Shown here: piece after piece, positions 1 to 46,985 of the stretch | Numbering within the stretch: the first letter of the stretch is position 1 | How the letters are laid out: every line of letters begins with the position of its first letter | Source of the DNA: a virus | DNA length: 46,985 bases | Virus record (IMG/VR): IMGVR_UViG_3300025687_000075 | Coordinates: 1-46,985 of that record | Direction: 5' to 3' (one strand) | The notes under the pieces: generated by a model | Told to the model about the DNA's origin: nothing | Seen by the model: only the letters and a program-made list of their open reading frames with translations | Database searches by the model: none | Made by a program: the position numbers and the translations under genes

Positions 1-2
1 CT

Positions 3-602
3 TATAAAAAAGGAGATCCTATTAGAATCATACATCAAAACACACCATGGCGAGGTTTATCTGTATTATTAGGTGCAATGCAATTAGTTAAAAATCCATT
101 AATTAAATTAGATGTATATAGTTCAACCCAAGTATATGGAGATGCTTTTAAAGAACGTAATGATGAAAGATATATTCCTTTATATAAACAAGCATCTGAA
201 TTACCTAATGTAAATTATATTGGCTACAAACCCAATGATTATATTTTAAAAAATTTAAATAATTATAATTTGTATGTATATCCAAGTATCTTTGAAGAAA
301 CTTCTTGTATATCTGCAATAGAAAGTATGTCTGCTGGTTTATATACGATTGTTACTAACTATGGAGCTTTGTATGAAACTTGCGCTGAGTTTCCAATGTA
401 TATAACGTACACTAAAGATCTTGAAATATTATCTCAAACATTTGCTGTTGCTATTGATATGGCTGCAGAAACTTTACATGAAAAGACTATTCAAGATAGT
501 TTAGATCTACAACAAACTTATTATCAAAAATATTATAACTGGAATAAAAGAGCAATGGAATGGAATAATTTTTTACAAGGCGTCCTTAATGCAAAAAAGT
601 AA
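3..602 (+). CDS. glycosyltransferase family 4-like, 5' truncated
   Basis: The frame is open from the window edge, so the N-terminus lies outside; the first internal ATG (78) is not a convincing start because sense sequence rich in GT4-like features (HQNTPWRGLSVLL) precedes it. The visible part is the C-terminal Rossmann domain of a GT-B glycosyltransferase. It has the typical YPSIFEETSCISAIE stretch, an E-x7-E motif that binds the nucleotide-sugar donor, followed by the usual 'SMSAG' helix. It overlaps the next gene by 14 bases. In context it probably glycosylates a virion or host surface component; acceptor and sugar are unknown. Confidence 0.85.
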   Translation, partial: YKKGDPIRIIHQNTPWRGLSVLLGAMQLVKNPLIKLDVYSSTQVYGDAFKERNDERYIPLYKQASELPNVNYIGYKPNDYILKNLNNYNLYVYPSIFEETSCISAIESMSAGLYTIVTNYGALYETCAEFPMYITYTKDLEILSQTFAVAIDMAAETLHEKTIQDSLDLQQTYYQKYYNWNKRAMEWNNFLQGVLNAKK

Positions 603-1464
603 AAATTGGTCAAATGAAGACACTTATCAAACTATAAAAGAAGTTAACGTGAATCCACAAGATCCCTCAAAACCTATTTGGTTTAATAAAGAAATCCAGA
701 AAGAGGATAACAAACAAATTAGACTTTGTGTAGGAACACCAGTACATTCCGAAGTATCTATTCATTACACTCAATGCTTATTAGAAATTCAAAAAGATTT
801 TATGAAAAAAGGTAATAGTGTATCTTTTTTAATGCATAAATCTTCTTTAATTACACAAGGTAGAAATTTAACAGTAGCTTCTTTTTTAGAAACTGATGCT
901 GATTATTTATTGTTTTTAGATTCAGATATTGCTGTTGGAACCCATGTCATTGAAAAAATGATTAATTCAAACAAAGAAGTGATCTGTGTCCCGTACCCCT
1001 TAAAAAGTATTCAATGGATGAAGTTAAAAGAACGTTTTGAAAGAGGATTAATTAAAACAGAAGAAGACATGGAAACTGGAGGCTGTACTTATCCAGTGCG
1101 GTTAGAGGATGCCAGTAATATTGTAATGGATAAAGGTATTATAGAAATTACTCATGCTCCAGCAGGTTGTTTATTAATTAAACGATCCGTTTTTGATAAA
1201 TTAATTAAAACCTTTCCTGATCGTAAAATTAAACAAAAATCAGTGATCAATGGCCAGTACGAAGAAAAGAAATATTATTACAATTTTTTTGATACGATTC
1301 ACGATAAAGAAACTCAAACTTACATGGGTGAAGATTTTGGTTTTTGTAAATTATGGAAAGAGGTTGGCGGAAAGATCTTTGCCGTAGTGGATGAATATAT
1401 TATGCATGTTGGTGAACATCAATATATTGGTCGATACATGGATGAGTTTATTAAACATGACTAA
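589..1464 (+). CDS. GT-A-fold glycosyltransferase (family 2-like)
   Basis: A 291-residue protein with a GT-A fold signature: an N-terminal strand LCVGTPVHSEV, then GRN (near residue 93) and LLFLDSDI, where DSD is the DxD metal and nucleotide-sugar motif. A C-terminal region with GEDFGFCKLW matches the acceptor-side acidic motif of this class. No signal peptide or membrane segment is seen, so it should act in the cytoplasm. It is clearly paralogous to the next gene (shared HKSS, GRN, PYP, PAGC and GEDF landmarks in the same order). The start overlaps the upstream glycosyltransferase by 14 bases, which suggests translational coupling. Confidence 0.85.
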   Translation: MQKSKNWSNEDTYQTIKEVNVNPQDPSKPIWFNKEIQKEDNKQIRLCVGTPVHSEVSIHYTQCLLEIQKDFMKKGNSVSFLMHKSSLITQGRNLTVASFLETDADYLLFLDSDIAVGTHVIEKMINSNKEVICVPYPLKSIQWMKLKERFERGLIKTEEDMETGGCTYPVRLEDASNIVMDKGIIEITHAPAGCLLIKRSVFDKLIKTFPDRKIKQKSVINGQYEEKKYYYNFFDTIHDKETQTYMGEDFGFCKLWKEVGGKIFAVVDEYIMHVGEHQYIGRYMDEFIKHD

Positions 1465-2194
1465 ATTATACGTCACTTCACCAACAACCGGTCAAGTAGA
1501 TATTCATTACATGCGGTCTATATTTTTATTACAAGCAGAATGTAATAAAAGAAAAATAGCAATTACTTTACATTTACATAAAAGTTCGATTGTAACCTTT
1601 GGTCGAAATGCATGTACTGCAGCTTTCTTACATTCAAATTGTACTCATATGTTATTTGTTGATACAGATATTCAATTTAATGAACAAGATATATTCAAAA
1701 TGATTGAAGCCGATGAAGAAATAACTTTAATTCCTTATCCTATGAAATGGATTGATTGGAAAAAAGCGGATGAATTATTCAAAAACCATCGAGTACCAGT
1801 CAATAAAGGTGGGTTTCATTTTCCAATTAAAGTTATAAATCAAGATGACTTTCAATCGGTGAACGGGTGGATGGAGATTGAAAGAGGTCCTGCGGGATGC
1901 ATGTTAATTAAAAGAGAAGCGATTGAACGCATGATTAAATTTTATCCTGAATTAAAAGTAAGACAAAATCACTTAATTAATGAAACAGTTAAAAATTCTG
2001 AACATTCTTATAATTTTTGGGATACTCAGTTTATCAAAGAAACTGGTCAAATAATAGGGGAAGATTTTGCTTTCTGTGACCGTTATAGGAAGGCTGGTGG
2101 ACGTATATTTGCTCTTATAAACTCTGAAATAACCCACCATGGCAACTATCCTTTTCGAGCCAAGTTCATTGACGAATGCATGAAAATTGAGTAA
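1457..2194 (+). CDS. GT-A-fold glycosyltransferase, paralog of the preceding gene
   Basis: I place the start at the ATG at 1457, which overlaps the upstream stop by 8 bases. A longer open frame from 1391 would read through the upstream gene's conserved 3' end. The 245-residue protein repeats the landmarks of its neighbour: HKSSIVTFGRN, LFVDTDI (DxD as DTD), IPYPMKWIDW, GPAGCMLIKR and GEDFAFCDRY. It is shorter at the N-terminus, lacking about 45 residues. Tandem duplication followed by divergence is the simplest explanation; the two may transfer different sugars or act one after the other. Confidence 0.85.
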   Translation: MTKLYVTSPTTGQVDIHYMRSIFLLQAECNKRKIAITLHLHKSSIVTFGRNACTAAFLHSNCTHMLFVDTDIQFNEQDIFKMIEADEEITLIPYPMKWIDWKKADELFKNHRVPVNKGGFHFPIKVINQDDFQSVNGWMEIERGPAGCMLIKREAIERMIKFYPELKVRQNHLINETVKNSEHSYNFWDTQFIKETGQIIGEDFAFCDRYRKAGGRIFALINSEITHHGNYPFRAKFIDECMKIE

Positions 2195-2235
2195 ATTTAC
2201 TCTTATACGTATTTTAAAACAGGAGTTATAATAAT

Positions 2236-3237
2236 ATGGATCCATTAACAGCCGCATTAATTGCTGGCGGTATTAACGCATTACAAGGTAAAAGAGGTTC
2301 TGACCTTTTAAAATCTACAGTTCGAGACGCTGCATTGACTTATGGGATAGGTCAATTTGCAGGAGGTATGGGTGCAGCTAAAGATGCAACTAAAGCAACT
2401 GAAGTTGCTAGAACAGTTGGAACATCAGGAGTGCCAGGAGGCGGAGATCCTTCTATGTTTTTTAAAGCAACTCAACAACCAACATCGTTTTTAGATAAAA
2501 CAAAAGCAGGTTTAGAAACTTTTACCGATGTATTTAGATCAGGAACTGGAGCAGATAGACAAATAGATAAATTTAAAGTAGGCCTTGGTGCTGGTGCATT
2601 AGGTGCAGGCTTGTATGCAGCGGGAGCATTTGATCCACAAGATCCAAAAGATCCAAGAATTCCAGGAGCTAATTTAATTTATTATTCACAACCAGAAGCG
2701 TTTAGAACTTTTGGTGATCAAGAAATAGACCCTTCTAAGTTTCCAGAAAAACCATATGCAAACATGAGATCAGGAGGCATTGCCGCAATTAGAACAAACC
2801 AAATGCAACTAAATGAAATTGAAGAAATGAAACAAAGACTACAAGCTTTACAAGAAGCTTATGATCAAGAAATAAGTCAAAGGTCTACTAACGAACCAAG
2901 TGATGCTGAAGAACAAACAAGCAAATTTAATCAAGGAGATTTAGTGGATGCTTTACCTAGTAAAACAAATAAAGATGAAAATAACGAAAAGAATTATAAA
3001 AGAACTTCTGGTAAAATGGTAGTTGATTCTGCAGGCAAAGGATCTGAAAACAAAGATACTATGCTTGCTCAACTAGCCGATGGCGAATTCGTAACTAAAT
3101 CAAGCGCAGTACGGGGTGCGGGAATCGCAATGGGTGCGGATCCAAATGATAAAGAACAACAAAGAGAAATGGGTGCTAAATATTTTTATGATCAAATGGC
3201 GAAGTTAGATAAATTAGCTAGCATGGGAAGAAGATAA
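2236..3237 (+). CDS. putative ejection/internal virion protein
   Basis: A 333-residue protein with AGGAGT at 2221 ahead of its ATG. The N-terminal third is rich in Ala and Gly with helical, weakly hydrophobic stretches (TAALIAGGINAL; GLGAGALGAGLYAAG). A coiled-coil-like segment follows near residues 190-215, then an acidic linker. The C-terminus carries LAQLADGEFV and AVRGAG, a combination I associate with structural proteins of marine phages. It contains MRSGGIAAIR, one copy of a short motif shared with other presumed virion proteins here. It starts a tightly coupled run (TAATG overlap with the next gene). The function is inferred from context. Confidence 0.7.
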   Translation: MDPLTAALIAGGINALQGKRGSDLLKSTVRDAALTYGIGQFAGGMGAAKDATKATEVARTVGTSGVPGGGDPSMFFKATQQPTSFLDKTKAGLETFTDVFRSGTGADRQIDKFKVGLGAGALGAGLYAAGAFDPQDPKDPRIPGANLIYYSQPEAFRTFGDQEIDPSKFPEKPYANMRSGGIAAIRTNQMQLNEIEEMKQRLQALQEAYDQEISQRSTNEPSDAEEQTSKFNQGDLVDALPSKTNKDENNEKNYKRTSGKMVVDSAGKGSENKDTMLAQLADGEFVTKSSAVRGAGIAMGADPNDKEQQREMGAKYFYDQMAKLDKLASMGRR

Positions 3238-3671
3238 TGTATTTAATACAATTTAAACCAGAAGAAATAGATAAAGTATGGCCATTAGTAAAAGACAAAG
3301 TACAATCTGCATTAGAAAGAAATCATGAAGGTAAAACATTAATGGACAATCAACATGTAAAAGAAATGTGTAAACAAGGTATTAAACAATTGTGGGTAAC
3401 TGTTGATAACCAAGACAACTTTAAAGGTGTTTGTATTTCTGAAATAGCACAATATCCGAATTACAATGTAGGGGTGGTTAATATCGCAACTGGAACAGAT
3501 TTGCCTTTATGGATTGACAAGATTAACGTATTTGAAAAATGGGCTTTTGAAAACTGTGGCTGTAAAAAGTTAGAGGTATACGGGAGACCAGGATGGAAAA
3601 AAATGTTAGAACCTTTAGGTTTTCATTTTAATCATGTACAAATGGATAAATTTATAGGAGGGCACGCATAA
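3237..3671 (+). CDS. GNAT-like protein, T7 gp13-like position
   Basis: A 144-residue protein with the topology of a GNAT acyltransferase: a central strand 'QLWVTVDNQDNFKGVCISEI', then VGVVNIATG, then a helix and the C-terminal 'CKKLEVYGRPGWKKMLEPLGF'. The usual acetyl-CoA loop R/Q-x-x-G-x-G/A is not obvious, so catalysis is doubtful. GNAT-like proteins of this size sit next to the large ejection proteins in T7-like phages (gp13 family), and this gene sits between putative ejection genes. A structural or ejection role is therefore as likely as an enzymatic one. The start overlaps the upstream stop (TAATG). Confidence 0.7.
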   Translation: MYLIQFKPEEIDKVWPLVKDKVQSALERNHEGKTLMDNQHVKEMCKQGIKQLWVTVDNQDNFKGVCISEIAQYPNYNVGVVNIATGTDLPLWIDKINVFEKWAFENCGCKKLEVYGRPGWKKMLEPLGFHFNHVQMDKFIGGHA

Positions 3672-4486
3672 TGTCAGGAGGCGGAGGAGGTGGAGGCGGA
3701 ACACCCGCGGACACTACAAACGTACAAACTATTAGAGAAGCACCAGAGATCGAAGCAAGAAGACTTGGATTAATGGACGAAGCAACTCGTGTTGCAAGAC
3801 AACCATTAAACTTACCTGCATTTCAAACAGCAGGTTTAACACAAGAACAACAAGCAGCTGGAGCTCTTGCAGGTCAAACAGGGGTAGGTATATCCTCTAT
3901 TACAGGAGCACAAACTGCTGCTGCATTAGATCCTTCATCACAACAGTTTCAACAATATTTAAACCCATATCAATCTTACATTATTGATGAAATCAATCGA
4001 CAAGCACAAATGGGACAACAACAAACTGCACAAAAAGCAATTCAAGCAGGTGCGTTTGGCGGTGGTCGAGAAGGGATACAGTTAGCAGAACAAGAAAGAG
4101 CAAGACTTGGAAAAATAGGAGAATCGCAATATGCTGCCTTTACAGGAGCTTTAGATGCTTTCCAAAGAGGACAACAATTACAAGCACAAACAGGTTTATC
4201 AGCAGCGGATGCTTTAATGAGACAACGAGCGCAAGATATTCAAGCGTTAAGCACAACTGGTGCTACTGCACAAGCTACTGAACAAGCAAGACTTGATGCA
4301 TTAAGACAAACAGAAGAGAGAAGAATACAAGATCCATACACTAGACTTTCTTTTGTTAGTGATATTCAAAGAGGGGTTCCTTCTTCTCAACAACAAGTAA
4401 CACAAACCGCAGTACCTACCGCAAGTCCAGCAGCACAAGCAGTTGGAACTGGTCTTGGGGCTTATGCTGCATTTGCAGGTAAGTAA
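3671..4486 (+). CDS. Ala/Gln-rich putative ejection protein
   Basis: A 271-residue protein with a poly-Gly N-terminus (eight glycines after MSG) and a body dominated by Ala, Gln and Arg, predicted to be almost all helix. It resembles the glutamine-rich internal virion proteins that line the ejection conduit in podoviruses. A segment AIQAGAFGGGREG interrupts the helices. The C-terminus ends in a small hydrophobic Ala/Gly stretch (AVGTGLGAYAAFAG). GGAGGGCACG precedes the start, which overlaps the upstream stop. The family assignment rests on composition and neighbourhood. Confidence 0.65.
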   Translation: MSGGGGGGGGTPADTTNVQTIREAPEIEARRLGLMDEATRVARQPLNLPAFQTAGLTQEQQAAGALAGQTGVGISSITGAQTAAALDPSSQQFQQYLNPYQSYIIDEINRQAQMGQQQTAQKAIQAGAFGGGREGIQLAEQERARLGKIGESQYAAFTGALDAFQRGQQLQAQTGLSAADALMRQRAQDIQALSTTGATAQATEQARLDALRQTEERRIQDPYTRLSFVSDIQRGVPSSQQQVTQTAVPTASPAAQAVGTGLGAYAAFAGK

Positions 4487-5919
4487 TGAGTAAAGTATTA
4501 GAAAGAAAATATTTTAGAAAAAAAGCTGTTCAGCATTTTAGAGCTGGAGGTATTGTTACTTTAAAAATGGATAAAGGCGGAGAAGCTAGAAAAGAAGGTT
4601 TCTTTGAAGATGTGCCTTTAGGTCAAGCCTTAAAATCAGCAGGACAAACTATTGTTAAAGAAGGTAAAAAAGCAGGAGCAGCATTATATGATTTAGGTGC
4701 GGTGCCTATTAACTTAGGTGCAGAATTTTTAACAGGAACTAATCCAGGATATTCTGGAACTAAATTTTTTGATGTTGAGGGTTATGACCCTGATACAGCT
4801 TATTTTATGGGAGTCCCTACTTCTGCTAAACAAAGCACTTTAGCAGAAAAAAGAGAAACTAAACGAGCTGAAGCTGATACTGAAGTATCAGGTTTAGAAA
4901 AAGAAATTACAAAAGATCCAAGCATTATTGCAAAATTAACTCCTTCTGAGAAAACAACAAGTGATATTAAGGTTTCAACAGGGAGTGAGGAAGCTGATAA
5001 AATTTTCACTAATTATGTAACTGCTAAAAAACCAGGAGATCTTGTACAAAAAAATTTAATTGATGAAACTCCAAAAGATCCAGCTGAATTATCTACTAAA
5101 AAACAAATTAGAAACATCATGGATGAATTAGCAGAAGAAAGAAAAGAAGGGTCTTCTGTTAATCTACCATTAATGAGATTAGCGTTAGGTTTAATGAAAG
5201 GTACTTCATACCAAGAAGGACTACCAGCATTTGCTGAAATATTTGCAGGTGCAGGAGAAGGTGCATTAGAAACATTTATCGAACAAGAAAAACAAAAAAG
5301 TGATGCTGATTTAGAGTTAATGGAACTTGCTACTAAATTAAAAATTTCACAAGATGAAGTTGAGTCTAGAAAATATGCAGTTGATAAACAGGCAGAACTT
5401 TATGGTTTAAAAAAATACGATCCAGAAAAACATCGTGAATCAATGTCTAAAATTCAAAATTTATCTAGAACTAGAAACAGTATTCTAGAAGCAATGTCTA
5501 TTATCAATAAAGCAGGACCTCAAAGCACTTTTGATAAAATTGGTGGAGATTTTTTTAGTGTTTTAGAAGCAGTTACTGGTGTAGATAATGCAAATCAAAT
5601 GCCTGCTCAACGATTAAAATTAATTATTAATGATCTAAAAGTAGCATTTGCTAAAGAACTAACTAGAGGATTAAGTCCAGTTAGTGATCGAGACATTCAA
5701 AGAATTGAAAAAATTTTAGCAAGTTTTTCTTATACAGAAAGCCCAGCAGAGTTTAATCAAAAATTAAATAAAATGTTAGGTATTATTAATGGTCAATTAG
5801 AATTAGAAGCAGGTCAGTATGGTTACACTTATCAAAATCCAGAAAGTAGTTTTGGAGGATTTACAAATAATTCAGGAAAAACAATAGATGAAATCATTGC
5901 TGAAAAAACTAAAAAATAA
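4486..5919 (+). CDS. putative virion/ejection protein
   Basis: A 477-residue protein that I do not recognise by family. It begins with a basic, Lys-rich segment that includes FRAGGIVTLK and DKGGEARKE, two copies of the GG motif described in the findings. A small-residue helical region (ALKSAGQTIVKEGKKAGAAL) follows, then a long acidic helical body. Residues 230-265 contain LMRLALGLMKGTSYQEGLPA, a pattern I associate with marine podovirus ejection blocks. The start overlaps the upstream stop by four bases. Coupling and position between two ejection-like genes support a virion role. Confidence 0.65.
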   Translation: MSKVLERKYFRKKAVQHFRAGGIVTLKMDKGGEARKEGFFEDVPLGQALKSAGQTIVKEGKKAGAALYDLGAVPINLGAEFLTGTNPGYSGTKFFDVEGYDPDTAYFMGVPTSAKQSTLAEKRETKRAEADTEVSGLEKEITKDPSIIAKLTPSEKTTSDIKVSTGSEEADKIFTNYVTAKKPGDLVQKNLIDETPKDPAELSTKKQIRNIMDELAEERKEGSSVNLPLMRLALGLMKGTSYQEGLPAFAEIFAGAGEGALETFIEQEKQKSDADLELMELATKLKISQDEVESRKYAVDKQAELYGLKKYDPEKHRESMSKIQNLSRTRNSILEAMSIINKAGPQSTFDKIGGDFFSVLEAVTGVDNANQMPAQRLKLIINDLKVAFAKELTRGLSPVSDRDIQRIEKILASFSYTESPAEFNQKLNKMLGIINGQLELEAGQYGYTYQNPESSFGGFTNNSGKTIDEIIAEKTKK

Positions 5920-5928
5920 AGGTTATGT

Positions 5929-8900
5929 ATGCTAGACTTACAAGATTTAAATGTAGAACAACTCCAAAAGTTAAAAGATGGAAAACAATTAGATCTTGAA
6001 GATTTAAATATTGATCAATTAAATATTCTAAAACAAAAAGGTTACAGTCAAGATAAAAATATGTCTCAAGACGGAGATGTATTTAAATTTTCTCAAGGCA
6101 ATATTACAAATCCATTTGGTGCTAATGATGATATAGATAACACTAAAGGTGTTAAAAATTTTGATTTTAGATCTAACTTTGCTGAACAAGATAATGAAGA
6201 AGAACGTGTGGCATTTCTGCAAAAGAAAGTAGGTAAAGAAGGTTTTGGAAAAGACAACAGAGGTAGATATTATTTAACTGATGTTGGGTTAGCTAAAATT
6301 GGTGAAGACCCTTTATTAGAAGGAAAACGAGGACGATTAATTGATGCTGACTTAGGTTTTTTTAAAAACTTAAATCCAATGAATCCTGATTTTATATATG
6401 ACCTTGCTGAACTAAAATCATCTATGGGTCTTCCTTTAGTAGGTGCAGTTGCGGCTTCTGTCTTAACTGGGGGGATGGGAACGATTCCAGCAATGGCAAT
6501 TACTGGTTTAGGTGGAGGTATTGGAAAAGCGTTAGATGAATTTGTCTTTAATGGTGAAGACATGGAATTAAGTAACACTACAAAAGATATTGCTTATGAA
6601 GCTTTATTGTCAGCTGGAGGCGAAGGTTTGGGTAGAGGATTAAGAGGAATCTACAGATATTTATTTGCACCAGGTCAACGAACAACTGCTACAAATTTAT
6701 TTAGTACATTTGATGATGCGAATAGAGCATTAGAACAACAAGGTTTTGAAAAAAGTTTATTAAGTTATAGAAAGTTCGATCCTAAATTAAAAATCGCACA
6801 AGAATTAGGACAAGAAACACAGAACTTAGGAGCCCTTCCTTCTTTACTACAAACAACCGGTAGACCTATTCTTGGAAGATTCCAAGGAATGTTTGATACT
6901 ATTTTTGGCAACCCTAGAGATTATTTCAATCAACGATTCATGAATAATGAAATGACAAAGATGATTTTAAAATCTAAAGGCGTAGATGTAGCTGCGGATA
7001 GCGAGTACCAGTCTTTGTTAAATAATTTAATCAAAACGGGTCCTAGAACATTTATGGGAAGACCTTCGAAACAATTAGAAGCATATTCTGCTAAACTGCA
7101 ACAATTAGCTAGAACAAGTTTTAAAGATCAATACGATACCGTATTTAAAAACAACTTTGTTAACCCAGAATTTTTATTTAAAGTATATAGAGAGGGTGGT
7201 GAAAACGCATTTAAAACTTTAAGGGAATCTATTAGTGGTTCAGAAATGGCTTCTAAAGAAGCAGAAAGAAATATTAATAAACTATTGTCTCAATTGTTTG
7301 AAGAACAAGTGCCGAAGACACAACAAAAAGTTTTATCAAATGAAGTAATTAAAAATGCTCAACAAGCATACGTTAACTTTCAAAGAGAGTCTTCTGTGCT
7401 TTATTCTAGAGTAGATCAAATGTTTGGTAACAGAGCAATTATTGATGCTTCCCCAATTAAAAATATGTTTATGCAACAAATTAAAGACGGCAATGTTTTA
7501 ATGGATACTCCAGCCGTTAGAAAAGTTATGGGTTACCTACAAGGAGATAGACCTTTATTAACTTATACACAAGCAAATACTTTAAAACAATTAATGGATG
7601 AATTAGGTTATGTACCTAATCCAGTTGAAGCTGGTTTTGATCAATTCACGTTACAAAGAGGATCTCAATTCTTAAATGAAGCAATTGGAGCTGCTCCAGA
7701 AAGTGCTGCTAAAGTAACACTAAATCAAGCTAAAAATAAAACTATTTCAGATTGGTTAGCTACAAGTCCAAATTTAATGACTGATAAAGTGCCTCAATCC
7801 GTTCGAGCCAATATAACAAAAGTATTAACAGAAGGGTCAGATGGAGTTCCTAAAACATATAGAGATTTATCTATTAAACAAAAAAATGAAATTTTTGATT
7901 TAGTAAAAGAAAATATTGAATATTTTGATAATGCTTTTTTATCTGAAGGATTTAAAAAAGGTTTAAAACAAGCAGTGCAAGATAAAAATACGATTCAAGA
8001 AGCATTAAGATTAAGACAAATTGCTTTTGATTTTACTAAAAACAATGCTGGAAAATTTCAAAGTGGTACAGCTAAAGCATTATTAAAACAAGTTAGAGCA
8101 ACTGGAGCAATTGACCCATCTCAATTAAGAAAAATTGTATTAAGAAATAATCCTGATGATTTAAATAGAATATTAAAAGAAGTTAAATTTGGAGAAGGCA
8201 AACCTTTTGCAAAAGCTATTCAAGAAATGGGTAAACCCTTAACAAAAGCTGAACAGAAAAAACTTGCAACGGCTAAAGAATTATTACCAGCCGAAGCAGA
8301 AAGAATTGGATTAAGACCAGGAGAAAAAATATCTAGAAAAATATTAAGTGAAGACGAAGTTAGTAAAACAAAACTATTTATGACTAAAACATTAGTACAA
8401 GATATTTTAAATGGATCTAGAAATAGTATTACTAATAATATTGATGCGTCAAAATTTGCAAGAACTATTAAAAAATATGGAGAAGCAACAGGTTCCAAAA
8501 CTCCTTCAACATTAGAGCTTGTTGCTGGTAAACAAGAAGCTGCTAGATTAATGGGGTTAGCGGATGAATTATCAAATGCAACTGGAACTATTGATGATAC
8601 GTTAATGAATAATTTAATGAACAGTAAGTATTTAAATAGAGAAATATCTAATGTGGATGATGTAGTTAATTCAATTAAAAATGAATTAGATACTATTAAA
8701 CAATATAATGACTTAGGTGGTTTTATTGGTGACTTAACCAAACCAGGGATGGAAGGTATTCGAGCCATTGACACGATCTTCGCTCCAAATAACATTGGCC
8801 AGTTTGCTAAAATATCAAATGTATTAAATCAAACTCCAAAAGGCAGAGAAAGTTTACAACAAATCAGAACTGCAGGAATGAATAAACTATTACAAAAAAT

Positions 8901-9543
8901 GGTTGATGACACAAGTTCTATTGTAGATGGTGTTTTATTAAATGGTCAAAAACTTAAAAATGAAATGTCTAGACTAGGTGGTAAAGAGTCTATGGAAATA
9001 TTTTTTGGTAAAGATTTAGGTAAAGAAATTATGGAATTTGCAGACCAAGCAACCTTCTTAACACAAAAGAAAACATTATCAGGTGGACTTGTAGCAGCTT
9101 CGATTGCTCTTAACCCTCTTGCTAAAGCACCTATATTAATTCAAATGAACGTTTTATCTAGATTAATGGGTTCAAGAGCATTCATGAATTTATTAAACAG
9201 GGGTGTTAGAAACGGAAACGCTAGAGATATTGCAGAGATTGCAAGAATTGTAGGAATTCAAACAAGTATGTTAATGGATGATGTTGAAGATCCAGAATAT
9301 TTTAATTATGATTTAAGATCTGCTATTGGAGATGTTGAACAAACAATACCACAAGTTTCACAAACATCGCCAACACAACCTGCGGCGGTATCTACTCCAA
9401 CAGTATCTCCTGCAGAAGTTCCTCCAATTACAATGATGGCAGACCAATCTATTTCAGACAGGATTGAAGAACTATTTCCTGAAGATGAATTATCTAAAGC
9501 AATTGCACGTAGACAACAAGCAACAGGAGCTCAAAATGCCTAG
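5929..9543 (+). CDS. large internal virion / ejection protein (1204 aa)
   Basis: This is the largest gene in the window. Residues 2-39 form two imperfect tandem repeats (LDLQDLNVEQLQKLK, then LDLEDLNIDQLNILK). Residues 166-200 are a glycine-rich hydrophobic stretch (VGAVAASVLTGGMG) able to enter a membrane. The rest is long alpha-helical sequence without cysteine-rich or enzymatic motifs that I can see; a second hydrophobic segment (LVAASIALNPLAKAPILI) lies near residue 1050, and the tail is rich in Pro, Thr and Ser. Size and position match gp16-type ejection proteins of short-tailed phages, but no lytic transglycosylase motif was seen. Confidence 0.75.
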   Translation: MLDLQDLNVEQLQKLKDGKQLDLEDLNIDQLNILKQKGYSQDKNMSQDGDVFKFSQGNITNPFGANDDIDNTKGVKNFDFRSNFAEQDNEEERVAFLQKKVGKEGFGKDNRGRYYLTDVGLAKIGEDPLLEGKRGRLIDADLGFFKNLNPMNPDFIYDLAELKSSMGLPLVGAVAASVLTGGMGTIPAMAITGLGGGIGKALDEFVFNGEDMELSNTTKDIAYEALLSAGGEGLGRGLRGIYRYLFAPGQRTTATNLFSTFDDANRALEQQGFEKSLLSYRKFDPKLKIAQELGQETQNLGALPSLLQTTGRPILGRFQGMFDTIFGNPRDYFNQRFMNNEMTKMILKSKGVDVAADSEYQSLLNNLIKTGPRTFMGRPSKQLEAYSAKLQQLARTSFKDQYDTVFKNNFVNPEFLFKVYREGGENAFKTLRESISGSEMASKEAERNINKLLSQLFEEQVPKTQQKVLSNEVIKNAQQAYVNFQRESSVLYSRVDQMFGNRAIIDASPIKNMFMQQIKDGNVLMDTPAVRKVMGYLQGDRPLLTYTQANTLKQLMDELGYVPNPVEAGFDQFTLQRGSQFLNEAIGAAPESAAKVTLNQAKNKTISDWLATSPNLMTDKVPQSVRANITKVLTEGSDGVPKTYRDLSIKQKNEIFDLVKENIEYFDNAFLSEGFKKGLKQAVQDKNTIQEALRLRQIAFDFTKNNAGKFQSGTAKALLKQVRATGAIDPSQLRKIVLRNNPDDLNRILKEVKFGEGKPFAKAIQEMGKPLTKAEQKKLATAKELLPAEAERIGLRPGEKISRKILSEDEVSKTKLFMTKTLVQDILNGSRNSITNNIDASKFARTIKKYGEATGSKTPSTLELVAGKQEAARLMGLADELSNATGTIDDTLMNNLMNSKYLNREISNVDDVVNSIKNELDTIKQYNDLGGFIGDLTKPGMEGIRAIDTIFAPNNIGQFAKISNVLNQTPKGRESLQQIRTAGMNKLLQKMVDDTSSIVDGVLLNGQKLKNEMSRLGGKESMEIFFGKDLGKEIMEFADQATFLTQKKTLSGGLVAASIALNPLAKAPILIQMNVLSRLMGSRAFMNLLNRGVRNGNARDIAEIARIVGIQTSMLMDDVEDPEYFNYDLRSAIGDVEQTIPQVSQTSPTQPAAVSTPTVSPAEVPPITMMADQSISDRIEELFPEDELSKAIARRQQATGAQNA

Positions 9544-9715
9544 AAAATCTGCAATGGACAGAATTGAATACCATGAGAAAATCTGTCGAATCATGCAGAA
9601 ACAAACTTTCGAAAGAATAGATAAGATTGAATCTAGAATGTCTAGAATGGAAAAATGGCTTGTGGGTGGAATGTTTGCTATACTTTTAGCTGTACTTTCA
9701 CAACATTTCAGCTAA
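9536..9715 (+). CDS. small coiled-coil/TM protein, XhlA-like holin candidate
   Basis: A 59-residue protein whose start at 9536 overlaps the ejection gene by 8 bases; the longer open frame from 9464 lies inside that gene. The N-terminal two thirds are charged and heptad-like (ERIDKIESRMSRMEKW) and the C-terminus is a single transmembrane helix (LVGGMFAILLAVL). This coiled coil followed by one TM segment is the architecture of XhlA-type holin or accessory lysis proteins. The endolysin gene is far away (42961), so the lysis link is tentative. Confidence 0.7.
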   Translation: MPRKSAMDRIEYHEKICRIMQKQTFERIDKIESRMSRMEKWLVGGMFAILLAVLSQHFS

Positions 9716-9724
9716 TATATAGCT

Positions 9725-10435
9725 GTGCTTATCAAAAAATATCAATACGAAATCTTTGATCGAAAAACGAATAACGAAACTGGTAAAAGAGTTTACGTTA
9801 ATAAAGAAGCACGTATGCCATCGGTTACAACGATTTTAGATTCAACTAAAGACAAATCGGGGATCGACAAGTGGATTGCGCGTGTAGGCAAAGAAGAAGC
9901 GGAAAGAATTAAGAATGAAGCTGCAAAAGTCGGCACAGCGATGCATTTAACGCTAGAAAACCACATTTTAGGTACTAAGTACCAGCCAAAGGACGATGAC
10001 GAAATACAGGCCGTTAAAATGGCAGGAAAGGTCATATCAGAAGGATTAGTCCATTTAAACGAAGCTTGGGGCTCAGAAGTACACCTTAGATACGAAAATC
10101 TATATGCTGGGACTACAGACCTTGTAGGATTGTTTAAAGGCAAGCCAACGATCATGGATTTTAAACAAACTAACAAACCAAAACGTCGAGAATGGATTGA
10201 AGATTATTTTATTCAACTTGCAGCTTATTCCGAAGCTCATAAAAAACATCATGGTGAAATAGAGGCAGGTGCAGTTTTAATGTGTAGTAGAGATTTACAG
10301 TTTCAATTATTTGAAATTGATAAACAACAATTACAAATGTATACGAATTTGTGGTGGGATCGGTTTAATAAATTTCAAACTATATCCAAGTCCGTACAAC
10401 TTCCCCAAGCGTCTCAGCCGACAGACGAAATTTAG
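9725..10435 (+). CDS. PD-(D/E)XK exonuclease, RecB/Cas4-like
   Basis: A 236-residue nuclease starting at GTG. The residues of this superfamily appear in order: GTAMH with H74, TTDLVG with D132, IMDFKQ with D145 and K147, and QLAAY with Q164 and Y168. It lacks the cysteines of Fe-S Cas4 enzymes, so it is closer to small phage RecB-type exonucleases that process DNA ends during replication or recombination. No good ribosome-binding site precedes the start. Its 3' end overlaps, on the opposite strand, 56 bases of the SNF2-type helicase gene. Confidence 0.85.
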   Translation: MLIKKYQYEIFDRKTNNETGKRVYVNKEARMPSVTTILDSTKDKSGIDKWIARVGKEEAERIKNEAAKVGTAMHLTLENHILGTKYQPKDDDEIQAVKMAGKVISEGLVHLNEAWGSEVHLRYENLYAGTTDLVGLFKGKPTIMDFKQTNKPKRREWIEDYFIQLAAYSEAHKKHHGEIEAGAVLMCSRDLQFQLFEIDKQQLQMYTNLWWDRFNKFQTISKSVQLPQASQPTDEI

Positions 10436-11804
10436 TTTTTAAAGCTTTTACAATTTTTTCATCTACGGTATCTTCCGTAATTAAATCAACATAAGTTACT
10501 TTTTCAGTTTGACCAATACGGTGTGCTCGTTCTTCTGACTGCATACGATGTTCAGCATTATAGCTATTTGAATAATAGATTACAGTCGTTGCTTGAGTTA
10601 AAGTTAAACCATAACCACCGGTAGATGGATTAGCAACAAAGAATCTGCATTTTGGATTATTATGAAATTGTCTAATGGCTTCTGTTCTTTGATCAGATGT
10701 AACCTTTCCATAAAAAGTAACTGTGCTTTCCATACCATATTCTTTAACAAGTTCTTCTTTAATTTGTTCTATGTTGTGGACCCAGTTAGCCCAAATGATT
10801 GCTTTGCCCTCAATACTATCAACAACTTCCATTAAAGTATTTAATTTATTATTTTTAAGTTCTACGGTACCCGAATCACCAGTAAAAAATCCTGCAGTAA
10901 TTTGATGAAGTCTTAATATTTCAGTTAAGACATTATTTACAGTCATTTCATTCTGTTGCAAGTTAGCCCTAGCTTCTGATTCAATTTGTTCGTATAGTTT
11001 CTTTTGTTCATCGGTTAACTGTACATATCGAACCGTATATATTTTTTTAGGTAAATCTAAACATTCTTCTTTAGTTACTCTAAAAGAAAAGGTTGGTAGT
11101 TTACTTTCAATTTCATTTAAATTTTTAAAACCAACTGGTGTTGCAATTTCACGATCTCCAAAATACACAATTTCAAAATGACAATGATAATTTTTAAATG
11201 CATATAAAGATTTAAATCCTAAGTGATTCGGATCAAGAAAGTAACATTGTGTGTACAAATCTAATGGGTTTTTGGTTATCGGAGAACCAGTTAATATTCT
11301 ACGGTATTTAGCTACTTTTCTTAATTTAAGGATGTTTTTTGTACGAATTGCTTTATGATTTTTAATTGCAGTTGATTCGTCAATTGATACTAAACAATGA
11401 TGGATCTTAATAAATTCTTCTGCAAATGTTAATCCTTTTTTTGTAGAAAAAGCTTCAACATTCATTACTAATAATTTTAATTTATTCGTTTCTTTATTAA
11501 TAAATTCTTTTATAAGTTTTTCTTTTAATGTTGGTTTCCATAATAAACTTTCATATTCCACATTTAAATGTTTAGGTAATTCATCATTTTGCCATATTGT
11601 ATAAACTGATTTAGGTGCTATAATTAAACCCGCATTTATTAAATTTTGTGAGAAAAGAACTCCAAGATTATCTATTAAAACTTTAGTTTTACCAGTACCC
11701 ATTTCCATGAAGTATGCAAAACTTTCTTTGTCCCAACCAATTTCTAAGGCTTTTCTTTGGTGGTCGTATGGCGGTGTTTTAAAATTGTATTTCTTTTTTT
11801 CCAC
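10380..11804 (-). CDS. SNF2/DEAD-type SF2 helicase
   Basis: A 474-residue superfamily 2 ATPase. Motif I is MEMGTGKTK (residues 33-41), motif II is DEST at 142-145 (a DEXH variant), motif III is LTGSP. The second RecA domain shows IIWANW, ANPSTGGYGLTLTQA and the SNF2-like motif VI RMQSEERAHRIGQ (HRIGQ at 428-432). Phage versions act in replication or recombination, for example on forks or Holliday structures. The start is GTG with no Shine-Dalgarno sequence. It is the only reverse-strand gene in the replication block; it converges on the exonuclease and diverges from the next gene. Confidence 0.93.
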   Translation of the reverse strand: MEKKKYNFKTPPYDHQRKALEIGWDKESFAYFMEMGTGKTKVLIDNLGVLFSQNLINAGLIIAPKSVYTIWQNDELPKHLNVEYESLLWKPTLKEKLIKEFINKETNKLKLLVMNVEAFSTKKGLTFAEEFIKIHHCLVSIDESTAIKNHKAIRTKNILKLRKVAKYRRILTGSPITKNPLDLYTQCYFLDPNHLGFKSLYAFKNYHCHFEIVYFGDREIATPVGFKNLNEIESKLPTFSFRVTKEECLDLPKKIYTVRYVQLTDEQKKLYEQIESEARANLQQNEMTVNNVLTEILRLHQITAGFFTGDSGTVELKNNKLNTLMEVVDSIEGKAIIWANWVHNIEQIKEELVKEYGMESTVTFYGKVTSDQRTEAIRQFHNNPKCRFFVANPSTGGYGLTLTQATTVIYYSNSYNAEHRMQSEERAHRIGQTEKVTYVDLITEDTVDEKIVKALKTKFRLSAETLGEVVRTWI

Positions 11805-11866
11805 GCAACGTAAATATATTACTTGACTTATAAATGCAATATAATATTTAGTTGGTAGGAGGAACT
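11805..11866. promoter_or_regulatory. divergent promoters between helicase and replication genes
   Basis: Rightward: TTGACT (11823-11828), 16 bases, TATTTA (11845-11850), then TAGGAGG ahead of the ATG at 11867. Leftward: TTGCAT, 17 bases, TATTTA, with the predicted start of transcription almost at the helicase GTG, so that message may be leaderless. The two promoters interleave in about 50 bases, so they should compete or be co-regulated. The calls rest on hexamer matches only. Confidence 0.55.
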
Positions 11867-12391
11867 ATGGTAGAAAATATAAAAAAAGGATCGGGCGATA
11901 AGTACGATCATTTGCATGACCAGTGCAAAAATCTAGAAACAGTAAACAAAGAAATCGAAGATTTAGAAAAGATAGTCTCTGAAAAAAAAGAATATCGAAT
12001 GAAACTTCGAGATGATGTAATTCCTAACTTAATGGAAGAATTAAATATTAAGACTTGGGAATTTACGGACGGCACCCAAATAGGTTTATCTCCATTCTAT
12101 AGTGCAAAACTTTCTCTTGAAAGAAGACAAGAATGTTTAGATTGGTTAAGAGATAACGGACATGGGGGTCTCATAAAAAATTTCATTACCGTCGACTTGG
12201 GAATGAAAAAAGATGAAGTAGCTCAAAAGGTTCTAGACTACTTAAAATCTTTAAATATAAGTTCAGAAGTAAAACAAGATGTACATGCTCAAACTTTAAA
12301 GGCTTGGTTCAAAACTGAAGTTGAAGAAGGTAGAGCAGTTCCATCTGATTTATTTCAAACTTATGTAACTAATAGAGCCAAACTTACATAG
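11867..12391 (+). CDS. conserved phage replication-region protein
   Basis: A 174-residue protein with TAGGAGG placed well before the ATG. The N-terminus is a coiled coil (NLETVNKEIEDLEKIVSEKK). The C-terminal domain contains VHAQTLKAWFKTEVEEG and PSDLFQTYV, a pattern I have seen in phage proteins encoded just before single-stranded DNA-binding proteins, as here. No catalytic motif is visible. It is first in the rightward replication operon and probably an accessory replication or recombination factor. Confidence 0.75.
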   Translation: MVENIKKGSGDKYDHLHDQCKNLETVNKEIEDLEKIVSEKKEYRMKLRDDVIPNLMEELNIKTWEFTDGTQIGLSPFYSAKLSLERRQECLDWLRDNGHGGLIKNFITVDLGMKKDEVAQKVLDYLKSLNISSEVKQDVHAQTLKAWFKTEVEEGRAVPSDLFQTYVTNRAKLT

Positions 12392-12399
12392 GAGAAAAT

Positions 12400-13212
12400 A
12401 TGCAAAACGCAAAACAGCAAAACGCAACACAACAAACAAATGTCGTTAAGAAACAGTCTGGAGGAGAATTAGCTAGTCTAATAATTCAAGATGCTGACTT
12501 AGGACATGATAACATCACTGACAGAGATGTTACTTTGCCAAGATTAAAACTACTGGCAAGTACTTCTCCTGAGTGTCAACCAGGTAGTTCAGATTACATT
12601 GACTCTGCAAGACCCCTTATGTTTATTAATAGTGTTACCAAAACATTATACGATGGTGGACAAGGGTTATTTGTAGTTCCGTGTTATTATAAATTAACGT
12701 ACAAAGAATGGGACATGAATAATACTTCTGCTGGTCCTGTAGCTGAATATCCATCCGATCATCCAATTAAAGATCAAACTACTAGACAAGGATCGAAAGA
12801 TGTATTGGGTAATGGAAACGTCTTAGAAGCTAATGGTGAACATTATGTTTTAATATTAGACGAAAACATGAAGGTAGCTGAGAAAGCAGTTGTTTACATG
12901 AGTAAAACCCAGTTCAAGAAATCCAAACAATGGAATGCAATGATTATGAACATGAGAAGGGACATCAACGGTCAAAAAGTTGATTTACCTAGATGGTCTC
13001 AAGTTTATAAAATGAGTTCTATTATGGAAAGAAATAAAACTTATTCTTGGCCAGGTTTTGTGATTAATCATCATGGTGATGTCACAGCCGATGTTTATAA
13101 AATTGGAAAACAATTTTATGAGACTATAAAAGGTGGCGATGTTAAAGTTCAATCTGAAGAAGCAGAGGCTACAGCTTCCCAAAACGTAGCGAATGAAAAA
13201 CAGCCATTTTAA
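12400..13212 (+). CDS. putative single-stranded DNA-binding protein
   Basis: A 270-residue protein with a polar, Gln/Asn-rich N-terminus, a conserved-looking core (TLPRLKLLASTSPEC; GLFVVPCYYKLTYKEW) and a C-terminus that turns acidic and ends in QPF. A terminal aromatic residue after an acidic or polar tail is typical of SSB proteins that recruit partners. It lies between the coiled-coil protein and the primase, as expected for an SSB. I did not recognise an OB-fold motif with certainty, so the function is inferred. Confidence 0.6.
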   Translation: MQNAKQQNATQQTNVVKKQSGGELASLIIQDADLGHDNITDRDVTLPRLKLLASTSPECQPGSSDYIDSARPLMFINSVTKTLYDGGQGLFVVPCYYKLTYKEWDMNNTSAGPVAEYPSDHPIKDQTTRQGSKDVLGNGNVLEANGEHYVLILDENMKVAEKAVVYMSKTQFKKSKQWNAMIMNMRRDINGQKVDLPRWSQVYKMSSIMERNKTYSWPGFVINHHGDVTADVYKIGKQFYETIKGGDVKVQSEEAEATASQNVANEKQPF

Positions 13213-14744
13213 TGATTCAACAGTTCATAGACCTTTTCAAAGGCTTGGACATTGCCTATGGAGAATATTTCCTTAATGGAGATAAAGACTCCAAGACCGG
13301 TAAAACTAAGGGCCAAGCGATTACTAAGCGTGGCCCTGTTACCGAAGAACTTTTTAGAAAACATATCAACGGAGAAATTAATTTAGGAATCATTCCTATT
13401 AACAAAGACAATAAATGTTCTTGGGGATGTATTGATGTTGATAAATACAATTTAAATCATAAAGATTTAATAGAAAAAATTCGTTATAAAAATTATCCTT
13501 TAGTTCCATATCGATCGAAATCTGGTGGGGTTCATTTATTCTTGCACATAGATGGAGAGATCCTTGCATCTGATATGATTGACAAACTTACTGAAATTGC
13601 ATCGGATCTAGGTTTATCATCTTGTGAGATCTTTCCTAAACAAAGAGAAATTATGGTACATAAAAATGATTTAGGAAACTGGTTAAATATTCCATATCAA
13701 CAAGCTGCACGTACTACACGTTATGCAATGTATGATAATGGAATTGGAGTTCCTTTAAATGATTTATTTGCTTTTGTAAGTAAGTATCGTATTAAACCAG
13801 AAAACTTTAATGCAATTGAAGTAGCTAAAGTTGTCGATCAAGAGGATGAATTTGATCAGTTTCCGCCATGCTTACAAGCGTTGATTAGAAATAATTGTGA
13901 AGACGGTTATCGGAATAATGCATTAACAGGTTTTGCTACATTAGCAAAGAAAAGAAATCCAGAAGGTTGGCAAAAAGAAGTTTGGGATCGGAATGAAATG
14001 TTTAATGAACCTTTGCCTAAATCTGAAGTGCAAGGTTTAATTAAACAATATGAGAAAAAAGATTATTCTTATAAATGTTCAGACATGCCTTTAAAAGCAC
14101 ATTGTAATGCAGCTTTGTGCAAGGAACTAAAATATGGAATAGACTCTGGTTCTTATGTTCCATCAATTGATTCTTTTCAAAGATTAAAAACTAATCCACC
14201 AATATATTTTTTAACTCTAGGAAAAATGACGGTAGAGTTAAATGGAAAACAATTAAACCAACAACAACTTCTTTCAGAACAATTATTCGATCAAGCAGAC
14301 ATTGTATGGATGAAGATGAAAGACAAAGACTATAGAAAATTTTTAGTGCAGTTAAAACAGATGCAACAAGACATTGAAGGCTATGATGAAACAGAAGAAT
14401 CAGAACAAGAGTTTAAAGATACTTTAATTCAATTTACTCAAGAAACGCAACAAGCAGATAATCCATCACAAGTAGAAGCAGACATGTGGTTTTTAAATAA
14501 AGATTCTATTGTATTTAAATATAGAACCTTTGAAAGATTTATTAGAAAAAATAATAAAACAATAAAAAAATATGAAATTATTAATATTCTTAAAAAACAT
14601 GGATGTAATAAAAAAGAATATTACGACAAACTTAAATTAAAAAATGTATGGCTAGCCGATAAAGTGGACGAACCAGTTATAGAGAGGACAAGTAATGTTT
14701 TGTTCAAAAGAGAACGAGCACCATTTGAAGAAGAAAACAGTTAA
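13212..14744 (+). CDS. archaeo-eukaryotic-type primase (TOTE/PrimPol-like)
   Basis: A 510-residue protein with the three AEP motifs: motif I WGCIDVDKY (D75 and D77, metal ligands), motif II RSKSGGVHL (S104-G-G-V-H108) and motif III CEIFPKQ (E139 onward). This trio is typical of AEP primases found in phages and TOTE elements. Further on, a cysteine cluster (KCSDMPLKAHCNAALC, near residue 297) could bind zinc. The C-terminal part is helical. No DnaB-like helicase is fused or adjacent; the nearby UvrD-type helicase may supply unwinding. Start overlaps the upstream stop (TAATG). Confidence 0.85.
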   Translation: MIQQFIDLFKGLDIAYGEYFLNGDKDSKTGKTKGQAITKRGPVTEELFRKHINGEINLGIIPINKDNKCSWGCIDVDKYNLNHKDLIEKIRYKNYPLVPYRSKSGGVHLFLHIDGEILASDMIDKLTEIASDLGLSSCEIFPKQREIMVHKNDLGNWLNIPYQQAARTTRYAMYDNGIGVPLNDLFAFVSKYRIKPENFNAIEVAKVVDQEDEFDQFPPCLQALIRNNCEDGYRNNALTGFATLAKKRNPEGWQKEVWDRNEMFNEPLPKSEVQGLIKQYEKKDYSYKCSDMPLKAHCNAALCKELKYGIDSGSYVPSIDSFQRLKTNPPIYFLTLGKMTVELNGKQLNQQQLLSEQLFDQADIVWMKMKDKDYRKFLVQLKQMQQDIEGYDETEESEQEFKDTLIQFTQETQQADNPSQVEADMWFLNKDSIVFKYRTFERFIRKNNKTIKKYEIINILKKHGCNKKEYYDKLKLKNVWLADKVDEPVIERTSNVLFKRERAPFEEENS

Positions 14745-16281
14745 GATCTTTGGTCCACCAGGTACAGGAAAGACTACCACTTTATTAAATCATTTAGATC
14801 GATTGTTTGCAAGAGGATTAATGCCGATTCAAGTTGCTTTTTTAGCCTTCACCAACAAAGCAGTAGATACTGCAGTTGAAAGAGCTAAGAAACAATTTGT
14901 TGATGCAACTGAAGAAGATATTTTTAATTTTAGAACCTTACATAGTTTCTGTAGACAAAACTTTAAATCTAAACCAGTAATTGACCCTGAAACAGATATG
15001 GTAGAATTTGCAGAGAAATTAAACTTGCCAAAGATTAGGTATGAAAAACACAATGGTCAAGCAGTATGGAATGACTGGTCATTACGAGTTTATGATAAAG
15101 CGAGAAATCGATTAGTTTCTCCAATTGAACAATATGTTAAGGAAGAAAATAAACAAGTCAATCGTTCTAAATTTGAAATTATTATAGAAGCTTATGAAAA
15201 TTTTAAAAAGAATCATCGAGTCGACTTTACCGATATGATCGAAGAATATTTAGCTAAAGCAGAAGACCCTAGTTTTAAAGTATTAATTGTAGATGAGGCA
15301 CAGGATCTTACTCCCTTACAATGGAAGCTTGTGTATAAGATTGCTAAGAACTCAGATAAAATTTATTTAGCAGGAGATGATGATCAAGCAATCTATGAAT
15401 GGAATGGCGCTGAAGTAGAAAACTTTATAGAGTTTCCAGGACGAAATTTTATTTTAAATCAATCTCATCGAATGCCTAAAAAAATTCACCAATACTCACA
15501 ATACATTTCTACGTATATTAAAAACAGAGTTCATAAAAAATTTGTGCCATTGAAAGAAGAAGGACATATTTTAACTTATAATCGTTTTATGGATATTCCT
15601 TTTGATGCACCGGGTTCTTGGATGATTCTTGGTAGAACTAATAAAATTGTCTATGAGTTAAAAGAAGAAGCGAAGAAACATGGTTTATATTTTAAAGATA
15701 CCAGTGAACATAAATCATTTGATTTAAATAAATATAGAGCAGTTCTTTCTTGGGATAAATTATTAAATGGAGAAAGTGTTTTAAAAGAAGATGTGCAAGT
15801 CATATACACCTATATCAATGATATACAACACGGCTATCGGAGTACGGATACCAAGAAATGGTCGTCAGTTGATAAAGAACAATTATTAGATTTAAAATTT
15901 TTACAAGAACAAGGTGGTTTAAATGCTAAAATTAAAAACTGGCAAGACATGTTTAACAGAAATTTTCCAGAAAAAGATAAAATTTATTTTGAAAATGTTA
16001 TAAAAAATGGTACAAACATGGATGAAGATCCACGGATTCTTATTGACACCATACATTCAATTAAAGGAGATGAAGCGGATCATATTGTATTATATGAAAA
16101 AAGTAGTTTCGCAGCTTCAATCTATCGTAAAAGTTCTAAAGAAGTTAGTTCAGAATATAGAGTTTGGTATGTGGGAGTTACCAGAGCAAAGAAATATTTA
16201 CATATATTACGGAGTAGCTTTGATACTACTTTCCCTTTATGTAGGCTTAAAAACGAATTAGAAAGGATTGATTATGAATGA
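14695..16281 (+). CDS. UvrD/Rep-like SF1A DNA helicase
   Basis: A 528-residue helicase. It has Walker A GPPGTGKTTT (residues 20-29), a Q-less N-terminus, LAFTNKAVD (motif Ia), VDEAQD (199-204, Walker B), GDDDQAIYEWNG (motif III) and WYVGVTRAKKYLHIL near the C-terminus (motif VI). The start is the ATG at 14695, preceded by GAGGACAAGTA, and overlaps the primase gene by 50 bases in another frame. Such helicases move 3' to 5' on single-stranded DNA. It probably unwinds for the primase and polymerase. Confidence 0.92.
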   Translation: MFCSKENEHHLKKKTVKIFGPPGTGKTTTLLNHLDRLFARGLMPIQVAFLAFTNKAVDTAVERAKKQFVDATEEDIFNFRTLHSFCRQNFKSKPVIDPETDMVEFAEKLNLPKIRYEKHNGQAVWNDWSLRVYDKARNRLVSPIEQYVKEENKQVNRSKFEIIIEAYENFKKNHRVDFTDMIEEYLAKAEDPSFKVLIVDEAQDLTPLQWKLVYKIAKNSDKIYLAGDDDQAIYEWNGAEVENFIEFPGRNFILNQSHRMPKKIHQYSQYISTYIKNRVHKKFVPLKEEGHILTYNRFMDIPFDAPGSWMILGRTNKIVYELKEEAKKHGLYFKDTSEHKSFDLNKYRAVLSWDKLLNGESVLKEDVQVIYTYINDIQHGYRSTDTKKWSSVDKEQLLDLKFLQEQGGLNAKIKNWQDMFNRNFPEKDKIYFENVIKNGTNMDEDPRILIDTIHSIKGDEADHIVLYEKSSFAASIYRKSSKEVSSEYRVWYVGVTRAKKYLHILRSSFDTTFPLCRLKNELERIDYE

Positions 16282-16549
16282 TAAAGAGTTCAATGAAGCG
16301 TTTCCATTAGATTATCAAATAGGGGGTGACCACTATAAAAACCTTAAAATTCAACCATTTACGTATGCAAGAGCTAATAATTTTAATGCAACTCAATTTG
16401 CAATAATTAAATATGCATCTAGACTTTATACTAAAGGAGATGTGTTTGAACAATTAGATAAAATAATTCAATTTTGTAATTTAGAAAAAGATTTTATTAG
16501 AAAACAAGATGCAAAAAGCAGTAGTCAAAAGAACAATAAAAATAAATAA
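16274..16549 (+). CDS. DUF3310-like protein
   Basis: A 91-residue protein starting at the ATG at 16274 after GAAAGGATTG, overlapping the helicase 3' end by 8 bases. The core IGGDHYKNLKIQPFTYARAN followed by FAIIKYASRL and a helix with LDKIIQFCNLE matches the DUF3310 pattern of phage replication regions, often annotated as nucleotide-kinase-like. The biochemical role of that family is not settled. The C-terminus is Lys/Ser/Asn-rich and disordered. Confidence 0.75.
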   Translation: MNDKEFNEAFPLDYQIGGDHYKNLKIQPFTYARANNFNATQFAIIKYASRLYTKGDVFEQLDKIIQFCNLEKDFIRKQDAKSSSQKNNKNK

Positions 16550-16718
16550 TCATGTATTTTATTTGGAAATTTATTTACATATTGAATGTAAAGGTCTACA
16601 CAATAAAATTGTTTGGGAAATTTTTCCAGAAGATTATCATGCAGCATTATATGCATTTAGTAATAAAAATAAGTTGAACCAACACATAGAAGAAAATTAT
16701 ATTTATGAACAAAAATAA
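16509..16718 (+). CDS. small hypothetical protein
   Basis: A 69-residue protein not recognised. It overlaps the upstream gene by 41 bases and the downstream methyltransferase by 14. The sequence alternates beta-like (HVFYLEIYLHIECKG) and helical segments (DYHAALYAFSNKNKL) and has no cysteine pairs or membrane segment. There is no strong ribosome-binding site, so it probably depends on coupling. The only support is tight packing and plausible composition. Confidence 0.5.
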   Translation: MQKAVVKRTIKINNHVFYLEIYLHIECKGLHNKIVWEIFPEDYHAALYAFSNKNKLNQHIEENYIYEQK

Positions 16719-17382
16719 ATACTGGATACCAATTAAACAAAATTTAGAATACATAGAATCTTTAGTTAAAGATGGTGCTAAAGTTTTAGAGATAGGCCCT
16801 GGAACAATTCCTTTTAGTAAAGCTACAGATTTTTGTGGTTGGACTATGGAAGAAAAAGGAAGACTCAATAATTATAAAATAGCAGATGCTTCAACTGAAA
16901 TGTTACCTTATCAAAATAAAGAATTTGATTTTTTATATTGTAGACATGTTATTGAAGATTTATGGAATCCAGTTCATGCTTTAAAAGAAATATCAAGAAT
17001 TGCAAAGGCGGGATATATTGAAACACCATCTGCATTGTGTGAATTATCTAAAGATGTAGATGCTGGACCAAACGTAGCCTGGCGAGGATATAATCATCAT
17101 AGATATATCATTTGGAATGATAATGGAGTTTTAAACATCCTACCTAAATTTCCTATCATTGAACATATGAAATTTAATGATGAATTTTTAGAAAAACATT
17201 TAGAAGATCCTTTTTTATGGAGTACCTACTTTCACTTTCAAAATGAAATAAATTTTAAATTTTATGAAATGGGTAGAGAGAAAGATTTTGTTTTGTTTAA
17301 TAATAGTTATACACTTATACTTAAAAACGCAATTCAAAAAAGTATAAATGAAGCTAATGAATATAAAAGGAAAATATTATGA
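16705..17382 (+). CDS. SAM-dependent methyltransferase (class I)
   Basis: A 225-residue protein with motif I VLEIGPGT (residues 27-34), an acidic residue after the second strand, and FDFLYCRHVIEDLWNPVHAL, which resembles the D/E-h-h-x-H-V-hE-H region of Methyltransf_11 enzymes that act on small molecules or lipids. The C-terminal 80 residues are not typical and include WRGYNHHRYI. No target-recognition domain for DNA is visible. It sits between replication genes and overlaps the polymerase start by 4 bases. Confidence 0.75.
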   Translation: MNKNKYWIPIKQNLEYIESLVKDGAKVLEIGPGTIPFSKATDFCGWTMEEKGRLNNYKIADASTEMLPYQNKEFDFLYCRHVIEDLWNPVHALKEISRIAKAGYIETPSALCELSKDVDAGPNVAWRGYNHHRYIIWNDNGVLNILPKFPIIEHMKFNDEFLEKHLEDPFLWSTYFHFQNEINFKFYEMGREKDFVLFNNSYTLILKNAIQKSINEANEYKRKIL

Positions 17383-19250
17383 GCCATCAAATTAATTTTA
17401 CATTTAGAGAATCAGACTGGCGAACACCTACTCATTTTCCAGATTTACGATCTGCAAAAGAAGTTGCGATCGATTTAGAAACAAAGGATCCTAATATTAA
17501 AAATCGTGGCCCAGGTTGGCCGTTTATGGATGGAAATATTATTGGAGTGGCTGTAGCGACAGATGGTTTTAAAGGTTATTACCCTATTGCTCATGAAGCA
17601 GGTTCAAACATGGATATGAAAATGGTTTTAGACTGGGTGCAAGATATCTGTAATGCCCCTTGTGATAAAATATTTCATAATGCAGCGTATGACGTGGGCT
17701 GGTTAAGGGCTCACGGAATACGGATTTATCAAGGAAAGATTATTGATACTATGATTGCTGCAGCTTTAGTAGATGAAAACAGATTTTCTTATTCGTTAAA
17801 TGCATTATGTTTTGATTGGTTAGGAGAAGTCAAAGCAGAAAAAGAATTAAAAGAAATTGCAGAGGAATGGATGGTCGATGCAAAAGGAGAAATGTATAAG
17901 CTCCCAGCACAATTCGTTGGTTATTATGCTGAACAAGACGCAGAACTAACTTTAAAACTTTGGCAACATTTAAAAGTACAAATTGAAAAACAATCTTTGT
18001 TTGATATTTTTGATTTAGAATGTGAGGTCTTTAAAGTTATTCATGAAATGAGAGCACACGGTGTACGTGTAAATTTAGAACAAGCACAGAACTTAAAAGA
18101 TACATTTGTTGAACAAGAAAAACAGTTATTAATGCAAATTAAAAAACTTTGTGGATTAGATGTTGAACTTTGGGCTGCGCGATCTATTGCTAAAGCATTT
18201 GATAAATTAAAAATTAAATATCCATTATCTGAAAAAGCAAAAGAACCTAGCTTTACTGCAAACTGGTTATTGAATTGTGAAGCTCCAATTGCTCAATTGA
18301 TTAGAGAAGCTAGAGAAATTAATAAATTTCATAGTACGTTTATTGATTCTATTTTTAAATATTCTCATAAAGGTAGAATTCATGCCGATATAAATCAATT
18401 ACGATCCGACAGTGGGGGTACGGTATCCGGTAGACTAAGTTACTCAAATCCTAACTTACAACAGATTCCTGCTAGAAACAAAGACTTTGGTCCTAAAATA
18501 AGGGCTCTATTTAAGCCTGACAGAGGTTTTGAGTGGGGTTCATTTGATTATTCACAGCAAGAGCCACGTATGGTGGTACACTATGCTTACAGCATTGGTT
18601 TTGAAGGAGCTTATGATTTAATTAAAGCTTACGAAAAAGAAGACACAGACTTTCATCAAACGGTTGCAGACATGGCAGGCATTCCTAGGACACAAGCAAA
18701 GACAATTAACTTAGGTATTTTTTATGGTATGGGTGTAAACAAATTAGCAAGAGAGTTAGGAATTGATAAAGACCAAGCGACCGAACTATTAAACCAGTAC
18801 AATTCAAGAGTTCCTTTTGTAAAACAATTAGCAAGACGTTGTATGGACTCAGCTGAACTCAATGGTTCGATTAGAACAATTCAAGGTCGTCGATGTCGTT
18901 TTGATCAGTGGGAACCACAAGCTTGGGGATTACATAAATCTTTACCTTATGATCAAGCGGTTATTAAGTTTGGTAAAAATAATATTAAAAGAGCAGGAAC
19001 CTATAAAGCTTTGAACCGTTTAATTCAAGGTTCAGCTGCGGATCAAGTTAAAGTTGCAATGGTTGAAGCTTATAAAAAAGGTTTCTTGCCTTTAATTCAA
19101 ATCCACGATGAATTGTGTTTTAATGTTAGACCTGCAAAAGACGTTCCAGAGATTAAGGAGATTATGGAAAAATGCATTCCAGAATTAAAGGTTCCATCAA
19201 AAGTAGATGTTGAAATTGGGAAGAGCTGGGGTGAATGCCAGAAGATTTAA
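17379..19250 (+). CDS. DNA polymerase A with 3'-5' exonuclease domain
   Basis: A 623-residue replicative polymerase. The exonuclease domain begins with VAIDLETKD (D32 and E34, metal ligands) and continues with HNAAYDVGWL and YYAEQDAE. The polymerase domain has GRLSYSNPNLQQIP, motif A FDYSQQEPR (catalytic D390), O-helix KTINLGIFYG (K441, L445) and motif C IHDEL (H576, D577, E578). L445 aligns with E. coli Phe762; Leu at this site has been linked in phage surveys to slower or temperate replication styles. No 5' nuclease domain is present. The start overlaps the methyltransferase stop. Confidence 0.95.
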   Translation: MSHQINFTFRESDWRTPTHFPDLRSAKEVAIDLETKDPNIKNRGPGWPFMDGNIIGVAVATDGFKGYYPIAHEAGSNMDMKMVLDWVQDICNAPCDKIFHNAAYDVGWLRAHGIRIYQGKIIDTMIAAALVDENRFSYSLNALCFDWLGEVKAEKELKEIAEEWMVDAKGEMYKLPAQFVGYYAEQDAELTLKLWQHLKVQIEKQSLFDIFDLECEVFKVIHEMRAHGVRVNLEQAQNLKDTFVEQEKQLLMQIKKLCGLDVELWAARSIAKAFDKLKIKYPLSEKAKEPSFTANWLLNCEAPIAQLIREAREINKFHSTFIDSIFKYSHKGRIHADINQLRSDSGGTVSGRLSYSNPNLQQIPARNKDFGPKIRALFKPDRGFEWGSFDYSQQEPRMVVHYAYSIGFEGAYDLIKAYEKEDTDFHQTVADMAGIPRTQAKTINLGIFYGMGVNKLARELGIDKDQATELLNQYNSRVPFVKQLARRCMDSAELNGSIRTIQGRRCRFDQWEPQAWGLHKSLPYDQAVIKFGKNNIKRAGTYKALNRLIQGSAADQVKVAMVEAYKKGFLPLIQIHDELCFNVRPAKDVPEIKEIMEKCIPELKVPSKVDVEIGKSWGECQKI

Positions 19251-19432
19251 AACGAAAACAATTAAATTTAGGTGAATGTCCTAAGTGTGAAGAATGGACT
19301 CATTTTAATTTAATTAAAAAAATTAATAGCACAAAATCTATTGTTGAATGTAGTTTTTGTTTAAACAAAGTAAAACAATTTAAAAATGGAAAAATTTATT
19401 ACGAAGAAATTTTATCCCACGACATGTTTTAA
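19235..19432 (+). CDS. zinc-ribbon protein
   Basis: A 65-residue protein with CPKC near residue 15 and CSFC near residue 38, a classical two-knuckle zinc ribbon. It overlaps the polymerase gene by 16 bases. Beyond metal binding, the role is unknown; such small ribbons in phages often modulate transcription or replication. The next, still smaller gene also encodes cysteine knuckles. Confidence 0.7.
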   Translation: MPEDLKRKQLNLGECPKCEEWTHFNLIKKINSTKSIVECSFCLNKVKQFKNGKIYYEEILSHDMF

Positions 19433-19559
19433 CTGTGAACAATGCAAAAAAAAGATTTCAGTAATTACTGAAAACAAAAAATATTATTGCGGAGAATGTT
19501 ATTGTTTAATGAAGGGCATACGACCCTATGATCAAATTAATGATTTTAAAGAAAAATAA
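19386..19559 (+). CDS. second small zinc-ribbon protein
   Basis: A 57-residue frame starting at ATG 19386 and ending TAA at 19557-19559, overlapping the previous gene by 47 bases. Cysteines are arranged CFNCEQC ... CGECYC, two closely spaced knuckles that should bind one or two zinc ions. No clear Shine-Dalgarno sequence is visible. The clustering of cysteines and position after another ribbon protein argue against chance. Confidence 0.55.
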   Translation: MEKFITKKFYPTTCFNCEQCKKKISVITENKKYYCGECYCLMKGIRPYDQINDFKEK

Positions 19560-19570
19560 AAAACTAATGA

Positions 19571-19774
19571 CTAAGCTCTTACTTCGTCACTAGCTATGTC
19601 GAATAATCCTCGTTTAGCATCTTCGACACTCTGATCATTGATCTTATTTCTAAGTTCTTTGATCTTGATATCAATCCACTTCATATCAGTTGTTACTCTA
19701 CCCTGTTGTAACGCCTGTTGAGCCCACTTGGACTCCAGTTGAAGTTTCTCCGATATTAACTGTTGTAACATCAT
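19571..19774 (-). CDS. small coiled-coil protein
   Basis: A 67-residue, mostly helical protein (LQQLISEKLQLESKWAQQAL; WIDIKIKELRNKI). GGAGG lies just before a double ATG at 19774 and 19771, so either could initiate; the upstream TTG frame runs through the ribosome-binding site and is rejected. It overlaps its upstream neighbour by 77 bases in another frame. The function is unknown. Confidence 0.6.
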   Translation of the reverse strand: MMLQQLISEKLQLESKWAQQALQQGRVTTDMKWIDIKIKELRNKINDQSVEDAKRGLFDIASDEVRA

Positions 19775-19961
19775 TGACCTCCTCAATAGTTACAAAACAG
19801 TAGTCAGGTCTATACATTGGTTCATCATCTGTTTTATCAAATGGATCCCCACGATCTACTGTTTCTGTAAGTCTTTTTTTAGCATCTTCTTCATTTTCGG
19901 CCTGGACTACCTTTTCGTAGTACTTTCCAGAGTACCTAATCATAAAAAGATAAGACTTCAT
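19698..19961 (-). CDS. small hypothetical protein, probably leaderless
   Basis: An 87-residue protein. The N-terminus MKSYLFMIRYSGKYYEKVVQ and following helix AENEEDAKKRL are beta-alpha in pattern. The Ser/Thr/Gly-rich C-terminus lies over the next gene and may be shaped by that overlap. A promoter (TTGACT, 17 bases, TAATCT) ends six bases before the ATG, so the message probably starts at or next to the start codon. The function is unknown. Confidence 0.6.
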   Translation of the reverse strand: MKSYLFMIRYSGKYYEKVVQAENEEDAKKRLTETVDRGDPFDKTDDEPMYRPDYCFVTIEEVNDVTTVNIGETSTGVQVGSTGVTTG

Positions 19962-19996
19962 ATGTATAGATTAATGAATATGGGAGAAAAAGTCAA
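19962..19996 (-). promoter_or_regulatory. leftward promoter
   Basis: On the minus strand TTGACT (19996-19991), 17 bases, TAATCT (19973-19968), then the gene's ATG at 19961. The spacer contains CTCCCATAT, a degenerate version of the ATCCCATG element seen in other promoters here. No Shine-Dalgarno sequence fits between promoter and start codon. Confidence 0.55.
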
Positions 19997-19999
19997 CCT

Positions 20000-20230
20000 T
20001 TATGTACTGGTGAGCTTTTTGCACTCAAACCGAATGGCTAATTCTTCTTTGTTTATGCGGTCTAATCCATAATATTCATCATTTTTTAATCTTTTTAAAC
20101 TTTCTTGAGATAAGGCATAACCTGCAATTGCACAGTCATAATGGGTTGTGAATTGATATCCAGGGATGTACGGGTCAATACATTTACCAGTAATCATACT
20201 GCAAAGATGAAGAATTAATATAAATTTCAT
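20000..20230 (-). CDS. small exported/lipid-facing hypothetical protein
   Basis: A 76-residue protein with an N-terminal signal-peptide-like stretch (MKFILILHLCSMI) followed by CIDPYIPGYQF and a polar helical part. Pairs of cysteines (C10, C17, C33, C70 by approximate count) would suit an oxidised periplasmic protein. It resembles in layout the gene at 42743. The predicted -10 box ends five bases before the ATG, so the transcript may be leaderless. Function unknown; superinfection exclusion or envelope roles are possible. Confidence 0.6.
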   Translation of the reverse strand: MKFILILHLCSMITGKCIDPYIPGYQFTTHYDCAIAGYALSQESLKRLKNDEYYGLDRINKEELAIRFECKKLTST

Positions 20231-20235
20231 TAAAT

Positions 20236-20293
20236 ACCTTACGAGTTATTTTATTGCTTGACAATAGATATAAAAAAAATATTATCATGGGAT
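20236..20293. promoter_or_regulatory. divergent leaderless promoters with CATGGGAT element
   Basis: Rightward: TTGACA (20258-20263), 16 bases, TATTAT (20280-20285) followed at once by CATGGGAT (20286-20293) and the ATG at 20294. Leftward: TTGTCA (20264-20259), 17 bases, TAAGGT (20241-20236), then the ATG of the 20000-20230 gene. The two -35 boxes overlap in the near-palindrome TTGACAA. Neither gene has room for a Shine-Dalgarno sequence. Confidence 0.65.
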
Positions 20294-20545
20294 ATGAAGA
20301 TTAAATTAGTTTCACAAACAAACATGGAACAATCTGTTTCTTCTGAAAGTAAGAAGGATCCTTTGTATTTAGACCCTATGGACACTGAAAAATTTATTGT
20401 GGAATGGGATCGTAATGCAAACAAATTAACATTAACTTTAAATCAAATGGAATTAAATCGATTCGTTAAAGGTGATTTAGAAACAATGTTTGATACTCTT
20501 TTACAATCAATTAAAGAACAAATGATCAAATGGAGGAATAACTAA
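20294..20545 (+). CDS. small hypothetical protein, leaderless
   Basis: An 83-residue protein; the start at 20294 directly follows the CATGGGAT element. An upstream TTG frame (20258) is rejected because it would translate the promoter. The C-terminal half alternates strand (KFIVEWDRNANKLTLTL) and amphipathic helix (VKGDLETMFDTLLQSIKEQM). No known family is recognised. It heads a small coupled operon (stop and next start share a base). Confidence 0.65.
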   Translation: MKIKLVSQTNMEQSVSSESKKDPLYLDPMDTEKFIVEWDRNANKLTLTLNQMELNRFVKGDLETMFDTLLQSIKEQMIKWRNN

Positions 20546-20733
20546 TGAGTCTAAGAGAAACAACGTGGAAAGATGTAGAAGAAGCAATGAAGTTTGCAAT
20601 TAACGAAATTGAAAAGCTTAAAAAAGAAAATACTTCTTTAAAAGCAGCTTTAGCGTTACAGCCACCACTATTATTAACAAATGAGGTAAAAGATGGACAT
20701 CAACAAATGGAAGTCAATAGCAGTAAGAATTGA
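20545..20733 (+). CDS. small coiled-coil protein
   Basis: A 62-residue protein with GGAGG upstream and a central coiled coil (FAINEIEKLKKENTSLKAAL) that would favour dimerisation. The tail is polar and overlaps the next gene by 41 bases. It is probably a regulator or scaffold for its operon partners; the role is unknown. Confidence 0.6.
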   Translation: MSLRETTWKDVEEAMKFAINEIEKLKKENTSLKAALALQPPLLLTNEVKDGHQQMEVNSSKN

Positions 20734-20935
20734 CGATTACAAAATTCTTAAAGCACTGGGAGTTAAGGATGAACGCAAACCCGTCGAATTAATCGCGATT
20801 ATGACCAGAAAAGAGATTGAAAGACGGGCAAAAGACAAAAATCTATCGGTAGATAAATACTTAAAAAAACTGATGGATGATGCTAAAAAACCCGATGAGT
20901 ACAAAAAAGCACTCAACGGGATCTCTAAAAAATAA
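20693..20935 (+). CDS. small basic protein, possible ribbon-helix-helix
   Basis: An 80-residue, lysine-rich protein with GAGGT before its ATG. SIAVRIDD looks like a short beta-strand followed by two helices (YKILKALG; KPVELIAIMTRKEIERRAK), the order of a ribbon-helix-helix fold, but the loop between helices is longer than usual. It is a plausible DNA-binding repressor in a region dense with promoters. Confidence in the fold is low. Confidence 0.6.
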   Translation: MDINKWKSIAVRIDDYKILKALGVKDERKPVELIAIMTRKEIERRAKDKNLSVDKYLKKLMDDAKKPDEYKKALNGISKK

Positions 20936-21023
20936 AACTTGTCAACTCATCTATTTTCTAGTATTAATTGATCAAAGCGTAATCACGCGGTCAAATAATT
21001 TTTCAATTAAATTTAGAGGATAG

Positions 21024-21245
21024 ATGAGTATTAAAAAAGAGCTGAAAGAGGCTATCGAGATTATAGCCAGTAAAACAACCCCGACTGAGTTTGATAAAAT
21101 CAAACAGGTTATGTTTGGTTTATATTCTGGATGCACCTTTGGATTGCCTGAACAAGGAATCGAATTTCTCATTACAATGGACTCTGAATACAAACGAGCA
21201 CGTAAACGTACGATCAAAAGTACGGTATTGCGTTTAGTTAAATAA
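21024..21245 (+). CDS. small hypothetical protein
   Basis: A 73-residue protein preceded by GAGGATAG. A possible promoter upstream is TTGTCA (near 20940), 17 bases, TATTAA. It has an N-terminal helix (KELKEAIEIIASK), a small core (FGLYSGCTFGLPEQGIEFL) and a basic C-terminus (RARKRTIKSTVLRLVK) that could bind nucleic acid. No family is recognised. Confidence 0.6.
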   Translation: MSIKKELKEAIEIIASKTTPTEFDKIKQVMFGLYSGCTFGLPEQGIEFLITMDSEYKRARKRTIKSTVLRLVK

Positions 21246-21250
21246 TCTCA

Positions 21251-21315
21251 AAAATGAGTGGCCAGTTTTCCACACTTTCGAACTACCAATCGATCTTCCC
21301 CTGGTCACTCATTTT
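21251..21315. promoter_or_regulatory. long-stem hairpin in the leader of gene 21327
   Basis: AAAATGAGTGGCCAG (21251-21265) pairs with CTGGTCACTCATTTT (21301-21315) over 15 base pairs with a single G-U wobble, around a 35-base loop. It ends just before AAGGAGC, the ribosome-binding site of the next gene. There is no T-run typical of a terminator. It could sequester or expose the ribosome-binding site, or be a processing site. Confidence 0.65.
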
Positions 21316-21326
21316 AAGGAGCTATA

Positions 21327-21656
21327 ATGGATTATTTAAAAAACGAAAAAGATCCAGAAGAACTTCAACCTGAAGTTAAACTTTGGCGCGCAGTTTTATC
21401 AAAAGCTTTTGAAGATGTATTGTATCGAGGACTCGAACGTCCTTTAATCGTTTATAAAAACGAAGCTCACATGTGGTTTGTTGAAAAAAGTGAAGACTTT
21501 GATTACGTTTGTTATTGCTCTTTATTTGAACCTGAGTATATTAGTGATAAGTATTTTACAATGCTTGAAAGTGGAAAAATTAAATTTACGAAAAAACAAA
21601 TTGAGTATTTAAAATGGAGGAAGATTTATGATCAGCGAAGGAATAAAAACAAGTGA
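21327..21656 (+). CDS. conserved phage hypothetical protein
   Basis: A 109-residue acidic protein with AAGGAGCTATA before the start. The layout KLWRAVLSKAFEDVLYRGLE, a beta-rich middle (HMWFVEKSEDFDYVCYCSLF) and a basic C-terminus (YLKWRKIYDQRRNKNK) matches small proteins common in phages, usually of unknown function. The 15-bp hairpin just upstream may control it. The 3' end overlaps the homing endonuclease by 29 bases. Confidence 0.7.
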   Translation: MDYLKNEKDPEELQPEVKLWRAVLSKAFEDVLYRGLERPLIVYKNEAHMWFVEKSEDFDYVCYCSLFEPEYISDKYFTMLESGKIKFTKKQIEYLKWRKIYDQRRNKNK

Positions 21657-22017
21657 TAAAGCTTACACTGCAGGGTTCATTGATGGCGAAGGTTATATTG
21701 AATCCGTTTGTCGATTAAAGAAAAACGGTCGAGGAGTTGCTTATCCAACGCATACGCATCGAATCGAAGTTTGTAATACGGATTTCGGAATCTTACAACG
21801 ACTTCATCAAACCTTTGGACTTGGTACGTTAATTGAAAGACCCCCACGAGTTACGGTTAACGGGAAACTATCAAAGCCTCAATTAATGTGGAATATTCGT
21901 GGAAGCAAAGCTTATGAATTACTTAAAATGATTTTGCCTTACATGAAACAACAAAGTAAAATTATTACAGCAAATAAAATTATAAAATATTTCGATGAGA
22001 AAACTAAAAATTCTTGA
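21628..22017 (+). CDS. LAGLIDADG-type homing endonuclease, free-standing
   Basis: A 129-residue protein with one LAGLIDADG motif, AGFIDGEGY (residues 15-23); the acidic residue in the motif binds the metal. Single-motif enzymes act as homodimers. The rest (RIEVCNTDFGILQRLHQTFG; WNIRGSKAYELLKMI) fits the fold of this family. TGGAGGAAG precedes the start. It is not inside an intron that I can see; it sits between a phage gene and the cytosine methyltransferase and overlaps the latter by 23 bases. Confidence 0.85.
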   Translation: MISEGIKTSDKAYTAGFIDGEGYIESVCRLKKNGRGVAYPTHTHRIEVCNTDFGILQRLHQTFGLGTLIERPPRVTVNGKLSKPQLMWNIRGSKAYELLKMILPYMKQQSKIITANKIIKYFDEKTKNS

Positions 22018-23497
22018 TTTGTTTTCTGGGATTGGAGGATTTAGCCTCGGATTTGAAAACACAGGATTGTATGAAACCGTAGCATTTTGTGAAGTAGATG
22101 AATATTGCAAACAGTTGCTGCAAAAACATTGGAAAGGTGTTAAGATATATAATGACATTAAAAACCTCAAAGGGAAAGATCTTGAAGAAGCACATGGAAG
22201 AATTGATATTGTCTGCGGTGGTTTCCCCTGCCAGCCGTACAGTGTTGCCGGAAAACAAAAAGGAACCAATGACGATCGATATCTCTGGCCAGAAATGTTT
22301 CGAGTTATTACCGAAGTGCAACCAAGGTGGGTTGTTGCAGAGAATGTGCGAGGAATTGTTAACATCCAAGACGGCGTGGTCTTCGAACGTGTGTGCTCTG
22401 ATTTGGAGAACCAAGGCTACCAAGTACAACCGTTTAATATTCCAGCTGCGGGCGTCGGTGCACCCCACCAAAGGGAAAGAATCTGGATTGTGGGCCACTC
22501 CAAACACTATGGATCACTTGCCTCCGAGATCAAAGGAAGGCACACTCAAAATGATGCACGGTCAACGGAAGGGGAGAACCAGACCATCGAATCTGAGAGA
22601 ACAAGTAGACCCAGAGACAATGAAGTTATGGAGAACACCAACAACAATGGACACGAAAGAGGACTCATTGAAACACGCAACCAAATTAGTCCAAGGGAAA
22701 AATCTCAGATCAACGGGAGCGAGAATACAGATATCTCTAGCGGACGAAGTAATGGTCGAAGAGATAATGAACAATCCCGAATTGATGGAAAAATACAAGG
22801 ACTACGAAATGGTAACGAGAAAGAATTTACCAAAACAACAGGAATTCGTAAACTACATGAGAGAGCAGACGTCAGTCAAAGAGTTACACGAAAAAACTGG
22901 AATCAAGAAGACGACAGTCGAACACTGGTTCAGGAGGGACAAAGCAGGATTCAGTCATCCATCAATAGAAGATTGGAACAAAATCAAAAAGCATCTGAAG
23001 ACAATCAAATACGACGACTTGATGACAACACTTCACTCAATAGAATGGAAACAAGAGATAAAACTGTGGAGAACACCAGACGCACATTGCGACAGGGGGC
23101 CAGCATCGGAGGAGAGAATGAAAATGAAATTAGAGAAGAAGATGCCAATAAGCTTGAACGATCAGGTGAGACACCAGCAAGTGTTATGGCCAACACCGAG
23201 AGCATCGGGTCAAGAGAATCCAGAGAGTTTGATCAAACGCAAGGGAGTGCAGATGGTGCCCATTCCAACATCGAGGGATCACAAAGATTCGGGTTTGAAC
23301 ACGAATTATCAGAAGGCGAAAGAGAAACACCGATTAGCTGGCCACGCAGGTGGGAGTTTGAACCCGACGTGGGTCGAGTGGCTAATGGGGTACAAGGCCG
23401 GGTACACCGACTTAAAGCATTGGGAAATTCTATCGTCCCGCAAATCGCAGAAGAAATCGCAAGAGCAATAGGAAAAGCAGAATATGAGAAAAACTAA
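21995..23497 (+). CDS. dcm: DNA cytosine-C5 methyltransferase
   Basis: A 500-residue enzyme. Motif I is DLFSGIGG (8-15), motif IV GGFPCQPYSVAG with catalytic C79, motif VI AENVRG (E116, N117), motif VIII QRERIW (159-164), and motifs IX-X RLKALGNSIVPQIAEEI at the C-terminus. It transfers a methyl group from SAM to C5 of cytosine, protecting phage DNA or altering expression. Residues from about 171 to 445 are strikingly poor in hydrophobic residues and rich in Asn, Arg, Glu, Ser and Thr. The same bases encode a protein-like sequence in the +1 frame. This stretch is visibly richer in G and C than its neighbours. Confidence 0.93.
   Translation: MRKLKILDLFSGIGGFSLGFENTGLYETVAFCEVDEYCKQLLQKHWKGVKIYNDIKNLKGKDLEEAHGRIDIVCGGFPCQPYSVAGKQKGTNDDRYLWPEMFRVITEVQPRWVVAENVRGIVNIQDGVVFERVCSDLENQGYQVQPFNIPAAGVGAPHQRERIWIVGHSKHYGSLASEIKGRHTQNDARSTEGENQTIESERTSRPRDNEVMENTNNNGHERGLIETRNQISPREKSQINGSENTDISSGRSNGRRDNEQSRIDGKIQGLRNGNEKEFTKTTGIRKLHERADVSQRVTRKNWNQEDDSRTLVQEGQSRIQSSINRRLEQNQKASEDNQIRRLDDNTSLNRMETRDKTVENTRRTLRQGASIGGENENEIREEDANKLERSGETPASVMANTESIGSRESREFDQTQGSADGAHSNIEGSQRFGFEHELSEGERETPISWPRRWEFEPDVGRVANGVQGRVHRLKALGNSIVPQIAEEIARAIGKAEYEKN
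22344..23471 (+). CDS. +1-frame overlapping ORF inside dcm
   Basis: A 375-codon frame wholly inside dcm; the same frame is open from an ATG at 22098. It looks like a real folded protein. It has recurring LWATPNTMD, LWRTPTTMD, LWRTPDAHCD and LWPTPRAS units, and a helix-turn-helix-like segment (VKELHEKTGIKKTTVEHWFRR). Near the C-terminus is GGSLNPTWVEWLMGYKAGYT, a pattern I know from phage methyltransferase-associated proteins. The dcm frame over the same bases is low in complexity, as expected when the other frame carries the stronger constraint. It may be a target-recognition partner. Start and expression are unproven. Confidence 0.6.
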   Translation: MCEELLTSKTAWSSNVCALIWRTKATKYNRLIFQLRASVHPTKGKESGLWATPNTMDHLPPRSKEGTLKMMHGQRKGRTRPSNLREQVDPETMKLWRTPTTMDTKEDSLKHATKLVQGKNLRSTGARIQISLADEVMVEEIMNNPELMEKYKDYEMVTRKNLPKQQEFVNYMREQTSVKELHEKTGIKKTTVEHWFRRDKAGFSHPSIEDWNKIKKHLKTIKYDDLMTTLHSIEWKQEIKLWRTPDAHCDRGPASEERMKMKLEKKMPISLNDQVRHQQVLWPTPRASGQENPESLIKRKGVQMVPIPTSRDHKDSGLNTNYQKAKEKHRLAGHAGGSLNPTWVEWLMGYKAGYTDLKHWEILSSRKSQKKSQEQ

Positions 23498-23798
23498 AGA
23501 CTTAAAAGCAACATTAAAAATTGGAAATTTTTTAGAACGTGTTGAATACATCAAAGAAAAACAAAAAGTTTTAGATTTTTATTTAGAACAACATCAAATA
23601 GAACCTACAGGTGGTTGTTATTATTCTCAATTCACAGCGGACTTAACAAAAGAACTTATGGATCATTTAAAATCTTTTAAACCAGATTTACGTAATGAAA
23701 CAGAAGTTAGATTTTATTATAACAATGCAAAGTTTTTAAAACGATTGCAAAAACTTGATATTCAATATAGAAACAATATTAAAAAAGATGCTAACTGA
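23484..23798 (+). CDS. small hypothetical protein
   Basis: A 104-residue basic, helical protein overlapping the dcm end by 14 bases. It contains EPTGGCYYSQFTADLTKELM in the middle and a C-terminal helix (FLKRLQKLDIQYRNNIKK). No family is recognised. Coupling to the methyltransferase suggests co-expression. Confidence 0.6.
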   Translation: MRKTKDLKATLKIGNFLERVEYIKEKQKVLDFYLEQHQIEPTGGCYYSQFTADLTKELMDHLKSFKPDLRNETEVRFYYNNAKFLKRLQKLDIQYRNNIKKDAN

Positions 23799-23826
23799 AG
23801 AAAACAAATTTCAAGGTGAACCGGCA

Positions 23827-24630
23827 ATGCGAATATTGTCGTTAGGGGCAGGTGTGCAAAGTTCTACGATGGCATTGATGGCAGAAGAGGGTGCCTTTGG
23901 CGTTAAACCCGATGCAGCTATTTTTGCCGACACAGGTTGGGAACCTAAACCAGTAATCGAACATTTAAATTGGTTGAAGAAACAATTATCGTATCCTGTT
24001 TACATTTGTAGCAAAGGCAACATTCGAGAAGATATTCAAAAGGCAATGTCAGCAGATGGTAATCGGTTTGCGTCAGCGCCGTTTTTTACTAAAAATCCTG
24101 ATACCAATAAAAAAGGCATGTTGCGTAGACAATGCACTAGAGAATATAAAATTACTCCCATTCAAAAACAAACAAGAGAGTTAATGAATGTTGGTTTTAG
24201 AAAACGATTTCCAAAAGAAAAATGGGTTGAGATGTGGATTGGAATCTCCATGGATGAGATTATGCGAATGAAACCTGCAAGAATCTGGTGGCAAAAGAAT
24301 CGTTGGCCATTGATTGAAAAAAAGATGTCAAGAGATGATTGCATGACCTGGTACAATGGTAAAGATTATCGAAGACCTGCAAAGTCTGCTTGTATTGGTT
24401 GTCCTTTTCATGATGACAGTTTTTGGGCTGATATGAAAGCTAATCGACCTGAGGAATTTAAAGATGCTTGCGAGATTGATGAAACAATTCGTAAAGGCAA
24501 TAAAAAAGTTAAAGACCAGTTATATATTCACCGATCCTGTGTTCCACTCAAAGATGCACAATTTAAGGTTAAAGAGGATAACCAACTTGATATGTTTAAT
24601 CAAGAGTGTGAGGGCCTGTGTGGATTGTAG
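23827..24630 (+). CDS. PP-loop / PAPS reductase-like protein
   Basis: A 267-residue member of the adenine-nucleotide alpha-hydrolase (PP-loop) superfamily. LSLGAGVQSSTMALM is the pyrophosphate loop and AIFADTGWEP the next conserved strand. LRRQCTREYKI and ACIGCPFHDDSFW supply cysteines typical of DndC/PAPS-reductase-like proteins that may hold an Fe-S cluster. I chose ATG 23827 (after AAGGTGA); 23788 is an alternative in the same frame. Relatives activate or reduce sulfur compounds or modify bases. Next to dcm it may take part in DNA modification, but the substrate is unknown. Confidence 0.8.
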   Translation: MRILSLGAGVQSSTMALMAEEGAFGVKPDAAIFADTGWEPKPVIEHLNWLKKQLSYPVYICSKGNIREDIQKAMSADGNRFASAPFFTKNPDTNKKGMLRRQCTREYKITPIQKQTRELMNVGFRKRFPKEKWVEMWIGISMDEIMRMKPARIWWQKNRWPLIEKKMSRDDCMTWYNGKDYRRPAKSACIGCPFHDDSFWADMKANRPEEFKDACEIDETIRKGNKKVKDQLYIHRSCVPLKDAQFKVKEDNQLDMFNQECEGLCGL

Positions 24631-24822
24631 ATGAGGTCTTTTATAGAAGCTGCGATCGATGTTGGTAGCGGTTTACTTCTTTCCACTTTAATTCAATTAT
24701 ACATTTTTCCGTTTTTTGACTTGCACCCAACGATTTTTGAAAGCTTTCAAATCGCAATAATTTTTACAATTGTTTCTTTGTTTCGTTCTTGGTTATGGAG
24801 ATTGTTATTTAAACGATTTTAG
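24631..24822 (+). CDS. DUF7220-like small membrane protein
   Basis: A 63-residue protein with two transmembrane segments (VGSGLLLSTLIQLYIFPFF and FQIAIIFTIVSLFRSWLW). The order 'IEA..VG.G...S...Q...FP.F.....FE...I..IFT.VS..RS...R..F' fits the DUF7220 pattern common in phages. It starts directly after the PP-loop gene stop. The role is unknown; holin-like and envelope functions are both possible. Confidence 0.7.
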   Translation: MRSFIEAAIDVGSGLLLSTLIQLYIFPFFDLHPTIFESFQIAIIFTIVSLFRSWLWRLLFKRF

Positions 24823-24855
24823 GTGAGGAGCTCACCTTGAAAGTCAGCTCCCCAC
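24823..24855. terminator. hairpin after gene 24631
   Basis: GTGAGGAGCT (24823-24832) pairs with AGCTCCCCAC (24846-24855) over nine base pairs with one A/C mismatch and a 13-base loop. It starts at the stop codon of the membrane-protein gene. No T-run follows, so it may slow transcription, stabilise the 3' end or mark a processing site rather than act as an intrinsic terminator. A second GC-rich hairpin (GGGGC, loop CGGA, GCCCC) lies at 24968-24981. Apart from these I see nothing convincing between 24856 and 25068. Confidence 0.5.
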
Positions 24856-25068
24856 TCAATGAAGGAAAATTCACTGTTTATAGAAATACAAATAAAAGAT
24901 AAACAGTTTGTTGATTGTAATCTAAAATACTGGTTCCCGCAATAAGGACAAAGAAGCACGGTTAACGGGGGCCGGAGCCCCTGTTCTAGGTCATATTGAT
25001 CTTTTGTTTTTAAAGAGAAAGTTTTTATGAAATAAAAACTAAATTTAATTTAACATAAAAAATATTGT

Positions 25069-25103
25069 TTGACAAATTAATTTATCCCATGTAAATAAGT
25101 TGC
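25069..25103 (+). promoter_or_regulatory. promoter with reverse CATGGGAT element
   Basis: TTGACA (25069-25074), 17 bases, TAAATA (25092-25097). The spacer ends in ATCCCATG (25084-25091), the reverse complement of the CATGGGAT element. On the minus strand the element is preceded by TATTTA, as at the other sites. Transcription should start near 25104, the ATG of a 34-codon frame. Confidence 0.6.
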
Positions 25104-25208
25104 ATGATTATGTTTATTTTAGTTGGACTAGCAGTTTTAATCGCTACACCGATCGCAATCGGTATACTGAAAACTCTGATTGGTCTTCTGGTGTACGGAA
25201 TATTTTAG
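25104..25208 (+). CDS. 34-residue hydrophobic membrane peptide
   Basis: A very short frame, ATG 25104 to TAG 25206-25208. The peptide is almost entirely hydrophobic (IMFILVGLAVLIATPIAIG, then ILKTLIGLLVYGIF), one or two membrane passes with a single lysine. It follows a good promoter with no room for a ribosome-binding site, so it would be read from a leaderless message. It may be a toxin-like, holin-like or signalling peptide. A longer TTG frame from 25100 in another phase is rejected. Confidence 0.45.
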   Translation: MIMFILVGLAVLIATPIAIGILKTLIGLLVYGIF

Positions 25209-25225
25209 TTGTAATTCTGCCACAG

Positions 25226-25330
25226 TGCGGTCATATTTGGCGGCTATTCTGCGGCGGTTGCCGCATTTCGGCTGCCGTTCCCAGAATTTCAGCCTACTTT
25301 CAGCCTACTAGGCTGACAAAATTAACCGCA
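25226..25330. ncRNA. GC-rich structured element upstream of terS
   Basis: An outer stem TGCGGT (25226-25231) with ACCGCA (25325-25330) encloses a 6-bp hairpin TGCGGC, loop GGTT, GCCGCA (25250-25265). An 11-base tandem repeat TTTCAGCCTAC lies at 25287-25297 and 25298-25308. TAGGCTGA (25309-25316) can pair with the first repeat copy; the second copy is too close to pair fully. The GC content contrasts with the flanks and there is no coding frame that I trust. It could be a structured RNA, an operator or a packaging-related site. Confidence 0.45.
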
Positions 25331-25438
25331 TTCTATAAGGATTATTTAACTTATTCTGGTTTCAGGGTACTTTTTACCTTTTTTTCGTGTTAGAGGTATG
25401 TTTACTATATAATACCTTATAGGAAACTGAAAAATTTA

Positions 25439-25460
25439 TACGGTGATAGCCTTCACCGTA
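25439..25460. promoter_or_regulatory. hairpin in terS leader
   Basis: TACGGTGA (25439-25446), loop of six, TCACCGTA (25453-25460): eight perfect pairs, ending 21 bases before the terS start. A weaker AGGTAT/ATACCT stem lies just upstream around a TATAAT-like sequence (about 25394-25417). There is no T-run. It may influence terS translation or be an RNA- or protein-binding site. Confidence 0.5.
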
Positions 25461-25481
25461 AACTTGTGGTAGAGTAGATCC

Positions 25482-25976
25482 ATGAAAAGATTAACTAGAT
25501 TAGGAGCCAAGCTTACAGCAAAACAAAGAAGTTTTTGTGAGATTTATGTTGCTAATTATCCTGACATGACCAAAACACAAGCTGCTGAACAAGCCGGGTA
25601 TAGCAAAGCAATTGCTTCTAAAACTGGTTCTAATTTAACTAACCCTGATTTAAATCCCGCTGTAGTTTCTTACATGGAAATTCTTAGAGATCAGAAGTCA
25701 GGTTATTTTAAAGATTATTTAAGACATTTAAAAAGATTAGATATTTTATCAAAAAAAGCAGAAAACAAAGGCCAGTATGCTGCAGCAGTAAATGCAGAAT
25801 TTAGATTAGGGCAAGCTGCAGGATTTTATGTGGATCGAGCTGAAATAAAAGTTGAAGATTTATCAGCAATGAGTAAAGAAGAATTGATTGAACAAATTAA
25901 AAAACTTCAAGATGAAATACCACAAGCCAATGTTATCGAAGTCCCAGCAGAAGAAACTCCAGAATCTAAAGACTGA
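25482..25976 (+). CDS. terS: terminase small subunit
   Basis: A 164-residue protein of the Terminase_2 type. LTAKQRSFCEIYVANYPDMT followed by TQAAEQAGYSKAIASKTGSN is the N-terminal helix-turn-helix that recognises the packaging site. A coiled-coil oligomerisation region follows (DYLRHLKRLDILSKKAENKG), and an acidic C-terminus probably contacts the large subunit. The large subunit gene is not adjacent but 5.1 kb away (31052), separated by the islet and the structured RNA region, an unusual arrangement. Confidence 0.9.
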   Translation: MKRLTRLGAKLTAKQRSFCEIYVANYPDMTKTQAAEQAGYSKAIASKTGSNLTNPDLNPAVVSYMEILRDQKSGYFKDYLRHLKRLDILSKKAENKGQYAAAVNAEFRLGQAAGFYVDRAEIKVEDLSAMSKEELIEQIKKLQDEIPQANVIEVPAEETPESKD

Positions 25977-26136
25977 GAGAGAATGGTGGAATTTATTTCA
26001 CGAAGTACACAATGGACACTTGATGGGTTCATCTGTGGGATCTGTAGAGGTGCAAGTTCATGAAGAAAAAAATAAAAATAGGATACGACGACATAAAAAT
26101 TTTAAAGGTGGATTTCACTCCTCAAAAATTAAATGA
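25930..26136 (+). CDS. overlapping small ORF between terS and protease gene
   Basis: A 68-residue frame in +1 relative to terS, overlapping terS by 47 bases and the next gene by 77. Its central part (REWWNLFHEVHNGHLMGSSV) looks protein-like and covers 26 codons that are otherwise intergenic. No ribosome-binding site is clear. It could also be a frameshifted extension of terS. Evidence is moderate at best. Confidence 0.4.
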   Translation: MLSKSQQKKLQNLKTEREWWNLFHEVHNGHLMGSSVGSVEVQVHEEKNKNRIRRHKNFKGGFHSSKIK

Positions 26137-26506
26137 GGCATTAGGAGAATTTAAAGCTTCTTCTTCAGTTATTGAAATTGCAAGAGGAATGACTCCAAGA
26201 CAAGAGGCCAATACCCTTTTACATGAAGTTTTACATGGTTGTGTATATCAAACTGGGCTAAATTCTGATGGGGGAGCCTTATCTAGAGATGATACTGAAG
26301 AACAAACTGTAAATGCACTTGCTAATTCTTTCTCGCAAGTTATAAGAGATAATAAGTGGTTTTTACCATACCTACAAAATGCTATTTTAGGGGGACTTGA
26401 TGGCACTGAAAAAAGCCGAATCAAAACTGTATCAAAGAATAAAAAAACACATAAAAGACGCGCACTTTCAAAGAATAGAAACAAGTACACTTCAAGGAGT
26501 TCCTGA
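26060..26506 (+). CDS. small HExxH zinc metallopeptidase-like protein
   Basis: A 148-residue protein with HEVLHG, the zincin motif (H55, E56, H59), preceded by RQEANTLL. A downstream DDTEEQTVNALANSF helix may supply the third zinc ligand (Glu), as in compact zincins. The C-terminus is lysine-rich and overlaps the next gene by 107 bases, so its sequence may be constrained by overlap. It is encoded beside terS; a role in virion maturation or in clearing a host protein is possible, unproven. Confidence 0.7.
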   Translation: MKKKIKIGYDDIKILKVDFTPQKLNEALGEFKASSSVIEIARGMTPRQEANTLLHEVLHGCVYQTGLNSDGGALSRDDTEEQTVNALANSFSQVIRDNKWFLPYLQNAILGGLDGTEKSRIKTVSKNKKTHKRRALSKNRNKYTSRSS

Positions 26507-26774
26507 TATAAATTACTGTATTGATGGCGTTGAAGGATGGATCGAATTAAAGGTAAATCGAGGTAAACTAACTCGCTTCCAGAAGGTCTGGATTTATACC
26601 AGATTGAAACATCACGGGCGTGTTTTTATCTTGATTTCCGTACCCAAGGAGAGAGCACTGAAACTTTTCAAACCGGGACTCGCAACCCGTGACCCTCTTG
26701 CCGATCCACCGATTCGCGTATTACGGGAGCCGATCAACTGGCAAAATTTAAAAAATTTTTTAAAAAATTTATAA
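26400..26774 (+). CDS. VRR-NUC-like nuclease
   Basis: A 124-residue protein starting at ATG 26400 after AGGGGG. The PD-(D/E)XK core of VRR-NUC enzymes is visible: LQGVPDINYC (G33, P35, D36) and GWIELKV (E49, K51), followed by a helix with RFQKVWIYTRL. Stand-alone VRR-NUC proteins in phages act as structure-specific nucleases, possibly on replication or packaging intermediates. Overlap of 107 bases with the metallopeptidase gene is unusually long. Confidence 0.85.
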   Translation: MALKKAESKLYQRIKKHIKDAHFQRIETSTLQGVPDINYCIDGVEGWIELKVNRGKLTRFQKVWIYTRLKHHGRVFILISVPKERALKLFKPGLATRDPLADPPIRVLREPINWQNLKNFLKNL

Positions 26775-26782
26775 AATAATTG

Positions 26783-26812
26783 TTGACATTAAATCCCATG
26801 ATGATAAAAGGA
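26783..26812 (+). promoter_or_regulatory. promoter ahead of the structured RNA island
   Basis: TTGACA (26783-26788) is followed by a 16-base spacer holding ATCCCATG (26793-26800), the reverse CATGGGAT element, then a poor -10 (TAAAAG, 26805-26810). On the minus strand TATCAT directly precedes CATGGGAT. Transcription would begin near 26815, into the island. Confidence 0.5.
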
Positions 26813-26814
26813 TA

Positions 26815-27330
26815 ATTGGTAGTTCGATTTAAAACTTTTTTATAGCTCCTGTTTTTTATCGACTACGAACGGGTCGACGGTCGACTTTTGACCGAGTTAA
26901 CCGTCGATGCCATCCCTGACCACTAGCGTGGGTATACACACGAGACGCTCAGGTGGTTCTAGTGGTCTGGGATCCGGGTAACTCTATCCTATCGGTAAAT
27001 GTTGTTGCCCGGGTCAACTTCTGGTCTAGTCGCAGCTTCGAGCCGGGACACCCCAGAAGAATTAGTAAAGTGGTGTTAGGACCCATACTAATCGATCCCG
27101 ACCCGGTAGCCTGGGTCGGGGTCACTTTTAAGACTGGGTCGGCCAGATCCAACGGTAGGCGCTAGTGCATAGAATTTTTGCTAGAGGCAAATGACCCAGT
27201 CTTAAATAATTACTGATAGTAATTTGTTGGACCATTGCACATGCTTGTCTAGTCGACTTGCAAGCATTATTGGTTACAGCCTCACTGAAAGGTGATGGTC
27301 CTACTAATTACCCAGTTCCTAATTATCAAT
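26815..27330 (+). ncRNA. candidate large structured non-coding RNA
   Basis: About 500 bases, roughly half G+C by my count over two lines, inside an AT-rich genome and without a credible coding frame. Helices read by eye: 26874-26881 with 26900-26907 (8 bp); 26912-26926 with 26959-26973 (14 bp, one T/T mismatch); 26974-26982 with 27004-27012 (9 bp). Also 27018-27024 with 27053-27059 (7); 27097-27104 with 27113-27120 (8, perfect); 27127-27140 with 27193-27206 (14, perfect). Then 27207-27235 with 27295-27325 (5+4+6+7 bp, with internal loops) and 27241-27247 with 27261-27267 (7). These are nested or side by side, as in a folded RNA. Strand is inferred from the promoter. It resembles large phage RNAs such as GOLLD or ROOL only in general style. 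Confidence 0.7.
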
Positions 27331-27341
27331 AAATTTTTTAG

Positions 27342-27377
27342 TTGACATTTATATTTATAGTCTTATATTCATGGGAT
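27342..27377 (+). promoter_or_regulatory. promoter with CATGGGAT element, gp88-like gene
   Basis: TTGACA (27342-27347), 16 bases, TATATT (27364-27369), then CATGGGAT (27370-27377) at the expected transcription start. GGAAGGAAAT precedes the ATG at 27398, so this message has a short leader. Confidence 0.7.
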
Positions 27378-27397
27378 AACTAACAAAGGAAGGAAAT

Positions 27398-28078
27398 ATG
27401 TTGTTACAAGTAAATACAAATTGGAAAACAATCAAGTCAATGAAGTACGGGGTTTTAACCGGGATCCTATACCTAGCTCCCCATAAAACTAGCGGCAAAA
27501 ATGTTTGTCCCTGGGCTTCGCCTGGGTGTATCGATGGCTGCCTCTATAAAGCCGGGCGTGGTCAGATGATTTCGGTACAGTCGGCCCGAATTAGAAAAAC
27601 GCTGGCCTTTTTTAAAGATCGTACTAAATTTTTGGCTGAGCTGCATAGTGATATAACTATATTATTACGCCGGGCTAAAAAGAAAAATATGAAACTGGCG
27701 ATTCGTTTGAATGGTACTTCTGATTTGCCTTGGGAGAAATATTTATATCAAGGCAAAAATTTAATGGACCATTTCCCGACAGTGACATTTTACGATTACA
27801 CCAAAGGAGATAATCGGATCCATGACAATCAGCCTAGCAATTATCATCTGACTTTTTCACGATCCGAAACAAATGAAAAGGAAGCTTTTAAACTAATTAA
27901 AAAGTCACCAGTCGCGGTTGTCTTTAAAGATAAATTACCGAAGCTTTATAAGAAATACAAAGTTATTAATGGTGATTTACATGACATGCGATTTAAAAAT
28001 AAATCAAATGTGGTTGTTGGCTTACTTGCTAAAGGTCGAGCAAAACAAGATAAATACGGTTTCACGGTTTCCGCTTAA
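27398..28078 (+). CDS. gp88/DUF7227-like phage protein
   Basis: A 226-residue protein. CPWASPGCIDGCLYKAGRG carries four cysteines in a compact cluster; RLNGTSDLPWEKY, FYDYTK, NYHLTFSRSE and VVFKDKLP follow in the order known from gp88-like conserved phage proteins. The cysteines suggest a metal or Fe-S site; the family has no agreed biochemical function. It is driven by its own CATGGGAT promoter directly after the structured RNA island and ends in a strong terminator, so it is a self-contained unit. Confidence 0.8.
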   Translation: MLLQVNTNWKTIKSMKYGVLTGILYLAPHKTSGKNVCPWASPGCIDGCLYKAGRGQMISVQSARIRKTLAFFKDRTKFLAELHSDITILLRRAKKKNMKLAIRLNGTSDLPWEKYLYQGKNLMDHFPTVTFYDYTKGDNRIHDNQPSNYHLTFSRSETNEKEAFKLIKKSPVAVVFKDKLPKLYKKYKVINGDLHDMRFKNKSNVVVGLLAKGRAKQDKYGFTVSA

Positions 28079-28085
28079 CTGTATC

Positions 28086-28127
28086 CTTCCGAGCGGGAAG
28101 AAGGGGCGAGTAATCGCCCCTTTTTTT
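28086..28127 (+). terminator. intrinsic terminator after gp88-like gene
   Basis: A small hairpin CTTCC/GGAAG (28086-28100) is followed by AGGGGCGA (28102-28109), loop GTAA, TCGCCCCT (28114-28121) and a run of seven T. The eight-pair GNRA-capped stem with T-run is a textbook intrinsic terminator; it lies between convergent genes. Confidence 0.9.
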
Positions 28128-28135
28128 ATTTTTAA

Positions 28136-28381
28136 TTAATCTCTAAAAACTGGAATAATTGGCAAGTCTTTTAGATTTGTAGCAATCGCTCCCGCGTCAT
28201 TGCCTTCATCATCAGCTTGAGGCGTTAGGACAACGCCATTTGATAAATAGATTTCGCAAGGTTGAGTATCCCATCCAAAATATTCTTCTGTCTTTTCGGG
28301 ACTTAACCATTTGACATCTTTTATAGTTTGCCCGACAAGGTGCTTTCGCACCTTGTCTAGCCATAATTTATTATTACTCAT
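28136..28381 (-). CDS. conserved small phage protein
   Basis: An 81-residue protein: LVGQTIKDVKWLSPEK, FGWDTQPCEIYLSNGVVLTP and DDEGNDAGAI give a compact beta-rich protein with an acidic loop that might bind metal. The pattern is familiar from phage and plasmid hypothetical proteins. It is translated after, and coupled to, the 28381-28737 gene (overlapping start and stop). Confidence 0.65.
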   Translation of the reverse strand: MSNNKLWLDKVRKHLVGQTIKDVKWLSPEKTEEYFGWDTQPCEIYLSNGVVLTPQADDEGNDAGAIATNLKDLPIIPVFRD

Positions 28382-28737
28382 TATCGATCCCTCCTTATTT
28401 CGATTTTATCATCATTAACATTTTTAGCAAATGTTAACATATGCCAAACGGCGAGATCATAGGGCTTTCGATTAGTTTTACAAAAATCAAAAGCGAGATC
28501 CATGCCATTGTAATATTGTTTACGCTTTCGAAAGTCTTTAAAGAGTAAAAAAGTTTCATGCTCATTGTCGCCAATGCCATTAAACTGTATGTACTCATTT
28601 AACTTATGAACTGGAGTTTCATTTTTTATGATTTCTCCGTCAAAGTTTTCAACGATGTAGTCGTATTCATCTTTGATTTTTGACCACTCGTTATCATCAA
28701 AGGGCTTTTTATAAGTCCAATAGTTAGTGTATCCCAT
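28381..28737 (-). CDS. conserved small phage protein (MGYTNYW-type)
   Basis: A 118-residue protein beginning MGYTNYW, a start seen in a widespread group of phage proteins. A central FNGIGDNEHETFLL and RKPYDLAVWHML follow. It has the GGAGGATACA leader shared by four genes of this islet. No enzymatic motif is visible. The function is unknown. Confidence 0.7.
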   Translation of the reverse strand: MGYTNYWTYKKPFDDNEWSKIKDEYDYIVENFDGEIIKNETPVHKLNEYIQFNGIGDNEHETFLLFKDFRKRKQYYNGMDLAFDFCKTNRKPYDLAVWHMLTFAKNVNDDKIEIRRDR

Positions 28738-28823
28738 AATGTATCCTCCTATTTTTTTTTATGGTTATGTATTGACTTTATATGATCATGGGATATAGTC
28801 AACTAAAAAATGGAGGATACAAA
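28738..28823. promoter_or_regulatory. overlapping divergent promoters with CATGGGAT element
   Basis: Rightward: TATGAT (28781-28786) directly followed by CATGGGAT (28787-28794); the -35 region is poor. Leftward: TTGACT (28802-28797), 16 bases, TAAAGT (28780-28775), with the same element inside its spacer. Both messages carry a GGAGGATACA ribosome-binding leader. One bound protein could switch both directions. Confidence 0.65.
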
Positions 28824-29036
28824 ATGAAACTAGAAACAGTTAAAATGTGCGTTGATAATGGGTTAAAAGTTTTTAACTCAAGTAAAGCATATGAAGTAAA
28901 AAAAGATAATCTAGGTCAATACTTAGTTATCTGTAAACATAATAATTATACTGTAGGGCTTGAAGGTATGCCTCAAGAAAATTATTTTGTTTGTAATTTT
29001 GAAGAAATCAAAAAAGGAGATTGTCATCATGGGTAG
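28824..29036 (+). CDS. small hypothetical protein
   Basis: A 70-residue protein starting at ATG 28824 after GGAGGATACAAA; the longer frame from 28782 would include the promoter. The sequence is mixed alpha/beta (LETVKMCVDNGLKVFNSSK; QYLVICKHNNYTVGLEG). No family is recognised. It overlaps the next gene by 8 bases. Confidence 0.65.
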   Translation: MKLETVKMCVDNGLKVFNSSKAYEVKKDNLGQYLVICKHNNYTVGLEGMPQENYFVCNFEEIKKGDCHHG

Positions 29037-29421
29037 ATACTATAGTGGAGACATTGAAGGCAAATTTTGGGTTGCTGTTCAATCAAGTGCTGACGCTGAC
29101 TTTTTTGGTGTCGAGGGTCATTCAAATTATTTAAGTTATTATTTTGATAAGGATAATCTAGAGGACATCAAAAAAGGTGTAGCCAAATGTAAAAAATCTT
29201 TAGGTAAACATAAAAAAATACTTGATGACTTTTTTGCGAAAAATGATGGTTGGAATGACGACATGATAACCACCTATTATAAAGATAATCATAATATGGT
29301 GGTTAAAGGTTACACTAAAATCAAAACTCTTTTAGAGTGGTATGCTCGACTTCATTTAGGAGAACAAATCCAAAAGTGTGTTGAAGATACAGGTGAATGT
29401 GCCTTTGAGGCGGAACTCTAA
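29029..29421 (+). CDS. conserved phage protein (MGRYYSGDIEGKFW-type)
   Basis: A 130-residue protein starting at ATG 29029 behind AAAGGAG. The N-terminus GRYYSGDIEGKFWVAVQSS followed by DADFFG is distinctive and recurs in phage and mobile-element proteins of unknown function. The remainder is helical, with a lysine-rich middle and LEWYARLHLGEQIQKCVEDT. It ends in a strong terminator. Confidence 0.75.
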   Translation: MGRYYSGDIEGKFWVAVQSSADADFFGVEGHSNYLSYYFDKDNLEDIKKGVAKCKKSLGKHKKILDDFFAKNDGWNDDMITTYYKDNHNMVVKGYTKIKTLLEWYARLHLGEQIQKCVEDTGECAFEAEL

Positions 29422-29430
29422 AAAAATTAA

Positions 29431-29457
29431 AGGGAGGGTTCAACCCTCCCTTTTTTT
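29431..29457. terminator. bidirectional intrinsic terminator
   Basis: AGGGAGGG (29431-29438), loop TTCAA, CCCTCCCT (29444-29451), then a run of T; A-rich sequence before the stem lets it work for the reverse gene as well. It lies between convergent genes. Confidence 0.9.
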
Positions 29458-29638
29458 ATCTTTTATTTAAATAATTTATTCTATCGTCGATCCTACCGAA
29501 CGCGGAAATTTTGATTTCCTCTAATGTACTGGTAGAATTTTTTGGGTAAAAAGTTATAAAATCGTCATCCTTTTCACACGTGATTTTTTTAGTGTCAAAA
29601 TCCATTCCAATTGAATAACCTTTATATTTATATTTCAT
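29456..29638 (-). CDS. small hypothetical protein
   Basis: A 60-residue beta-rich protein (MKYKYKGYSIGMDFDTKKI) ending in a short basic helix. It is second in a leftward pair, separated from the upstream gene by a 7-bp hairpin. No clear ribosome-binding site or family. Existence rests on an uninterrupted frame, sensible composition and position before a terminator. Confidence 0.5.
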   Translation of the reverse strand: MKYKYKGYSIGMDFDTKKITCEKDDDFITFYPKNSTSTLEEIKISAFGRIDDRINYLNKR

Positions 29639-29648
29639 GATTTGTTAT

Positions 29649-29666
29649 GAGGGGATTGCTCCCCTC
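29649..29666. terminator. hairpin between two leftward genes
   Basis: GAGGGGA (29649-29655), loop TTGC, TCCCCTC (29660-29666): seven perfect pairs. No T-run follows on the minus strand, so it is more likely a partial terminator or processing hairpin that sets the ratio of the two genes. Confidence 0.5.
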
Positions 29667-29675
29667 ACTCCTCTA

Positions 29676-29948
29676 TTAGTAATTTAAGTTGATTGTAATG
29701 GAAGTTATTCTTCCGTCTTTATTGTAATTACCTTTGACATTATAAAACCCGTCGCCGTGTAATGTTGGAATAACTAACCCGACTTCAGCACCATATTTAT
29801 TTATAAGTTGTTTCGGGTCGTTGCCATTACATATCATGTCATCATAAGTAATGCCTTTGTTATGACCACTCATTTCAACATAACAAGGGTCAGTGATTAG
29901 GAGTTGACCACTGTCAACCCCTGTCCCTCCTAGTAATTGTTTTTTCAT
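29676..29948 (-). CDS. conserved phage protein (DSGQLLITDPCY-type)
   Basis: A 90-residue protein starting at the ATG at 29948 behind GGAGGATACAAAA. The longer frame begins inside that ribosome-binding site. GVDSGQLLITDPCYV is a signature I associate with small phage and bacterial proteins of DUF4241-like type. GDGFYNVKGNYNKDGRI follows as a beta hairpin. The function is unknown. Confidence 0.7.
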   Translation of the reverse strand: MKKQLLGGTGVDSGQLLITDPCYVEMSGHNKGITYDDMICNGNDPKQLINKYGAEVGLVIPTLHGDGFYNVKGNYNKDGRITSITINLNY

Positions 29949-29973
29949 TTTTGTATCCTCCATTTTTATTTAA

Positions 29974-30006
29974 TTGACATCCTAGCATCATAAGATATTA
30001 TGTCAA
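29974..30006. promoter_or_regulatory. palindromic bidirectional promoter
   Basis: TTGACA (29974-29979), 16 bases, TATTAT (29996-30001) rightward; on the minus strand TTGACA (30006-30001), 16 bases, TAGGAT (29984-29979) leftward. Each -35 box overlaps the other promoter's -10 box by one base. Both products then have GGAGGATACA leaders. Confidence 0.75.
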
Positions 30007-30030
30007 CATATTAATCAATAGGAGGATACA

Positions 30031-30339
30031 ATGAGTAATGATAAAAAAGTGATAATGTTTAATGACCTTAAAAAAGGAGACATTATAAAATCAAATCAAT
30101 TAGGAATACTTTGCGAGGGTGTTTTAATGGAGTCTGTTAATCAAGGTCGAGGATTAAAGACTACAATTTTAATTGATGCTAAAGGCTCTCAAATCGGGTT
30201 CTTTGATGAGATGGGCTCAATATATGCTTATCAGATTAAAGAGGTTAAGAGGGGCAATGAGTGGTTAGACGTTGCCCATAAACCTAATGCTAAATTGTTA
30301 AGAACTCAAATAATGAATAATGTATTATTTGGAGATTAA
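30031..30339 (+). CDS. small hypothetical protein
   Basis: A 102-residue protein after GGAGGATACA. FNDLKKGDIIKSNQLGIL and the following strands suggest a small beta-barrel-like fold (KGD followed by strands), and the C-terminus is helical. No known family is recognised. It ends in its own terminator, so it is a single-gene cassette. Confidence 0.65.
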   Translation: MSNDKKVIMFNDLKKGDIIKSNQLGILCEGVLMESVNQGRGLKTTILIDAKGSQIGFFDEMGSIYAYQIKEVKRGNEWLDVAHKPNAKLLRTQIMNNVLFGD

Positions 30340-30351
30340 TTAATAAAACTT

Positions 30352-30390
30352 AAACCCTCTAATAATTAATTTTGTTAGAGGGTTTTTTAA
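30352..30390 (+). terminator. intrinsic terminator
   Basis: AAACCCTCTAA (30352-30362) pairs with TTAGAGGGTTT (30375-30385): 11 perfect pairs, 12-base loop, running into T. Confidence 0.88.
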
Positions 30391-30391
30391 T

Positions 30392-30476
30392 AACTGGACA
30401 TACAACTCCAGGTTGTGCCCGGCTTGGTCCCGAGTTAATCTGATCCGGGTACAACTCTAGGTTGTGCAAACCAGTT
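30392..30476. ncRNA. cloverleaf-like element with an 18-base direct repeat
   Basis: TACAACTCCAGGTTGTGC (30401-30418) recurs at 30450-30467 with one change. Each copy folds as ACAAC, 5-base loop, GTTGT. Between them CCCGG (30418-30422) pairs with CCGGG (30445-30449), and the whole is closed by AACTGG (30392-30397) with CCAGTT (30471-30476). That gives a closing stem and three arms in 85 bases. It lacks the T-loop, anticodon and acceptor features of a tRNA. It lies after a terminator and before a CATGGGAT site; transcription is not shown. Confidence 0.55.
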
Positions 30477-30512
30477 TAGAATTATTCTAAAAGATAATTA
30501 AAATAAGTGTTG

Positions 30513-30526
30513 TATGTTCATGGGAT
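30513..30526 (+). promoter_or_regulatory. TATGTT-CATGGGAT promoter element
   Basis: TATGTT (30513-30518) abuts CATGGGAT (30519-30526), the arrangement seen at three other rightward sites. No good -35 hexamer stands at the usual distance. It would serve the gene at 30583 with a leader of about 55 bases. Confidence 0.5.
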
Positions 30527-30582
30527 ATCATTATAATAAAACTATGTTTTATATTAACATTAACTTAACAATGGAGGAAACA

Positions 30583-30903
30583 ATGCAAAATATAAAAACA
30601 TCAAAAAAACAATTATTCAAAAATCAATTACAATTAATCAAACAGATTTTTGAAATTAGAAAACAAAAAAAAGAATTAACACAGTTAGAAAAAATGCTAA
30701 TTGATAATGTTAAGACTTTTAAAAAAGAGTGTCCAATTACTCGAACGGATACAGACGGGTCGAAGTATGTGTTAGATATTTCTGAACAGACTCGTAACGT
30801 ATTTAATCAATCATTATTTAAAGAACAGAATAATGATTTGTTTTATAAATATGTTAGCCCTCAATTAGTCGAGATTGTTAAAGTCGATAAAAGAAATCAA
30901 TAA
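30583..30903 (+). CDS. small helical hypothetical protein
   Basis: A 106-residue protein starting at ATG 30583 after GGAGGAAACA. A longer frame from 30514 starts in the promoter element. The N-terminal half is a lysine-rich helix (QLFKNQLQLIKQIFEIRKQK), the second half mixed. No family is recognised. It is followed by a 10-bp hairpin. Confidence 0.6.
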   Translation: MQNIKTSKKQLFKNQLQLIKQIFEIRKQKKELTQLEKMLIDNVKTFKKECPITRTDTDGSKYVLDISEQTRNVFNQSLFKEQNNDLFYKYVSPQLVEIVKVDKRNQ

Positions 30904-30914
30904 TAACTTTTTAA

Positions 30915-30986
30915 ACTCAAGCCCGTTAGGGCTTGAGTCCCCAAAAATCCACTGCAAAAAATTTGACCCCCCACCCCCCTTTTTTT
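30915..30986 (+). terminator. hairpin plus C-tract and T-tract before terL
   Basis: ACTCAAGCCC (30915-30924), loop GTTA, GGGCTTGAGT (30929-30938): ten perfect pairs without an immediate T-run. About 30 bases later come two runs of six C separated by one A (30967-30979), followed by T's. A second small stem TTGAGT/ACTCAA (31018-31032) lies in the terL leader. The hairpin probably ends or weakens islet transcription. Confidence 0.6.
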
Positions 30987-31051
30987 ATAGTTAGGTACTT
31001 TATATACTTAGTTTAGGTTGAGTTTTACTCAAACATACACTATAAAAACTT

Positions 31052-32530
31052 ATGGATTACGATACCATACCAAAAGAAAAATTAATTAAGTTAAAAAAAT
31101 TATTAGAAGCCAAAAAAATTTTTGATGCTAAGGAAAATTTCCTGCAGTTTGTCAAAGGGGTGTGGCCAGATTTTATTTGCAGAGAAGCTAAGGAACCTTC
31201 TGACTGGGGGCACCACCAAATTATTGCTGACAAATTGACTAAGGTCGCTCAAGGCAAGATTAAAAGATTGATCGTCAACATGCCTCCCCGACATACGAAA
31301 TCCGAATTTGCATCTGTTTATTTTCCTGCTTGGATTATGGGACTCCGTCCCGATGCAAAATTAATGCAAGTTTCTCACAACGCCGAACTCTCTCAACGAT
31401 TCGGTCGTAAGGTTCGTAACATTGTTGATGATGAAGCTTACCAAAGAATTTTTAGAGATGTAAAATTAGCTGCTGATTCTAAGGCGTCTGGTAGATGGGA
31501 AACGAATCACGGTGGTGAATACTTCGCAGCTGGGGTTGGCGGAGCAATTACAGGACGGGGTGCTGATATTTTAATTATTGACGATCCGCACACCGAACAA
31601 AATGTTATGTCTGAGACAGCCATGGAAAAGACATACGACTGGTATGTATCAGGACCAAGACAACGTTTACAACCAGGGGGTGCGATTGTAGTAGTTATGA
31701 CTCGTTGGGCAACCGACGACCTCACTGGGCGTTTGATCAAAGCCCAAACAAATCCGAAAGCCGATACTTGGGAAGTGATCTCGTTCCCCGCAATCCTAGA
31801 ATCAGGAAATCCTGTTTGGCCTGAATATTGGAAGTTAGAAGAATTAGAAAAAGTTAAAGCATCTATTCCTGTAACAAGATGGAATGCACAGTATATGCAG
31901 AACCCAACTTCAGAAGAAGGAGCGATTATAAAACGAGAATGGTGGCGACCATGGAAAGGAACTCTACCAAATTTACAATATGTGATTCAAAGTTATGATA
32001 CTGCATTTTCGAAAAAAGAAACTGCGGACTACTCAGCCATTACTACGTGGGGCGTATTCTATCCTTCGGAGGGCGGGGCACCAGCACTTATCCTACTTGA
32101 TGCGATGAAGGGTCGATATGATTTTCCTGATTTGAAAGAAGTTGCTTTAGACCAGTATAAATATTGGCAACCTGAAACAGTAGTAATTGAAGCAAAAGCA
32201 ACCGGACAACCATTAATTCAAGAATTAAGAAAGATGGGGATCCCAGTCACCGATTTTATTCCAACAAGAGGTAAAGATAAACATGCTAGAATAAATGCAG
32301 TATCCCCTGTATTTTCTTCAGGAATGGTGTATTATCCAGAAGGAGAAAACTTTGCAGACGAAGTAATTGAAGAGTGTGCAGCGTTTCCTTTTGGGGAACA
32401 TGATGACTATGTCGACAGCATGACCCAAGCTGTGTTAAGATATAGGCAAGGTAATTTTGTGAGCGCGGATTTCGATGAAATCATCGAAGCCCAAGAGCGT
32501 TTGCAAATGGAACAAAAGTATTATATGTAA
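31052..32530 (+). CDS. terL: terminase large subunit
   Basis: A 492-residue packaging motor. The N-terminal ATPase has a Walker A variant MPPRHTKSE (78-86) and Walker B ILIIDDP with D177 and D178. The C-terminal RNase H-like nuclease begins VIQSYDTAF (D316) and ends HDDYVDSMTQAVLRYRQGNF with its metal-binding aspartates. It pumps DNA into the prohead and cuts concatemers. No clear Shine-Dalgarno sequence precedes the start. It heads the uninterrupted head-morphogenesis operon. Confidence 0.95.
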   Translation: MDYDTIPKEKLIKLKKLLEAKKIFDAKENFLQFVKGVWPDFICREAKEPSDWGHHQIIADKLTKVAQGKIKRLIVNMPPRHTKSEFASVYFPAWIMGLRPDAKLMQVSHNAELSQRFGRKVRNIVDDEAYQRIFRDVKLAADSKASGRWETNHGGEYFAAGVGGAITGRGADILIIDDPHTEQNVMSETAMEKTYDWYVSGPRQRLQPGGAIVVVMTRWATDDLTGRLIKAQTNPKADTWEVISFPAILESGNPVWPEYWKLEELEKVKASIPVTRWNAQYMQNPTSEEGAIIKREWWRPWKGTLPNLQYVIQSYDTAFSKKETADYSAITTWGVFYPSEGGAPALILLDAMKGRYDFPDLKEVALDQYKYWQPETVVIEAKATGQPLIQELRKMGIPVTDFIPTRGKDKHARINAVSPVFSSGMVYYPEGENFADEVIEECAAFPFGEHDDYVDSMTQAVLRYRQGNFVSADFDEIIEAQERLQMEQKYYM

Positions 32531-32532
32531 TT

Positions 32533-32733
32533 ATGAAAACAGTCGCAGAATTAGCAACCACAGTTACTTCTCCAGATCCTGCAGCACTAAAAGAATTTAG
32601 AATGAAGCAAGCAGGTTCAGGGGGTATTGGTGCGGAAGGAGCTAAAAAAGAATTAGGAGTTAATTTAAAAACAGGTGGGATTGTTTGTAAAGGTCAAGGC
32701 AAAGCTCGTAGAAAAACAACAAGGATGTATTAA
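32533..32733 (+). CDS. small basic protein between terL and portal
   Basis: A 66-residue protein ending in KGQGKARRKTTRMY, strongly basic, and carrying LKTGGIVCKG, one copy of the GG motif seen in several structural proteins here. It is coupled to both neighbours. Similar tiny basic genes sit at this position in other marine phages; the role may be in DNA or head assembly. Confidence 0.7.
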   Translation: MKTVAELATTVTSPDPAALKEFRMKQAGSGGIGAEGAKKELGVNLKTGGIVCKGQGKARRKTTRMY

Positions 32734-35057
32734 TGGAAGAAGAAATCGAAATTACCGAATCAGATAACGCAGTCGACCCGTTAAACCCAGCCGAAGTAGA
32801 TGCGGTAGTGGATGAAGAAAATAATTTACTTGCTGGAGAAGAAGAAGTAGTCAAAGAAGAAACTTTCTATCAAAACTTAGCTGAGAATATTGAAGAACAA
32901 GATTTAAAAGCCCTCGCTATTAAATTATTAGAAGATTATAAAAACGACAACATGTCTAGAAAAGACTGGGTCGATAATTATGTTAAAGGTTTAGACTTGT
33001 TAGGATTTAAATATGAAGCTCAAACAAGACCCTTTGTTGGAGCATCAGGAGTTACGCATCCACTGTTAGCGGAATCCGCAACCCAGTTCCAAGCACAAGC
33101 ATACAAAGAACTTTTGCCTGCAGATGGTCCTGTACGAACTGAAATTGTTGGAGCACCGACTGAGGAGAAAGAACAACAATCGATTAGAGTTAGAGATTTT
33201 ATGAATTATCAAATCTCGGATGTGATGGAAGAGTATACGCCAGACTATGATCAGATGTTATTTTATTTACCCCTTGCAGGTTCTGCATTTAAAAAAGTTT
33301 ATTATGATTCTTTATTAGGTCGAGCAATTTCTAAATTTATTCCTGCTGAAGATTTAGTGGTTCCTTACAATGCAACGGATTTAATCGAAGCAGAAAGAAT
33401 TACACAAATTTTAAAAACAAATGAAAACGATTTAAGAAAATTACAAGTCTCTGGTTTTTATCGAGACATCGAACTCCCTAAACCGTATGTCAAAGAAAGT
33501 GATACGGAAAAAAAATACAATGATCTTGAAGGAGTGAAGAATACTCAAATTAATACCAATGTTTATAATTTAATTGAAATGCATGTAAACTTGGATTTAC
33601 CAGGTTATGAAGATGAAAATGGTATTAAGATCCCTTATGTTGTAACCATCGATGAAGACTCGATGCAAATTTTAGCAATCTATCGAAACTACAAAGAGGA
33701 CGATGAATTCAAAAACAAAAAACAATATTTTGTTCATTATAAATTTTTACCAGGATTAGGTTTCTATGGATTTGGTCTAATCCATATGATTGGTGGTCTG
33801 TCTCGTGCAGCGACCTCCGCACTCCGACAATTGTTGGACGCAGCCACCTTAAAAAATTTACCTGCTGGATTTAAATCTAGAGGATTAAGAATTAGAGATG
33901 ATGCAGAACCGTTACAACCAGGTGAGTTTAGAGATGTTGATGCTCCTGGAGGAAACATTAAAGACCAGTTTCAAATTTTACCGTTCTCCGAACCAAGTCC
34001 TACGTTATATCAATTGTTAGGTTATTGTGTGGATGCAGGTAAACGGTTTGCGATGATCGCTGACATGCAAGTTGGAGATGCAAATCAAACTGCAGCGGTT
34101 GGTACAACGATTGCATTATTAGAACGTGGTTCAAGAGTGATGTCTGCGATTCATAAAAGATGTTACTATGCACAAAAGCAAGAATTTAAATTATTAGCAA
34201 ATGTCTTTGCAAGTTACTTGCCTCCTGAATATCCTTATGATGTTTATGGTGCATCAAGAACTATTAAGGTTCAAGATTTTGATGACAAGATCGATATTAT
34301 TCCTGTTGCGGATCCTAACATCTTTTCAATGGCACAGAGAATTCAACTGGCACAAACAGAGTTACAATTAGCACAATCGAATCCACAAATTCATAATTTA
34401 CATGAAGCTTATCGAAGAATGTATGAATCTTTAGGAGTAAAAAATATTCCAGCACTATTGCAACCTGCTCCTGAGCCTCCGAAACCCTTAGACCCTGCTC
34501 AAGAAAATTCTAACGCGTTACGGATGACGTTACCGAAAGCTTTTCCTGAACAAAATCATGATGCACATTTAAGAGCACACATGGCTTTCATGCAATCTCG
34601 TATGGTACAGATCAATCCGCAAGTTTATGCTTTGCTACAAGGGCATTTAATGGAACATGTTGGTCTAAAAGTCAAAAATCGTGTCTTTGCAGAGATGACT
34701 GCAAACGAAGAAATGAAAAAATTACAAATGGAGAAGCCAGAAGAGTTCTCAATGTTGTTTGAATCCAAAGTTTCAGAACAAATTGCAATGGAAACTGAAC
34801 AATTAGCTCAAATGGAACGTCAATTTTACGCTCAATCGAACAAAGATCCGCTTGTTCAACTAAAACAACAAGAAATTGACCTTCGAGCAATGGATTTACA
34901 ACGTAAAATGCAAGAGCAACAAGAAAAAATGGAGTTTGATGTCACAAAATTTGGTGCAAAACAGACTTTAGACGAAGATAAACAGACTTTGAACGAAGAA
35001 ATTCAAAGAAAACGTTTAGAATTACAAGAACAACAACTAAGACAACGAGGTAACTAA
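32733..35057 (+). CDS. portal protein
   Basis: A 774-residue protein of the size of large podovirus portals. After an acidic N-terminus come QTRPFVGASGVTHPLLAES and FQAQAYKELLPADGPV, a typical portal start. A long mixed region and the wing/stem helices follow (GFGLIHMIGGLSRAATSALR). The C-terminal 100 residues are coiled coil rich in Gln and Glu, suited to a barrel extending into the head. It forms the dodecameric vertex through which DNA passes. Confidence 0.9.
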   Translation: MEEEIEITESDNAVDPLNPAEVDAVVDEENNLLAGEEEVVKEETFYQNLAENIEEQDLKALAIKLLEDYKNDNMSRKDWVDNYVKGLDLLGFKYEAQTRPFVGASGVTHPLLAESATQFQAQAYKELLPADGPVRTEIVGAPTEEKEQQSIRVRDFMNYQISDVMEEYTPDYDQMLFYLPLAGSAFKKVYYDSLLGRAISKFIPAEDLVVPYNATDLIEAERITQILKTNENDLRKLQVSGFYRDIELPKPYVKESDTEKKYNDLEGVKNTQINTNVYNLIEMHVNLDLPGYEDENGIKIPYVVTIDEDSMQILAIYRNYKEDDEFKNKKQYFVHYKFLPGLGFYGFGLIHMIGGLSRAATSALRQLLDAATLKNLPAGFKSRGLRIRDDAEPLQPGEFRDVDAPGGNIKDQFQILPFSEPSPTLYQLLGYCVDAGKRFAMIADMQVGDANQTAAVGTTIALLERGSRVMSAIHKRCYYAQKQEFKLLANVFASYLPPEYPYDVYGASRTIKVQDFDDKIDIIPVADPNIFSMAQRIQLAQTELQLAQSNPQIHNLHEAYRRMYESLGVKNIPALLQPAPEPPKPLDPAQENSNALRMTLPKAFPEQNHDAHLRAHMAFMQSRMVQINPQVYALLQGHLMEHVGLKVKNRVFAEMTANEEMKKLQMEKPEEFSMLFESKVSEQIAMETEQLAQMERQFYAQSNKDPLVQLKQQEIDLRAMDLQRKMQEQQEKMEFDVTKFGAKQTLDEDKQTLNEEIQRKRLELQEQQLRQRGN

Positions 35058-35191
35058 TGCCATTAAATCCAAAAGGTAAAAAAATCATGAAAGCAATGAA
35101 AAAAAAGTACGGAAAAAAGGCTGAACAGGTCTTTTATGCTTCCAAAAATAAAGGTACGATAAAAAATGTTGAAAAAAAGAAAAAAACTTAA
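35057..35191 (+). CDS. 44-residue basic protein
   Basis: A very short frame with PKGKKIMKAMKKKYGKKAEQ then VFYASKNKGTIKNV. This KKYG-KK-E-VFYASKNKG pattern is common in phage genomes near the portal and is too ordered to be chance. The start overlaps the portal stop; the end overlaps the next gene by 26 bases. Strong positive charge suggests DNA or RNA binding. Confidence 0.7.
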   Translation: MPLNPKGKKIMKAMKKKYGKKAEQVFYASKNKGTIKNVEKKKKT

Positions 35192-35861
35192 AAGTTTAAA
35201 AGTCACTAAACTACGTGGTGGTGGTATGGATATGGGGAGTGCAGCTAGTCAAGCAAAAAGTGCTTCTATGGCAGGCTCTAGCTCAACGACTTCAAGCAGA
35301 GGTAGAGATCCTTCAGCACAATTTAAAGATTCAACACCTATATCATCACAAGCAAGACAAGATTTAGCTACTCAAAGAAAAACAGCTAGAGAAACTATTA
35401 GTCCTTCGACTAAAACAAGTTCTCAAGTTGGAGCAGCAATCGCAGGTGCACTAGCAAGTACTGTAATTCCTGGAAGCGGAACATTTGTAAGACGTACTAT
35501 ATTAAATAAAATGGATGAAGAGCCTTATTGGAGCAGAGATAAAAAACAAAAAACAACTATGCCTCCAATAGGTGGCGATAGAGATGGTGGTGGAAATAAT
35601 CAACCTTTGATTTTACCAACTACTGCTAATGTTGCGCAATCCGAAATACCTATTCCAAGAAGAAAAGTAGAACCCTATCCAATAAAAATTAATTTTAATA
35701 AAGGTGGTTTATCTGGTGGTGTTCGATCAGGTCCTCCACCAAAAAGAGGCCCAAATCCACAAGGATTAAAAAATGGTGGGATGACTTGTCCACACAGACC
35801 AGACGGAATAAGAGGTTATGGAGCCGCTATTAAAGGATTTAAATTTACAGGAGTCAAATAA
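35166..35861 (+). CDS. basic, low-complexity virion-associated protein
   Basis: A 231-residue protein with a basic N-terminus, LRGGGMDMGS, then Ser/Ala/Thr-rich disorder, a hydrophobic segment (VGAAIAGALASTVIPGSG), a Pro-rich part and NKGGLSGGVR and LKNGGMTCPH motifs. It ends AAIKGFKFTGVK, nearly the same tail as the gene at 44969. No enzyme motif is visible. Position between portal and holin-like genes suggests a structural or DNA-condensing role. Confidence 0.65.
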   Translation: MLKKRKKLKSLKVTKLRGGGMDMGSAASQAKSASMAGSSSTTSSRGRDPSAQFKDSTPISSQARQDLATQRKTARETISPSTKTSSQVGAAIAGALASTVIPGSGTFVRRTILNKMDEEPYWSRDKKQKTTMPPIGGDRDGGGNNQPLILPTTANVAQSEIPIPRRKVEPYPIKINFNKGGLSGGVRSGPPPKRGPNPQGLKNGGMTCPHRPDGIRGYGAAIKGFKFTGVK

Positions 35862-36250
35862 TGTTTCCTTGGAATTTAATAGGTACGGCGTTTAAAACAG
35901 GAGCTGAAATTTACAAAAATAAGAAAGCAGCTGACGTTGCAATGTCAGAAGCAAAGTTACTCCATGTAGAAAAGATGAAACGAGGAGAAATTGAGTACAC
36001 TGGCAAGATTCAAGAAGCACAAAAAGGCGACTGGAAGGACGAATTTGTACTTTTAGTTCTCACATCTCCACTGGCTATTTTATTTTATTCCGTATTTGCT
36101 GAAGATGAAGAGATCCAAGCTAAATTAGATTTATATTTTATGAAACTTCAGGAAATGCCATGGTGGATAGTATCCCTTTGGGTTAGTGTCGTTGCAGCAA
36201 TATATGGAATTAAAGCTACAGATTTAATTAAAACAAACGGCAAAAAATAA
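35861..36250 (+). CDS. holin-like membrane protein (GTA-holin-type)
   Basis: A 129-residue protein with an amphipathic N-terminal half, then KGDWKDEFVLLVLTSPLAIL and WWIVSLWVSVVAAIYGI, two transmembrane segments. The DWKDEFVLL motif before the first segment matches 3-TM GTA-type holins. It lies in the head operon, not beside the endolysin. A lysis or membrane-anchoring role is likely. Confidence 0.7.
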   Translation: MFPWNLIGTAFKTGAEIYKNKKAADVAMSEAKLLHVEKMKRGEIEYTGKIQEAQKGDWKDEFVLLVLTSPLAILFYSVFAEDEEIQAKLDLYFMKLQEMPWWIVSLWVSVVAAIYGIKATDLIKTNGKK

Positions 36251-36257
36251 AATATTT

Positions 36258-36440
36258 GTGGATTTAGATACAATAAAATACCTTGAAAAAAAGATTAAAG
36301 AGAAAAAGGAAGTTTTAGAATCTAAAGTTATTTTTGGTGTTGACACATGGGAGCAATATCAATATATAATAGGACAAATCAGATCACTAAATGATCTGCT
36401 TCAGGACCTTCGGGACCTGCTAAAAAAACAGGAGCTATAA
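36258..36440 (+). CDS. small coiled-coil protein
   Basis: A 60-residue protein with a GTG start. It is nearly all coiled coil (YLEKKIKEKKEVLESKV; YIIGQIRSLNDLLQDLRDLL). It follows the holin-like gene by seven bases, and AGGAGC near its 3' end serves the next gene. It may be an assembly adaptor; the function is unknown. Confidence 0.6.
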   Translation: MDLDTIKYLEKKIKEKKEVLESKVIFGVDTWEQYQYIIGQIRSLNDLLQDLRDLLKKQEL

Positions 36441-36441
36441 T

Positions 36442-36897
36442 ATGACTAACTCGGCAACGAGCGAGATCCCTGCTAAAAAAGAGGGATTGTTAAACGCGTA
36501 CAAAGAAAAAGATGAAGTTGAAAAACTTTATTTAGATAAAAACTCAATCGATAAATCGACATTAGAAAAACTTCCTCAACCAACTGGTTGGCGAATGTTG
36601 GTATTACCTTATTCTGGTCCCCAAAAAACAAAGGGCGGAATTATTTATTCTGATGTAACACAAGAACGAATTCAAATGACAACCGTTGTAGGTTTAGTTT
36701 TGAAACAAGGAGATCTTTGTTACAAGGATAAAGAAAAATTTCCAAGTGGTCCATGGTGTAAACCAAATGATTGGATCATTTTTGGAAGATATGCTGGTAG
36801 CCGTTTTAAAATTGAAGGCGGTGAAGTGCGTATTTTAAATGATGATGAAATAATCGCAAGAGTAGATAATCCAGAAGATATTCTACATACATACTAA
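36442..36897 (+). CDS. GroES-like co-chaperonin
   Basis: A 151-residue protein with a Cpn10 core: PTGWRMLVLPYSGPQKTKGG (first strand and mobile loop), then IIYSDVTQERIQMTTVVGLV, VLKQGD and IIFGRYAGSRFKIEGGEVRI. A polar extension of about 45 residues precedes the core. Phage GroES homologs such as T4 gp31 adapt host GroEL to fold the capsid protein. Its place just before the scaffold and capsid genes fits that role. Confidence 0.85.
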   Translation: MTNSATSEIPAKKEGLLNAYKEKDEVEKLYLDKNSIDKSTLEKLPQPTGWRMLVLPYSGPQKTKGGIIYSDVTQERIQMTTVVGLVLKQGDLCYKDKEKFPSGPWCKPNDWIIFGRYAGSRFKIEGGEVRILNDDEIIARVDNPEDILHTY

Positions 36898-36917
36898 CAT
36901 GAATAAGGAGCTATACA

Positions 36918-37913
36918 ATGTCAGAAACGGAAATATTAAAACCATCTCAAAAAGAAGTTGATTTAGATACAGATGGTTTTGAAGATAAAGAAATTTCTTT
37001 TGAGGAAACACCAAAAGAAGAACCAAAAATAAAATTACCTTCGGAAGAAGTCATTCCAGATGGAACTGAAGTTAATGCTAATCAAGATGATAAGATAGAA
37101 GTTGTTGAGGCAGAAGAACAGCCAGAAGAGAAAAAAGATAATCTTCAAAAAACAGCTAATACATATCAAGAACGAATTAATGAACTCACTAGAAAACGAA
37201 GAGAAGCAGAAAGAAGAGAAAAAGCTGCACTTCAATATGCTAAAGGGTTACAAAAACAATTCGAAGATGTTCAAAAAAGATTTCCAAAAGTAGAAGAAAA
37301 CTATTTAAGGGAATTTGAGGCTAGAGTGACTGCAGATGAAGCATCCGCTCAGTCTTATTTGCAAAAAGCTATTGAATCTCAAGATGCAATTGAAATCGCT
37401 AAAGCTAATCAAAAATTGATTGCAATCAATATTGAAAAAGAGCGAATGAATAATGCTAAAATACTAAGAGAACAACAAATAGAACAGCAAAAAGCATCAC
37501 AACAAGTTTCTCAACCAATAAGTCAAGCACAGTCTCAAAACTTTGTTGATCCACCAGTACTACCTTCACCTAGAGCGGAAGCTTGGGCTGAACAAAATAC
37601 TTGGTTTGGTGATGACGAAGTGATGACGGACGCAGCTTTAGCCTTAGATAAAAAAATTAAGGCTGAGGGTATTGCGGGAGACAGCGATGAGTACTATAAT
37701 CAACTTAATAAACGATTAAGAGATTATTTTCCGAGTCGTTTTGCGGTTGAAGAAAAACAACCAACTACGGAGCAAAGGAGACCCGTCCAAACCGTTGCTT
37801 CCGCACAGCGTAATCAATCGGGACGCCGAACTGTGAAACTCACCAAGTCACAGTTAGCTATTTCTAAAAAATTAGGGGTGCCACCAGAAGAATACGCGAA
37901 ATACGTAAAATAG
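36918..37913 (+). CDS. scaffolding protein
   Basis: A 331-residue, highly charged protein. The N-terminus is acidic and disordered, the middle is coiled coil (YQERINELTRKRREAERREK; LQYAKGLQKQFEDV), and the C-terminus is basic (RRTVKLTKSQLAISKKLGVP), able to bind capsid subunits. This layout and its position two genes before the capsid are typical of podovirus scaffolds. AAGGAGCTATACA precedes the start. Confidence 0.75.
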   Translation: MSETEILKPSQKEVDLDTDGFEDKEISFEETPKEEPKIKLPSEEVIPDGTEVNANQDDKIEVVEAEEQPEEKKDNLQKTANTYQERINELTRKRREAERREKAALQYAKGLQKQFEDVQKRFPKVEENYLREFEARVTADEASAQSYLQKAIESQDAIEIAKANQKLIAINIEKERMNNAKILREQQIEQQKASQQVSQPISQAQSQNFVDPPVLPSPRAEAWAEQNTWFGDDEVMTDAALALDKKIKAEGIAGDSDEYYNQLNKRLRDYFPSRFAVEEKQPTTEQRRPVQTVASAQRNQSGRRTVKLTKSQLAISKKLGVPPEEYAKYVK

Positions 37914-37922
37914 GAGCTAAAT

Positions 37923-38396
37923 ATGACAAAAGAAATAAAAACGTTATCGCGCGAGTCAGAGGTTCGAGCAAAAGATGTTCGAAAAAAACCTTGGACTCCA
38001 CCATCAAGTCTAGATGCGCCTCCGCCGCCAGCTGGATTCGTCCATCGTTGGCTAAGAGCTACCACAATGGGTTTTGAGGACACGGCAAACATGTCTAAAA
38101 AACTCAGAGAAGGATGGGAACTTGTTAGAGCAGATGAGTTATCACAACAAATCGGTCCTAATGATTATCCATCTTACTCAGAAGGTAAGTACGCAGGTAT
38201 AATCGGGGTTGGTGGCCTATTGTTGGCTAGGATACCGGAAGAGATTGTTGAGTCACGGAAAGAATACTTTAGAGGTAAAACTAAAGGACAAATGGATGCC
38301 GTGGATCATGACCTCATGAAGGAGCAACGACCAGAGATGCCTATCAATATTGATAGACAATCTCGTGTAACCTTCGGTGGTGGATCTAAAAAATAA
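37923..38396 (+). CDS. conserved structural protein near capsid
   Basis: A 157-residue protein with PPPPAGFVHRWLRATTMGFEDT, KKLREGWELVRADEL, GGLLLARIPEEIVESRKEYF and a C-terminus RQSRVTFGGGSKK. I associate this arrangement with proteins found between scaffold and capsid genes in marine phages. It has no enzymatic motif. It may be a head accessory factor. Confidence 0.7.
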   Translation: MTKEIKTLSRESEVRAKDVRKKPWTPPSSLDAPPPPAGFVHRWLRATTMGFEDTANMSKKLREGWELVRADELSQQIGPNDYPSYSEGKYAGIIGVGGLLLARIPEEIVESRKEYFRGKTKGQMDAVDHDLMKEQRPEMPINIDRQSRVTFGGGSKK

Positions 38397-38457
38397 TTTT
38401 TTAGAAATGGCCATCGGGTTATTAAACTAACAACTAACAAACTAAGGAGTAACTATT

Positions 38458-39039
38458 ATGGCTAATCAAAGTGGTAACTTTGGCTTGAGACCGTCAAGAA
38501 TGTTAGGTGGTACACCGTTTAATAACTCACAAAACAGATACAGAATATTGAAGAACTATGGTACTGCAATATTCCAAGGCGACTTAGTTAAAGCAGCAAC
38601 TGATGGAACTATCCAAAGAGCTGGTGCAACTGATTTCCCTGTTGTTGGAGTTTTCAATGGTGTCTTCTATACAGACCCGACTACTCAAAAGCCTACTTGG
38701 AAAAACTATTATCCAGGTACCATTAGCGCGAATGATATCGTTGCTAATGTAATTGACGATCCGAATGTAGTTTATGAAATTAAAGCTGATGAGTCTTTTC
38801 CGACTGATCACTTATTCGCAAACTATTCGATTGTTGCAACAGCTGGAAGCACTCAATCAGGACAATCTAAAGAAGTATTAGATGTATCAACTGGAGACTC
38901 TTCGTCTACTTTTGTATTACAGGCTATTGATATTTCTCAAGATCCTGACAACAGTGACCAAACTGTATCAAACGTAAACGTACTCGTTAGAATCAACGCT
39001 CACCAATACAAAGGTGGAGTTGAAGGTCTAACAGTTTAA
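38458..39039 (+). CDS. putative capsid decoration protein
   Basis: A 193-residue, mostly beta-strand protein (AIFQGDLVKAATDGTIQRAG; FPVVGVFNGVFYTDPTTQK) with few charged residues. The gene lies immediately before the major capsid gene and has a strong AAGGAG leader. The barrel-like pattern and location suit a decoration or cement protein. No family name can be given with certainty. Confidence 0.65.
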   Translation: MANQSGNFGLRPSRMLGGTPFNNSQNRYRILKNYGTAIFQGDLVKAATDGTIQRAGATDFPVVGVFNGVFYTDPTTQKPTWKNYYPGTISANDIVANVIDDPNVVYEIKADESFPTDHLFANYSIVATAGSTQSGQSKEVLDVSTGDSSSTFVLQAIDISQDPDNSDQTVSNVNVLVRINAHQYKGGVEGLTV

Positions 39040-39054
39040 TAAGGAGATAAAACT

Positions 39055-39963
39055 ATGGCTATAAGTAGAGCACAACTAGTTAAAGAACTAGAACCAGGTT
39101 TGAATGCCTTATTCGGCTTGGAGTATAATAGATATGAAAATGAACACGCAGAAATCTTTACTACAGAGTCTTCTGACAGAGCTTTCGAAGAGGAAGTAAT
39201 GTTATCTGGCTTCGGTGGAGCACCAACTAAAACAGAAGGTGCTGCGGTAGTATTTGACGATGCAAAAGAAAGTTTCACTGCAAGATATACGCATGAGACT
39301 ATTGCTTTAGCATTCGCAATTACTGAAGAAGCAGTAGAAGATAACTTGTACGACAGATTAGCTGCTCGTTACACTAGAGCATTGGCAAGATCAATGGCTA
39401 ACACTAAACAAGTGAAAGCTGCTGCTGTCTTGAACAATGGTTTCGACACTGCTAATGGCGGTGACGGACAGCCTCTATTATCAAATGCACACCCACTTGT
39501 AAGTGGTGGTACTTTTGCAAACGAGTTAGCAACACCTGCTGATTTATCTGAAACATCATTAGAACAGTCGTTAATCGACATTGCGGCGTTCGTTGATGAA
39601 AGAGGATTAAAAATCGCTACTCAAGGTAGAAAATTGATAATTCCAAAAGAATTACAATTCACTGCTGAGAGAATCTTAAAGTCACCTTTAAGAGTAGGTA
39701 CTGCTGATAACGACATCAATGCAATGATGAACATGGGTATGATTCCAGAAGGTTATAGAATCAACCATTTCTTAACTGACACTGATGCGTTTTTCATCAT
39801 GACTGATGCACCTAATGGTCTAAAACATTTTGTTAGAGCACCATTAAGAACTGCAATGGAAGGTGATTTTGACACTGGTAACGTTAGATACAAAGCTAGA
39901 GAAAGATACAGCTTCGGCTTCTCTGACCCTAGAGGTATCTTCGGATCTCCAGGTGCAGCGTAA
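39055..39963 (+). CDS. major capsid protein
   Basis: A 302-residue HK97-fold coat protein. The N-arm ISRAQLVKELEPGLNALFG is followed by the E-loop region and a spine helix (YDRLAARYTRALARSMANTK). The P-domain contains LSNAHPLVSGGTF, LIDIAAFVDERGLKIATQGR and LIIPKELQFTAERIL, which are typical of this fold. The C-terminus is KARERYSFGFSDPRGIFG. AAGGAGAT lies before the start and a strong terminator follows. Confidence 0.92.
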   Translation: MAISRAQLVKELEPGLNALFGLEYNRYENEHAEIFTTESSDRAFEEEVMLSGFGGAPTKTEGAAVVFDDAKESFTARYTHETIALAFAITEEAVEDNLYDRLAARYTRALARSMANTKQVKAAAVLNNGFDTANGGDGQPLLSNAHPLVSGGTFANELATPADLSETSLEQSLIDIAAFVDERGLKIATQGRKLIIPKELQFTAERILKSPLRVGTADNDINAMMNMGMIPEGYRINHFLTDTDAFFIMTDAPNGLKHFVRAPLRTAMEGDFDTGNVRYKARERYSFGFSDPRGIFGSPGAA

Positions 39964-39990
39964 TTTTTAATTACATAATCATTATAAAAA

Positions 39991-40019
39991 GGGGCGGAGT
40001 TTACTTCGCCCCTTTTTTT
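39991..40019 (+). terminator. intrinsic terminator after capsid gene
   Basis: GGGGCGGAG (39991-39999), loop TTTA, CTTCGCCCC (40004-40012) with one G-T wobble, then seven T. It closes the head operon so that capsid transcripts can be made in excess. Confidence 0.92.
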
Positions 40020-40048
40020 ATGTATAATTAAAAGACCTAGAAAAAATT

Positions 40049-40091
40049 ATTTTGTAGACTGACTAGGCAGACGGTATAGAGACTACAAAAT
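40049..40091 (+). promoter_or_regulatory. promoter candidate inside a long stem
   Basis: TTGTAG (40052-40057), 17 bases, TATAGA (40075-40080) could restart transcription after the terminator. The same stretch is bounded by ATTTTGTAG (40049-40057) and CTACAAAAT (40083-40091), nine perfect pairs. The promoter and a regulator-binding inverted repeat may therefore coincide. The hexamers are only fair matches. Confidence 0.45.
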
Positions 40092-40115
40092 ATAAACTAT
40101 ACAAAGGAGCTAAAA

Positions 40116-40658
40116 ATGGCAAATACTACTTTTTCAGGACCAGTAAGATCGGAAAACGGTTTTCAGTCCATAACAAAAAATACTACAACAGGTGCGATTA
40201 CAACTGAGGCTACGTACGACGCTAGACCTAATTTCAGAACAACTGTTGACAACGCAACTCTAAACACTGGAGCTGCTGTGACTACTACTTTAACAACTGC
40301 TCAATCAGGAACTGTTTTTGAAATTGACGGAACTGATGATATTGTTGTTAACATGCCTGCATTAAGCACAGCTAATGTAGGAACAACTTATGATTTTATC
40401 GTAACAACTGCTGTGGGTGCAGCTAAAACTGTAACATTTGTATTACCAGGTGCTGGTGTATCAAACTGGTTTGCTACACTACAATTAACTGGTGGTGTTG
40501 CAGCTAATCCTACAATTGACAACGCAGGAGACACTTTAACTCTAGTGAACTCAACTGTTGTTGGATCAAGAGTAAGAGTTACATGTGTATCTGACGATGG
40601 TACTAACTCAACTTGGATGGCAAGTTTTGTTGGTTCACCAATTGCTACAGTAGCATAA
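40116..40658 (+). CDS. virion structural protein, beta-rich
   Basis: A 180-residue Thr/Val/Ala-rich protein beginning NTTFSGPVRSENGFQSI. Repeated strands (FEIDGTDDIVVNMP; YDFIVTTAVGAAKTVTFVLP) and almost no lysine or cysteine suggest an exposed virion protein, for example a head fibre or decoration. AAGGAGCTAAAA precedes the start. The exact position in the virion is not known. Confidence 0.7.
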   Translation: MANTTFSGPVRSENGFQSITKNTTTGAITTEATYDARPNFRTTVDNATLNTGAAVTTTLTTAQSGTVFEIDGTDDIVVNMPALSTANVGTTYDFIVTTAVGAAKTVTFVLPGAGVSNWFATLQLTGGVAANPTIDNAGDTLTLVNSTVVGSRVRVTCVSDDGTNSTWMASFVGSPIATVA

Positions 40659-40670
40659 TTATAATTAATC

Positions 40671-40690
40671 GTGGCTCCTTCGGGAGCCAC
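40671..40690 (+). promoter_or_regulatory. UUCG-capped mRNA hairpin
   Basis: GTGGCTCC, loop TTCG, GGAGCCAC: eight perfect pairs capped by a C(UUCG)G tetraloop, one of the most stable known. No T-run follows; instead AACAAGGAGCAC leads to the next gene. A processing or mRNA-stabilising role is more likely than termination. A GTG frame through the hairpin is rejected. Confidence 0.75.
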
Positions 40691-40706
40691 AAAACAAGGA
40701 GCACAA

Positions 40707-41030
40707 ATGAGCTATAAAAGTGATATACAAGCTACTAGATCAGATGCTGCTGCTGGAGCTACTGCAATAATTGCTCAACCTATAAGATTGAGAGGAATTA
40801 TTATTGCATCAGATGGCACAGGTGCAGGTTTACTAGAGTTAACGACTACGTCGAATTCAGGAGACACTTTATTCATTGGCGATGTCCCAAGCGGAGATGT
40901 AGTTAACTTTTCATTTCCTGAAGATGGTATTTTATTTCCAAAAGGTATTTTCTGTAAAACAAAAACTAAAGTTACAGCATATACTTTATTGACTGATAAA
41001 TACTCAGGACCAAACTTAACTGCGGGCTAA
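40707..41030 (+). CDS. small virion-type protein
   Basis: A 107-residue protein starting at ATG 40707 after AAGGAG. IIAQPIRLRGIIIASDGTGA followed by LLELTTTSNSGDTLFIGDVP and LFPKGIFCKT is a beta-sandwich pattern shared by small phage proteins encoded after the capsid. It is a plausible decoration or head-tail joining component, with no firm family. Confidence 0.65.
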   Translation: MSYKSDIQATRSDAAAGATAIIAQPIRLRGIIIASDGTGAGLLELTTTSNSGDTLFIGDVPSGDVVNFSFPEDGILFPKGIFCKTKTKVTAYTLLTDKYSGPNLTAG

Positions 41031-41038
41031 GAGTTTAA

Positions 41039-41368
41039 ATGAGTAGAGTAGGCATACAATCAAAAGGAACAAGTCCAATTCTTTTAAAAGATGGGGGTAT
41101 GCCTTCTCGAAGAAAAAGTGAAGGTAATTACCGATCTACTAAATCTGGTGCAGGTATGACACAAAAAGGTGTCATGGCTTACAGAAGACAAAATCCAGGT
41201 TCTAAATTAAAAACAGCAGTAACTGAAAAAGACCCTGGACCAAAGAGATCAGCTAGAAGAAAATCATATTGTGCAAGATCTTTAGGTCAATTAAAAAGAT
41301 CTAGTGCAGAAACTAGAAATGATCCTAATTCAAGAATAAGACAAGCTAGAAGGAGATGGAGATGCTAG
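41039..41368 (+). CDS. small Arg/Lys-rich protein (DUF6321-like)
   Basis: A 109-residue, very basic protein. GAGMTQKGVMAYRRQNPGSK, then LKTAVTEKD and KSYCARSLGQ, ending DPNSRIRQARRRWRC, matches a small-protein pattern widespread in cyanophages and also in algal viruses. It also carries LKDGGMPSRR (GG motif). Likely nucleic-acid binding and virion-packaged. No catalytic function is expected. Confidence 0.75.
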   Translation: MSRVGIQSKGTSPILLKDGGMPSRRKSEGNYRSTKSGAGMTQKGVMAYRRQNPGSKLKTAVTEKDPGPKRSARRKSYCARSLGQLKRSSAETRNDPNSRIRQARRRWRC

Positions 41369-41478
41369 ATAAATTAAAAGAAATTTGGAGAAGAATAAAT
41401 GCAAAAATAATAGCCACACCAAATGAAATGCATGGTATTATTTTATTAGCAATTTTAATAGTTTTAATTTTAAAGTAA
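41362..41478 (+). CDS. 38-residue single-pass membrane peptide
   Basis: ATG 41362 to TAA 41476-41478, preceded by AGGAGATGG inside the upstream gene and overlapping it by 7 bases. A basic amphipathic N-terminus (DKLKEIWRRINAK) is followed by one strongly hydrophobic helix (IILLAILIVLILK). It may be a small holin, antiholin or spanin-like part. Confidence 0.65.
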   Translation: MLDKLKEIWRRINAKIIATPNEMHGIILLAILIVLILK

Positions 41479-41483
41479 TATGA

Positions 41484-42122
41484 ATGGCTTATTTAAATTC
41501 AAACATACCGCCTATATATTGCAAAATAAGAAAGGAGTATCTTTATGATCTTAAAGAACATCACGGAGAGTCTGAAGACTGCGTTATCTTTGGTCTTGTC
41601 TCTATTTCAGGTCGCGCACTCTTATTTAACATCATGTTACCGAATGGTGCGTGCTTTTGGCGTTTGCCTATCTCAGCGTTTTTCCAAAAATCGTATGACA
41701 GAGCCGATGTGCCGAATATGCAGACGCACGAATTGGAATTGTGGAACTGTTTTAGTTATTATCCTTCTGTGCATTGCTTTGATTGGTTGGCTGGTCTAAA
41801 AGGTAAATATTTAGGATTAGATAAAAAGTTCTATCATGGAGAATATTTATTTACAGTTGACTGGGCTCATCCAGAAACTAATATTCTCAATACTGAACAC
41901 TCTGAAATACCTCAAGAACATAAGTGTGCACATATACTGGCTCTTGATAACGGGAATTATGCAGCTCAGCCTAATAATCGTATTCTGTGGCACGTTAATA
42001 GTTTTACTACTGACACAAATTGGCCTGACTATAAAGTCCAAACTACTTACTGGGATGCGGAAGCTAGTGACATGGTTACAGAAGATTCTGACAAAATGTT
42101 TTATCAAATGGAAAAAAAATGA
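41484..42122 (+). CDS. conserved phage protein of unknown function
   Basis: A 212-residue protein with IPPIYCKIRKEYLYDLKEHH, VSISGRALLFNIML, RLPISAFF, ELWNCFSYYP and QPNNRILWHVNSF. This order is well known in marine phage genomes, always unassigned. It is beta-rich and contains many aromatic residues, so carbohydrate or structural roles are imaginable. It is coupled to a 29-codon gene by ATGA. Confidence 0.75.
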   Translation: MAYLNSNIPPIYCKIRKEYLYDLKEHHGESEDCVIFGLVSISGRALLFNIMLPNGACFWRLPISAFFQKSYDRADVPNMQTHELELWNCFSYYPSVHCFDWLAGLKGKYLGLDKKFYHGEYLFTVDWAHPETNILNTEHSEIPQEHKCAHILALDNGNYAAQPNNRILWHVNSFTTDTNWPDYKVQTTYWDAEASDMVTEDSDKMFYQMEKK

Positions 42123-42208
42123 TTGATAAATGGTTATATAAATTTTTTGGAGCTATAGACAAAATATTTGAAAAAATAGATAATCTATTTAACAGGAGAA
42201 AAAAATGA
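42119..42208 (+). CDS. 29-residue peptide
   Basis: ATG 42119 overlaps the upstream stop as ATGA, and its own TGA overlaps the next ATG in the same way. The sequence IDKWLYKFFGAIDKIFEKI is an amphipathic helix ending NRRKK, suited to lying on a membrane. Double coupling is the main evidence for translation. Confidence 0.5.
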   Translation: MIDKWLYKFFGAIDKIFEKIDNLFNRRKK

Positions 42209-42360
42209 ATTTTAAATGGGACTTAAAAAAAGAGGTAGACAGTAGAAGAAAACAGGAATCTGCAGTAGCTATTCTTAGAAAAAGAAGTAAAGAATCTATT
42301 TCTAGACCTAAAGCAAAAAAGAATATCACTTCTGACGACCCTAGATTACAAGGTATTTAA
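42205..42360 (+). CDS. 51-residue basic peptide
   Basis: ATG 42205 follows AACAGGAG and ends TAA at 42358-42360, where the next gene starts (TAATG). It has a charged helix (FKWDLKKEVDSRRKQESAVA) and a basic tail ending SDDPRLQGI. Similar short genes recur in marine phages. The function is unknown. Confidence 0.6.
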   Translation: MNFKWDLKKEVDSRRKQESAVAILRKRSKESISRPKAKKNITSDDPRLQGI

Positions 42361-42743
42361 TGTCAGTAAAAATATCAGATAATACAAATATTGGTCTTCC
42401 ATTACGTAATTTAATTGGACTGATCGCAGCTGTTTGTGTCGGTGCATGGTTTGCATTTGGTGTTATTGAAAGACTCAATCGTCTTGAAACTAAAAATCAG
42501 TTGTTTGAAAAAGATTTATTAGAGGCTAGTGTTCAAAAACCCATCGATCAGGAGCAGTTCATGATCCTAGAATGGCAGGCAACACAAATAGAGAAGATGC
42601 AAAAAATGTTAGAAGCAAATGTACACACAGGTGTAATGTTATCTAGTCATGAAAAAGAAATTGAAAAATTAAAAAAAGATATTGAAAAATTAAAGGATGC
42701 AACAAGAGATATCAAGTTTGCAAATGGTAATGGAGGACATTAA
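42360..42743 (+). CDS. TM plus coiled-coil protein, lysis-associated
   Basis: A 127-residue protein with one transmembrane helix (LRNLIGLIAAVCVGAWFAFG) and a long periplasmic or cytoplasmic coiled coil ending EKEIEKLKKDIEKLKDATRD. It lies two genes before the endolysin and is coupled on both sides. An i-spanin-like or pinholin-regulator role fits the architecture; neither is proven. Confidence 0.65.
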   Translation: MSVKISDNTNIGLPLRNLIGLIAAVCVGAWFAFGVIERLNRLETKNQLFEKDLLEASVQKPIDQEQFMILEWQATQIEKMQKMLEANVHTGVMLSSHEKEIEKLKKDIEKLKDATRDIKFANGNGGH

Positions 42744-42961
42744 TGATAAAATTAGTATTTGCATTGTGTTTATTCATAAATGGTGAACTTGTAGAACACA
42801 GAATACAAGATAGTTTATCTACTTGTTTAAAGATGAAAAGAGAAGCAACACGTAATATGGACATGAATAATAAACAATTTATGTGTGGTGAGGTAGAAGC
42901 AGAGCTTGAAAAAAATATTGATGGTAGTATAAGTATAAACAAGATTATAAAACCAAAATAA
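42743..42961 (+). CDS. small secreted-type protein
   Basis: A 72-residue protein with a hydrophobic N-terminus (MIKLVFALCLFINGEL) resembling a signal sequence, then a charged helix with CLKMKREATRNM and MCGEVEAELEK. It has the same layout as the gene at 20000-20230. Placed between a TM coiled-coil protein and the endolysin, it may be an outer spanin-like partner; no lipobox is clear. Confidence 0.55.
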   Translation: MIKLVFALCLFINGELVEHRIQDSLSTCLKMKREATRNMDMNNKQFMCGEVEAELEKNIDGSISINKIIKPK

Positions 42962-43437
42962 TGAACCTTTCCCGTAATTTTACATTACAAGAGCTAATTA
43001 AATCGGATACTGCTGTACGATTAGGAGTGGATAACAATCCTAATGCTAATCAAATTGAAAAATTAAAATTATTGTGTGAAAATATTTTGCAGCCAGTACG
43101 TGATCACTTTGGTCCAGTGTCCGTGACCAGTGGATTTAGATCTCCTGATCTTTGTCTTAAAATAGGTAGTTCAATTACTAGTCAACACACAAAAGCAGAG
43201 GCTTGTGATTTTGAATGTCCTGGTAAAGATAATGCGGAAGTGGCGGATTGGATTTATAAAAACCTTGATTTTGATCAAATGATTTTAGAGTTTTATGTCC
43301 CAGGAGAACCTAACAGTGGGTGGGTCCATTGTAGCTATGTTTCAGAAAAAGGAAGAAAACAATTCTTGCGAGCTTTTAAAGAAGATGGTAGAACTAAATA
43401 CAAACCAATTATAGGAAAAGCAACCGATTTAGTTTAA
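42961..43437 (+). CDS. M15-family peptidase, probable endolysin
   Basis: A 158-residue enzyme of the Peptidase_M15 (D-Ala-D-Ala carboxypeptidase-like) type. SVTSGFRSP leads to SQHTKAEACDFE (H76, D83) and WVHCSY (H123), the three zinc ligands. No signal peptide is present, so it needs a holin to reach the cell wall. It would cleave peptide cross-links in peptidoglycan late in infection. Confidence 0.9.
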   Translation: MNLSRNFTLQELIKSDTAVRLGVDNNPNANQIEKLKLLCENILQPVRDHFGPVSVTSGFRSPDLCLKIGSSITSQHTKAEACDFECPGKDNAEVADWIYKNLDFDQMILEFYVPGEPNSGWVHCSYVSEKGRKQFLRAFKEDGRTKYKPIIGKATDLV

Positions 43438-43586
43438 TGCCGATATCAAGATCACAGATTCCAAAAGAAGTAGAAGGCAAATTAAGAGGTGCTAGAAAAG
43501 GAACTAATGATAAAAGGCGACAGCTCGGATTACGAACTACTAAAAAAATGGTGCGAAACAGCTCCCGTATACAATTCAAAAGATAG
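43437..43586 (+). CDS. 49-residue basic peptide (MPISR-type)
   Basis: ATG 43437 overlaps the endolysin stop (TAATG). MPISRSQIPKEVEGKLRGAR begins like a family of small phage proteins near the lysis genes. The C-terminal half, KKMVRNSSRIQFKR, overlaps the next gene in another frame. Highly basic, function unknown. Confidence 0.6.
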   Translation: MPISRSQIPKEVEGKLRGARKGTNDKRRQLGLRTTKKMVRNSSRIQFKR

Positions 43587-44106
43587 ATTTTATTCTTGTG
43601 AAATAGGTGTCCGTGAAGGACTTGGTTCAAAAATAATAATGGATGTTTTTAAAGAAAGATTAAAAGGTCTTCCTTATATGCATTTTGGAATAGATCCTTA
43701 TGGAGATCGAGTATATCAACATTGTGATAATCAACCAAATCTAACGTGGAAAGGTTTTCCTAAAGGAGTTGCTCCTACCTATCCAGATGAAATGTATGAA
43801 CAAATGGTAAAAGATTTTGAAAATTACCCTATGTTTAATATTATTAAAATGACAGATACAGAGTTCATGAATGAAAATAGTCATTTAGAGTATTTTAACT
43901 TTGTTCACTTTGATGGACCGCATATGACTAAAGATGTGATCACAGAAGCAGTTTGGTTTGCAAATAGATCTGTTAAAGGGACTAGATTTGTATTTGATGA
44001 TTATCCTAAATACGATATGGAATTAATTAACAAGGTTCTTGAAAAATATGGTTTTTCTGTATTAGAACCAGGCAGAAATAAAATATGCCTAGAAAGAACC
44101 CAGTAG
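43507..44106 (+). CDS. methyltransferase-like protein (Methyltransf_24 type)
   Basis: A 199-residue protein; I place the start at ATG 43507 after AAAAGGAAC, although the frame extends to a GTG at 43489. SCEIGVREGLGSKIIMDVF is a glycine-rich SAM-binding-like motif, HFGIDPYG follows a strand, and FNFVHFDGPHMTKDVITEA then TRFVFDDYPKY match the second acidic motif. A role in modifying small molecules or glycans is possible. Confidence 0.65.
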   Translation: MIKGDSSDYELLKKWCETAPVYNSKDRFYSCEIGVREGLGSKIIMDVFKERLKGLPYMHFGIDPYGDRVYQHCDNQPNLTWKGFPKGVAPTYPDEMYEQMVKDFENYPMFNIIKMTDTEFMNENSHLEYFNFVHFDGPHMTKDVITEAVWFANRSVKGTRFVFDDYPKYDMELINKVLEKYGFSVLEPGRNKICLERTQ

Positions 44107-44195
44107 CAAAAAACCTACAGACTAGACGATACCGTCCAAAACTGATAAAGTCTAAAAAGTTATATAACAGGAAAAGGCTCAATAAGCATGACTAA
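44085..44195 (+). CDS. 36-residue basic peptide (KNPVAK-type)
   Basis: ATG 44085 lies inside the end of the methyltransferase-like gene; TAA is at 44193-44195. PRKNPVAKNLQTRRYRPKLI with KSKKLYNRKR is the common phage pattern R/K-NPVAK followed by basic repeats (DUF7230-like). More than a third of its residues are Lys or Arg. Likely RNA- or DNA-binding. Confidence 0.7.
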   Translation: MPRKNPVAKNLQTRRYRPKLIKSKKLYNRKRLNKHD

Positions 44196-44463
44196 ACTAT
44201 GTGCAAGAGGCAAAGCGGCCGCTAAAAGAAAGTTTAAAGTATATCCGTCAGCATATGCTAACGCATATGCGTCTAAAATTTGTGCGGGTAAAATCAAAGA
44301 TCCATCCGGTACGAAACGAAAAGACTGGGGACCGAAAAAAATGTATATTGGGGGAGCTGTTAGAATGAAGTCAGAAACAGACATGGAATTTAACAGAAGA
44401 CAACAAGCAGCTGAACCTAAAACAGGGAAAGTGATAAATACAACAAAGTTTAAATATGTCTAA
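44188..44463 (+). CDS. small basic protein (KLCARGKAAAKRKF-type)
   Basis: A 91-residue protein beginning KLCARGKAAAKRKFKVYPSA, then YANAYASKICAGK. This block is found in cyanophages and also in large algal viruses, which makes it one of the most widespread aquatic-virus small proteins. It ends VINTTKFKYV, nearly the same as the next gene's tail. Probably DNA-binding and virion-packaged. Confidence 0.8.
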   Translation: MTKLCARGKAAAKRKFKVYPSAYANAYASKICAGKIKDPSGTKRKDWGPKKMYIGGAVRMKSETDMEFNRRQQAAEPKTGKVINTTKFKYV

Positions 44464-44848
44464 AAGAGGAACATGCTGGGAAGGCTATGTCCAAAAAGGC
44501 ATGAAGAAAAAAGGAAACAAGATGGTACCTAATTGTGTGCCAGCAGGTATGAAACAGGGAGGACTAACAAAATGGTTTTCAGAAAAATGGGTAGATATTG
44601 GAGCAAAGCGAAAAAATGGAAGTTATCAACCTTGTGGGAGAGATACTGCGAGTGGCTCTTCAAAGAGGAAGTACCCAAAGTGCGTACCCCTTGCAAAAGC
44701 CACACGGATGACAAGCTCGCAAAAGGCAAGTGCTGTTGCCAGAAAGCGCCAAGCCCCAAACAGTGGCCCTAAACCAAGTAATGTATCTACCTTTGCAAAA
44801 AAGCAATCTGGTGGTATTATAAATCAAACAAAAATGAAATATGTTTAA
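44456..44848 (+). CDS. small basic protein (DUF5872-like)
   Basis: A 130-residue protein with CWEGYVQKGMKKKGNKMVPN and then GLTKWFSEKWVDIGAKRKNG, CGRDTASGSSKRKYPKCVPL and ASAVARKRQAPNSGPKP. The second block is the DUF5872 pattern shared by phages and algal viruses. The paired cysteines could bind zinc. It ends GGIINQTKMKYV, a tail like that of the preceding gene. Confidence 0.8.
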   Translation: MSKRGTCWEGYVQKGMKKKGNKMVPNCVPAGMKQGGLTKWFSEKWVDIGAKRKNGSYQPCGRDTASGSSKRKYPKCVPLAKATRMTSSQKASAVARKRQAPNSGPKPSNVSTFAKKQSGGIINQTKMKYV

Positions 44849-44969
44849 AAGATTTTTAAAAAAGGATGGTTTAAACCGGTCTCCGTATTCAATATACCGA
44901 CCTAAGCCAACTTATAAAGGAAAAGAATTGAAACCAAAAGAAATAAAACCAAGTAAGGAGAGTAAATAA
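44841..44969 (+). CDS. 42-residue basic peptide
   Basis: ATG 44841 to TAA 44967-44969, coupled on both sides. FKRFLKKDGLNRSPYSIYRP is followed by KPTYKGKELKPKEIKPSKE, a Lys/Pro-rich tail. The only evidence is tight coupling and charge; the function is unknown. Confidence 0.55.
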   Translation: MFKRFLKKDGLNRSPYSIYRPKPTYKGKELKPKEIKPSKESK

Positions 44970-45628
44970 TGCCAATAAGAATTGTACCAAAAAAGAAACC
45001 AAACAGAGTTTATATGACAGATGATAACAGTGGTGTTATTTATTCCGATAAAAAAGGTAATGTTATTTCTAAAGAACAAGCAATGAAAGGTTTTGATGAT
45101 GCAGATGCAGCAGAAAGAAGAGAAGAAAGAAGATCTTCTCAGTATAAAAAAATGAAAACAGGTGGTGAAGCTAAGAAAAAAGATAAAGGTCAAATTAATC
45201 CAGGAGAAAAATTTGACAATGAAAGGAGAGAGTTTAACAAAAAATTAGATAAAAGAGGGGCTAAATATGAAATGGTTTCTAAATTTCAAAAAAGAACTGG
45301 AAGATCTTTTCCTTATGCTCTTAATTCAATTGAAGCTCAAAAAATTATGGACAAAGGAAAAACTGGTTACGATGATATCAGTGTTACAGATCTTGCCAAA
45401 AAAGAAGGTTCTTTTTCTAAAGGAGGCTCTATTATGAAAGTTCCAGGAGGTTATTCTAAAGAAGGCTCAGGTAGAATAAGTGATAAAGGATTAAAAGGAA
45501 GAAGTCCTCAACAAGTTTTTTCTGAAAAAGAAAAAAGAATGGAAAATACTAAACCCCAAGGCATGACAAAGAAAATGAAAGGTGGCGGAATCGCTATCAA
45601 AGGAACTAACTTTAAAGGAGTGTTTTAA
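44969..45628 (+). CDS. basic virion-associated protein with GG motifs
   Basis: A 219-residue, lysine-rich protein. It carries MKTGGEAKKK, FSKGGSIMKV and MKGGGIAIKG and ends IAIKGTNFKGVF, close to the tail of the gene at 35166. A central part (FQKRTGRSFPYALNSIEAQK) is the only stretch that looks folded. AAGGAGAGTAA precedes the start. Its role may be DNA condensation or head completion. Confidence 0.65.
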   Translation: MPIRIVPKKKPNRVYMTDDNSGVIYSDKKGNVISKEQAMKGFDDADAAERREERRSSQYKKMKTGGEAKKKDKGQINPGEKFDNERREFNKKLDKRGAKYEMVSKFQKRTGRSFPYALNSIEAQKIMDKGKTGYDDISVTDLAKKEGSFSKGGSIMKVPGGYSKEGSGRISDKGLKGRSPQQVFSEKEKRMENTKPQGMTKKMKGGGIAIKGTNFKGVF

Positions 45629-45964
45629 ATGGAAAAAATAAGAATGCATAAAAAAATGGCTATGACTGGTAAATCACCTGTCATGAAAATGAAATCAGGT
45701 GGTATGACTAAAAAAGAGAAAATGAAAAACTATGAACATCCTATGAAAGAAGAAAGATTTCAAAGAACAAGACAAGAGGCTATTGCCAAAGTAGTTGGAA
45801 AAGAAAACGTTGGAGACCCTAGAACGAAGATAAAAGGATATAATTCAGGGGGTATGGCAAAAGCGTATATGAAAAATAAATCAGAAAAAGCAGCTGACAA
45901 AATTAAACAGGTATCACAAGAAAAATTAATGAATATAAAACCTAAAGATAAAGTAAAAAACTAA
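45629..45964 (+). CDS. basic small protein with GG motifs
   Basis: A 111-residue, Lys/Met-rich protein with MKSGGMTKKEK and YNSGGMAKAYM, two well-formed copies of the shared motif. Between them is a helix (RFQRTRQEAIAKVVGKENVG). It starts at the stop of the preceding gene. No enzymatic function is visible. Confidence 0.6.
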   Translation: MEKIRMHKKMAMTGKSPVMKMKSGGMTKKEKMKNYEHPMKEERFQRTRQEAIAKVVGKENVGDPRTKIKGYNSGGMAKAYMKNKSEKAADKIKQVSQEKLMNIKPKDKVKN

Positions 45965-45982
45965 AATAAAGGATATGTGTAA

Positions 45983-46669
45983 ATGGCAACATCAGGAACT
46001 ACAGCATTCAATCTTACAATCGATGATATTGTAGAAGAAGCGTACGAAAGATGTGGCCTACAAACTAATTCTGGATACGATCTTAAAAAAGCTAGAACAT
46101 CTTTAAATATTCTTTTTTCAGAGTGGGGAAATCGAGGGATCCATTTATGGAAAACCGAACTTCAAGAAGTAGCCCTTGTTAATGGTACTTCAACTTATAC
46201 AACTCCAACATCTACTAATGATGTTCTAGAAGCATATATTTCAACTGGGTCTGGTAGTGGAAATTATACAGATATATCTTTAACAAAGATTGACCGATCT
46301 ACTTATGCAGCATTACCTAATAAAGGTTCTACTGGTACCCCGTCACAATATTACGTTGATCGTCAATTGACACCCACAATTACATTGTATCAAACACCCG
46401 ATGCAAGTACTTATACCTATTTAAAATATTACACTTTAAAAAGAATTGAAGATGCAGGAGCTTATGGAAACAATGCGGATTTACCTTTTAGATTTATCCC
46501 TTGTATGATTTCTGGTTTAGCTTTTTATCTATCTCTAAAGTATTCTCCGCAAAAAACAGAAGCTTTAAAATTATATTACGAAGATGAATTAAAAAGAGCG
46601 TTAGATGAAGACGGTCAAAGAACTTCAGTATTTATTACACCATCAACTTATTATCCAACGAGGGACTAA
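45983..46669 (+). CDS. head-completion / tail tube A-like protein
   Basis: A 228-residue protein with FNLTIDDIVEEAYERCGLQ, ARTSLNILFSEWGNRGIHLW and FIPCMISGLAFYLSLKYSP then LKLYYEDELKRALDED. This is the P22 gp4 / T7 gp11-like head-to-tail connector pattern: N-terminal helices binding the portal and a beta domain in the middle. It marks the start of the tail module of a short-tailed phage, which continues beyond the window. Confidence 0.8.
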   Translation: MATSGTTAFNLTIDDIVEEAYERCGLQTNSGYDLKKARTSLNILFSEWGNRGIHLWKTELQEVALVNGTSTYTTPTSTNDVLEAYISTGSGSGNYTDISLTKIDRSTYAALPNKGSTGTPSQYYVDRQLTPTITLYQTPDASTYTYLKYYTLKRIEDAGAYGNNADLPFRFIPCMISGLAFYLSLKYSPQKTEALKLYYEDELKRALDEDGQRTSVFITPSTYYPTRD

Positions 46670-46985
46670 TGGCACAGGCATTTGCAAGAGGAAAAAGATC
46701 ACAAGCGATATCTGACCGGTCAGGTCAAGCCTTCCCGTATACCGAAATGGTTCGAGAATGGAACGGTTCTTTAGTTCATATTTCGGAGTACGAACCTAAG
46801 CACCCACAATTGGATCCTAAAGTATATGGCGGAGATCCTCAAGGATTAAAACAAGCAAGACCACAAAACTTTCCATCTAATCAAATAGGTGGAGGTAACA
46901 TGGTAGTAACAGCTTATCCAGAATATGGTCAAAGTGATTTAGCCTTTGCAGCTAATGGTATGAGACCTACCGAAAATATTAAACC
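46669..46985 (+). CDS. structural protein, 3' truncated
   Basis: Begins at ATG 46669 over the upstream stop and runs off the window (105 codons visible). AFARGKRSQAISDRSGQAFP, then TEMVREWNGSLVHISEYEPK and HPQLDP. Related phage proteins have cysteines at the S of DRSG and nearby and form a zinc knuckle; here they appear to be replaced by Ser and other residues. The protein is probably part of the tail or neck. Confidence 0.7.
   Translation, partial: MAQAFARGKRSQAISDRSGQAFPYTEMVREWNGSLVHISEYEPKHPQLDPKVYGGDPQGLKQARPQNFPSNQIGGGNMVVTAYPEYGQSDLAFAANGMRPTENIK

Follow-up and report, generated by a model that had tools for sequence, protein, structure and literature searches.

A candidate structured leader RNA with exchangeable hairpins in a relative of HTVC023P-type pelagiphages

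Introduction

What use does a phage make of some 500 nucleotides (nt) that fold strongly and hold no credible gene? The question is raised by an island at positions 26815-27330 (+) of virus record IMGVR_UViG_3300025687_000075, a stretch of 46,985 nt that is referred to here, at its full length, as the window. The initial annotation had read the island as a large structured RNA candidate; it pointed to large phage RNAs such as GOLLD and ROOL, without recognising a diagnostic motif of either. We consider here whether the island codes for protein, acts as DNA or is transcribed, and, in the last case, whether it would form one independent RNA or part of a longer transcript.

Results

Folding, base composition and coding capacity of the island

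The + strand of the island folds with a minimum free energy (MFE) of -199.4 kcal/mol, compared with -150.7 +/- 6.1 in dinucleotide shuffles (z = -8.0, with 0/100 shuffles equally good; z = -8.9 in a repeat run), and nearby coding controls gave z values of -1.5 and +1.1. For the - strand the MFE was -181.1 (z = -6.2; repeat run z = -6.4). Pairs that close the 5' end onto the 3' end of the MFE structure were discounted, the letters of the 3' partner being those that encode the end of a reading frame, ORF X, in related contigs. Seven copies of the pentamer GGGTC/GACCC lie on 26904-27330, whereas shuffles gave 1.1 (at most 5 among 1000 shuffles), an excess due in part to its recurrence in both arms of stems.

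The G+C content rises from 0.346 in the window to 0.46 in the island and 0.55 in its hairpin array, the latter being the richest 213-bp stretch of the window. The jump in G+C noted at first is not diagnostic on its own, since the cytosine-methylase region (22-23.5 kb) reaches 0.52. A LAGLIDADG endonuclease-like ORF (21628-22014) overlaps the start of the C-5 cytosine methylase gene (21995-23497), and 23755-24630 has a PHROG match to phosphoadenosine phosphosulfate reductase (PHROG class host takeover and auxiliary metabolism).

Neither of the two ORFs inside the island had a Pfam or PHROG match, and indels and stops interrupt the + strand frames in the part common to the four array versions. 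Minus-strand frames are open only across the 106-109 nt tested and are shifted between versions. A coding role was dropped on the two missing family matches and the broken + frames, in agreement with the original view that no credible gene lies here.

Relatives of the island and affiliation of the phage

DNA patterns retrieved eleven contigs of IMG/VR in which the 5' domain of the island is present; most of these were also reached through the GP88 gene. These records are fragments from one narrow phage group, and they provide seven distinct versions of the putative leader and four of the array. They are referred to as lineage A (the window and the near-identical contigs L002, L018 and L010), lineage B (L005), lineage C1 (L006), lineage C2 (L003, L004 and L014) and lineage D (L007, L008 and L015). 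The closest cultured relatives by TerL are the pelagiphages HTVC023P (70.6%) and HTVC027P (65.4%), and the corresponding figure for GP88 was 48%. HTVC023P-type phages have been described previously (PMC9599517, PMC12753301), the group being delimited by shared core genes and by a similarity of 45% or more between PolA amino-acid sequences (PMC9599517). From TerL and GP88, the proteins compared here, our best reading is that the phage carrying the island is a relative of the HTVC023P-type pelagiphages.

A covariance model of the leader found no match in the four nearest reference genomes, those of HTVC023P, HTVC027P, 023Pt_psg01 and DSL-LC04. A different leader of ~100 nt precedes the GP88 gene of HTVC023P (L029:3160-3300), following TTGACA and a ATGGGATA motif; inspection by eye suggests that it could fold, and it has no match to the leader model. 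BLASTN searches against 50,697 phage records left the structured part of the island unmatched except for short AT-rich stretches. A relaxed leader pattern gave one match among genome contigs, judged to be chance, and relaxed leader and hairpin patterns applied to viral contigs returned only the contigs already known and chance matches. No further copies of the array were found in the related records, which are fragments.

A conserved 5' domain followed by different genes

Aligned with its relatives, the island resolves into three parts of differing distribution rather than one uniform predicted RNA. The most widely distributed of these, a 5' domain of ~100 nt at 26810-26910 (+) delineated by alignment, RNAalifold, pair counts, a covariance model and conservation, was present in 7/7 distinct versions with covariance-model matches of 95-125 bits. 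RNAalifold placed two helices in it, P1 (26819-26824/26861-26866) and P2 (26873-26881/26900-26908). In P2 and its inner pairs, standard pairing survives one change on both sides and three on one side, although two sequences have lost an inner P2 pair, and in P1 it survives a single one-sided change; the independent changes behind both helices are few. A possible pseudoknot, CCTGT/ACGGG (26848-26852/26869-26873), keeps its pairing through one change, and it overlaps P2 at base 26873, for which the two compete.

The domain is better conserved than the genes that flank it, and in it loop letters are conserved as well as stems. Between lineages A, B or C and lineage D the identity of the leader was 75-79%, against 67-70% for GP88 and 69-72% for an upstream nuclease-like gene; for D1 versus D2 the corresponding values were 95%, 82% and 86%. 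Lineage D has the 5' domain alone, a conserved structured RNA candidate lying directly upstream of a ribosome-binding site (RBS) and ORF, as in a cis leader, and the ORF that closely follows is ORF X in L015 and ORF Y in L007 and L008. With the array included, the same arrangement was found in L003, L005 and L006. What the domain precedes depends on the relative: ORF X, ORF Y or the array. It is thus not tied to one gene.

Hairpins exchanged under a constant shape

The second part of the island is an array of five hairpins, H3-H7 (26912-27123, +), which lineages A, B and C carry and lineage D lacks. Its first member, H3 (26912-26973; stem 26912-26926/26959-26973), has 14 pairs with one T/T mismatch and corresponds to one of the two 14-pair stems first noted in the island. 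Three mutually unrelated H3 sequences occupy this place in A, B and C: their identity of 44-49% is about the chance level for such alignments, whereas the flanking genes share 90-97%. In each of the three lineages H3 nonetheless forms one long hairpin with one mismatch in its lower half, and only 9 (A), 2 (B) and 1 (C1) per 1000 shuffles folded equally well. H4 (26974-27012; stem 26974-26982/27004-27012) differs in sequence between A/B and C and is paired in both.

H5 (27018-27059; CTTCTGG/CCAGAAG) has a U-A to U.G change in B and C1, and H7 (27094-27123; stem 27094-27106/27111-27123; 13 pairs, two of them G.U) has two independent C-G to U.G changes, so that variation in both is of the G.U type; the stem of H6 (27061-27092; ATTAGTA/TACTAAT) is invariant and the hairpin as a whole nearly so. 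What is unusual about the locus is that close relatives have exchanged entire hairpins while the shape stayed constant. The array appears to keep its pairing more than its letters, and this wholesale swap of letters under an unchanged shape suggests that the phage needs the shape itself. A tandem-repeat reading, of the type III antitoxin kind, was dropped, since no hairpin is a copy of another. H5 and H9 have a 12-nt repeat in common, CTGGTCTAGTCG, which was set aside as it could be chance.

A 3' domain in place of ORF X

The third part, H8-H9 (27127 to ~27310, +), is private to lineage A, in which only identical or near-identical copies exist. H8 (27127-27206) has a perfect outer stem of 14 pairs (27127-27140/27193-27206), the second of the 14-pair stems noted at the outset. 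The interrupted 3' stem of about 22 pairs that had also been described is H9 (27207-27310, limits approximate); it is present in the fold, and neither H8 nor H9 has a varied homologue.

In lineage B, lineage C and L015 the corresponding place is occupied by the 84-aa ORF X, which in B and C follows directly on the array. Of this ORF only the last codons (PVPNYQ stop) are recognisable by alignment in the window, at 27312-27332 (+), and no copy was found elsewhere in the window or in other lineage A records. From this alignment it appears that two more hairpins have replaced ORF X in lineage A, leaving a non-coding stretch up to the promoter of the next gene downstream, a GP88 family gene (PF17338, E = 1e-47) at 27398-28078 (+).

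Strand preference of the stem changes

Changed positions were listed for P2, H5 and H7, for H3 (C1 versus C2) and for H4 (A versus B). On the + strand, pairing remains standard through all eight one-sided changes, which pass between Watson-Crick and G.U; read on the - strand, each of the eight gives A.C. A structure at the DNA level or on the minus strand should have both kinds of change. A sign test gave about 0.008, a value to be read in the knowledge that the stems were drawn by + strand rules, which somewhat favours the result, and that the independence of all eight changes is unsure. As every one-sided change pairs only on the + strand, these changes favour the reading of a rightward RNA over that of a DNA palindrome.

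Promoters, a putative operator and terminators

A TTGACA -35 box lies upstream at 26783-26788 (+) and is invariant in 7/7 versions. To this extent the promoter originally proposed there stands; it has no good -10 box at 16-18 nt and is not among the sigma-70 matches, so the start of transcription is uncertain. Within it lies the putative operator ATCCCATG (26793-26800, +). The promoter proposed for the next gene was found as TTGACA-16-TATATT at 27342-27369 (+), scoring 11/12, and a motif search placed the complement of ATCCCATG beside it (27370-27377, -). Six ATCCCATG sites occur in the window, at 20293(-), 25084, 26793, 27377(-), 28794(-) and 30526(-), where 1.2 are expected and at most 4 were seen in 60 shuffles. 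Five of the six are at TTGACA or TTGACT promoter-like sites, and the motif is likely to be the operator of a phage regulator.

No strong + strand terminator was found between the leader promoter and a terminator-like hairpin with a T run 3' of GP88 (28096-28127, +), with one weak candidate at H7; a leader transcript could therefore read through into GP88.

Elsewhere in the window, divergent TTGACA boxes on both strands overlap as a palindrome at 29974-30006, between genes at 29676-29963 (-) and 30031-30339 (+), an arrangement which suggests a shared control region. A second structured non-coding stretch (25205-25475) lies downstream of another promoter with ATCCCATG, flanked by the small terminase gene and a possible hydrophobic ORF of 34 aa. 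The fold z was -4.5 for 25095-25475. Lineages A, C and D share a conserved core, in which one hairpin has changed on both sides (CAGCCTA/TAGGCTG to CAGCGTA/TACGCTG) and a TTTCAGSSTAC motif is repeated; neither Rfam nor BLASTN against phages gave a match to the stretch.

Discussion

The central claim of the initial annotation, that the island is a structured RNA candidate, is borne out by the fold z, by helix-preserving changes, by the G.U bias on the + strand and by the conserved 5' domain. When homologues were compared for compensating changes, as had been proposed, P2, H3, H4, H5 and H7 came through; H6 hardly varies, and H8-H9 lack varied copies.

We place about even confidence in the island specifying a 5' untranslated leader RNA of the GP88 operon, transcribed rightward, structured and acting in cis. 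Transcription would start just before the ~100-nt domain, from the promoter with the putative operator, and the 5' domain would then act in cis, most likely either by capping and stabilising the 5' end of the transcript or through a bound protein that governs expression of the sequence behind it. The array would be a lineage-specific part of the leader selected for its shape, and the loss of ORF X in the window's lineage would have left a mostly non-coding RNA. This reading draws on the fold, on the domain conserved in all versions, on the position of domain or array directly before RBSs and ORFs, on the H3 swap and on the strand-specific changes, as well as on the conserved promoter and operator and on the lack of a strong + strand terminator before the one after GP88. 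It is weakened by the poor -10 box, by the few changes in P1 and P2 and by the pseudoknot competing with P2. The leader need not serve GP88, which has its own promoter, and the size and stability of the array, unusual ahead of a short gene, weaken a purely cis role.

A less probable, though serious, possibility is a discrete trans-acting phage non-coding RNA (a scaffold, a decoy or a small-RNA precursor) with the hairpin chain as its body, transcribed from a promoter of its own or excised from the operon transcript. Between the leader and the GP88 promoter, the window's lineage has kept no gene, the downstream gene varies where the 5' domain does not, and an array that keeps its shape whilst its letters change would suit a structural or decoy role. 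This fits poorly with lineage D, where the 5' domain alone stands before a gene, and with lineages B and C, which keep ORF X behind the array; nor is there a clear terminator at the 3' end of the island or any copy elsewhere in the related, fragmentary records. The two readings are compatible, in that processing of a leader can yield a stable RNA. Doubtful, in our judgement, is the further step to a new class of phage RNA, a hairpin chain selected as shapes that would act as a discrete non-coding decoy or scaffold while the phage infects marine bacteria.

The position of the island between the small and large terminase genes, and the good fold of its - strand (z = -6.2), would also be accounted for by palindromes acting as DNA with no RNA role, such as a replication or packaging site, a recombination hot spot or template-switch hairpins; template switching can make perfect stems such as H8. 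We consider this improbable, since a DNA feature should show both kinds of change, yet 8/8 one-sided changes are G.U-type on the + strand, and conservation in the 5' domain extends to loop letters and not to stems alone. The put RNA of phage HK022 offers a model in which the 5' domain would act near the promoter on RNA polymerase, by antitermination or anti-pausing, so that transcription gets past the hairpins downstream of it. A transcript that opens with two helices, followed by different genes or strong hairpins according to lineage, has the right form, but such a role is very unlikely: no terminator needing bypass lies right behind the domain in A or D (D by eye), no known family matched, and a literature search on likeness to put gave nothing.

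Under the leader reading, the locus suggests a route by which the leader of a gene becomes a mostly non-coding RNA through gene loss. The element is a concrete and testable RNA candidate: it comes in seven natural variants with the head conserved, and H3 has been swapped three ways in nature.

Comparison with known systems

The Rfam scan that the initial annotation had put forward was run with Rfam 15 over the window (gathering score) and the island (E up to 5), and no family matched, GOLLD and ROOL included; for Rfam 15 riboswitches, thermometers and phage leaders, searched against the window and seven relative loci, the best matches were far below gathering scores. The literature, searched for pelagiphage non-coding RNAs, yielded nothing of relevance. 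Type III toxin-antitoxin RNAs, which are tandem near-identical repeats beside a ToxN-like gene, were rejected, as no hairpin repeats another and the tested neighbours had no toxin family.

GOLLD and ROOL, ornate RNAs of phages and prophages (PMC12286853), resemble the island RNA in being large, structured and phage-encoded, with no protein product and with function unknown. GOLLD, however, is found near tRNA islands and is often over 800 nt, whereas the window has no tRNA and the island RNA would be ~500 nt. ROOL RNAs assemble into multimeric nanocages. The island RNA also differs in having no Rfam match, in consisting mostly of side-by-side hairpins with variable stems, and in that parts of it serve as gene leaders in relatives. 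By model match and genomic setting the island RNA is neither, and a single large stand-alone RNA of this kind is not supported, on the same grounds and on the position of the 5' domain as a leader in relatives. Candidate RNAs from Pelagibacter and marine metagenomes (PMC2704228, PMC2864571) are likewise marine, structured, non-coding and derived from comparative analysis; the island RNA differs in its phage location and in having no Rfam match, though those candidates may not all be in Rfam.

By its features the island RNA is best placed among structured phage leaders, as a broad kind, with no described family found for it. The pseudoknot in the leader of T4 gene 32 mRNA (PMC535899, PMC3014915) is likewise part of a structured phage 5' leader, as the island has a possible pseudoknot in its own. 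The T4 leader serves one gene and binds that gene's own product, whereas in the island the gene behind the domain varies and a binding protein is hypothetical; it nevertheless provides a model for how the 5' domain of the island could act.
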